In this document: positions 1-64,000 of the stretch, in pieces | How the letters are laid out: each line of letters starts with the position of its first letter | Numbering within the stretch: the stretch's first letter is position 1 | Assembly: GCA_003635195.1 (NCBI GenBank) | Contig: PYIY01000078.1 | Location: 1 to 64,000, forward strand | Length of the DNA stretch: 64,000 nt | From: Candidatus Poribacteria bacterium | GTDB taxonomy: Bacteria; Poribacteria; WGA-4E; WGA-3G | Direction of reading: 5' to 3' | Notes under the pieces: model-generated | Told to the model about the DNA's origin: nothing | Database searches by the model: none | What the model saw: the letters and a program-made list of their open reading frames with translations, nothing else | Program-made: the position numbers and the translations under genes

Positions 1-749
1 ATGCGATCTCTCGCCTCGGTGATGTTTTGATACTCATTGATGTCAACTTCTTCCTCTTTGAGCGTGCGGATGAGTCTTTCAGCATATCCGTTCTCCCAAG
101 GCCGTCCGCGACGGGCGACGGAAATCTCAACACCATGTGCTTGGAGTGTTGCGATATAAGTTTTTGAAAGATACTGCACGCCTTGATCGGAATGATGAAT
201 CTCCGGGACGCTGTGGCATAATGCCTCTTTCAGCGGTTTGAGCGTCAGAGATTGGGTCAAGTGCTGACTGATCTGCCACGCTTTGATCATCCGAGTGAAA
301 ACATCCATGAGCAGGCAGAGGTAGATGAAACGTCCCTTGAGACGCACATAGGTAATATCTGCCACCCAGACCTGATCCTGATGAGAGACCTCAAGGGTTT
401 CAAGCAGGTTGCGCCACGGTTTCTCCCCTTGAAGCGATCTTGTTGTTCGACACGCACGCTTCACGGAGACCAAGAGATCATTGTCTTTCATCAACCGAGC
501 GACGCGTCGGGTGCCAACGCTGTATCCCTGACGCACGAGGAGCTGTGTGATACGTCTATACCCGTATCTCGGATACGCGCCAGCAAGTTTCTCTATTTCA
601 GCGCGCAGAACCGCTTCGGATGGATCCGCTTTCGGTTGATAATAGAAACTGCTCCGGTTGATGCCGAGGATTTCACAAATATCTCGCACGGAATGCTCCT
701 TGCGCAATGCCGAAATGTAGCATCGCTTCTCAGATAGCGTTAGTCCAAC
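1..749 (-). CDS. IS3-family transposase OrfB (partial at window edge), DDE integrase core
   Basis: My minus-strand translation gives ...VWVADITYVRLKGRFIYLCLLMDVFTRMIKAW...EIHHSDQGVQYLSK...ENGYAERLIRTLKEEEV..., open to window start; reached by -1 shift at A8 tract 761..768. Confidence 0.9.
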
Positions 750-1024
750 TCCGTCAATAGTTTTTTTTGGATGTCTAAAGCCACCGCCATCCTCCCAACG
801 AGCTGCTCAAGGTGGGCGATACGCTTCTCAGCATCACTCGACTGCTTATCCGTAGACTCAAATAACGAGGACGCATTTTCAAGGAGGTGTCGCTTCCACT
901 CTGAGAGTTGATTTTCGTTGAGATTATGTCGCCTACAGACTTCTGCTTGGGAAGTCGCACCACTGAGGACTTCAAAAACAAGTTCCGCTTTAAACTCAGG
1001 GGTGAATCTTCTTCGTTTCGCCAT
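740..1024 (-). CDS. IS3-family transposase OrfA (HTH)
   Basis: MAKRRRFTPEFKAELVFEVLSGATSQAEVCRRHNLNENQLSEWK, typical OrfA HTH; near-identical to second copy. Confidence 0.92.
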   Translation of the reverse strand: MAKRRRFTPEFKAELVFEVLSGATSQAEVCRRHNLNENQLSEWKRHLLENASSLFESTDKQSSDAEKRIAHLEQLVGRMAVALDIQKKLLTELD

Positions 1025-1104
1025 TGGATACTCCTTTCAATTGAGATTGTCATTATAGCACAATCTTCCTTTAGGGAGTGGTCTAAAAAACCGTAGGCAG
1101 TACA

Positions 1105-3417
1105 GTTGCTATATATTATCCGGTCATACTATTCATATTAACCCTCATAATATTTTTCGGTCTAACAAATCTTTTGTTTAATAAATCTATATCGCTTATT
1201 GCGTTAACAATATTTGCGACAATACCTGCTACTATTGATCGAACACATGCAGGTTGGGTAGACAGAGATCCGTTATCACTACTTACATGGCTAGCATGCG
1301 TATATTTTTATGTCAAAGCGTATCAAGCACTCTCTCAGGAAAAGCGATACTTACCATTGGCACTGCTCTCGGGTATCAGTATGGGAGCCTTGGGATTGAC
1401 GTGGCCAGGTGTAGGGCTTCTATCTATTATCATTGTTGTATTTAATGCAGCTAAATTATTCATACGATCTTATGATCAGAAGAAGTTCTATATCTATTTA
1501 TGTTGGTATATCCCTTCCGTTTTAATGATGCTTTTCTTCACTGAAAGGTATTCTTTGAATCCGCATCGCGCGTACACGCTTGCCGAGATAGCTCTACCTA
1601 CGCTTTTCGCCATCATTGTACCTACTGTTTTTGCCATTGTTGCTGGATTGGGGATATTGATAAGGCAAGTAAAAACCCGAAGGATTAGAAGTGTATTATG
1701 GGGTATACTGGTTACCAGTTTTGTTATACTTTTGTTTGTATTAGTTTCTCCCCAACAGATAATTAGTACCTTCCTCCATCCTTCATCGACAGAGTCATTC
1801 ACGGCGACTGTTAGCGAATTTCATGAACCTTCACTATATAGCTGGTTCAACCTATATGGATTCTTTTTCATTTTCCTCTTGTTTGGTCTGTTGTTAGTAA
1901 CATACACTGTTACTGAAGCATATTCTATGAACACAAAAGCAGTAACAGGAGTCTTTGCTATCGCGCTTGCTGCAACGATTCTTAGCACGCATCCGAGTAT
2001 GCCACACAGATTGATGGAAATTGTATATCTCGGATCTGTCATCTTATTTATTGGTACGATTGGGATTTCATATCTTCGGAGTCTGTCCCGCAGGCGAGAC
2101 CACATTAATCTCTACACGGATCTACTCCTATTTCTCTTGATTTGGGCATTGTTTACCTTACTCTATAATCGTGGTGCGATGCGACTCGCGCCTTTTCTTG
2201 CACCTCCGGCGGTAATTCTTGGTGCTTATGCAATTATGTTTATACTTAAACGTGCTATTCGTTATGACGAAAGCAGAATAGCAAACCTTGCCATGTTAAT
2301 GTGTTTCATGGTCCTCGTCTGGCAGTTGAGGACCCCATGCTTTGCACTTCTTATGAACATCGGTCTTGACAAAATTGTGTCGTCTCTTGTATGTGCAAAT
2401 TTGACAATACTTGGTATGATTATGCTTCTGCGCCGAGGAAATCGAGAACTTTCAACAGAAAAGAAGAGTCCCGTGGTAACAAAAGTCGCATGCTTAACGC
2501 TTAGCGCAGCGATATGTATTGTCACCGGTGGTGTCCCGTACCTTTCCGCCAATTGGATTTCTCAAGATGCAATGGGAGATGTACCATCATCTAAGGAAGT
2601 TAAGGCTTTCAATTGGTTAAAAACTAACACTCCTCCTAAATCAGTGGTCGCTGCTTGGTGGGATCATGGTAGCCGCATTGAGGCACTTGGAGAACGAGCA
2701 ACAATAATAGATCAACAGCATAACCCGCCTCGGATTCATTCTATGGCACGTGAAGTCTTCTGTGCAGAAACACCTGAAGAAGCTTTAAAATTCTTAAAAT
2801 CTCATAAGGCAACACACCTTATGATTCAGGCTAAAGATGTGTTTAATAGCTTAAAAAATATATCCTCTGTAGGTTCACCCCAAGACGCGACGCGTAACGT
2901 ATTAACGGAACAATTTAGAATTGATGAACAAGAAAATAATGCTTTGAACGCGCCTAAAGAAAACCCAACTCAGCAGATATTGCTTCAGTCTTCTGAACGT
3001 TTCGACTCTTCAGCGTACACAAAAGAACATTACTTGCCTTGTTCCAAGGGGGATGCAAATGCCAAGCACGCCAGTGTTGAATACCAAGCAGATGGAACTT
3101 TTCACAAAGCAGATATATACATTGACGATATGAGCATCTCACCAAGGTATGTTATTTTTGATGATAAAAAAGAGAAAAATGTTGAGGGATCAGGAGGTTT
3201 GGTTGTTACAAATGTAGACGTACATCGACCCTATCAAACCCTTGAATACAAGCATGCAGTATACTTCAATGAGGAGGCTTGCAACCTGTTGGCTTTCCAA
3301 TTGTACTTTTTAGGTAGTCACACAGACCACTTTGAACAGGTCTATCCAAAACAAGAAATGGAGACAGAAGATTCTTCACCTTTTGATGACATAAAGATTT
3401 GGAAAATCAATTACTAA
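1105..3417 (+). pseudogene. STT3/AglB-like oligosaccharyltransferase (GT-C), 5'-truncated by IS copy 1
   Basis: Frame stays open from the IS end at 1105 into the called ORF (TTG 1174); multi-TM; STT3-like motifs HAGWVDRDPLSLL and SVVAAWWDHGSRIEALGERATIIDQQHNPPRIHSMAREVF. Confidence 0.72.
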
Positions 3418-3535
3418 TTGATAGTTAAACCGATTGCTTTTCTAAGTCGCGCCAAGATATAGAACCGAAAAAAGTAATACCAATTGGCAACTCTCGTCTG
3501 GATCCATTGGATATACAAAAAAGAGGTCTCTAATC

Positions 3536-4528
3536 ATGTTCTTTCTTTCCATCATCATTCCAGTTTACAACGAAGCAGATAATGTCCGCCCACTGTTTGA
3601 AAAGATTCAAACGGTATGCCAGACAATTGGCGACGGTTATGAAGTGTTATTCATTGACGATGGCAGCATGGACGAAACTTTCACTGTGCTATCGGAACTG
3701 AGCGAACTGGAACCGCAATTGGCGGTCATCCGATTCAAAGAGAATGCTGGACAGACGGCTGCGATGGCAGCAGGGTTTGAATTCGCAGAGGGACAACGAA
3801 TTATTAGCATGGATGGTGATTTGCAAAATGATCCGTCAGATATTCCGGCACTACTTGCTAAACTTGACGAGGGCTACGATTTAGTATGCGGCTGGCGGAA
3901 AGAGCGACAGGATAAATTTGTCACGCGACGTATTCCGTCTATCGTTGCGAACTGGATTATCGGCAAGGTAACCGGTGTCCCCATCCATGATAACGGATGT
4001 TCACTGAAAGCCTACCGAGCATCAATTATTAAACAGGTGCCGCTCTATGGAGAGATGCACCGATTTATCCCAGCGATGTCTACAGTAGCAGGGGCGCGTA
4101 TAGCGGAAATTGTTGTCACGCATCACCCACGACATCTCGGAAAAAGTAAGTACGGTCTTGGCAGGATCTGGCGTGTGATGTTAGACATTATCGCCTTCCA
4201 ATTGATCATCTCTGTTTTTCGGCAAGGTTCAAACTCACTGAAGCGATTTCTACCTAAATGGGGAAAACTCGCTCGGTTCTTTATGTTCCAATGTAAGCGA
4301 CGTCCTCTTCGAGTTTTTGGACCTTTTAGCACAATGGGATTTACATTGGGGAGTATCCTCCTAATAGGACTATCAAAGACCAACACTATGGTTGGGGCAA
4401 GCATTCTTCTGATTGGCGGTGGAATTCTCGCGTTTTGCTTTGGGTTGTTCGGCGAACTTGTCTCGTTCGCGAATGCCAAACATGTAAAAGACTATAAGGT
4501 CAAAACATTTCTGCGGAGAAAAAAATGA
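3536..4528 (+). CDS. GT2 polyprenyl-phosphate glycosyltransferase (DPM1/GtrB-like) with C-terminal TM segments
   Basis: SIIIPVYNEADNVRPLF...VLFIDDGSMDET...SMDGDLQNDP, canonical GT2 motifs. Confidence 0.9.
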   Translation: MFFLSIIIPVYNEADNVRPLFEKIQTVCQTIGDGYEVLFIDDGSMDETFTVLSELSELEPQLAVIRFKENAGQTAAMAAGFEFAEGQRIISMDGDLQNDPSDIPALLAKLDEGYDLVCGWRKERQDKFVTRRIPSIVANWIIGKVTGVPIHDNGCSLKAYRASIIKQVPLYGEMHRFIPAMSTVAGARIAEIVVTHHPRHLGKSKYGLGRIWRVMLDIIAFQLIISVFRQGSNSLKRFLPKWGKLARFFMFQCKRRPLRVFGPFSTMGFTLGSILLIGLSKTNTMVGASILLIGGGILAFCFGLFGELVSFANAKHVKDYKVKTFLRRKK

Positions 4529-5496
4529 TGAAAATTTTCCGCCAATATCTTGGAGTCTTTATTGCTGGCGTACTCCTCTTTTTTCTCATCAAGCCCTTCA
4601 TTCAGGCATATGAACAACTGGGCGACACCACATTTCAGGTACAGTGGCGATGGCTCGTTATCTCGTTTGGATTCATCCTTCTTTACCGAAGCTTCTATGT
4701 CTGGCCGTTCACAATTTTCCTTCGTCGCATTTCTGAAGGGAGAGATGTCTATTTTCGCGATACTTTTACGCTCTTTCATCTCTCTAACATCACACGATAT
4801 CTCCCTGGTCGGATCTGGGGCATTGTGAAGTTACTCGAGTTAAGTCCGCGCTTCGGATTGAGCAAAACTGCTGTTGGCAGCTGTCTCGCCTTACACACTG
4901 GCATTGAGACCGCTCTCGGTGGACTCATCGCGATGTTTCTACTCTTTTCAACGCAGATGCAAGCCACTGCGGTAGGAAGACTTAAAATGATATCCGGGCA
5001 TACCTTGCTTTTTACACTCGTTGTTATTGGCTTGATGGGAGTCTTCGTTTTTTTGATGCCAATCTTGTCGTTGCACGCTCGACGCCTCCTAAAAACGCTT
5101 CAAGAGATAGGCGCGCCGCTTTGGCAAAAATCGTCTGGAAAGCAGTGGTGCAACTTTATTGTAGGTCATTTCGTCTTGTGGTGTTGTCAAGGATTCGCTT
5201 TCTTCCTTTTTGTCCGAAGCCTCACGCCTGTGGCATGGACAGATATCGGCATTCTCACGGCCTGCTACGCATTTGCATGGATTGTTGGCTTCCTAAGTTT
5301 CCTGACTCCCAGCGGATTGGGCATCCGTGAAGGACTGTTGGGACTTTTATTATCAAATTACATGCCTGTCCCACAAGCAACACTTGTCGCGTTGCTCTGT
5401 CGAGTCTGGATGTTGTCGGCTGAGATTATTTTAGCGGGTGTCGCCATTTTTCTCGATCGGAGCAGTACACTTGTACATGCGGAGAATCCAGTTTGA
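4525..5496 (+). CDS. Lysylphosphatidylglycerol synthase TM-region/UPF0104 family membrane protein (flippase-like)
   Basis: Multi-TM; FLTPSGLGIREGLLGLLL signature; ATGA overlap with upstream GT2 gene. Confidence 0.75.
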   Translation: MMKIFRQYLGVFIAGVLLFFLIKPFIQAYEQLGDTTFQVQWRWLVISFGFILLYRSFYVWPFTIFLRRISEGRDVYFRDTFTLFHLSNITRYLPGRIWGIVKLLELSPRFGLSKTAVGSCLALHTGIETALGGLIAMFLLFSTQMQATAVGRLKMISGHTLLFTLVVIGLMGVFVFLMPILSLHARRLLKTLQEIGAPLWQKSSGKQWCNFIVGHFVLWCCQGFAFFLFVRSLTPVAWTDIGILTACYAFAWIVGFLSFLTPSGLGIREGLLGLLLSNYMPVPQATLVALLCRVWMLSAEIILAGVAIFLDRSSTLVHAENPV

Positions 5497-5596
5497 CACA
5501 GACAGCAAAATAGTCAGATACCCTCCAAAGCGATTTTACACTGGTGACCCTCACGCTGGTGTATGATTTTCCTGTGTTTGTAGGCGTAATGTTTCC

Positions 5597-5791
5597 TTGC
5601 AACGTGAGACGGTTACGGCACCCCTCGGTCCTGTTAGTGTTCTCGCTGACCCCCGTTTCGGCAAAACACGCGTCCTAACAAACCGCATCCAGCCCCTATT
5701 CTACAACCACAATTTCGCACCTTCTCAGATTCGGGCAGGGACGTTCACACAAAACGATACACAAACGATGCGCGGGCGTTTGGATACGTGA
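5597..5791 (+). pseudogene. Degenerate N-terminal fragment of a UvrD/PcrA-like helicase
   Basis: QRETVTAPLGPVSVLADPRFGKTRVLTNRIQPLFYNHNFAPSQIRAGTFTQNDTQTMRGRL aligns by eye with UvrD Q-motif, Walker A (decayed GAGSGKTR) and TFTNKAAxEMRxRL; stops after 64 aa. Confidence 0.65.
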
Positions 5792-6015
5792 TAAGAAGGC
5801 AACACCTTTTTGGAAGAATGGGATCTTCTGCGTCAGACTGAATGTAGACCCTTTCAGACAGATATTTCCAAGATTGTAGGCGTAGACTCTGGTAGTCAGA
5901 GAGAGGGGCTTACTGTCAAAACGAAGCACATACCTACCTGAGTGTGCAAGCCAATGCTCACAACAAGGTTGATAAGAAGATAGAAATCCATGGACCTCTT
6001 TCCTAATGCGTTTCT

Positions 6016-6312
6016 TCACTCTGTTTCTATCGTTTCAAAGGCTTCATTAAAAAGCGCGTTGGTGGCACGTCTGCAGTTTTCGTGTGCTTCCGCTGTTAAC
6101 AATGAAAGCAGTTCATCAAACCAAGGGTACATCTGCCGTGCGAGTTTAATTGACAACTTCTCTGGCTTTATATCTTCTCTATCCAACTGCACCAGTTCTC
6201 GGTTTATTGATAGTGGTATCTCTATGGTCATCGTTTCAGTTGGCTCAATTAGTTGTTTCATCTTATTACCTTCCTTTGAGGTGATGTAGACAGCCTCCAC
6301 ATATTTCCGCAA
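6016..6312 (-). CDS. Small hypothetical protein (probable start at internal MKQLIEP)
   Basis: Soluble charged ORF; a conserved upstream motif (6491..6531) points toward it. Confidence 0.45.
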   Translation of the reverse strand: MRKYVEAVYITSKEGNKMKQLIEPTETMTIEIPLSINRELVQLDREDIKPEKLSIKLARQMYPWFDELLSLLTAEAHENCRRATNALFNEAFETIETE

Positions 6313-6490
6313 ACTTCTCTACATGGATATAGATGTTGCCACCCTTCAGATACCGCAATAGTCTGAATTCTGTATCGCATATCAACTATTTCATGATCGG
6401 GTATTCATTGGCATAGGGCGGTTTCGGTAAGTGCCAAAAAGCGACGAGAGACAAAGTTCACTCAACTGTATTGAAAAAACAATAACTCTC

Positions 6491-6531
6491 TTTATAATTA
6501 AAGACACCATTTTGGGTTGGAAGGGTGCATA
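6491..6531 (-). promoter_or_regulatory. Conserved ~40-bp upstream motif, copy A
   Basis: minus strand: tATGCACCCTTccaacccaaaatgGTGTCTTTAATTATAAA. Confidence 0.6.
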
Positions 6532-6763
6532 TAGCCGAAAAGGCTGGAAGTTGGTTGTCGGTTAGTGTTAAGGAGATGGCAGTAAGGTATCGCGGAGCTT
6601 ATCAAATAAGTGTGATGGGAACGGGTAAATGAAGCCAGGCATGGAACTCGTGCCTGGGAGATTGCTTCTACAGAAGGGTTGGCCGAGGTGGGGGAGGATG
6701 TCGGGCAATTTGGTGGAGCCAACTGTAAAAGACAGATTTTTGCTTAAAGGTGAGAAGTGCTTG

Positions 6764-6979
6764 TCATGCCTTTAGGAAGACTTCTTGACAGATGTCTTCG
6801 GCTGCCTCGTGATTTTGAATACGCCGATAAATGAGATTGTAGATACGCTGCTGGTATTTACGAATGAGAGGATTAAACGCGTGTGTATCGCCGTTCTGCG
6901 CGCGCGTGATGAGTTCATCTTCATCAAGGTGGTTGAGTTCTGTATAGGCTGCCAAAGTGTTTTTCATGTTTTTTCTCAT
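6764..6979 (-). pseudogene. ECF sigma-70 factor region 2 fragment (truncated)
   Basis: DEDELITRAQNGDTHAFNPLIRKYQQRIYNLIYRRIQNHEAAEDICQEVFLKA then stop; region 4 absent. Confidence 0.7.
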
Positions 6980-7122
6980 TTTATGGGGTTGTTAGCATCG
7001 AAATTCTGTTTGTGCCATGAACAGTTAACTTTCGTGAAACCAGCAGACTGGAACAAGTGGGTTGTTTCGTACACTTTTTATGAACCCCGCGCTGTTGTTA
7101 CAAACCTATCAGTGGGGGAGAA

Positions 7123-7536
7123 CTATTGGCTGTTTTTGATAAGCGTTGCTTCAAGTTCGGAGATTCGATCCTCAAAGGATTCTATCTGCGTTGTAAGATA
7201 TCGGATTTCTGATCTGATGAGTACGACTAGATCTTGGGCATTCGACGGTACAGACATAGGTTTGGGTTTTTCAAAAATTCGCCAAGTGCTGCCGGAGCCT
7301 TTGGAAACATTTTCGGCAAACCCCTTGTCTTTCAGATATCTTAGCGCGGCTTTGATAGGGCTTGTTTTAGCTATTGATGGAAGTCCGCCATGTGATTGAT
7401 GGTGTTCAATGATGCCCTCATCGATATCTCGCCTACTCACCGTTTTTCCTGCGAATAGTTCTAAAATGATCGCTTTGGCGATTTTGGGCTTAAGGCGTGC
7501 GCCTTTATATCTATAGTTTGGATCCATGTTTTCCAT
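7123..7536 (-). CDS. Hypothetical protein, probable winged-helix N-terminus and coiled-coil C-terminus
   Basis: 137 aa ORF with SPIKAALRYLKDKGFAENVSKGSGSTWRIF wing-like segment and C-terminal heptad-like helix. Confidence 0.55.
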   Translation of the reverse strand: MENMDPNYRYKGARLKPKIAKAIILELFAGKTVSRRDIDEGIIEHHQSHGGLPSIAKTSPIKAALRYLKDKGFAENVSKGSGSTWRIFEKPKPMSVPSNAQDLVVLIRSEIRYLTTQIESFEDRISELEATLIKNSQ

Positions 7537-7713
7537 TCCTTTTTTTAATCATGAAGAATGAAACACCGTCAGTTAAATCAAAGCTATCTGCTGATGTCGT
7601 AATGTGTTTCTCTGTATGTTTTTTTTCGGCGAGAGTTTGTATTCCTTTTTCAGAAGCTGCTTGAATGATGGATAGGTTGCCCATGCTTAAGTAAACATAG
7701 TATCTACGCGATC

Positions 7714-7754
7714 TTTTATAATTAAAGACACACTTTAAGTCCGAAAGGGTGCAT
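7714..7754 (-). promoter_or_regulatory. Conserved ~40-bp upstream motif, copy B
   Basis: minus strand: GTATGCACCCTTTCggacttaaagtGTGTCTTTAATTATAAAA. Confidence 0.6.
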
Positions 7755-7863
7755 ACTTCAGGAAGAATCAATCTTTTGACTGATGTCCAAAGACGGTGTT
7801 CATACCAAACCCAAGGAGTTGCGAAACCGTCACGCCTAATATAGTAGAGTATATTGGTGCGTT

Positions 7864-8418
7864 CTAAGTCCTTTGTGTGTGTGGCGTTCTCTGTACCGTA
7901 AAAAAGAATGGGAGTCCGCGAAGGAGACAAAACCCGACAGCAATGGTAGCGAGTATCAAACTTCCTTGTTCCAAGATGATTCCTTTGAAAACGCCCGCGC
8001 TTGCGAGACAGATAAAGGCGAGGGTCTTGATTACACCGTAGAGGGCACGACTGATACGAGAACGCGTGAGGGCGTGTGCCCATCCGCTTTTTGGATTTCC
8101 AAAGAACCGTTGCAAACAATCTGTAAAAATACCACGGGTCATGACTGCAATAGGCATCCACATTGGAATAAGTCCTACTATAGCAAAGTATAGCCAAAAA
8201 GTGTTTTCAATCACTCGGTCTGCGAGGGTGTCAAGGACGGCACCCACCTCGGATGTCTCGTTACGTTTGCGGGCAACAATGCCATCTACAGCATCAAGGG
8301 CAAAAATGAATACAATGGAGGCAATGAGTGTAAGGTCTAAGTAGCGATGTATGCCGAATAGGGCGATAACCCCAAAAGTTAAGGGGAGACGAATTAGAGT
8401 GATGGTGTTCGCAACCAT
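7864..8418 (-). CDS. CDP-alcohol phosphatidyltransferase family protein
   Basis: DAVDGIVARKRNETSEVGAVLDTLAD matches CDP-OH-P motif Dx2DGx2ARx8Gx3Dx3D. Confidence 0.9.
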   Translation of the reverse strand: MVANTITLIRLPLTFGVIALFGIHRYLDLTLIASIVFIFALDAVDGIVARKRNETSEVGAVLDTLADRVIENTFWLYFAIVGLIPMWMPIAVMTRGIFTDCLQRFFGNPKSGWAHALTRSRISRALYGVIKTLAFICLASAGVFKGIILEQGSLILATIAVGFCLLRGLPFFFTVQRTPHTQRT

Positions 8419-8527
8419 ATATTTACTCCTCCAAATAAATGCGTCAACGTGTTTTTTTAATTGTAAGGTACATTTTAATGTGAGCGAATGAAGTGCATAC
8501 GCTTATTTAGACCACAATTTCGCAAAG

Positions 8528-9109
8528 TTAAGATAAGGTTTGCCGTTGAAATTCAATAGGTGTCAAATACCCTAACGCTGAATGTGGGCGTTTCTGATTA
8601 TAGACGTTTGTGATAAAATCTCCGATGCGATCTCTCGCCTCGGTGATGCTTTGATAGTCATTGAGGTGAACTTCTTCCTCTTTGAGCGTGCGGATGAGTC
8701 TTTCAGCCATGAGTAGGCAGAGATAAATGAAGCGTCCCTTGAGACGAATATAGGTAATGTCTGCCACCCAGACCTGATCCTGACGAGAGATCTCAAGGTT
8801 TTCGAGACGGTTGCTCCATGGCTTATCTCCCTGAAGCGATTTTGTTGTTCGACACGCACGCTTGATGGAGACCAAGAGATTTTTCTCTCTCATCAACCGG
8901 GCGACGCGTCGGGTCCCAACGGTGTATCCCTGACGCACAAGGAGCTGTGTGATACGCCTATATCCGTATCTCGGATACTCACCGGCAAGTTTCTCTATTT
9001 CAGCGCGCAGAACCGCTTCGGACGGATCCGCTCCCGGTTGATAATAGAAACTGCTCCGGTTGACACCGAGGATGCCACAAATATCTCGCACGGAATACTC
9101 CTTTTGCAA
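8528..9109 (-). pseudogene. IS3-family OrfB with in-frame 74-codon deletion of catalytic core
   Basis: ...FIYLCLLM|AERLIRTLKEEEV...; relative to copy 1 lacks DVFTRM...HHSDQG...RRGRPWENGY (222 bp). Confidence 0.92.
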
Positions 9110-9158
9110 GGTTTCCGAAATGAAGCATCGCTTTTCAGCTAACGTGAGTCCAACTCTG

Positions 9159-9428
9159 TCAATAGTTTTTTTCGATGTCTAACGCGACTGCCATTCTCCC
9201 AACGAGCTGCTCAAGGTGAGCGATACGTTTCTCGTCATCGCTGGACTGCTTGTCAGTAGACTCAAACAGCATGGGCGCATTTTCAAGCAACTGTCGCTTC
9301 CACTGTGAGAGTTGATTTTCGTTGAGATTATGACGCCGACACACTTCTGCTTGGGAAGTCGCACTGCTGAGGACTTCGAGAACAAGTTCCGCTTTAAACT
9401 CAGGGGTGAATCTTCTTCGTTTCGCCAT
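9159..9428 (-). CDS. IS3-family transposase OrfA, copy 2
   Basis: MAKRRRFTPEFKAELVLEVLSSATSQAEVCRRHNLNENQLSQWK. Confidence 0.9.
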   Translation of the reverse strand: MAKRRRFTPEFKAELVLEVLSSATSQAEVCRRHNLNENQLSQWKRQLLENAPMLFESTDKQSSDDEKRIAHLEQLVGRMAVALDIEKNY

Positions 9429-9557
9429 TGGATACTCCTTTCAATGGAGATTGTCATTATAGCACAATCTTCCTTTAGGGAGTGGTCTAAAAAACCGTAG
9501 GCAGTACAGAAACATGGCATGTTACTCTTTACTTATGAGAAAGAATAGAATGCCTTT

Positions 9558-9600
9558 CTATAATTAAGAGACACGATTTTGTGCGGAAAGGGTGCATGAT
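9558..9600 (-). promoter_or_regulatory. Conserved ~40-bp upstream motif, copy C
   Basis: minus strand: ATGCACCCTTTCCgcacaaaatcGTGTCTcTTAATTATAGA. Confidence 0.6.
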
Positions 9601-9636
9601 CCATAGCAAGTTACACCCAATGGGATTTTTTAAGGT

Positions 9637-18613: not shown

Positions 18614-20482
18614 TTGCCTATGAAACGTGCGATCTTAGTTTTGGTTGCTTTGACCATAGCAGTAACATTACCGCCTTTTTACTCACGATGGGCGGAATCT
18701 CAAAGACTTAAACAGATAGAAACAGTGAAACAACAAGCACGCTCGGTTTCTGGGGATCGGTTAGAAACAGTGCTGTCAGAACTCGAAAGCGGTGTGTCAC
18801 CTTCTGTCGTGATCCTGTATACAGGCAACACGCGGAGCCATTTGGAGCCGTGCGGGTGTTATCAAGAACAGTCGGGTGGCTTGCCGAGACGTGCTTATGT
18901 TGTGGAGCAGTTTCGGAAGCATGGATTTCCAACGCTCTTAGTGGATGCCGGGAACATTTTTGATGGTGAGGAAAAAATAGATGCGCGCCGCTGTGAAATA
19001 AATATGAAAGCATTAGCAGTGATGGGGTATTCAACAGTGGCACTCAGTGAATCAGATCTCGATTACGGTGATGTCTATCTGAGACGGCAGCGTGCTGTCG
19101 CGACGTTTCCATTCTTGGCACCGCGTGTGGGGCGCGACGATTTCACGCAGCCGTTCGTCGTTAAACATACTGGAGAACATGCTATTGCCTTTGTCGCTGG
19201 TAGAGCGTACGAAGAAGTCGTATCACAAGCGAATGTTATTTTAGCTTTAGGGGACCCCGAAGACTCGGAACATATTGATATCGTCATCCGTCCAGACGAA
19301 GTTAAAGTGAGGGTTTCTGAAGATGAACCGCTTTATGTTGGTTGTAAATCTGAAGGCGAAACACTAGGAATGTTGGCCCTCTGGATGGATGCCGATGGGA
19401 AGTTGATACGTCATTATGCGACAGAATTGGCATTGACCGATGATGTCAAGGGGGACGACTCAATCCGTCAGCTGCTAACAGATTTTTATCGAGATATTGC
19501 GGATGAAAACCGATCGCAGGGTTCACAACTTTTTACCGATCAACTTTTAGAACAACAACAGGGAAACGGGTATGTCTCAGCAACAGCATGTCAGCGCTGC
19601 CATGAGCAGGCGTATCTTCAGTGGTCTGCGACGCGCCACGCATTCGCTTATGAAACGCTTTTGAAAAAGGAGCGATACTTTGACGCGAAGTGTGTTTCCT
19701 GTCATACGACTGGGTTTGGGTATCAGACGGGATTTCATATTGGCAACCCAGATTCAACGCTCAAAGGGGTGCAGTGTGAAATGTGTCACGGTCCGGGCAA
19801 GCAGCATGTTGGCAACCCGAAAAAGAGTAATATCCGTAATGGTGCGGATACTTCGCTCTGTTTGCAATGCCACGATACAAAACATTCGCCTGGATTTGCG
19901 GAGGTAGTGGGACTCCACACCAAGGATGTTGATCATAGTCGCGCGCCGATGAACTTAGAGGAACTTTTAGCGTCGCGTATCGCACGAATGGGGAAGCCGA
20001 CGCTGGAGCTGTTTGTGATGAGTTATTGCCCATTCGGTGTCCAGGCGGAAGAAAAGATTATTCCAATCGTGAAAAAGTTTGGCGATCAGATTGATTTCAA
20101 GCTGCAATTTATTGCGCGGGAGAAGGAAAAGCCTTCTGCGCAGGATATATCACCGTTTACGAGTCTCCATGGCTACCCTGAAGTGGCAGAGAATATCCGC
20201 CAACTCCTGATTGCGCGGGAATATCCGGCTCGGTATCTCGACTACATCTTGTGCCGCGGTAAAAAACTCGATAAGAGTTGGGAAGATTGTGCTCGAAAAC
20301 TCGGTATCGACGTGGCAAAGATTCAAGCGTTGTTTGATACCACGGAAGCGGAGCAGCTTTTCCGAGAAAACATTGCGCGTGCTGCTGAGTTGAGGATTAA
20401 GGCATCTCCGACGATTTTGGTGGATAATCACAAATTTAGAGCGAATCAATTGCTACGAGCGAGTGGAACGCCCTGCGAATAA
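18614..20482 (+). CDS. Exported fusion: 5'-nucleotidase-like metallophosphoesterase - tetraheme cytochrome c - thioredoxin/DsbA-like domain
   Basis: TGNTRSHLEPCGCYQEQSGGLPRRAY; four CxxCH (CQRCH, CVSCH, CEMCH, CLQCH); LELFVMSYCPFGVQAEEKIIP ... ASPTILVDNHKF. Confidence 0.85.
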   Translation: MPMKRAILVLVALTIAVTLPPFYSRWAESQRLKQIETVKQQARSVSGDRLETVLSELESGVSPSVVILYTGNTRSHLEPCGCYQEQSGGLPRRAYVVEQFRKHGFPTLLVDAGNIFDGEEKIDARRCEINMKALAVMGYSTVALSESDLDYGDVYLRRQRAVATFPFLAPRVGRDDFTQPFVVKHTGEHAIAFVAGRAYEEVVSQANVILALGDPEDSEHIDIVIRPDEVKVRVSEDEPLYVGCKSEGETLGMLALWMDADGKLIRHYATELALTDDVKGDDSIRQLLTDFYRDIADENRSQGSQLFTDQLLEQQQGNGYVSATACQRCHEQAYLQWSATRHAFAYETLLKKERYFDAKCVSCHTTGFGYQTGFHIGNPDSTLKGVQCEMCHGPGKQHVGNPKKSNIRNGADTSLCLQCHDTKHSPGFAEVVGLHTKDVDHSRAPMNLEELLASRIARMGKPTLELFVMSYCPFGVQAEEKIIPIVKKFGDQIDFKLQFIAREKEKPSAQDISPFTSLHGYPEVAENIRQLLIAREYPARYLDYILCRGKKLDKSWEDCARKLGIDVAKIQALFDTTEAEQLFRENIARAAELRIKASPTILVDNHKFRANQLLRASGTPCE

Positions 20483-20500
20483 AGGCGGATATAGGATCCC

Positions 20501-20971
20501 ATGCAAGCGATTATTCTATGTGGTGGATTAGCAACACGGTTGGGTAAAATGACGAAAACCATTCCTAAGGTTTTGCTTGACATTGCAGGTAGAACGGTGT
20601 TGGATTGGCAGCTGCAACTGCTGGGAGATGCCGGTGTTCAGGAAGTCGTCCTCGCGTCGGATCATTTGCATGATGTGCTTTATGAACGCGTGGGGGTCTG
20701 CCGCCGGGGTGTGCAGATTCGCTATGCGAAGGAGGAGCATCGGTTTGGTCCTGGTGGTGCGATTCAGAATGCGATGAAACAGATTCGGACATCTCCGTTT
20801 TTTGTGTTGAACGGCGATATCCTATTTGCCGACTTTTCGCTCTGGGAGATATTAGGCAGATTTCACTGAGGTATGGTGGGATTACTGTTGAGTGTGTATG
20901 TTGATGATGTGCGCCCCTACGGACAAATTGTATCGGATGCTGGCGGCAAGGAGTTTTCTGATGAATCTTGA
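20501..20971 (+). pseudogene. Sugar nucleotidyltransferase, interrupted by in-frame TGA (20867..20869) and C-terminally short
   Basis: MQAIILCGGLATRLGKMTKTIPKVLLDIAGRTVLDWQLQLL...FFVLNGDILF; frame continues past TGA as GMVGLLLSVYVDDVRPYGQIVSDAGGKEFSDES. Confidence 0.75.
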
Positions 20972-22430
20972 CATCTTCCGAGCGTATGATATTCGCGGCG
21001 TTTTTGGTGCGGACTTTGGAGTGAAGAGTTTCTACCGAATTGCTTGTGCATATACCGACTGTTTTCAACCGAAGACTATGGCGTTAGGCTATGATGTCCG
21101 CGAGAGTTCTCCGCGGTTATGGCGACAGGTCGCGTCGGGTTTGCAAAATTCGGGAGTTGATGTCTTGGATCTCGGTCGCATTTCAACGGATATGTTGTAT
21201 TTTGCTGTAGTGCACTATCGGACAGATGGTGGGATTATGATCACAGCATCCCATAATCCTGCTTCGTCCAACGGTATGAAACTCGTTGGGCAGCATGCCA
21301 CGCCGATTTCCGCGGATACCGGGCTCTTTGAGGTACGCAATGCTATTGAAAACGGATTCCTGTTTGAGCAGAGAAAAGAATACCCACACGGAACCCTTCA
21401 GTCAATAGAGTTTCTGGATGCCTACTTATCGCACCTTCGCTCATTTGTAAATCTGGAGTGGTTGCTCCAGAAGCGGATTGTTCTTAACGCCAATGGTGGG
21501 CTTGCGGGGCAGATTGCTGAACAGTTGTTAGTGGATACACCGATTCAGGTATGTCAGCGGTTATTTACAGAACCAGATGGGAGTTTCGCAGAAATTCCCG
21601 GCGGTAGACCGGATCCGCTGAGACCAGAAAATAGGAGACTGACCACAGAAGCGGTTAGGAGAACAGGGGCAGACTTGGCAGTGGCGTGGGATGCGGATGC
21701 CGATCGGTGCTTTTTCTTTGATGAGACGGGAGCATTCGTTGAGGGGTGTTACATCACGGCGTTGCTTGCAGAAAAAATCCTTCAGCAGCGCGGACGTGGT
21801 GGTGTCATTTATGATCCGAGAGCAATTTGGGCAGTAGAACATGCTATCCTTTCTGGTAGAGGTATACCGATGCTGAGTCGATGTGGGCACTCGTTCATCA
21901 AAGCAGGTATGCGAGAGAATAAAGCTCTTTTTGCTGGCGAAGCGAGTGGACACTACTATTTCCGGGATAACTTCTACGCGGATAATGGGATGATCCCGTT
22001 CTTGCTTATGCTTGAATATCTCAGTGTAAAGGGAGTATCGCTTGCTGAAGCCGTAAACCCTTTGCGATCAGCATATCCGGTCTCTGGTGAGATCAACTAC
22101 TCATTTGAAACTGACTGTCAAATGCGAGATGCGCTGGCTGCGGTCAATACTGCGACACATTGTTGGGGCGATCCGTGTGTTGCGACACCGATTGACGGTT
22201 TGTCTGTTCGGTTTCTGTCAGGTTCTGGCAGTTGGCGGTTCAACCTCCGAGAATCGAACACGGAGCCGCTGCTGCGGTTGAATGTTGAAACAATTGGGGA
22301 TGAGGACCTTCTCATTGAAAAGACGATGGACATGAGCGCGAAACTTGAAAGTTTTGGGGCGAAACGAGAGACACAGTTCCGCTGGGAATCGGGTGGCTTA
22401 ATTAAACGTGAGCTCGGTTTAAAAAGTTAG
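20961..22430 (+). CDS. Phosphomannomutase/phosphoglucomutase
   Basis: FRAYDIRGVFG, TASHNPASSNGMKL, AWDADADRCFFFD, GEASGHYYFRD; start ATG 20961 preferred over track start. Confidence 0.92.
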   Translation: MNLDIFRAYDIRGVFGADFGVKSFYRIACAYTDCFQPKTMALGYDVRESSPRLWRQVASGLQNSGVDVLDLGRISTDMLYFAVVHYRTDGGIMITASHNPASSNGMKLVGQHATPISADTGLFEVRNAIENGFLFEQRKEYPHGTLQSIEFLDAYLSHLRSFVNLEWLLQKRIVLNANGGLAGQIAEQLLVDTPIQVCQRLFTEPDGSFAEIPGGRPDPLRPENRRLTTEAVRRTGADLAVAWDADADRCFFFDETGAFVEGCYITALLAEKILQQRGRGGVIYDPRAIWAVEHAILSGRGIPMLSRCGHSFIKAGMRENKALFAGEASGHYYFRDNFYADNGMIPFLLMLEYLSVKGVSLAEAVNPLRSAYPVSGEINYSFETDCQMRDALAAVNTATHCWGDPCVATPIDGLSVRFLSGSGSWRFNLRESNTEPLLRLNVETIGDEDLLIEKTMDMSAKLESFGAKRETQFRWESGGLIKRELGLKS

Positions 22431-23191
22431 CAAGTTTGTGCGATCAGATCCTTGAACGCCTGAGAATTTTCAAGGTTCAAAGAAGGCTTCTTTTCTTCAT
22501 ACGTGTATGCAATCAAAGCAGAGGCAACATGGGCGAAAAAGTTAGGCACACTCCGATGCCGACTGTGTTCTAACTGACAACCGTTCTTCAGACGGTTTAC
22601 CACACTCTCAATGAGCATCCGCTTCTTCAAGAGAAGTTTCTCAGACACCGACATGAACTTATTTTTCATGCGCTTGCGGATTGAAGACACTAATTGAATA
22701 CCTTCGGAAACCAATAGATCATCAACCAACTCTTGAGAGATATATCCTTTATCGCCAAAGAGTTTACCAAATAAACCTTCGGTGAGATACCGAACAGGTT
22801 TGCGATCATCGGTGTTTCCGGGTGTCAACTCAACGGAAACCAACAACTCACCGAGGTCGTTGATGATCAGATGAAGTTTGAAACCATAAAACCAACTGAC
22901 AGAGGTCTTGCTGCGTTTGGCAACGCCTTGAAACACACGATGGCTCGGAATCCGCCGATTGTCGCAGACTTTTATCGCAGTTGAGTCAATGAAAGAAATA
23001 CCACGGCATTCGCCAAATCGCGTCTGTAGGTATGCCCATAAGAGCGGCAACGTCTCAGGTATGAGTTCAAGAAACCGACTGTAGCTCACTATATTTGGAA
23101 ACGCCCAACGCAGCCGCATGCAGACTTCTTTGAGATAATAGTCCTTGAAGGTTCGATATTTACTTTCATGGAAGTAAACGAGGATCATCAT
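22427..23191 (-). pseudogene. IS982-family transposase, apparently N-terminally truncated
   Basis: SFIDSTAIKVCDNRRIPSHRVFQGVAKRSKTSVSWFYGFKLHLIINDLGELL...TPGNTDDRKP...GDKGYIS; a stop codon lies just upstream of the ORF. Confidence 0.82.
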
Positions 23192-23308
23192 GACCTACAA
23201 GTTTTGAGCAGTGGTAAACTCGTGGAAAAAACAGATGGAAAAGGTGCAGAGTTGAGGAACGTTTAGACGGATAAAAAAATTGATTAGAAAACAAATTTAT
23301 GATATATT

Positions 23309-23435
23309 GGTTGTCAGTCATCAGTCGTCAGCTGTTAGTCAAGAGGTTTTTTGTGACAATTCACGATGCCTTGGAGTCCTCCAAGTTTGGGTAGATTGTG
23401 ACAAAACGCTTCTTAACTGATAACCGATAACCTTG
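23309..23435. repeat. Dispersed palindromic TCAGTTATCAGTT-type repeat
   Basis: ggttgtcagtcatcagtcgtcagctgttagtcaagaggttttttgtg ... cttcttaactgataaccgataacc. Confidence 0.7.
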
Positions 23436-23514
23436 ACCAACAACTCGTCTACAGATACTTTTGCTAAGGCGCGAGTTGTTGGCCAAAACTGAAAACTATA
23501 AAAAAAGGAAAAAC

Positions 23515-26226
23515 ATGAGAGGGAATAATACAGACACACCGCGCCCAGAATACCCGCGTCCAGATTTCCAACGCGGGACATCAGAAGGTATCGACTGGAT
23601 TTGCCTTAACGGTACATGGGAATTCGCATTCGATCCGGCCGATATTGGTAAACAAAATAAATGGTATTCACCAGAGCCTATCAATGATTCTCCATGGACG
23701 ATGCAAATACAGGTCCCCTATCCGTGGGAAAGTCTTGCAGCATGGACAGAAGAAGAACAAGCAAGCAATGAAAACTATTTGAGTAAAAACGCCTATCTCA
23801 ACCCAGAAGAGGTTACCTGTGGCGGCTTAGACCGTGAAGGCAATTACCGCGGCGAACCGAGACATACAATCGGCTGGTATCGCAAAGTTGTCTCAATCCC
23901 TGAAAGTTGGGGAGACAAGCGCGTTATTTTGAATTTTGGTGCTGTTGATTGGGAAGCAACAGTCTGGATAAATGGAAACCAAATAGGCACGCACGAAAAC
24001 GGATACCTACCCTTTGAACTTGACATTACGGACGCACTTACGTCAGGAGAACCTACGCTCATCGTTGTTCGCGCGTATGATGCCCAAGATCATGGTGAAC
24101 AACTTGCAGGTAAACAGATCGGTTGGTATGTACGTACCAGCGGGATTTGGCAAACCGTTTACCTCGAACCGAGAAATGAGACGCACATCGCACAGTGTCA
24201 CATCACGCCTGACATTGATAGCGCATCTGCAACGTTTGCAGTTAAAACAGATGGTGATGTAGAAAATACTGAATTAACCTTACGCTGGAATTGCGATGAA
24301 CTCAGCGGCTCTGTTAAAGTCTCCAGCAATGATACCCAATTCACAGTGAGTATTCCTCCTGAACAGTTGCGTTTGTGGGATGTAGACACCCCAAATCTCT
24401 ACGACGTTACGCTGGAATTGGTAGCAGAAGATACCGTCATTGACAGAATCTTTACATATTTTGGGATGCGGAAGGTTTCGATCGCAAAAGCCCCGGGCGA
24501 AGACTACCAATATATCTACCTTAACAACCGTCCTATCTATCTCCTCGGTGCGCTGAATCAATCGTTTAACCCAGAAGGTGTGTACACGTTCCTAACAGAC
24601 GAAGCGATCCGCAGAGATGTCGAACGCGCAAAAGAATTCGGCTTTAACTTTCTGCGTCTCCACATCAAAGTCGATGAACCGCGCCTCTATTATTGGGCTG
24701 ACAAGTTAGGGTTGCTCTTCATGTGCGATATTCCCAACTTTGGCACCTACACGGAGAAAGCGAAGGCTCGATTTGAACAGACACTCCGTGGCAACATTGC
24801 GCGCGATTACAATCACCCATCAATTATTTCTTGGTGCAACTTCAACGAGACTTGGGGACTCGGTGGTAATGAATACAAAGAGATGACAGATCGACAGGAA
24901 TGGGTACGCGAGATGTATCACCTCGCTAAATCCTTAGATACGACCCGCCTGATTGAAGATAACTCGCCGTGTCTGTACGACCATGTGGAAACGGACATCA
25001 ATTCATGGCACTTCTATATTAATGACTATGATCGCGCGAAAGAACATATTGCAAACGTTGTGGCAGAGACGTATCCGGGTTCAGCGTTCAATTATGCCGG
25101 TGGCAACGTCCAAAGCGATGTACCACTGATTAATAGCGAGTACGGCGGTATCTCCGCAGGCGCAGGGGATAAGGATGTTTCATGGTGTTTTAAATACCTG
25201 ACGAATGAACTCCGACTCCATCCGAAAATCTGTGGCTACATCTACACGGAGTTACAGGACATTGAGTGGGAACACAACGGCTTCATGAACTACGACAGGT
25301 CGGTCAAGGAGTTCGGATACGATTATCTGGACATCAACACGCTTGACTTTATCGCCATCGACTATCCGCCCGGAACAACAGTTGCCCCGGGTGATAAGAT
25401 AAAAGCGGATATCTACACGAGCCACTTCTCACACAAAACCATCACCGGCACAACGCTTCATTGGCAACTGGATACGATGTCAGCAACTGGATCTTTTACA
25501 CGTGGTATCATCTCAGGAAGCGTTGAGATTCCATTTCCACAGTATCAGGTGCAACGCGTACATCAACTTGAACTGCAGATTCCTGATATTTACCCTGCAG
25601 TTGGCACGCTCCATGTTTGGGTAACAGACCCCACTGGAACTGTTGTTGCCCGTAACTTTATCAATTTTGAGCACTTTGTAGAACTCCCTGATCCAGTTGA
25701 ATGGCACGATCAAACGGTGCATCTTAACTATACACCCGGGAACATATCTGAATTCTCTTGGGACGAACCGACAACCGATGCGCAGCTTTTCTCGGCAGTC
25801 GGGGGCGGTTATGTCGAATATAAGGTTCCGTTACCAGACCGACTTAGTGCAGCAGATGTTGCAGAAATAGAACTCATCTTTGAAGTCTCCAGTTGCTATG
25901 GTGGTGCCCGTCAAACGGAGCCAGAGAAATACCCGTCTGATGTGACGATCTCAGCCAACGGCACTGAAATTGGAACGATTCGCATTCCAGATTGTCCTGC
26001 AGATGCACGCGGCGTGCTCTCTTATATTCACGGTGAACCCGGCATTTACGGCTATCTGCACAATGTTAAGGTGGACCCATCACTTGTCTTAAATGGTAAG
26101 ACAAATACATTAAGTATCCGCTATGAAGTGAAAGCGGATGCTGAGGCGAAAGGCGGGTTCGCACTCTACGGCGCGCGTATGGGGAGATACCCGACTGGAC
26201 CGCATCTGCTTATCCGTCGGAAATAA
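23515..26226 (+). CDS. Glycoside hydrolase family 2 (beta-galactosidase/glucuronidase-like)
   Basis: LNGTWEFAFDPADIGKQNKWY, VWINGNQIGTHENGYLPFELDIT, IISWCNFNETWG; start ATG 23515. Confidence 0.9.
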   Translation: MRGNNTDTPRPEYPRPDFQRGTSEGIDWICLNGTWEFAFDPADIGKQNKWYSPEPINDSPWTMQIQVPYPWESLAAWTEEEQASNENYLSKNAYLNPEEVTCGGLDREGNYRGEPRHTIGWYRKVVSIPESWGDKRVILNFGAVDWEATVWINGNQIGTHENGYLPFELDITDALTSGEPTLIVVRAYDAQDHGEQLAGKQIGWYVRTSGIWQTVYLEPRNETHIAQCHITPDIDSASATFAVKTDGDVENTELTLRWNCDELSGSVKVSSNDTQFTVSIPPEQLRLWDVDTPNLYDVTLELVAEDTVIDRIFTYFGMRKVSIAKAPGEDYQYIYLNNRPIYLLGALNQSFNPEGVYTFLTDEAIRRDVERAKEFGFNFLRLHIKVDEPRLYYWADKLGLLFMCDIPNFGTYTEKAKARFEQTLRGNIARDYNHPSIISWCNFNETWGLGGNEYKEMTDRQEWVREMYHLAKSLDTTRLIEDNSPCLYDHVETDINSWHFYINDYDRAKEHIANVVAETYPGSAFNYAGGNVQSDVPLINSEYGGISAGAGDKDVSWCFKYLTNELRLHPKICGYIYTELQDIEWEHNGFMNYDRSVKEFGYDYLDINTLDFIAIDYPPGTTVAPGDKIKADIYTSHFSHKTITGTTLHWQLDTMSATGSFTRGIISGSVEIPFPQYQVQRVHQLELQIPDIYPAVGTLHVWVTDPTGTVVARNFINFEHFVELPDPVEWHDQTVHLNYTPGNISEFSWDEPTTDAQLFSAVGGGYVEYKVPLPDRLSAADVAEIELIFEVSSCYGGARQTEPEKYPSDVTISANGTEIGTIRIPDCPADARGVLSYIHGEPGIYGYLHNVKVDPSLVLNGKTNTLSIRYEVKADAEAKGGFALYGARMGRYPTGPHLLIRRK

Positions 26227-26400
26227 GTTATCAGTTATCGGTTTTCAGTTTTCGGTTAAAGAGGTTTCTGATAACGGTAACGTAACGAAGGCTGGCACTT
26301 GCTGCCAACTTCACTTGAGAAAGGAAGAAAAGGTTGGAAGCTTATCGGGAGATACTCGCGTCACAGGAGACGTAACCGACAACCGACAACTGACAACTCT
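26225..26400. repeat. Dispersed palindromic TCAGTTATCAGTT-type repeat
   Basis: agttatcagttatcggttttcagttttcggttaaagaggtttctgataac ... gtaaccgacaaccgacaactgacaac. Confidence 0.75.
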
Positions 26401-26419
26401 CACTGCGAGGCAAACTATT

Positions 26420-27529
26420 ATGGCAAGTCCCGAATTTGTATTCACACGTTACCCCAATTTAGAAGTTTCTTGGCCCTTCGTTCACGAACAGATGGTCCGC
26501 CGGTTAGAAGAACTCGGTGTCACTCTTGTTCTCAACACCAACAACCGAGACCCTATCCACGAACAAGCCGATTTAAGCGAAACCATCGGCATATCCCATT
26601 TCGGTGGAAATCTGACAGAAGCATGCATCGCAGCAGCCCCGAAACTTAAAGTGTTCGGAGCGATGACAGATAATTCTGGACACGGCATCCCATACCAAGC
26701 ACTTCAGGCACGCGGTATCCCTGTCATTGAATCGACGCGCGCCTGGTCGCAATCCGTGGCTGAGTGCGCCTTCGGTCTCGCGCTATCCTCACTGCGCCGG
26801 ACAGCACAGTGGCATCTGCGGATGGCACAGGGTGAAAAACTCTGGGATTGGGAGAACCCGATGTGGGGTTCGCTAAACGCTCGTGAAAGCGGCGCGCCCC
26901 TCGATAAACTTCCCGCTGCACATCAGTTCTGTGATGACCCAGATTTCGTCAACGGCGATCTCGGCACCAAAAACGTTGGTGTCATCGGTCTCGGACAGAT
27001 TGGTGGAAAAATCGCAAAATGGAGTCGGGTTTTTGGGGCAACAGTCGTTGGTTTCGATCCGTATGTCTCAGACGAACTTCTTCAAGAGTGGGATGTACAA
27101 CGCGCCGATATGGACACGCTCGCCGATACATCCGACATCGTGTTCGTGGCAGTTCCACCGACACCTTCAGCGAAACATCTATTGAATCGAGAACGGATCT
27201 ATCATTTGAAGAACGGAAGTTTGGTTGTTGTGATTACGCGCGCACATGCTGTCGATATGGAAGCATTGCGGGAACGGATTGTCAAAGACGAACTCGCAGG
27301 GGCATTTGATGTTTATGACATCGAACCGGTCCCTATTGATGATGAGCTGCGCAATCGAGATAACGTTGTTCACACACCGCACATCGCAGGTAGAACAGAA
27401 GATTCTAACCTACGCGTGGCGGATATGACTGTCGATGACTTTGTGCGGGTGCTGAAGGGCGAAGCACCTCTGGGGGCATTAACTCCGAAGGCAGTTGAGG
27501 TCCGAACCTCACCGAACCCGAGTCAGTAA
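26420..27529 (+). CDS. D-isomer specific 2-hydroxyacid dehydrogenase
   Basis: NVGVIGLGQIGGKIAKWSRVFGATVVGFDPY; ESTRAWSQSVAECAFGLAL; start ATG 26420, upstream part of track ORF is repeat sequence. Confidence 0.88.
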   Translation: MASPEFVFTRYPNLEVSWPFVHEQMVRRLEELGVTLVLNTNNRDPIHEQADLSETIGISHFGGNLTEACIAAAPKLKVFGAMTDNSGHGIPYQALQARGIPVIESTRAWSQSVAECAFGLALSSLRRTAQWHLRMAQGEKLWDWENPMWGSLNARESGAPLDKLPAAHQFCDDPDFVNGDLGTKNVGVIGLGQIGGKIAKWSRVFGATVVGFDPYVSDELLQEWDVQRADMDTLADTSDIVFVAVPPTPSAKHLLNRERIYHLKNGSLVVVITRAHAVDMEALRERIVKDELAGAFDVYDIEPVPIDDELRNRDNVVHTPHIAGRTEDSNLRVADMTVDDFVRVLKGEAPLGALTPKAVEVRTSPNPSQ

Positions 27530-27720
27530 ATAGTTCTCAGTTGTCAGTACGATTTTTCTCTCACTGCGAGGCATGAAAAAAATCTTTCAGTACTCAGTTA
27601 AAGAGGTATCTTGTGGTCGGAATATGAAAGGTAACCGTCCCGAAGTATTAACTGATAACTGAAAGCGCAGCGTCCTGACAACTGAGAACCAGTACTCTGA
27701 AAACTGACAACTATAAAAAA
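27528..27720. repeat. Dispersed palindromic TCAGTTATCAGTT-type repeat (compound)
   Basis: agttctcagttgtcag ... agtactcagttaaagaggtatc ... ttaactgataactg ... ctgacaactgagaaccagtactctgaaaactgacaac. Confidence 0.75.
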
Positions 27721-27721
27721 A

Positions 27722-28819
27722 ATGCCACCGAAAACGGAATACAAAAACCTTATCCGTTCAGACATCGCAGACATGGCACCTTACACGCCCATTGTGCCGT
27801 TTGATGTGTTGAGTCAACGCCTCGGTATCCCCACTGAGGACATCATTAAACTTGATGCGAATGAGAACCCTTACGGTCCCTCAGCACGCGTATATCAAGC
27901 GTTGGCAAATGAAACCTATTATCACATATACCCTGACCCTGACAGTTCGTCGTTACGTCAAGCCCTGAGTCAATACATAGGTGTTGATGCAACCCATATC
28001 GTCGCAGGTCACGGCGCAGATGAGTTGATTGACCTTGTAATCAGGTTGTTTGTCGCTCATGGCGATGCGGTCATTAACTGCCCGCCAACGTTCGGGATGT
28101 ACCGTTTCGACACAGAACTCAACGGCGGAAAAATAATTGAACTTGAACGAAAAGCGGATTTTTCGTTAGACACTGAATCAGTAATTGATCTCGCCACCAA
28201 CAACAAAAACATCAAACTCATCTTTATTACGAGCCCAAACAATCCTGATGGTGGTATGCTTGAGGATACATGCCTTCGGCGGTTACTTCAGTTGCCGTTG
28301 ATTGTCGTGCTGGACGAAGCTTATATTGAATTCGCTGGCGGGAGTTGTGCGAATTGGGTTTTGGAACACGAAAACCTGATTGTGCTTCGGACGTTCAGCA
28401 AGTGGGCAGGATTAGCAGGATTGCGGGTAGGATACGGAATCTTTCCGCCCTGGATACTCTCACATCTTTTGAAGATTAAGCAGCCGTACAACGTAAACGT
28501 TGCTGGTGCGACAGCTGCCTTGGCTTCGTTGTCGGATGTGTCTCAATTGCAAGAAAATGTGCGGAAAATTGTGGCAGAGCGTGGAAGGCTTTACGCGGCG
28601 TTGCAAGCGTTTGACTTTTTGGAACCCTATCCAAGTGAAGCGAATTTCATTCTATCGCGAGTGATCGGAAAAGACGCAGCGGAACTAAAAGCAACATTAG
28701 CTGAACGCGGCATTCTCATCCGATATTTTGATACGCCACGTCTACACAACCACGTTAGAATCAGCGTCGGCACCCCTGCGCAAACATCTGCCCTCTTAGA
28801 AGCACTCTCTACATTATAG
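27722..28819 (+). CDS. hisC: Histidinol-phosphate aminotransferase
   Basis: IIKLDANENPYGPS, ITSPNNPDGGML, RTFSKWAGLAGLRVGYG. Confidence 0.9.
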   Translation: MPPKTEYKNLIRSDIADMAPYTPIVPFDVLSQRLGIPTEDIIKLDANENPYGPSARVYQALANETYYHIYPDPDSSSLRQALSQYIGVDATHIVAGHGADELIDLVIRLFVAHGDAVINCPPTFGMYRFDTELNGGKIIELERKADFSLDTESVIDLATNNKNIKLIFITSPNNPDGGMLEDTCLRRLLQLPLIVVLDEAYIEFAGGSCANWVLEHENLIVLRTFSKWAGLAGLRVGYGIFPPWILSHLLKIKQPYNVNVAGATAALASLSDVSQLQENVRKIVAERGRLYAALQAFDFLEPYPSEANFILSRVIGKDAAELKATLAERGILIRYFDTPRLHNHVRISVGTPAQTSALLEALSTL

Positions 28820-30076
28820 AAAGGGTTCCAACACTTCTTCTACTGAGCGAGTCCCTGGAAACCAACTAACGATTTTTTGCAATACTTCATCGAGAAGGAC
28901 ATCAGGACAAGATGCCCCAGCAGTCAGAACGATATCGGTAGATTTTTTCTCCGCTGTCCCATTTGTCTGAAAAAGCCAATTTTCTGTCGTCTGGACCTGT
29001 TTTGTCTCTAATTCGAGATGACGAATGCGTTTGGGACTGAGGAGTTCATCTGCATCTCGAATAAAATAGGTGGGAAGGTGCTGTTGACAGAGTTCCACGA
29101 GATGGCTCGTATTAGAAGAATTATAGCCCCCGACAACAACTGCGATATCGCCGCCATCGGCAATGAGTGCAAGTGTTGCATCCTGATTCTCTTTAGTGGC
29201 GTAACAGAGGGTGTCTCTCGTATCGGCAAAGTGTGAAGACATATCAGCTTCGCCGTATGTTGCCCTGATAGTATCTTGTAATAAATTGGCAATTGCCTCT
29301 GTTTCCGTCGCGAGCATCGTTGTCTGGTTGACAACGCCGATGCGCTTCAGATGGAGAATAGGATCGAAACCCGGAGAGAATCGATCTGCAAACTTTTCAA
29401 AGAAGAATGCAGCGTCTGTCTCACCAGAAATAACTTTTGCCAAATTCCGCGCTTCTTCAAGATCACGAACAACAACAACAGGGGCACTCGCTTGTGCGTG
29501 GGAAAACGTTGCCCGAGTTTCTTCATGATAACGTTTTCCGTGGATAACAACCGTGTAATCCTGTTTACCAATCTCCTCACTCCGCCGCCAAACCTTTTCG
29601 ACGAATGGACAGGTTGTGTTATAAGCAGTAAGCGTAACACCACGCGCCTTAAGAGCCTGCTCGACCTCAAGGGTGGTCCCAAAAGCAGGGACGATAACGA
29701 CATCATCTGGCATCAAAATGTCAACAGGAAGAAGTGGTTTGCCAGCGGTATCCATTAGAAACTGAACACCGCGCTGTCTTAGGTTTTCATTGACGTGCGG
29801 GTTATGAATAATTTCAGACAACAGGAAGATACGCTTGTCTGGATTTTCTGCAAGTGCCTGATAAGCGATTTCAATAGCGTTTTCGACACCATAGCAGAAG
29901 CCGAAGTGGCGCGCTATTTTGAATCGAACGGGTCCGAAATCCAATAACGTTGGTGCAAGATCTCGCTTCCGGACATCAGTGTCGCGGCGCGCCTGTTTAA
30001 CCACAGAGATAATAGGACTATGATAGAAGTGAGGTAATTTGAAAGTTCGAGGCATTCGCACTTCCGTCCGTAGCAA
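28814..30076 (-). CDS. ispH: 4-hydroxy-3-methylbut-2-enyl diphosphate reductase (LytB)
   Basis: FGFCYGVENAIEIAYQAL, LLSEIIHNPHVNENL, TTCPFVEKVW, VGGYNSSNTSHL. Confidence 0.92.
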   Translation of the reverse strand: MLRTEVRMPRTFKLPHFYHSPIISVVKQARRDTDVRKRDLAPTLLDFGPVRFKIARHFGFCYGVENAIEIAYQALAENPDKRIFLLSEIIHNPHVNENLRQRGVQFLMDTAGKPLLPVDILMPDDVVIVPAFGTTLEVEQALKARGVTLTAYNTTCPFVEKVWRRSEEIGKQDYTVVIHGKRYHEETRATFSHAQASAPVVVVRDLEEARNLAKVISGETDAAFFFEKFADRFSPGFDPILHLKRIGVVNQTTMLATETEAIANLLQDTIRATYGEADMSSHFADTRDTLCYATKENQDATLALIADGGDIAVVVGGYNSSNTSHLVELCQQHLPTYFIRDADELLSPKRIRHLELETKQVQTTENWLFQTNGTAEKKSTDIVLTAGASCPDVLLDEVLQKIVSWFPGTRSVEEVLEPFL

Positions 30077-30109
30077 TAGATTACTTTACATATTACTTAT
30101 CGAAATTTC

Positions 30110-30244
30110 TTAGGCACTCAGGACTTTTCGACCTTTGGCGCGACGACGAGCAATGATTTGTCTTCCGTGTCGTGTAGACATCCGTTTGCGGAAACCGAGT
30201 TTATTTTTCCGTTTCCGTCGATGCGGTTGATATGTACGTTTCAT
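30110..30244 (-). CDS. rpmH: 50S ribosomal protein L34
   Basis: My translation [44 protein letters not shown]; below ORF-track size cutoff; divergent from dnaA. Confidence 0.98.
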
Positions 30245-30685
30245 GAATGCCTCCTTTTTCTTTGTAGGTGCTATCTTCTATGTGTTAGATTATTCCACAT
30301 TAAGGATTTTGTTTAACCAGAATGGTAGTGTACTACGTCTTAAATGATACCCTATTTTTCGATATTTGTCAAATTTTTCGCCTTCGTAATTTTTGCTGGT
30401 CATCGAAAAAATAGCTTGATAAAATTTCGATTTTAGTCCAAAATATTTTTCGATGGATATGTAATAAACTTTGAAGTATTAAAATATTTTTGAGAAAAAT
30501 GTTGACTTTTCTATAAGAAAATGATACGATTTTGTCTATCATTATCCCTTCGGTTAATTAACCGGCATAGTTTCATTTTTATTTCATATTTATTAAGCAT
30601 TAAGGAATTATAATGGCTCAGCTTTAAATTAAAATTGATATTAAGGCTGAAAGCCCATGTGCCATTTAGGCTAGGACACACGCTC

Positions 30686-32077
30686 ATGCGGCACAACCCC
30701 AACGAAATCTGGTCAGAAATACTGCAGAACCTCAACGACACAGCACAGCAGGACGTTTATCTTCATCAAGCAGTTCCGCTTTCACTCACAGCAGACGCAT
30801 TGAAGATAGCTGTGCCTTCCGCGTATACACGCGCGCGAATTGAAGAGCGTTTCCGAACTGACATCCAGCGAGTATTAGCAACACTAATTGGTGCACAATG
30901 CGTACTTACCCTCACTATAGACGAATCTGTGGCTCACGGCGGCGAGGATTCTAATTTAATGGAAGCGGAAGATACTTCTGATCAATCCCTTGATCAAAGT
31001 GAAGTCTCTATTAGTAACCCCTCCATCTCTCTACCACAGAATCAGACTGGACTGAACCCAAAATACCGGTTTGATACATTTGTTGTTGATACCCCTAATC
31101 GGATCTGTCACGCAACGGCTTTAGCTGTTTCAGAAAATCCAGGGCGCGACTATAATCCTCTTTTCATTTATGGCGGGGTCGGATTGGGTAAAACCCACCT
31201 CTTGCACGCAATCGGTAATAGACTTTCAGTAAACCAACCTGATAAAAAAGTTCTGTACGTTACATCAGAAACTTTCATGAATGAATATGTCGAGTCTATT
31301 GTCAATCGCGGATCAGCGCAAGGATTCCGCACAAAATATCGAACAGCGGACATGCTTTTGATTGATGACATACAATTTTTGGAGCGTAAGGAGGGGACAC
31401 AAGAAGAATTCTTTAACACCTTTAATGACCTCCACATGAACTCAAACCAGATAGTCATGACCAGTGATCGGACACCGAATAACTTGGAAAACCTTGAACT
31501 CCGTCTGCGATCCCGATTTCAATCCGGTATGGTAGCTGAGATTGGCATGCCACAGTACGAGATGCGTATCGCTATCCTCCGACAAAAGTGTCAAGACCAA
31601 GGATTTGAAAACCTACCTGATGATGTCCTCAGTTACATCGCCGAGGTCGTCGAAACGAATATTCGAGAACTAGAAGGCACGCTTGTGCGGCTGGTTACAC
31701 AAGCCACGATACTCAAGGAAAACTTGAGTTTGGATTTTGCCCGACAGGTGCTCAACGATGTAGGCACTCCCTCACCAATGCGAGATCGTAAGACTGCCAC
31801 ATCAAAAGGGATACAAATGGTCGTCGCTGACTACTTTGGTATTGAGGTGGCAGACCTCGTCTCTCAGAAACGGACGAAGGAGTTAGTCCAACCGCGTCAA
31901 ATCGCTATGTACATGTGCAGGGAATTAACACAAATGTCATATTCAAACATTGCCCAAGCGTTTAATAAGGGAAATCATACAACTGTCATTCACGCTTGCA
32001 AACAGATAGAAGATACAATCGAAAAGAGTGATGAGGAACGGAAAACAATTATGTACCTGATCGAGCAATTCCGATAG
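30686..32077 (+). CDS. dnaA: Chromosomal replication initiator protein DnaA
   Basis: NPLFIYGGVGLGKTHLLHAIGN, LLIDDIQFLERKEGTQEEFF, C-term GNHTTVIHACKQIE. Confidence 0.97.
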   Translation: MRHNPNEIWSEILQNLNDTAQQDVYLHQAVPLSLTADALKIAVPSAYTRARIEERFRTDIQRVLATLIGAQCVLTLTIDESVAHGGEDSNLMEAEDTSDQSLDQSEVSISNPSISLPQNQTGLNPKYRFDTFVVDTPNRICHATALAVSENPGRDYNPLFIYGGVGLGKTHLLHAIGNRLSVNQPDKKVLYVTSETFMNEYVESIVNRGSAQGFRTKYRTADMLLIDDIQFLERKEGTQEEFFNTFNDLHMNSNQIVMTSDRTPNNLENLELRLRSRFQSGMVAEIGMPQYEMRIAILRQKCQDQGFENLPDDVLSYIAEVVETNIRELEGTLVRLVTQATILKENLSLDFARQVLNDVGTPSPMRDRKTATSKGIQMVVADYFGIEVADLVSQKRTKELVQPRQIAMYMCRELTQMSYSNIAQAFNKGNHTTVIHACKQIEDTIEKSDEERKTIMYLIEQFR

Positions 32078-32142
32078 CCAAATTCAGTGTTTTACCTCAG
32101 CGTTTTTTAAGGTTTTTTTAAACGATATACCGCATCATACCC

Positions 32143-32400
32143 TGTTGATAACCTGTGCATAACTATGTTAAAACAATGTTGATAACTTGTGCATAACTTG
32201 TGCATAACTCGGTTGTTATCCAGCTTTGTTGATAACCTGTTGATAACTCGCTGACTTATGCACAAGTTATCAACAGGGTACTTGTCAATGATCATCAGTG
32301 TTCAGGTGAGTTATCCACTTATCAACAGCCCCTACTACTACTACTAATCTCTATATAAATTTATATAGTACTTAGTAGTAATAGTAGAGGTTGTGGATAA
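32143..32400. other. Putative chromosomal replication origin (oriC)
   Basis: Five TTATNCACA boxes (32154, 32188, 32199, 32256, 32392) plus six TTATCAACA variants (32143, 32177, 32227, 32238, 32267, 32319) and AT-rich palindrome, directly downstream of dnaA. Confidence 0.92.
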
Positions 32401-32460
32401 GTGCTAAAAGTTATTAAATTTTGCACCCAAGTCAATTAAAATATTCACACCTAAGATAAG

Positions 32461-33768
32461 ATGTTATTAAATCATATCGTCCTACGAAATTTTCGGAATT
32501 ATATCAATTGCGAAGTCTACTTCCCTAAGCCTGTTAACTTAATCGTCGGTGGGAATGCACAGGGAAAAACCAGTTTGCTTGAAGCAATCTATTTTCTTTG
32601 CACTGCGGAATCTCATCGTGCGACTCATGATGCCGAATTGATTCGGCATCATGAGTCAGGATTCTACCTAAAAGGGACACTGAGGAACGGTAGTGATGAC
32701 GTAACATCTCTTGAGGCGATAAAACAGGCACGCGGACAGTTTAGATTGAAGAAAAATGGTATTCTCCAAGCAAAACGCTCCGAATGGATCGGTCAATTTA
32801 ACGTTGTATTTTTTTCCCCAGAGTCGCTAACATTAGTGAAGGGAGGCCCCTCGGAAAGGCGACGGTTCTTAGATCTCTTAATCTCACAGATTGATAACGA
32901 ATACCTAAAAAATTTGCAAAAGTACAACCTCGTTCTCAAACAACGAAATGAATTGCTCAAGCAGATTCGTGCGATGTTCGCAAACGTAACGCAATTGGAT
33001 GCTTGGGATAAATTGCTGCTCATGCATGGTACTGCAATTATCATAAAGCGGTTAGAAATCTTTCATCAATTAAAAGTGCACGCGATCCAAAATCATCAAG
33101 AACTCACCGGCGGTTTAGAAAATCTCGTGCTGACGTATCGTTCGGCATCAGTGTCGAACGATACGTCAATTGACGATATTACATGCAGTACTTCAGAAAC
33201 CACTTTCGGCAGCTCATTAGCAGAGCCTTCAAATATATTTCACAAGAGTACCCGTGAAACTGAAGACAAGGTAGCCAAACATTTTGGCATATCCTTAAAC
33301 GCCTCCCGCGAGGCAGATTTACAGAGAGGTACAACCTTAGTCGGCCCGCACCGAGACGATTTCCTCATTGAATTGGAGAATGGACCTGAGGAACGTATCA
33401 CTTACCACGATAGTGAAAATGATCCACAAGACTCAGATCCCGAAACAGGAACATTTCGAGAAGTCGCGCGATCTTATGGGTCACAAGGGCAGCAGCGGAC
33501 TATCGCATTAGCCCTCAAGTTAGCAGAATTAGAGTTGATTCGACACCTAACAGGCAGAGACCCAATAGTTTTATTGGATGATGTCACCTCAGAGTTGGAT
33601 TACAAGCGGATAGGGTATCTATTAGGGGTTCTCCAAAATTTAAGTGCCCAAACCTTTATTACGACTACACATGCCGAGCCTCTTGTCCATCATCTTGATC
33701 AACCGAACATCTTAACGGTAGAGAATGCCCAGATAAATTACGCCACCGAAACTAACGAACCCTCTTAA
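32461..33768 (+). CDS. recF: DNA replication/repair protein RecF
   Basis: LRNFRNYINCEVYFPKPVNLIVGGNAQGKTSLLEAIYFL, LVGPHRDD, GSQGQQRTIALALKLAEL, LLDDVTSELD. Confidence 0.95.
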   Translation: MLLNHIVLRNFRNYINCEVYFPKPVNLIVGGNAQGKTSLLEAIYFLCTAESHRATHDAELIRHHESGFYLKGTLRNGSDDVTSLEAIKQARGQFRLKKNGILQAKRSEWIGQFNVVFFSPESLTLVKGGPSERRRFLDLLISQIDNEYLKNLQKYNLVLKQRNELLKQIRAMFANVTQLDAWDKLLLMHGTAIIIKRLEIFHQLKVHAIQNHQELTGGLENLVLTYRSASVSNDTSIDDITCSTSETTFGSSLAEPSNIFHKSTRETEDKVAKHFGISLNASREADLQRGTTLVGPHRDDFLIELENGPEERITYHDSENDPQDSDPETGTFREVARSYGSQGQQRTIALALKLAELELIRHLTGRDPIVLLDDVTSELDYKRIGYLLGVLQNLSAQTFITTTHAEPLVHHLDQPNILTVENAQINYATETNEPS

Positions 33769-33781
33769 GACACCGACAAGT

Positions 33782-34291
33782 TTGAACATGCGCAAGACCC
33801 AAAACCTACGCGACCTCCTCACTGAACTCACCCGCTCCCACGACTTCGAGCCCAAGATGCTTGAGCAGAAAGTCTTTGCCCTTTGGCGCGAACATCTCGG
33901 AACGCCACTTGGTACCAAAACAGTTCCAGTCTCGCTATCCGATAGCGTTTTGAAAGTTTACACGGAATACCCTCCGTTTAAAAAAGAACTGTTACTCCTC
34001 AAAGAAAGGATAATAGAAGATTTGAATGTGGAATTAGGAGAAATTGTCCTAACGGATCTTCGGATAGAGATACGCCAAGTGCATAAAGCATCATCCTATC
34101 ACGCGAACAATGCCCCTACTGACCCTGAGATGTCAAAGACCACAACGTCAACACCCGAGTCAAGCAATCTTCGGACACCAACCCCCAAAGAATTAGAGCA
34201 AATTGAGCAGGCAATAACTGATGTGACGGATACTGATTTAAAAACTTCTTTGCGGCAACTATTCATGACACAGAGCAAAGAAAAGCCTTGA
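33782..34291 (+). CDS. DUF721 family protein (DciA-like helicase operator)
   Basis: LFALWREHLGTPLGTKTVPVSLSDSVLKVYTEYPPFKKELLLLKERIIEDLN and recF-gyrB location. Confidence 0.75.
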   Translation: MNMRKTQNLRDLLTELTRSHDFEPKMLEQKVFALWREHLGTPLGTKTVPVSLSDSVLKVYTEYPPFKKELLLLKERIIEDLNVELGEIVLTDLRIEIRQVHKASSYHANNAPTDPEMSKTTTSTPESSNLRTPTPKELEQIEQAITDVTDTDLKTSLRQLFMTQSKEKP

Positions 34292-34364
34292 CAAAGTTTT
34301 TAAAACAAGGTATCCTATTTTAAGTATTTAAGCACAAACGTGGATCGTGCTTTTAGATTACTAA

Positions 34365-36959
<2,595 letters not shown>

Positions 36960-37011
36960 AGGAGTAGTTCCTAAACAGCTCTTTTTCTGTGTTTTTCTTG
37001 AATTTTCTGTG

Positions 37012-37346
37012 TGAAACGGTAAACGAGAGGCGTTTCTGTGGGGTTCGATTCCACACTACCGTATTGCGTAGGGGTGTGCGATAACCACGCACAAGAGACA
37101 AAAACCATGTCTTTGCTACGCAAAAGGTTCGGACGCGAGTGAGACGAACCTTGACAGTGTGAGGACACTCGGAAACCATGAGAAAGCGTCAGTCTTTCGG
37201 GACTGACTTTGAGGGTTACTCCACGTAGCGCGTTTCCTTTGCTACGTGCGAATCGCCTGCTATCTTCTATGACGTGCATAGACGACCCTGGATGCGGGCA
37301 GGTTAGACACGACGGTGTCTACGAAGGGACTTAAGGAATCCCGTAG
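37012..37346 (+). ncRNA. Putative structured RNA, module 1, in gyrB-gyrA gap
   Basis: At least nine perfect short helices by eye incl. TTGCGTAG/CTACGCAA (37064-71/37116-23), AAGGTTCG/CGAACCTT (37124-31/37145-52), CACGTAGC/GCTACGTG (37222-29/37241-48), GTCAGTC/GACTGAC (37188-94/37201-07), TAGACAC-gacg-GTGTCTA (37304-21). Confidence 0.55.
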
Positions 37347-37407
37347 AGAACTGTGTTTTTCAAATGGACATAGATTAACATAGTTTTTTGCTAACAGGAT
37401 TTATAAG

Positions 37408-37507
37408 GCGTTGCTTGGTAATCCCGAGCACTATGGTCGGGTAACTTATATAGTTACTCTTCTCATTGAAAAGGGATGTTCACTTCAATAGGTGAGCATC
37501 GCAACGC
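37408..37507 (+). ncRNA. Putative structured RNA, module 2: multi-arm junction upstream of gyrA
   Basis: Closing helix GCGTTGC/GCAACGC (37408-14/37501-07) encloses CCCGA/TCGGG, TAACT/AGTTA, CTCTT/AAGGG and 9-bp TGTTCACTT-caat-AGGTGAGCA. Confidence 0.55.
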
Positions 37508-37522
37508 GCCATAATTAATTAT

Positions 37523-40075
37523 ATGCAAAATATCCAAGAACGCAACATAGAAAATGAACTGACAACCTCATATCTCACCTATGCGATGAGCGTTAACACC
37601 AATCGCGCGATACCTGATGTTCGGGACGGTCTCAAACCAAGTACGCGTCGGATTATCTATGCTATGGGAGAGATAAATCTCACAGCGAACCGGCCCTATG
37701 ACAAGTGCGCCGCTGTCGTTGGGGAGGTGATGAAGAACTATCATCCACATGGTGATGGACCTATTTATGGTACACTTGTCGGCTTAGCACAACCGTTTAG
37801 CACGCGATATCCGCTCGTAGATGGACAAGGAAACTTCGGCAGCATTGACGACGATCCACCCGGCGCGATGCGCTATACAGAATGCCGACTTGCAGCTATC
37901 GCCGAGGAGATGCTCACTGACATTGATAAGCAGGTGGTTGATTTTCAACCCAACTACAAGGATTCCCTCGAAGAACCAACAGTTCTTCCCGGTCTTCTTC
38001 CTAACCTGCTTGTCAACGGTACAACGGGTATTGGTGTTGGTTACCTCACTCGTATACCGCCGCACAACTTGAGTGAAGTGATTGACGCACTGCTTCACAA
38101 ACTCTCGGACCCGGACGCTAACTCAGAAACGCTAATGGAACATATCATAGGCCCCGACTTTCCGACCGCAGGAGTTATCGTTGGTACCAGCGGCATCAAG
38201 GAAATGTACACGACTGGCAGAGGAAGTATTACTGTCCGTGCCAAAGCGATCATAGAAAGAGTTACCACGCCTCGCGGCGAAACTGAGCAGGAACAGATAG
38301 TTATCACCGAAATCCCATATCAGGTAAAGAAAAATCAGTTACTTGAGCAAATGTATCAATTGGTAGTCAACAAAACCATCACTGGGATTAGCGACATCCG
38401 AGATGAGTCTGACAAAGAGATCCGTATCGTCATACCCCTCAAACGCGGAGAGATCGCTCAGGTTATTCTGAATCAGTTATATAAACACTCAAAAATGCAG
38501 ACGCACTTCAGCGCGAACCTTCTCTGCCTCGTAGAAGGGCTTCCAAAGGTTCTAAACCTTGAAGCAATTCTGCACTACTATCTTGAACATCGCCGAGATG
38601 TAGTTCGCCGGCGCACACAATTTGAACTCGCTCGTGCCGAACGCAGAAGCCACATCCTTGAAGGTTACTTACTGGCACTGCAAAATCTTGAGGCGATTAT
38701 AGAACTTGTTCAAACTGCTGAATCCCCACAGGCAGCAGAACAAGAACTCCAAGAAACGTATCAACTCAGTGAACAACAAGCAAGAGAAATTCTCACCATG
38801 ACGCTCCGCCAGTTGACCGGGCTTGAACGTCAGCGTATCCATGTTGAATACACGGAGCTGTTGGATCATATTGCTGAATTTCGCGCAATCCTTGCCAGTG
38901 AAACCTTGATAACGGATATTATCCGAACAGAGCTTGAAACCCTTAGAGAAAAATACGGAGATGAGCGCCGGACCGAAATTACCGGCGAGGTCAGAGAATT
39001 TGAGGTTGAAGATCTTATTGCTGACGAAGAGATGGTAGTTACATTATCCCACGCTGGCTACATCAAACGGTTGCCTATGGATACCTATCGGAAACAGCAT
39101 CGCGGAGGCGTTGGGATTAGGGGGGCGGCGACAAAGGATGGGGATTTTTTGGAACACATCTTTGTTGCAACTGCCCATCAGAACATTTTGTTCTTCACGG
39201 ATCGGGGCAAGTGCTATACATTGAAAGTATACCAAATTCCTGAAGCCCGCCGTCAATCAACGGGGCGCGCAGTGGTTAACTTGCTCAAATTGGCACGCGA
39301 CGAGAACATTACTGCTTATGTTACAGTTCGTCCTAAAACCGGCAACAAAGAAATGGAAGAAAATGATGCCCGCAAAACTGTAATGGATGCTGCCGAAACT
39401 ACAGGAAATGAATTCGTTTTCATGGCAACGCAGCAAGGCATTGTTAAAAAGACAGAACTCGCTAAATTTGAAAACACCTTGTCGAACGGCATTATTGCTG
39501 TTAATCTTGATGATGGTGACAAACTCATTGGCGCGCAAGTAACAAAAGGCACTTCTGATGTCATCCTTGTTACTCACAAAGGCACCGCTATTCGGTTCAG
39601 CGAGAAAGATGCCAGACCTCTTGGACGCAACACGCGCGGGATGCGTGGCATAGCCCTCGGTGCTGATGACTTTGTCGCACAAATGGTTATTGTTAACGGT
39701 GAGGAGGCTGAAGCGAAAGAAGCCCAACAAAGAACTGCTAAAGACGCTGACACTTTACTGATTGTCACAGAAAACGGATATGGCAAGCGCACGGCTGTCT
39801 CCGCTTATCGTTCCCAAAAACGTGGTGGGAAAGGTATCATCGCTATTGGAAAGTCTTCCCGAAATGGTGCTGTTGTCGCCGCAAAGCGTGTCGCAGATAC
39901 TGATGAACTCGTTCTTATTAGTTCAAACGGGTACGTCACTCGGACAGCTGTTGGTGACATTCGACGTATCGGGCGAAATACCCAAGGTGTGCGCATCATG
40001 ACACTTCAAGCCGACGAAAAACTTGTTGATGCCGCTAAAATTGAACTTTCGTCTTCTTTGCTTGAGGATCCATAG
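37523..40075 (+). CDS. gyrA: DNA gyrase subunit A
   Basis: SYLTYAMSVNTNRAIPDVRDGLKPSTRRIIYAM, PHGDGPIYGTLVGLAQPFSTRYPLVDGQGNFGSIDDDPPGAMRYTE; beta-pinwheel repeats. Confidence 0.96.
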   Translation: MQNIQERNIENELTTSYLTYAMSVNTNRAIPDVRDGLKPSTRRIIYAMGEINLTANRPYDKCAAVVGEVMKNYHPHGDGPIYGTLVGLAQPFSTRYPLVDGQGNFGSIDDDPPGAMRYTECRLAAIAEEMLTDIDKQVVDFQPNYKDSLEEPTVLPGLLPNLLVNGTTGIGVGYLTRIPPHNLSEVIDALLHKLSDPDANSETLMEHIIGPDFPTAGVIVGTSGIKEMYTTGRGSITVRAKAIIERVTTPRGETEQEQIVITEIPYQVKKNQLLEQMYQLVVNKTITGISDIRDESDKEIRIVIPLKRGEIAQVILNQLYKHSKMQTHFSANLLCLVEGLPKVLNLEAILHYYLEHRRDVVRRRTQFELARAERRSHILEGYLLALQNLEAIIELVQTAESPQAAEQELQETYQLSEQQAREILTMTLRQLTGLERQRIHVEYTELLDHIAEFRAILASETLITDIIRTELETLREKYGDERRTEITGEVREFEVEDLIADEEMVVTLSHAGYIKRLPMDTYRKQHRGGVGIRGAATKDGDFLEHIFVATAHQNILFFTDRGKCYTLKVYQIPEARRQSTGRAVVNLLKLARDENITAYVTVRPKTGNKEMEENDARKTVMDAAETTGNEFVFMATQQGIVKKTELAKFENTLSNGIIAVNLDDGDKLIGAQVTKGTSDVILVTHKGTAIRFSEKDARPLGRNTRGMRGIALGADDFVAQMVIVNGEEAEAKEAQQRTAKDADTLLIVTENGYGKRTAVSAYRSQKRGGKGIIAIGKSSRNGAVVAAKRVADTDELVLISSNGYVTRTAVGDIRRIGRNTQGVRIMTLQADEKLVDAAKIELSSSLLEDP

Positions 40076-40115
40076 GATTTAAGAGGAATTGTGTTACACA
40101 CGGAGGAAGTAGTCA

Positions 40116-41774
40116 ATGAAATATCTTGGCATGATCGCAATTTTTATCTTCATCACAGTAAATTTTGTTTTCGTACCCGGTTTGCACGCCCAAACAGACG
40201 TACTTGCTGATGAGACACCTGAGTTAGTCCCGCTTACCGATGCTGACCCAGCGTTGAACCCTGACATGGCACGCGCAGCAGACATCTATACGAAACTGAT
40301 GTGGGCTGCCTATTGCAGAACCGGTGAGCACAATATTCGCGAAAGCAAAGCCGCTTACGATGTCTTAATTGAGGAATTGGTGCTTGACGGTGAATCCATT
40401 GAAGACAAAGTTCTATCTATACAGGGGATCAGCTTCATCTATACAGAGCGTGCTGCGCTTCGGTTTCTTCCAAGGTTACAAGATATTAACGGTGCTGAAG
40501 AAGATGCAAGGAAAGCTATTCAACTTAATCCTAAAAACGTAGAGGCAAAATGGATCCTTGCCAAAATACTAAAAGAACGGTATATCTCTTCTATGGAGCG
40601 AAATGGACGTGGAAACCAGAAGATCAAGGCATTAGAAGAGGAGATGCTCTCGGTCGGTCAACAAATTGTTGAATTAGACCCTGACCATGGTGAAGCACAT
40701 TACTATATTGGTGGCATCGCGCGCTATCTCGGCAAGATTGAACTCGCGATTACATCTTACAAAGCACTTACCCGCATTCTACCCTTTAAAGCCGAATATC
40801 ATTGGGAGCTCGGAGATCTCTATGAGACCCAAAACAGTCTTGGGGCAGCTTTGCAGTCCTATGAGAGGGTCGTAACCATCCGTCCGGAAGAAATGGGTGT
40901 CTGGAACCGTCTCGGTCAACTTTACCTTCAGACTGGGGACGATTCAGCCGCAGTGCGCTCCTTTCAGACTGTTTTGGAAGCGTTTGAAAGTGGTGCTGTA
41001 CCCCGTTCATCTCGTAATCGCAGTTTGACAGAAATTGATGCCCATAGTGGGATCGGTCTTGCTTATGAGTCCCAAGGCAATTTTGAGAAAGCTGAACATC
41101 ATATCATAAGCACGATTGCCTTATTAGAAAAGCGTGCGCTTTCAATGCGAAGTGGGACGCGGACCAGCCGCGCGACAAGTACGGACCGTGTTAAATTGGC
41201 TGTTCGTATCAGAGATGCCCGTTACACACTTGCGCAAATTTACATTAGATTCAACGAGGCACAAAAGGCAGTAGATACCTTTGAAAAAATTTTGGATGTT
41301 GATGACAAAGATGTCCCCGCGCTCACGGGTATTGGGATAGCTTATCAAATGCTGGACGACGTGACACGCGCAGAGAACCACTTGCGTAAGGCAATAGAAC
41401 TATCCTCTCAGAAAGAATTACCAGATGCCTACAATGCCTTAGGTTATCTCTATGCAGAGCAGGGCATTAGATTAGATGAAGCAGCGGCACTTATTCACCG
41501 TGCACTCAAAAGCACTCCAACATCCGGTGCCTATCTTGATAGTTTGGGGCTTGTCTATTTTAAGCAAGGAAAATTGGATGCTGCCATAGAAAATTTGGAG
41601 CGAGCGAACCACTATCTGCCCGATACACCTGAGATTCTCTTACATCTCGCTGATGCATACCTTGAAAAAGGCTTGAAAGAGAAGGCATTGCAGGCTTTGG
41701 AACATGCCGTGCGGATTGAACCCGATAACGCCGAACTTCGTCAGAAACTTGACACCGTCAAATTTGGCGAATAG
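40116..41774 (+). CDS. Exported TPR-repeat protein
   Basis: N-terminal signal-like segment; repeated TPR helices (YNALGYLYAEQGIRLDEAAALIHRAL, YLDSLGLVYFKQGKLDAAIENLERA). Confidence 0.88.
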   Translation: MKYLGMIAIFIFITVNFVFVPGLHAQTDVLADETPELVPLTDADPALNPDMARAADIYTKLMWAAYCRTGEHNIRESKAAYDVLIEELVLDGESIEDKVLSIQGISFIYTERAALRFLPRLQDINGAEEDARKAIQLNPKNVEAKWILAKILKERYISSMERNGRGNQKIKALEEEMLSVGQQIVELDPDHGEAHYYIGGIARYLGKIELAITSYKALTRILPFKAEYHWELGDLYETQNSLGAALQSYERVVTIRPEEMGVWNRLGQLYLQTGDDSAAVRSFQTVLEAFESGAVPRSSRNRSLTEIDAHSGIGLAYESQGNFEKAEHHIISTIALLEKRALSMRSGTRTSRATSTDRVKLAVRIRDARYTLAQIYIRFNEAQKAVDTFEKILDVDDKDVPALTGIGIAYQMLDDVTRAENHLRKAIELSSQKELPDAYNALGYLYAEQGIRLDEAAALIHRALKSTPTSGAYLDSLGLVYFKQGKLDAAIENLERANHYLPDTPEILLHLADAYLEKGLKEKALQALEHAVRIEPDNAELRQKLDTVKFGE

Positions 41775-41825
41775 TTTGTGACTATCAGTTCTTAGCAATC
41801 AGTGTTCAGCTGATAGTTCTTCCCG

Positions 41826-43553
41826 ATGAAAAATATAATAATACTTTTCACCCTTATGCTGCTGCTTTTAGGGTTGCCGTGTCGAAGTTCGGCATACCTC
41901 TGTGGGACACCGCAATTGTCGGACTCCAAAATGTCTTTCCGCCCTTTCCCAACAACGAACAGGGGCCCTGGAGCAAACACGATGCCGCCCCATCAGCCCC
42001 GCAATCTGACCGCACCTACGCTTCCAGCTGCACCAGCACTCCCGATTGGCGCAGAACGGACTTTCTTTGTCCCTGACTTTAGGAGTATGCAACAATATAC
42101 AGTCTCTGCGGTGCTACGGGGTATCGGTAGTTTCTGTTATATCTTTGTTGAGGAAGCTGAGTGGAACACACGTGTTACTGCGGAAACAGTAGCATCAATA
42201 GTACACGCTTTTGAGGTTGCAACACCGGCGAATCCGAAGCAAGGAATTTATCCTACATTGACAGCGTTCTTCGGGCTGCCGCCAGATATTGATGAAAACG
42301 GCAGGATTATTTTGCTGCTACTCAATATTCAAGATGCCAATCATCCCAGTCAGTACACGGCGGGATTTTTCAATCCGGCAGATCAAGATCGTGGTGTACT
42401 TAGGACACCTGGGTTGCGTGGGTTTCCAATTCGTAGTAACGAGGCGGACATGTTGTATATTGATACACAACCACTGAACCCAAATAGTGAAGTCGCTCAT
42501 AATGTCATTGCACACGAGTTCCTACACCTCATCCATTGGCGACACGATCCACACGAAGCAACTTGGGTTGATGAGGGCTGTGCGGGATACGCATCGTTTC
42601 TCTGCGGTTATTCCGTGCTGGAACACATAGAGGCATTTGAAAAAATGCCTTCTGTTTCGCTTGTAGCGTGGCCTGAAAGAGAGGCAGACGCGCTACCTCA
42701 CTATGGTGCCGCTTTCCTATGGATGCTTTACCTCCATGAGCAGTACGGCGGTACAGGAACCTTGATTGAGATTGTCCGGAATCGTGGTACATCGCTCACT
42801 GGTGTTGCCGATGCACTTGCCTTGAGAGGCATTACACAGCGAGTTTCTAATATCTTTATTGAATGGAAGTTGGCAAACTACCTCTCCAATTATCATGCTG
42901 TTAGACTTTCTCTCTCGCCGCTTCGCTGGCATGATTCCTATCCAAGCGGTACACAAGAGAGAAAACTCAGCAATTTTTCAGCAGATTACGTTGGATTTGA
43001 GGATGCTGGTGGATTGACGCTCGGTTTTTCAAGTAATTCTGGGGGAACCAACAGTGCTGCGCATACAATTGAATTTCATAGCACTGGTGATGTCCGTATG
43101 CAGGAGATAAAGTTGTCCACAGGTAACTCTGGCTCAATTGTGTTGCCGAACACTGTTACAGAAGCGATCTTGGTACCGAGTTTACAAACAGAAACAATCA
43201 ACGCCGAGACACATAGCGTTAATTATCAATATAGTGCAGCGCGTGGCGCACATATCACATTTACCACGGCTGCGCTACCGAACCCTGTGCATCCCCGGTA
43301 CTGGGATATCATCGCCCAACCGAGTGAATCTCTTGTTGGGTTAACCCCTACTGTGACATTGATGATCTTTGATAGCAAAATCGAACGTCTCTATAGGGAA
43401 GCACAAGCAATGTACCAAATAAAACAGGATAGGCAGGGCAGTCATCTATACCGGTTCTCATTTCTTCTTGAACCGGAGATAGCGCCCGAGTCTGTTACAT
43501 ATCAGATTTCACTTGATTCGCGAATTGTTGACACAGGATCGTTAACCGAGTAA
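41826..43553 (+). CDS. Secreted zinc metallopeptidase (HExxH; M30/hyicolysin-like)
   Basis: Signal peptide; NVIAHEFLHLIHWRHDPHEATWVDEGCAGYAS. Confidence 0.75.
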   Translation: MKNIIILFTLMLLLLGLPCRSSAYLCGTPQLSDSKMSFRPFPTTNRGPGANTMPPHQPRNLTAPTLPAAPALPIGAERTFFVPDFRSMQQYTVSAVLRGIGSFCYIFVEEAEWNTRVTAETVASIVHAFEVATPANPKQGIYPTLTAFFGLPPDIDENGRIILLLLNIQDANHPSQYTAGFFNPADQDRGVLRTPGLRGFPIRSNEADMLYIDTQPLNPNSEVAHNVIAHEFLHLIHWRHDPHEATWVDEGCAGYASFLCGYSVLEHIEAFEKMPSVSLVAWPEREADALPHYGAAFLWMLYLHEQYGGTGTLIEIVRNRGTSLTGVADALALRGITQRVSNIFIEWKLANYLSNYHAVRLSLSPLRWHDSYPSGTQERKLSNFSADYVGFEDAGGLTLGFSSNSGGTNSAAHTIEFHSTGDVRMQEIKLSTGNSGSIVLPNTVTEAILVPSLQTETINAETHSVNYQYSAARGAHITFTTAALPNPVHPRYWDIIAQPSESLVGLTPTVTLMIFDSKIERLYREAQAMYQIKQDRQGSHLYRFSFLLEPEIAPESVTYQISLDSRIVDTGSLTE

Positions 43554-43718
43554 GATAATATATGCATGACCGATTCGCATCAAGCTACCGTAAGTAACAG
43601 ATTTGCTGTTTTATCGTTTGATAATCTATTTGGAATCGATCTCCAGCTCGATTTTACTGTTGGTTGGTAAAAAAGAAAATTTCGTTTTCACGTTCTTCTC
43701 TTTGGAAAGGGGAAAAAG

Positions 43719-44681
43719 ATGCAAGCTATACTCTATGCAGGAACTATTGGACAGAGCGTCTGGCACAGCACCGATAACGGAGACACTTGGCGCAGAGTTA
43801 GTAACGGGCTTTTCCCGGAGGCTGATGTTCGCGCAATAGCTGTCAACCCGAGTGATTCAGACACTGTCTATGCAGGTACCGAGAACGGTATCTTCCGAAC
43901 AAACAACGCTGCTGAATCGTGGCACCACCTTCCAAGTCCTATGGATGGACGGGAAGTCTGGGCAATCGCGGTTGATTCAAGGACACCAGAGACGGTTTAT
44001 GCCGGTACGTGTCCTTCCGCGCTTTTCAAATCTACGGATGGCGGCGATAATTGGAACCAACTCAATGTCGACTTAGCAGAAGAATGTGAAGGTGTTCCAA
44101 TTATACCGCGCGTCACAACCTTTGTGATTGATCCTGAAGATTCACAAACCCTCTACGCTGGGATTGAAATTGATGGGATGCGTCTGAGCACCGATGGCGG
44201 TGAAACTTGGACAGAGCGCAGCGACGGGCTCAGTAGTTTAGATATTCACGGGCTTTGTGTCGTTCCCGGTTCACCCAAAACTATCATTGCAGCCACGAAC
44301 AACGATGTTTGTGTCACGACAGATATGGGCAGACAGTGGACACCGTTAAATGTCAAAGCACATTATCCCTGGCCCTACTGCCGTGCTGCGTTTTTCCTCA
44401 ACGGCGATGCAGGCAGAGTGTTTATCGGTGCCGGAAATGGCCCCCCGGGCGACCAAGGCGGTATCTTCTCAACTCGTGATGCAGGGCAGACATGGGATCG
44501 TGCGGATATCGGCAGAACAGCGAACAGCACAATCTGGACATTTGCGCATAATCCGAAAGCTAACAACCTTCTCATCGCTTGTAGTGTGAGTGGGCAGCTC
44601 TATCGCAGCACAGATACTGGCGATTCGTGGACTAAGCTCTCACACGAATTTGGGGAAGTACGAGCATTGGCTGTCGGATAG
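43719..44681 (+). CDS. Asp-box (BNR-like) beta-propeller protein
   Basis: Repeated STDNGDTWRRV, STDGGDNWNQL, STDGGETWTE, TDMGRQWTPL, STDTGDSWTKL. Confidence 0.85.
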   Translation: MQAILYAGTIGQSVWHSTDNGDTWRRVSNGLFPEADVRAIAVNPSDSDTVYAGTENGIFRTNNAAESWHHLPSPMDGREVWAIAVDSRTPETVYAGTCPSALFKSTDGGDNWNQLNVDLAEECEGVPIIPRVTTFVIDPEDSQTLYAGIEIDGMRLSTDGGETWTERSDGLSSLDIHGLCVVPGSPKTIIAATNNDVCVTTDMGRQWTPLNVKAHYPWPYCRAAFFLNGDAGRVFIGAGNGPPGDQGGIFSTRDAGQTWDRADIGRTANSTIWTFAHNPKANNLLIACSVSGQLYRSTDTGDSWTKLSHEFGEVRALAVG

Positions 44682-44804
44682 TGCTTGACTAATTTCTGCA
44701 ATTTGTGGTATGCTGTTAGCAATTCAGTTTCCGATATGTGGTTGGGCGTTTTATGTATTTCGTCTGCAGTCGAACGCGATTACAAACCCGCATAGAAGAA
44801 GCCT

Positions 44805-44864
44805 AAGTCTTTTGGTTGAAGACCGAGTTATTTGTTTCCTCATGGAGTGAGGGAAAGACTTTTT
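44805..44864 (+). terminator. Possible nested hairpin followed by T-run
   Basis: AAGTCTTT (44805-12)/AAAGACTT (44854-61) enclosing CCTCA-tggag-TGAGG (44838-52), followed by T-rich sequence. Confidence 0.4.
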
Positions 44865-44960
44865 AGAGCATATAATATAAAAATGGCGCAAATTTTCAGT
44901 TTCTCAACTCAAGAAAATTTGGCTTTCAAGTTATGCCCAAAATTATAGGAGGCACCTTCA

Positions 44961-45737
44961 GTGATACGTTTTTTGACACTTCTGTTTATACCGCTTCTCT
45001 GCCTTGCAATGGCAGGTTGTTTCAATGGTGAGGTTAACATCACTACGCCACCACCAATCGCCGAAGCGAAGCGCGTTGTAATTACCCCACTCTACGCTGA
45101 GGCAGGCGCGGCAGAAGAGGTAAGCAAGTTAGGTGGGAGAATTAGCGTGAACCTCGCAACTCGCCTTGAAATCATATTCAAGGATGCGGAGTGGATTTAC
45201 GACCTTTCAAACAAAGTTAAACCGGTTGACGATAAACTCACGGAATTAGGGTTAACGTTGGCGCAGGTTTATGAAGACCACGCTTTGGCAGCGAAACTCG
45301 GAGAGGCACTTGAGGCAGATCTGGTTATCGTCGGGATGGTTGAAAAGCCGAAGTTAACTCGGGACGACTATGACCAACATCTGATGAAACAAGGCAGACA
45401 AGGCGGAATTTCCGGTACATCTACTTATATTCGCACCCGCCAGACCGCGATTGGTCGTACCCGAATCAAGGTTATTGATACAAGTTCCGGTGAGATTATT
45501 TTTAGTAACCGCATTCGGTCCTACCTGAAATACTGGTACGCGTATCAGACACAGATGAGCGAACAGCAAATCTTTAAGACTCCTGAAGAAAAACTTGCCG
45601 ATTTAGGGAAATACCTTCCACTCAGGATCGCTTATATCCTCCATCCAACTGGATTAAGGTTGGAAGCAGAAGAGCAGATTTTGCTGAAGCCAGATATCGT
45701 ATTAAAAGGGACTGGGGGTATCGTCGAATTTAATTGA
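44961..45737 (+). CDS. Lipoprotein of unknown function
   Basis: MIRFLTLLFIPLLCLAMAGC lipobox. Confidence 0.75.
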   Translation: MIRFLTLLFIPLLCLAMAGCFNGEVNITTPPPIAEAKRVVITPLYAEAGAAEEVSKLGGRISVNLATRLEIIFKDAEWIYDLSNKVKPVDDKLTELGLTLAQVYEDHALAAKLGEALEADLVIVGMVEKPKLTRDDYDQHLMKQGRQGGISGTSTYIRTRQTAIGRTRIKVIDTSSGEIIFSNRIRSYLKYWYAYQTQMSEQQIFKTPEEKLADLGKYLPLRIAYILHPTGLRLEAEEQILLKPDIVLKGTGGIVEFN

Positions 45738-45781
45738 GGCGTATACGCGCGGTCTATAACCAAACTAATTATGTCAAAACG

Positions 45782-45812
45782 ATAGGCGCGGAAACAACCG
45801 CGCCTATTTTAT
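45782..45812 (+). terminator. Rho-independent terminator between convergent genes
   Basis: ATAGGCGCGG-aaacaa-CCGCGCCTAT followed by TTTTAT; 10-bp perfect stem. Confidence 0.85.
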
Positions 45813-46336
45813 GAACGCGAGGTATTCGCGAAGTAATTTTCAAGTTGATCGGTATATGCTTCACCGTATTTCAAAAGATCTTGGGAGACATCGTACAATT
45901 CAGACGGAGCGATCTCTTGATAGGGGTTGATGATACCTTCATAATAACTTAAAGCTTTCATGAAAAAATCCAAGGTCTTTTTATCAATCGCGTTGTCTTG
46001 GTGTAGGGTCAGAAAACTGTGGTGTTTCTGTTGCGGTGGTGTTTGTCCCTTAAATTCAATGATAACATTGTTGATATCCACGGCGCGTTGGATAATCATG
46101 AGGAAACAGCTTTTAACGTAAGAGTGTGTGATTCTATCGCCATCAATGTATGCTGTTTGACTCTCAGGCAGCCCGTTCTGTAATTGCTCAAAGCATTCGT
46201 TTATGGATTCCAACTTCGCTTTCACCGGATTGAATCGGCGAGATGCTGACTTCTTCGGAGTACTTGTGTTTCTTTTTCCCATTTTATCTACCTCTCCTGG
46301 GTTAAATTTTGCGCTTTTGTATGCTATTTTATTCAT
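45809..46336 (-). CDS. Hypothetical protein, possibly HepT/DUF86-like helical protein
   Basis: Helical segment SYVKSCFLMIIQRAVDINNVIIEF resembling HepT-like folds; canonical RNxxHxY motif not intact. Confidence 0.4.
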   Translation of the reverse strand: MNKIAYKSAKFNPGEVDKMGKRNTSTPKKSASRRFNPVKAKLESINECFEQLQNGLPESQTAYIDGDRITHSYVKSCFLMIIQRAVDINNVIIEFKGQTPPQQKHHSFLTLHQDNAIDKKTLDFFMKALSYYEGIINPYQEIAPSELYDVSQDLLKYGEAYTDQLENYFANTSRS

Positions 46337-46427
46337 TTAGACGTTAATACGCCTAAAAAGTTGTAATCCGTTTCTTTTTTCGTGCTTCTGCTTTTGTTTG
46401 AACCGTTAAACAAGTAAGGATTTCCAA

Positions 46428-47399
46428 ATGCTGAAAAAGTTCCTTATTTTTGCCATTTGTATTGGTATCTGTTTCATCATATTTTTCTTCTATCAGCAAG
46501 TAGGTAACCGTTCTGAACATAAAGAGACAGCATCACATGTTTATGATTATCAACCCTCCACCGGACTTCCACCACAAGAAACGCAAATGTTCCTGAAACA
46601 TTTCAATTCAAAAGTTGCCGCGCGGGAGGCAAAACTTAAAAGTGGTGTTATTGAATTTTCTATTACAAAAAGCAGAGAGCAATCTTCATCAGCCAAAAGT
46701 CCTGTTTACAAAGAAAGGTTAAAATGGGACATTACCTACCGGTTTTCCGGTCAACAGCGATTTTACAAAATCGTGGAACGTGTAAGAGTCAAGCCCGGCT
46801 GGTTTCGACGCGCGATATGGAAGGAATCGAAACGTTACGAATTTCAAGAAGATAGTGACTACAGATATGGGCGAGTCAATCGCGGAGACGGGTGGCAATG
46901 GACATCTCGCGCCCCGCTTGAACTTGGCGATTACTATAACCCGTTCTACTGGGCGTGGAATTCTAATTTGACTCAGATGGTCCAAATGTTCGGTCCCATT
47001 ATTGAGACGCGTTCTACTGTTGGAGATAAGCTTCACGACTATATCAAATTTGAGAGATGGGGCACCGATAAAATCGAAATAACTGAATTCTGGTTTGATC
47101 CGTGGAAAGATTATCGTACCACGCGGATTTTACAGCAAACGAGGTATATTAGGTATATTAAAAGAGGGACAACCGACAGGACTTTACTTTCTTCTGGCGC
47201 GCCGATAACTACAGAAAAACTCTCTCCGCAGATGAGACAAATAAATTATACATATCAACTTGCACAGTTTGCGCCTGATATATGGTTTCCACAGACAGCA
47301 ACCTTTCTCACGGGTAGAAAGTTGGAATTGCAGGTACATAGTGCCTCCTTTAACACGCCGATACTCGTGAAGGATTTGCAGTTATTTCCGGATCGGTAA
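46428..47399 (+). CDS. Hypothetical exported/membrane-anchored protein
   Basis: N-terminal TM/signal segment FLIFAICIGICFIIFFFY; long uninterrupted ORF. Confidence 0.65.
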   Translation: MLKKFLIFAICIGICFIIFFFYQQVGNRSEHKETASHVYDYQPSTGLPPQETQMFLKHFNSKVAAREAKLKSGVIEFSITKSREQSSSAKSPVYKERLKWDITYRFSGQQRFYKIVERVRVKPGWFRRAIWKESKRYEFQEDSDYRYGRVNRGDGWQWTSRAPLELGDYYNPFYWAWNSNLTQMVQMFGPIIETRSTVGDKLHDYIKFERWGTDKIEITEFWFDPWKDYRTTRILQQTRYIRYIKRGTTDRTLLSSGAPITTEKLSPQMRQINYTYQLAQFAPDIWFPQTATFLTGRKLELQVHSASFNTPILVKDLQLFPDR

Positions 47400-47483
47400 C
47401 TGTGAATTGGTGTGATATTTCTAAATGTGTTAAAATTGGAAGCATGTGGATGGAGACTGAAAAATAAGAAGCGAGGTGGAACC

Positions 47484-48464
47484 TTGAAAGCAATTATCAG
47501 AACAGGCGATGGCGGACCAGAGGTACTACAATTAGGCGAAACACCATCACCGCAACCGACTGAAACGCAGCTTGTGGTGGATGTTTATGCCACTGCTTTA
47601 AATCGAGCCGACATGATTCAGCGGCGTGGCGGTTATCCACCACCACCGGGTGAATCTGAGATACTCGGCTTAGAGATTGCTGGCACCGTTTCAGCGATGG
47701 GAAGTGCAGTGGAGGGCATAACCAAAGGCGATCGCGTTTTTGGACTCGTCGGTGGTGGCGGTTACGCTGAGCAGGCTGTCATTGATTACCGCATGGCAAT
47801 GCCGATCCCCGATAAATGGAGTTTTGAACAAGCTGCCGCTGTTCCTGAAGTGTTTTTTACCGCAAACGAAAACATCTTCACTTTGGGCGAATTATCGGCT
47901 GGTGAGACAATTCTAATTCATGCCGGTGGAAGTGGTGTCGGCAGTGCCGGTGTTCAGATATCCCATCATGCTGGTGCTAACGTTTTTGTCACTGCGGGAA
48001 CGTTGGAAAAGATTGAGAAATGCAAGGCACTCGGAGCAATAGAGGGGATCAACTATAAAACAACCGATTTCGTCACTGAAATTTCACGCTTGACAGATGA
48101 ACAAGGTGTTGATGTCGTCTTAGATTTTATTGGTGCTCCTTATCTTGAACGTAACCTTTCTATACTCAAAACAAAAGGAAGACTGTTGCAAGTTGGGTTA
48201 ATCGGCGGCGCGACCACAGAAATTAATCTCGGTGCAGTGATGCGGAATCGTCTCAAGATCATCGGCTCGGTCATGCGACCACAATCCATTAACGAAAAAG
48301 TCGCTATCACACAACGTTTTGTTGAGCGATGGTTACCAGAATTAAAACGCGGCACCCTTCAACCTGTGATTGACACAGTTTTTCCGTTAGCGGAAGCGCG
48401 ACAAGCACATGAATATATGGAGGCGAATCGCAATTTCGGTAAAATCCTTTTGAAGGTACGATAG
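47484..48464 (+). CDS. Zinc-independent quinone oxidoreductase (MDR family)
   Basis: KAIIRTGDGGPEVLQLGETPSPQP, ALNRADMIQRRGGYPPPPG, LIHAGGSGVGSAGVQI; TTG start at 47484 after gaggtgg. Confidence 0.88.
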   Translation: MKAIIRTGDGGPEVLQLGETPSPQPTETQLVVDVYATALNRADMIQRRGGYPPPPGESEILGLEIAGTVSAMGSAVEGITKGDRVFGLVGGGGYAEQAVIDYRMAMPIPDKWSFEQAAAVPEVFFTANENIFTLGELSAGETILIHAGGSGVGSAGVQISHHAGANVFVTAGTLEKIEKCKALGAIEGINYKTTDFVTEISRLTDEQGVDVVLDFIGAPYLERNLSILKTKGRLLQVGLIGGATTEINLGAVMRNRLKIIGSVMRPQSINEKVAITQRFVERWLPELKRGTLQPVIDTVFPLAEARQAHEYMEANRNFGKILLKVR

Positions 48465-48668
48465 GAAAATTGAAGGTACGATAGGAAAAATGAAGAAACT
48501 CCATCTCACAAAACACATATAAGTTAATACACAAGCTTTTCGGGGTCAAAGTTACAAAATGCCCTTTCAGGTTTGAGTAACGGTTCTCGGTTTCAGTCAC
48601 CCAAATTGAAACTATCTCTTAACTCTCACTGCGAGGCAAACTCTCGCTGCGAGGCAAACCATAAAAAA

Positions 48669-54974
<6,306 letters not shown>

Positions 54975-55000
54975 TAGCTTTCAACCGATAATCAAAAACA

Positions 55001-56026
55001 ATGAAACATAAATCAAAGAGAGACACTTGCAAACTTTTTGTCGTATCTATAATTGTGTTCTGTGTGGTGACTATTCCATCTGTGGATGCGAAATACACCG
55101 CGGACTTCTTAACACTCGGTGTCGGTGCGCGCGCCCTTGCTATGGGGGGGGCAGGGACAGCTCTGAGTGACAATGCCTACGCGGCTTATTGGAATCCTGC
55201 GGGATTGGGATACCTCACCCGATACGAAGTTAGTTTCATGCATTCTACACTCAATGGAGAGGACGCGTATGACTTTGCGAGTTATGTCCATCCGCTTAAA
55301 AAACGAGGTGCGATCGGTATCAGTTGGCTACGTGTCGGCGTTGACGATATTCCTATCACCAGCCTACCGATTGTCACTCGTCCCGTTGGACCTACGAACC
55401 GTCCAAAGGTTGTTGGGACTTTCAATAACACAGATAACGCGTTCCTCCTCGCCTCTGGTTGGGTCCTCCCTTCTTTTCATGGCATTGATCTCCGTCTCGG
55501 TAGTACACTCAAACTTCTCTACATGAGCGGATATCGAACAACAAACGCCATCGGTGGCGGTGCTGACATCGGTTTTGTTGCGATGACAAATCCAGAAAAG
55601 TCCCATCGTCTGACGCTCGGACTACAAGCCAGCGATGTTTTTCAAACAAAAATCTATTGGAACACGCCGCCGCCATCAGCAGATATGACATCTCATACCG
55701 AGACGATACCACCACATCTGAAAATCGGCATTGCAACGACACACACACTTGCCATTTTCCGCAGTGCCCTTATTTTGGCTTTGGATACCTATATCAAGGA
55801 CGGCGTTGAGTTGCATGGCGGTGCCGAATGGACGCTTTTTGATCTGCTTTCATTGCGTATCGGTTTTGATGAACGTAAAGGAATTGAGCGGATCCGACGT
55901 TTAACAGCGGGTGTCGGTTTGAATCTCCGGTTCGTTACGGGGGCCGGGGCAGGATTAGACTATGCGTTTGCAAACCACCCGGCGTTAGGTGGCAGCCACC
56001 GTATGTCTCTTAGGATTAGGTTTTAG
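55001..56026 (+). CDS. PorV/PorQ-like outer-membrane beta-barrel protein
   Basis: Signal peptide, YTADFLTLGVGARALAMGGAGTALSDNAYAAYWNPAGLGYL. Confidence 0.8.
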   Translation: MKHKSKRDTCKLFVVSIIVFCVVTIPSVDAKYTADFLTLGVGARALAMGGAGTALSDNAYAAYWNPAGLGYLTRYEVSFMHSTLNGEDAYDFASYVHPLKKRGAIGISWLRVGVDDIPITSLPIVTRPVGPTNRPKVVGTFNNTDNAFLLASGWVLPSFHGIDLRLGSTLKLLYMSGYRTTNAIGGGADIGFVAMTNPEKSHRLTLGLQASDVFQTKIYWNTPPPSADMTSHTETIPPHLKIGIATTHTLAIFRSALILALDTYIKDGVELHGGAEWTLFDLLSLRIGFDERKGIERIRRLTAGVGLNLRFVTGAGAGLDYAFANHPALGGSHRMSLRIRF

Positions 56027-56029
56027 GGG

Positions 56030-56140
56030 TTGTTAGTTATCAGTACTCAGTTGTCAGTTAATATTTTGTGGAGTCGAGATTTTTTGTGAAATTCATAGGT
56101 TGACTGAATACCATAGCAAAGTAACTAAAACTATAACCGA
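56030..56140. repeat. Dispersed TCAGTTATCAGTT-type repeat
   Basis: gttgttagttatcagtactcagttgtcagttaatattttgtgg ... gtaactaaaactataaccgacgaccac. Confidence 0.6.
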
Positions 56141-56146
56141 CGACCA

Positions 56147-64000: not shown

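Follow-up and report, generated by a model that had tools for sequence, protein, structure and literature searches.

Can an origin of replication carry a DnaA-dependent unwinding system for each of its two strands? The question is raised by the gap between dnaA and recF in a Candidatus Poribacteria genome (assembly GCA_003635195.1), within the first 64,000 nucleotides of contig PYIY01000078.1, the stretch analysed here and hereafter called the window. An ATP-dependent DnaA oligomer extends from a DnaA box onto the DnaA-trios of one strand (PMC6669920, PMC10721633), and the loading of the second helicase, on the strand without a DnaA filament, has been stated to be unexplained (PMC10201434, PMC10721633). 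An origin that by nature has a basal unwinding system (BUS) per strand is a direct test object for two-helicase loading. We consider it fairly probable that the element in this gap is the Poribacteria chromosomal origin and has a two-sided BUS, in which DnaA filaments on opposite strands hold both strands for helicase loading. That a two-sided BUS anatomy has been under selection is supported by the anatomy itself, its uniqueness, the genus-wide conservation of trios and box on the right, and its recurrence in other phyla.

Anatomy of the dnaA–recF locus

The gene order across the locus is dnaA, the two-sided element, recF, dciA and gyrB, with all genes on the plus strand. dnaA (30689–32077) encodes a protein of 462 aa with the Pfam domains DnaA_N, Bac_DnaA and Bac_DnaA_C, whose closest solved relative is Bacillus subtilis DnaA (8btg, E 1.4e-102), the likeness being full-length. 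The adjoining recF (32461–33768; 435 aa, SMC_N/AAA_23) is followed by dciA (33788–34291; PF05258, E 4.6e-12), which has gyrB (34443–36959) on its 3' side. The dciA product is likely the helicase loader/operator; a whole-genome search of the assembly found this gene as the sole DciA and no member of the DnaD/DnaB_2 family.

The gap between dnaA and recF holds 12 good DnaA boxes. Nine boxes form an array at 32143–32275, with seven on the minus strand (TGTTGATAA/TGTGCATAA) and then two on the plus strand (TTATGCACA, TTATCAACA), an arrangement conserved genus-wide in the gaps of relatives. Beyond the array comes the left arm of the element. Gauged against a BUS consisting of a pair of boxes with at most two mismatches, a GC-containing spacer of 0–16 bp and at least three NAN triplets on the correct strand, the left arm has a plus-strand double box at 32311–32327 (TTATCCACT at 32311–32319 and the abutting TTATCAACA at 32319–32327, one mismatch each), a GC-rich spacer, GCCC(C), at 32328–32331, and five in-phase TAG trios on the minus strand, read from 32346 to 32332. 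On the other side of an 18-bp perfect palindrome at 32351–32368 (CTATATAAATTTATATAG), which is AT-only except at its ends and is presumed to be the unwinding core, the right arm has five plus-strand trios (TAG TAG TAA TAG TAG, 32373–32387), a purine-rich spacer of 4 bp (AGGT, 32388–32391) and a minus-strand box at 32392–32400 (TGTGGATAA, or TTATCCACA when read on the minus strand). This box, judged by the same limit of two mismatches, is perfect and single, the adjacent 32401–32409 (GTGCTAAAA) being no box; its trios lie within 16 bp of it on the correct strand. The published search rule for BUS trios is N-A-N, and it allows a single box (PMC8287927). The arms thus differ in that the left has two abutting boxes, with the nine-box array further left, and the right only one. 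Both trio arrays point inwards, and since their strand and direction match the published DnaA-trio rule, by which 3'-GAT-5' leads away from the box (PMC8287927), the minus strand is the target of the left arm and the plus strand that of the right. A cluster of boxes and an AT-rich core beside dnaA, one criterion for a bacterial oriC, are both present, and the oriC-like character of the element is supported by its dnaA–recF position, its unique trio motif and the 12 good boxes; neither the core CTATATAAATTTATATAG nor the left trio motif CCCTACTACTA is found a second time in the ~6.45-Mb assembly.

The initial annotation had described positions 32319–32400 as an 82-bp palindrome, and on recomputation this description was exact, with 34 of 41 arm positions matching about a centre at 32359/32360; the 18-bp perfect palindrome was likewise found at that centre, and the order of box, spacer and trios on the expected strands was borne out, with five in-phase trios to a side. 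No other centre in the window has 29/41, the best dyads in thirty order-1 Markov sequences of 64 kb reach 22–24, and 34/41 was reached by none of 3000 local simulations with the composition of the gap. The element might nevertheless be a product of chance, or a recent functionless inverted duplication, as the near-perfect 82-bp dyad is confined to the source species and its close relatives. We regard this as highly improbable, given a random expectation far below 34/41 and, as set out in the next section, a signature of selection and retention of the box across congeners whose DnaA proteins are 76–94% identical. Those same data bear on the two-sided BUS.

The right arm across the genus

dnaA was located in 87 of 100 related genomes and the downstream gaps were extracted, which allowed the right arm to be anchored in 35 congeneric loci. 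Across these loci the left arm is an almost invariant, conventional BUS, its double box being near-invariant in the genus alignment. The right box has no mismatch in 24 of the 35 and one in a further seven (31/35 at 0–1 mismatch), whereas it is lost, at a threshold of one mismatch, from four (five by a stricter motif match), in which the trios are retained. Its variant also tracks that of the left BUS box (CA with CA in 4/4, CC with CC in 24/26; Fisher P = 0.0005, kinship uncorrected). In genus g2, a GC right box goes with a GC left BUS box, and in genera g2 and g4, where the commonest box is TTATGCACA, the right box is TGTGCATAA.

The right trio block varies in a particular manner, as in the in-phase examples AAT TAG TAC AAT TAA TAG and AAT TAG TAC TAA TAT TAG. 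When changes are placed by parsimony on the dnaA tree, the middle base takes 3 of 36 in right triplets 3–5 (binomial P = 0.0005) and 6 of 40 in all six right triplets (P = 0.008), P values that need a factor of about 3 because the triplet phase was picked on the conserved TTAGTA. Among the variable right triplets of the 35 loci, A stands at the middle position in 96% and T at position 1 in 74%, while the G at position 3 that would mirror the left arm is found in 19%. Keeping the middle A and not the position-3 G fits a reading of single-stranded DNA by DnaA, and not the pairing of a stem; the pattern is the degenerate NAN signature that DnaA-trios are known to need, and hairpin conservation would not be expected to produce it. 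A DnaA-trio array is recognizable from selection on the middle base alone. In shuffle tests at single loci the right array attains P<0.05 for no more than half of the congeners, such tests being weak because the DNA is AT-rich.

These data also bear on whether the inverted repeat is itself the conserved feature, as a cruciform, a single-strand hairpin or a site for a dimeric protein at the origin. As single-stranded DNA the 82-mer folds at -16.5 kcal/mol (z -5.4), several relatives give z from -3.7 to -6.8, and genera g1, g2 and, in part, g3 have dyad cores of different sequence, all of which speak for such a role. One relative, however, folds like its shuffles (z -0.8), just 14 of 34 congeners have a dyad score that reaches significance, and the variable trios keep their mirror partner at the middle base but not at position 3. 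With position-3 partners lost in 81%, a conserved hairpin was rejected as the main explanation, although a hairpin may well form, and a role for the repeat as such is quite improbable. Relatives keep the box-plus-trio logic and not the 82-bp palindrome, and a perfect core dyad is restricted to the source species and its close relatives, so the mirror image described by the initial annotation stands as an arrangement of boxes and trios and falls as a conserved palindrome.

Two further observations concern dnaA in this genus. In species with TTATCAACA/TTATGCACA boxes, including the source of the window (dnaA at 30689–32077, boxes at 32143–32400), NHTTV replaces the usual DHTTV in the recognition motif of DnaA domain IV; the DHTTV members all use TTATCCACA only, and a few NHTTV species still have mostly TTATCCACA. 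This association may reflect a natural change of DnaA-box specificity. In addition, one assembly of genus g3 contains a second dnaA contig of the genus-g1 type (L010; G056:C68), which is probably bin contamination.

Poribacteria beyond the genus

The left trios are conserved in Poribacteria families f1–f7. The right arm is more restricted. It decays in genus g3, and no clear right arm was found in families f2 and f4, which makes two-sidedness dispensable within the phylum; families f7 (L066) and f5 (L070) have mirrored trios without the second box. Retention of both arms by relatives, a prediction of the two-sided origin, thus held among congeners, with their right boxes and middle A, but not among most order-level relatives, which are without a right arm. 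The arrangement of neighbouring genes differs too: in the source family recF directly follows dnaA (gap at 32078–32460 in the window), whereas in order-level relatives (L057, L059) a dnaN-like gene lies between dnaA and recF, and these relatives are without the right arm.

A GC-skew switch at dnaA had also been put forward as a check by the initial annotation; from 20 samples of 20 kb per genome, the skew was higher to the right of dnaA in 3/3 closed relatives, with no significant switch in any (P = 0.73, 0.62 and 0.31). Among closed relatives, the nearest that pattern matching brought up was OX639973.1.

Known origins and a proposed mechanism

Each arm of the Poribacteria element has the order and polarity of the BUS in B. 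subtilis oriC, i.e. DnaA-boxes 6/7, a GC spacer and DnaA-trios (PMC6669920, PMC8287927, PMC10721633). B. subtilis, however, has one BUS and opens one strand, whereas the Poribacteria element has a second, inverted BUS across the AT core, and its single right-hand box contrasts with the paired boxes of B. subtilis. In Escherichia coli oriC there are likewise two DnaA subcomplexes, left-half and right-half, proposed for the loading of two DnaB helicases, but the DUE has both of them to one side (PMC6127211), whereas in the Poribacteria element boxes and trios flank the core and address opposite strands. In Thermotoga maritima, where oriC combines an eTrio with a DnaA-trio and relies on ssDUE recruitment, DnaA cannot capture single-stranded DNA without the TAG repeats of the DUE; these trios are on one strand and one side only (PMC10316083), and those of the Poribacteria element on both. 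In the open-access literature searched, no origin was found to have been described with trios to either side. Because the published BUS survey retained only one candidate for each genome (PMC8287927), a second BUS could not have been reported by it, and surveys limited to the best BUS of a genome may have missed the second.

With a two-sided BUS, initiation would most simply be read as follows. The left BUS, with its double box, GC spacer and five trios, would nucleate an ATP-DnaA filament, which would take hold of the minus strand and extend to the right, while the right BUS, with its single box, purine spacer and five trios, would nucleate a second filament, probably a weaker one, which would take hold of the plus strand and extend to the left. 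Each on its own strand, the filaments would converge on the AT core and hold both strands apart. Each strand would then offer a free filament end for helicase loading, probably with DciA here, and the helicases, moving 5' to 3', would be directed outwards; the consistently stronger left arm would fit sequential opening and loading. We infer from the sequence that DnaA binds at both arms; the two filaments, one per strand, would further have to coexist, and the second would be expected to contribute, on the second strand, to opening or to the loading of a helicase. There is a functional parallel in viral double-hexamer origins such as that of SV40, in which a dyad seats one initiator assembly per fork, as the Poribacteria element would. 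The SV40-type initiators are unrelated and are themselves helicases on duplex DNA, and the comparison is only with how the element works.

Recurrence in other phyla

The genomes of 85,488 species were scanned for three left trios, a gap, two right trios and a right box; the left box, which the pattern did not include, served as an internal control. The scan returned 35 stretches. In 20 of these a left box, either perfect or with one mismatch, lies no more than 16 nt from the array, whereas 0.5 would be expected from shuffles. The 20 two-box stretches come from Ktedonobacteria (9/9), Poribacteria (4/5), Alphaproteobacteria (2/2), Dependentiae, Atribacteria, Margulisiibacteriota and two phage-like contigs. 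The two-sided plan is rare overall, the strict mirrored pattern occurring once outside Poribacteria in a set of 393 genomes (about 300 of them diverse). Several of the sites in other phyla plausibly occupy origin locations. The Atribacteria and Margulisiibacteriota sites (L099, L100) adjoin dnaA/dnaN, and the Alphaproteobacteria sites (L072, L074) are beside maf. The sites in Ktedonobacteria (L075:2982–3058, L079, L082, L088, L089, L091, L096, L101 and L105) mark a candidate oriC for that bacterial class; in the three with known neighbours (L075, L079 and L101) the adjoining gene is dnaG, not dnaA, and in L101 rpoD comes next.

The varied gene neighbourhoods help in weighing the possibility that the left BUS works alone and that a regulatory DnaA complex assembles on the right trios and box, for example a competing or sequestering filament on the opposite strand, or a control on the recF promoter 60 bp downstream. 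In favour of this, the weaker arm is in every case the right one, with a single box and degenerate trios, it is located just upstream of recF, and its box can be lost. Yet trios matter only in unwound DNA and are better conserved here than the box, and the plan recurs in other phyla beside different genes (dnaG, maf, dnaN, nusA); we consider a purely regulatory right arm rather unlikely. Mirrored trios without a second box, which are also found in Treponema, Aeriscardovia, Thermus and others, bear on another proposal, namely that the right array is captured by DnaA looped over from the left box array, by ssDUE recruitment of the kind known from E. coli and T. maritima, with the right box no more than an aid. 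In favour of such capture are these lone arrays, in the three genera just named, in families f5 and f7 and in four or five congeners, as well as the two orientations of the boxes in the left array. An arrangement of this kind would not, however, lead one to expect a right box retained in all but four of the 35 congeners and tracking the local box variant, and we hold it to be unlikely.

For the two-sided BUS, the recurrence raises the tentative prospect of an origin class, found in Poribacteria, Ktedonobacteria and scattered phyla, in which two inverted BUSs would open the duplex from either side and give one filament per strand, and both helicases would be loaded by the same filament-end mechanism, with no separate rule for the opposite strand. 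A link between two-sidedness and the possession of DciA without DnaD was considered and rejected: in all six Ktedonobacteria tested (6/6) a DnaD-like protein is present and DciA gave no match, so that two-sidedness does not go with a single type of loader, and the notion that it replaces DnaD is not supported.

An enrichment of the pattern in phages was also rejected, the two viral matches comparing with 0 and 1 for scrambled left arms. Of the two phage-like contigs, L102 has a holin. The other (L090), binned as Fermentibacteria, encodes RecT and a protein with DnaA domain IV (Bac_DnaA_C), and the gene for the latter is located just upstream of an almost perfect mirrored site of box, trios, core, trios and box (L090:3858–4527), which suggests a phage origin that might use host DnaA.

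Follow-up and report, generated by a model that had tools for sequence, protein, structure and literature searches.

A probable IS607-family element carrying structured RNA in place of tnpA and tnpB, inserted at a Shine-Dalgarno sequence between gyrB and gyrA in a Candidatus Poribacteria bacterium

The closest described systems are the IS607 TnpA/TnpB elements with a guide RNA (reRNA or omegaRNA; the RAGATH-18 group) and the IS607-type IStrons. For IS607 TnpBs, experiments gave AGGAG as the target-adjacent motif (TAM) in 18 of 22 strains, and one such TnpB bound an RNA of 184 nt; that paper mentions neither the Shine-Dalgarno sequence nor the ribosome (PMC11061315). TnpB processes its own mRNA into omegaRNA (PMC10278001). 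The IStrons reported so far are confined to Firmicutes and Fusobacteria (PMC4227781).

The window analyzed here, a stretch of 64,000 nucleotides, comes from a sponge-associated Candidatus Poribacteria bacterium, in keeping with the relatives of its gyrA. Its gyrB (34443-36959, stop codon 36957-36959) and gyrA (37523-40075) genes are separated by a gap of 563 bp (36960-37522) that holds no convincing ORF, as an earlier note on this DNA had stated. The same note described the gap as dense in helices, and this was borne out. Every helix that it named exists, including TTGCGTAG/CTACGCAA (37064-37071/37116-37123), AAGGTTCG/CGAACCTT (37124-37131/37145-37152), CACGTAGC/GCTACGTG (37222-37229/37241-37248) and GTCAGTC/GACTGAC, and the single-sequence fold of the gap was much more stable than dinucleotide shuffles (z = -6.6, with 0 of 100 shuffles equally stable). 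The structure that the note assigned to 37012-37346 is real, but those bounds do not follow its two units, which are a 5' RNA module (37016-37211) and, after it, a guide RNA with the right end (37214-37397). Although the helices had been seen, the pseudoknot stem 37136-37141/37166-37171, the tRNA-like domain, the multicopy nature of the sequence and its insertion site had been overlooked. The features are as follows.

36960-36964, + strand: AGGAG, a pre-existing Shine-Dalgarno sequence serving as target and TAM, assigned from empty sites and the TAM in PMC11061315.
36965-37397, + strand, 433 bp: the whole mobile element, with no protein gene, delimited by copies with unrelated flanks, a copy in the same genome and empty sites.
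36965-37012, + strand: left end (LE) of IS607 type, 87-89% identical to the LE of tnpA-tnpB elements (L045-L047), one of them in this genome.
37016-37211, + strand, about 195 nt: novel 5' RNA module, defined by covariance model R1 and a 28-sequence alignment.
37016-37062, + strand: tRNA-like domain with acceptor-like ACGGTA/TACCGT, a D-like hairpin (37022-37034) with a GG loop and a T-arm (37038-37056) with the loop TTCGATT.
37064-37123, + strand: three-way junction with stem 37064-37071/37116-37123 and hairpins 37075-37093 and 37095-37113, both with RAACCA-type loops.
37125-37171, + strand: H-type pseudoknot, AGGTTC/GAACCT (37125-37130/37146-37151) crossed by CGAGTG/CACTCG (37136-37141/37166-37171).
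37188-37207, + strand: GTCAGTC/GACTGAC hairpin that links module and guide RNA, with two-sided changes in 4 of 7 pairs.
37214-37397, + strand, 184 nt: putative TnpB guide-RNA scaffold (omegaRNA/reRNA) and right end, assigned by covariation and by alignment to the 3' termini of IS607 elements that carry tnpB.
37398-37417 (length approximate), + strand: predicted guide segment, host sequence downstream of the element, placed from the architecture in PMC11061315.
37408-37510, between the element and gyrA: module 2, a stem GCGTTGC/GCAACGC enclosing hairpins.

A second copy in the same genome is 94% identical over query positions 1-439. Matches were found in 22 of 60 related genomes, all of the same genus, one of these genomes having nine matches, and dozens of related copies occur in the same Poribacteria family. 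In aligned full-length copies with unrelated flanks both junctions are sharp, falling between (A)AGGAG and TAGTTCCTAAAYAG on the left and directly after ACTAACAG on the right. Once 36965-37397 is removed, the gyrB-gyrA gaps of five other Poribacteria align to the window with no break where the element had stood. These empty sites (L100, L102, L128, L132 and L133) read GGTGCCTAAAGGAGGA(T/C) and continue into the same gyrA leader that follows 37397 in the window. Since all five carry AGGAG, the motif predates the insertion. Comparison of the window minus the element with the five sites showed that the insertion is precise and duplicated no more of the target than a dinucleotide core, for which AG, as the crossover dinucleotide, is the likely candidate.

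Two further loci were recorded in this survey. Between gyrB and gyrA of another species lies a solo omegaRNA/right end without left end or module (L105:2805-2977), so the gyrA start site has been struck more than once. A long, near-perfect AT-rich hairpin at L041:1358-1422, scored by Rfam as a miRNA (mir-208, below gathering), is probably a MITE or a terminator.

Over its leftmost 53 bp the query matches the left ends of complete elements in which a gene for a resolvase-domain protein comes first and a gene for TnpB second. A complete tnpA-tnpB element of this kind is present in the same genome (G000:C169; L045/L161). TnpA of the complete elements matches Resolvase PF00239 (serine recombinase) at 5.8e-17, together with a MerR-type HTH below cut-off, and their TnpB matches Cas12f1-like TNB. 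On these sequence comparisons, the window element is almost certainly a non-autonomous IS607-family transposon that carries RNA instead of tnpA and tnpB. The multiple copies and IS607 ends agree with the "mobile RNA" that had been proposed for the gap, while the accompanying word "relic" is doubtful, as the ends, TAM and guide RNA appear intact. Elements that are truncated or hold only TnpB were also seen, with the same left end and likewise at AGGAG (L048 and L049); a start codon follows the right end of L048.

In complete elements, the counterpart of 37214-37397 in the alignment is the stretch that covers the end of tnpB and what follows it. Across 36 complete and gene-less copies, 24 of the 45 pairs predicted show two-sided compensatory changes; variants of the right end (CUAAC, GGAAC and AGAAC) covary with their 5' partner strands. 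The shared 3' alignment and the compensatory pairs argue that this segment is a TnpB omegaRNA scaffold; it has no match to Rfam RAGATH-18. End-to-end pairing had also been considered for the right-end variation, which is explained instead by pairing within the omegaRNA. The TnpB element of the same genome has the right end AAGAACAG and the window element GCTAACAG. As the guide scaffolds covary with this difference, the resident TnpB may not be the cognate of the window element.

AGGAG is the core of the Shine-Dalgarno sequence, and it or a near variant stands at the left end of most copies. Where the right end of a tnpA-bearing element could be read, a start codon lies 3-11 nt downstream in every case (17 of 17). 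Of the 43 RNA-bearing copies, 37 have a start codon 2-15 nt past the right end that opens an ORF of 60 aa or more. The window copy, parted from gyrA by module 2, is one of the six without a near start codon of this kind; in three others of the six (L034, L043 and L090) an ATG stands at 8 nt and its ORF meets an early in-frame TGA. The background for AGGAG in the whole window under the same loose start-codon rule is 26%, which gives p ~3e-16 for the RNA-bearing and ~1e-10 for the tnpA-bearing set, with copies treated as independent although orthologous pairs are not. Copies precede gyrA and rplV-like, rplR-like, acpP-like and pup-like genes, and some of them lie in gene clusters. Because AGGAG also occurs inside genes, the bias toward start sites means that insertions elsewhere were lost, that the target is wider, or both. 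The coincidence of TAM and Shine-Dalgarno sequence is unremarked in the open-access literature searched, and its novelty is provisional.

The gene directly after the element at L034, L043 and L090, in three species, encodes a small HMA-like protein with the in-frame TGA in the context GMT(TGA)GxC. This protein is a candidate selenoprotein.

The 5' RNA module occupies the place of tnpA-tnpB between the left end and the omegaRNA; all elements in which it was found lack tnpA/tnpB ORFs. Across 28 copies, 96.4% of cells pair and 19 of 53 pairs show two-sided changes, amounting to 148 two-sided compensatory cells against 52 in shuffles; slid controls drop to 31-42% paired. Rfam returned nothing at gathering and nothing relevant at relaxed E-value for the window and 18 related loci. 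Comparison with Rfam and a covariation analysis of relatives were among the checks that the earlier note had proposed, and with no known class matched and strong covariation its suggestion of a new ncRNA stands. Model R1 matches 22 of 87 genomes of the Poribacteria phylum, all in one family.

Within the tRNA-like domain, the T-loop reads TTCRANT in 32 of 33 copies and its stem covaries. A weak mascRNA-menRNA (tRNA-like) match was obtained in L025 and L082, below the gathering score, and ARAGORN detected no tRNA or tmRNA in the gap. A tmRNA, including a permuted form, was considered for the T-arm and rejected; neither Rfam nor ARAGORN gave a match, and weak matches in other copies span the T-arm only. 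The outer stem and both hairpins of the three-way junction show two-sided compensatory changes, and the pseudoknot is paired in 100% of cells in the 28 copies. Copies from another genus (G066) stand before rplV-like and other genes and have a left end related to that of the window element; their second pseudoknot stem differs in sequence through compensatory changes, yet all 6 positions still pair. A search of viral contigs for the pseudoknot core pattern gave 0 exact matches.

A second, divergent module type has the same order of parts, with RAACCA loops, an H-type pseudoknot (CCGC/GCGG crossed by CGTCG/CGACG), a hairpin and an omegaRNA, at about seven loci. Loci of this type (L188-L194, L085-L088 and L092) precede acpP-like, rplR-like and other genes. 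Model R2, built on the tRNA-like domain alone, matches mainly these elements and a few phage-like loci. Stand-alone mini tRNA-like structures with an acceptor, a D-like hairpin and a canonical T-arm, and without omegaRNA, were observed at L082:175-223, L083, L084, L091 and G083:C54:23252-23300; some lie just past stop codons, in gene clusters that are apparently phage- or plasmid-like.

Diverged orthologs of module 2 are present in the gyrB-gyrA gaps of several relatives, between the Shine-Dalgarno sequence and the start codon. Its recurrence at the same place points to an inherited gyrA leader older than the element, possibly a structured one. Module 2 was also considered as a second transposon and rejected, as there is no other copy in its own genome and the relatives have it at the same place.

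From known IS607 and TnpB biology, TnpA supplied by a complete copy would move the window element in trans. TnpB combined with the omegaRNA of the element, its guide read from 37398 on, would cut element-free gyrB-gyrA alleles and so favor retention; AGGAG followed by GATTTATAAGGCGTTG is the DNA that an IS607 TnpB with the 37214-37417 RNA would cleave. By analogy with the described elements, mobilization in trans by TnpA and retention through TnpB are likely. The 5' module, in turn, would act in cis as a leader of the host transcript, its compact folded RNA replacing the translated tnpA-tnpB stretch. An untranslated 430-nt insert in an operon would thereby spare the next gene, which would be protected from polarity or decay and translated from whatever Shine-Dalgarno remnant stands at the right end. 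Taken as a whole, this explanation (identity, mobilization in trans, retention and leader) is the best available and commands good confidence.

The leader role of the module, keeping the downstream gene expressed, is put forward tentatively. It is favored by the occurrence of the module in ORF-less elements, by its position nearly always in the expected leader of a host gene, and by conservation resembling that of coding sequence in L043 and L090. In these loci, which have a decayed left end and a shortened omegaRNA, the module and the coding sequence are each 85% identical and the upstream DNA 71%; as one orthologous pair, they offer thin evidence of constraint in cis. Nevertheless, tnpA-tnpB elements occupy sites of this kind with no module, so tolerance in itself does not depend on it. 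Ranked close behind is a role in trans, which is about as tentative, in which the module would give the omegaRNA a stable or processed 5' end (the tRNA-like fold as an RNase P site, the pseudoknot as an exonuclease block) for loading by TnpB made elsewhere. The module is fused directly to the omegaRNA (37188-37214), has its tRNA-like domain at the 5' end, and is seen only in ORF-less elements, which are unable to cut omegaRNA from a tnpB mRNA in the way known for TnpB (PMC10278001). However, copies whose omegaRNA is shortened and whose left end is not intact (L040, L042, L043 and L090) still have the module, and the tRNA-like domain has no CCA end. It is unlikely that the module represents a new class of catalytic or ribosome-interacting RNA that neutralizes Shine-Dalgarno insertions by a non-group-I route; if it did, the elements would be "RNA-only" guests of bacterial mRNA leaders.

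Distinctly improbable is a new kind of IStron, in which the module would be a self-splicing core unrelated to group I that splices the element out of the mRNA and so reunites the Shine-Dalgarno sequence with the start codon. Such an arrangement has a parallel in ORF-less IS607-type IStrons with a 5'-side structured RNA and IS607 ends (PMC4227781), and many copies would regain AGGAG at its usual spacing if they were excised at the AG dinucleotides. Against it, 58% of known IStron insertions are intragenic (PMC4227781) and no intragenic copy was found here; copies without a left end keep intact downstream genes; and complete tnpA-tnpB elements without the module share the same sites, making splicing unnecessary to explain tolerance. 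Pairing of the left and right ends, which could close an intron and unite Shine-Dalgarno sequence and start codon, reaches 9 bp in some copies, with a compensatory case in L036, but was rejected as it has two mismatches in the class of the window. A group I intron was rejected too, RF00028 giving no match over cut-off in 39 genomes and none in the gap up to E = 5. The intron suggested at the outset is therefore not supported: nothing in the genus matches group I above cut-off, and the copies precede start codons, with none found inside a gene. A host-encoded gyrA leader or riboswitch can be very nearly discounted for 36965-37397. The dense structure directly upstream of gyrA invites this reading, which the earlier note had raised in the form of a gyrA leader and which holds by position only: the element is an insertion, absent from the gyrB-gyrA gaps of relatives with an exact empty site, and its copies precede unrelated genes. 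The empty sites rule out a host riboswitch here; module 2 (37408-37510) may still be a leader or riboswitch of the host.

With AGGAG as their TAM, IS607 TnpB elements of Poribacteria are placed between the ribosome-binding site and the start codon in nearly every case examined, housekeeping genes included. They provide a natural case of guide RNA embedded within mRNA leaders and a test case for how cells tolerate insertions at the start sites of essential genes. The RNA family that stands where transposase genes would be, which covaries and contains both a pseudoknot and a tRNA-like domain, is a new RNA class to solve.

Like the RAGATH-18 group (PMC11061315), the elements described here have a serine-recombinase TnpA and TnpB in complete copies, an AGGAG TAM at the left end, a right-end guide scaffold of about 184 nt (the bound RNA in that paper also measures 184 nt) and no target duplication beyond the crossover dinucleotide. 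The window copy differs in lacking tnpA and tnpB and in carrying an extra 195-nt structured RNA; its scaffold has no Rfam RAGATH-18 match and its host belongs to the phylum Poribacteria. The closest architectural parallel is found in the ORF-less IS607 IStrons (group B, IS607 type; PMC4227781), which are likewise chimeras of structured RNA and IS607 ends, with ORF-less copies and the structured RNA on the 5' side, whereas the module RNA has no group I match and none of the copies found here is intragenic. In contrast to mascRNA and minimal tRNA-like structures, the domain of the module is bacterial, forms part of a larger RNA and has no CCA end, while sharing with them an acceptor-like stem, a short D-like hairpin with GG and a canonical T-arm.
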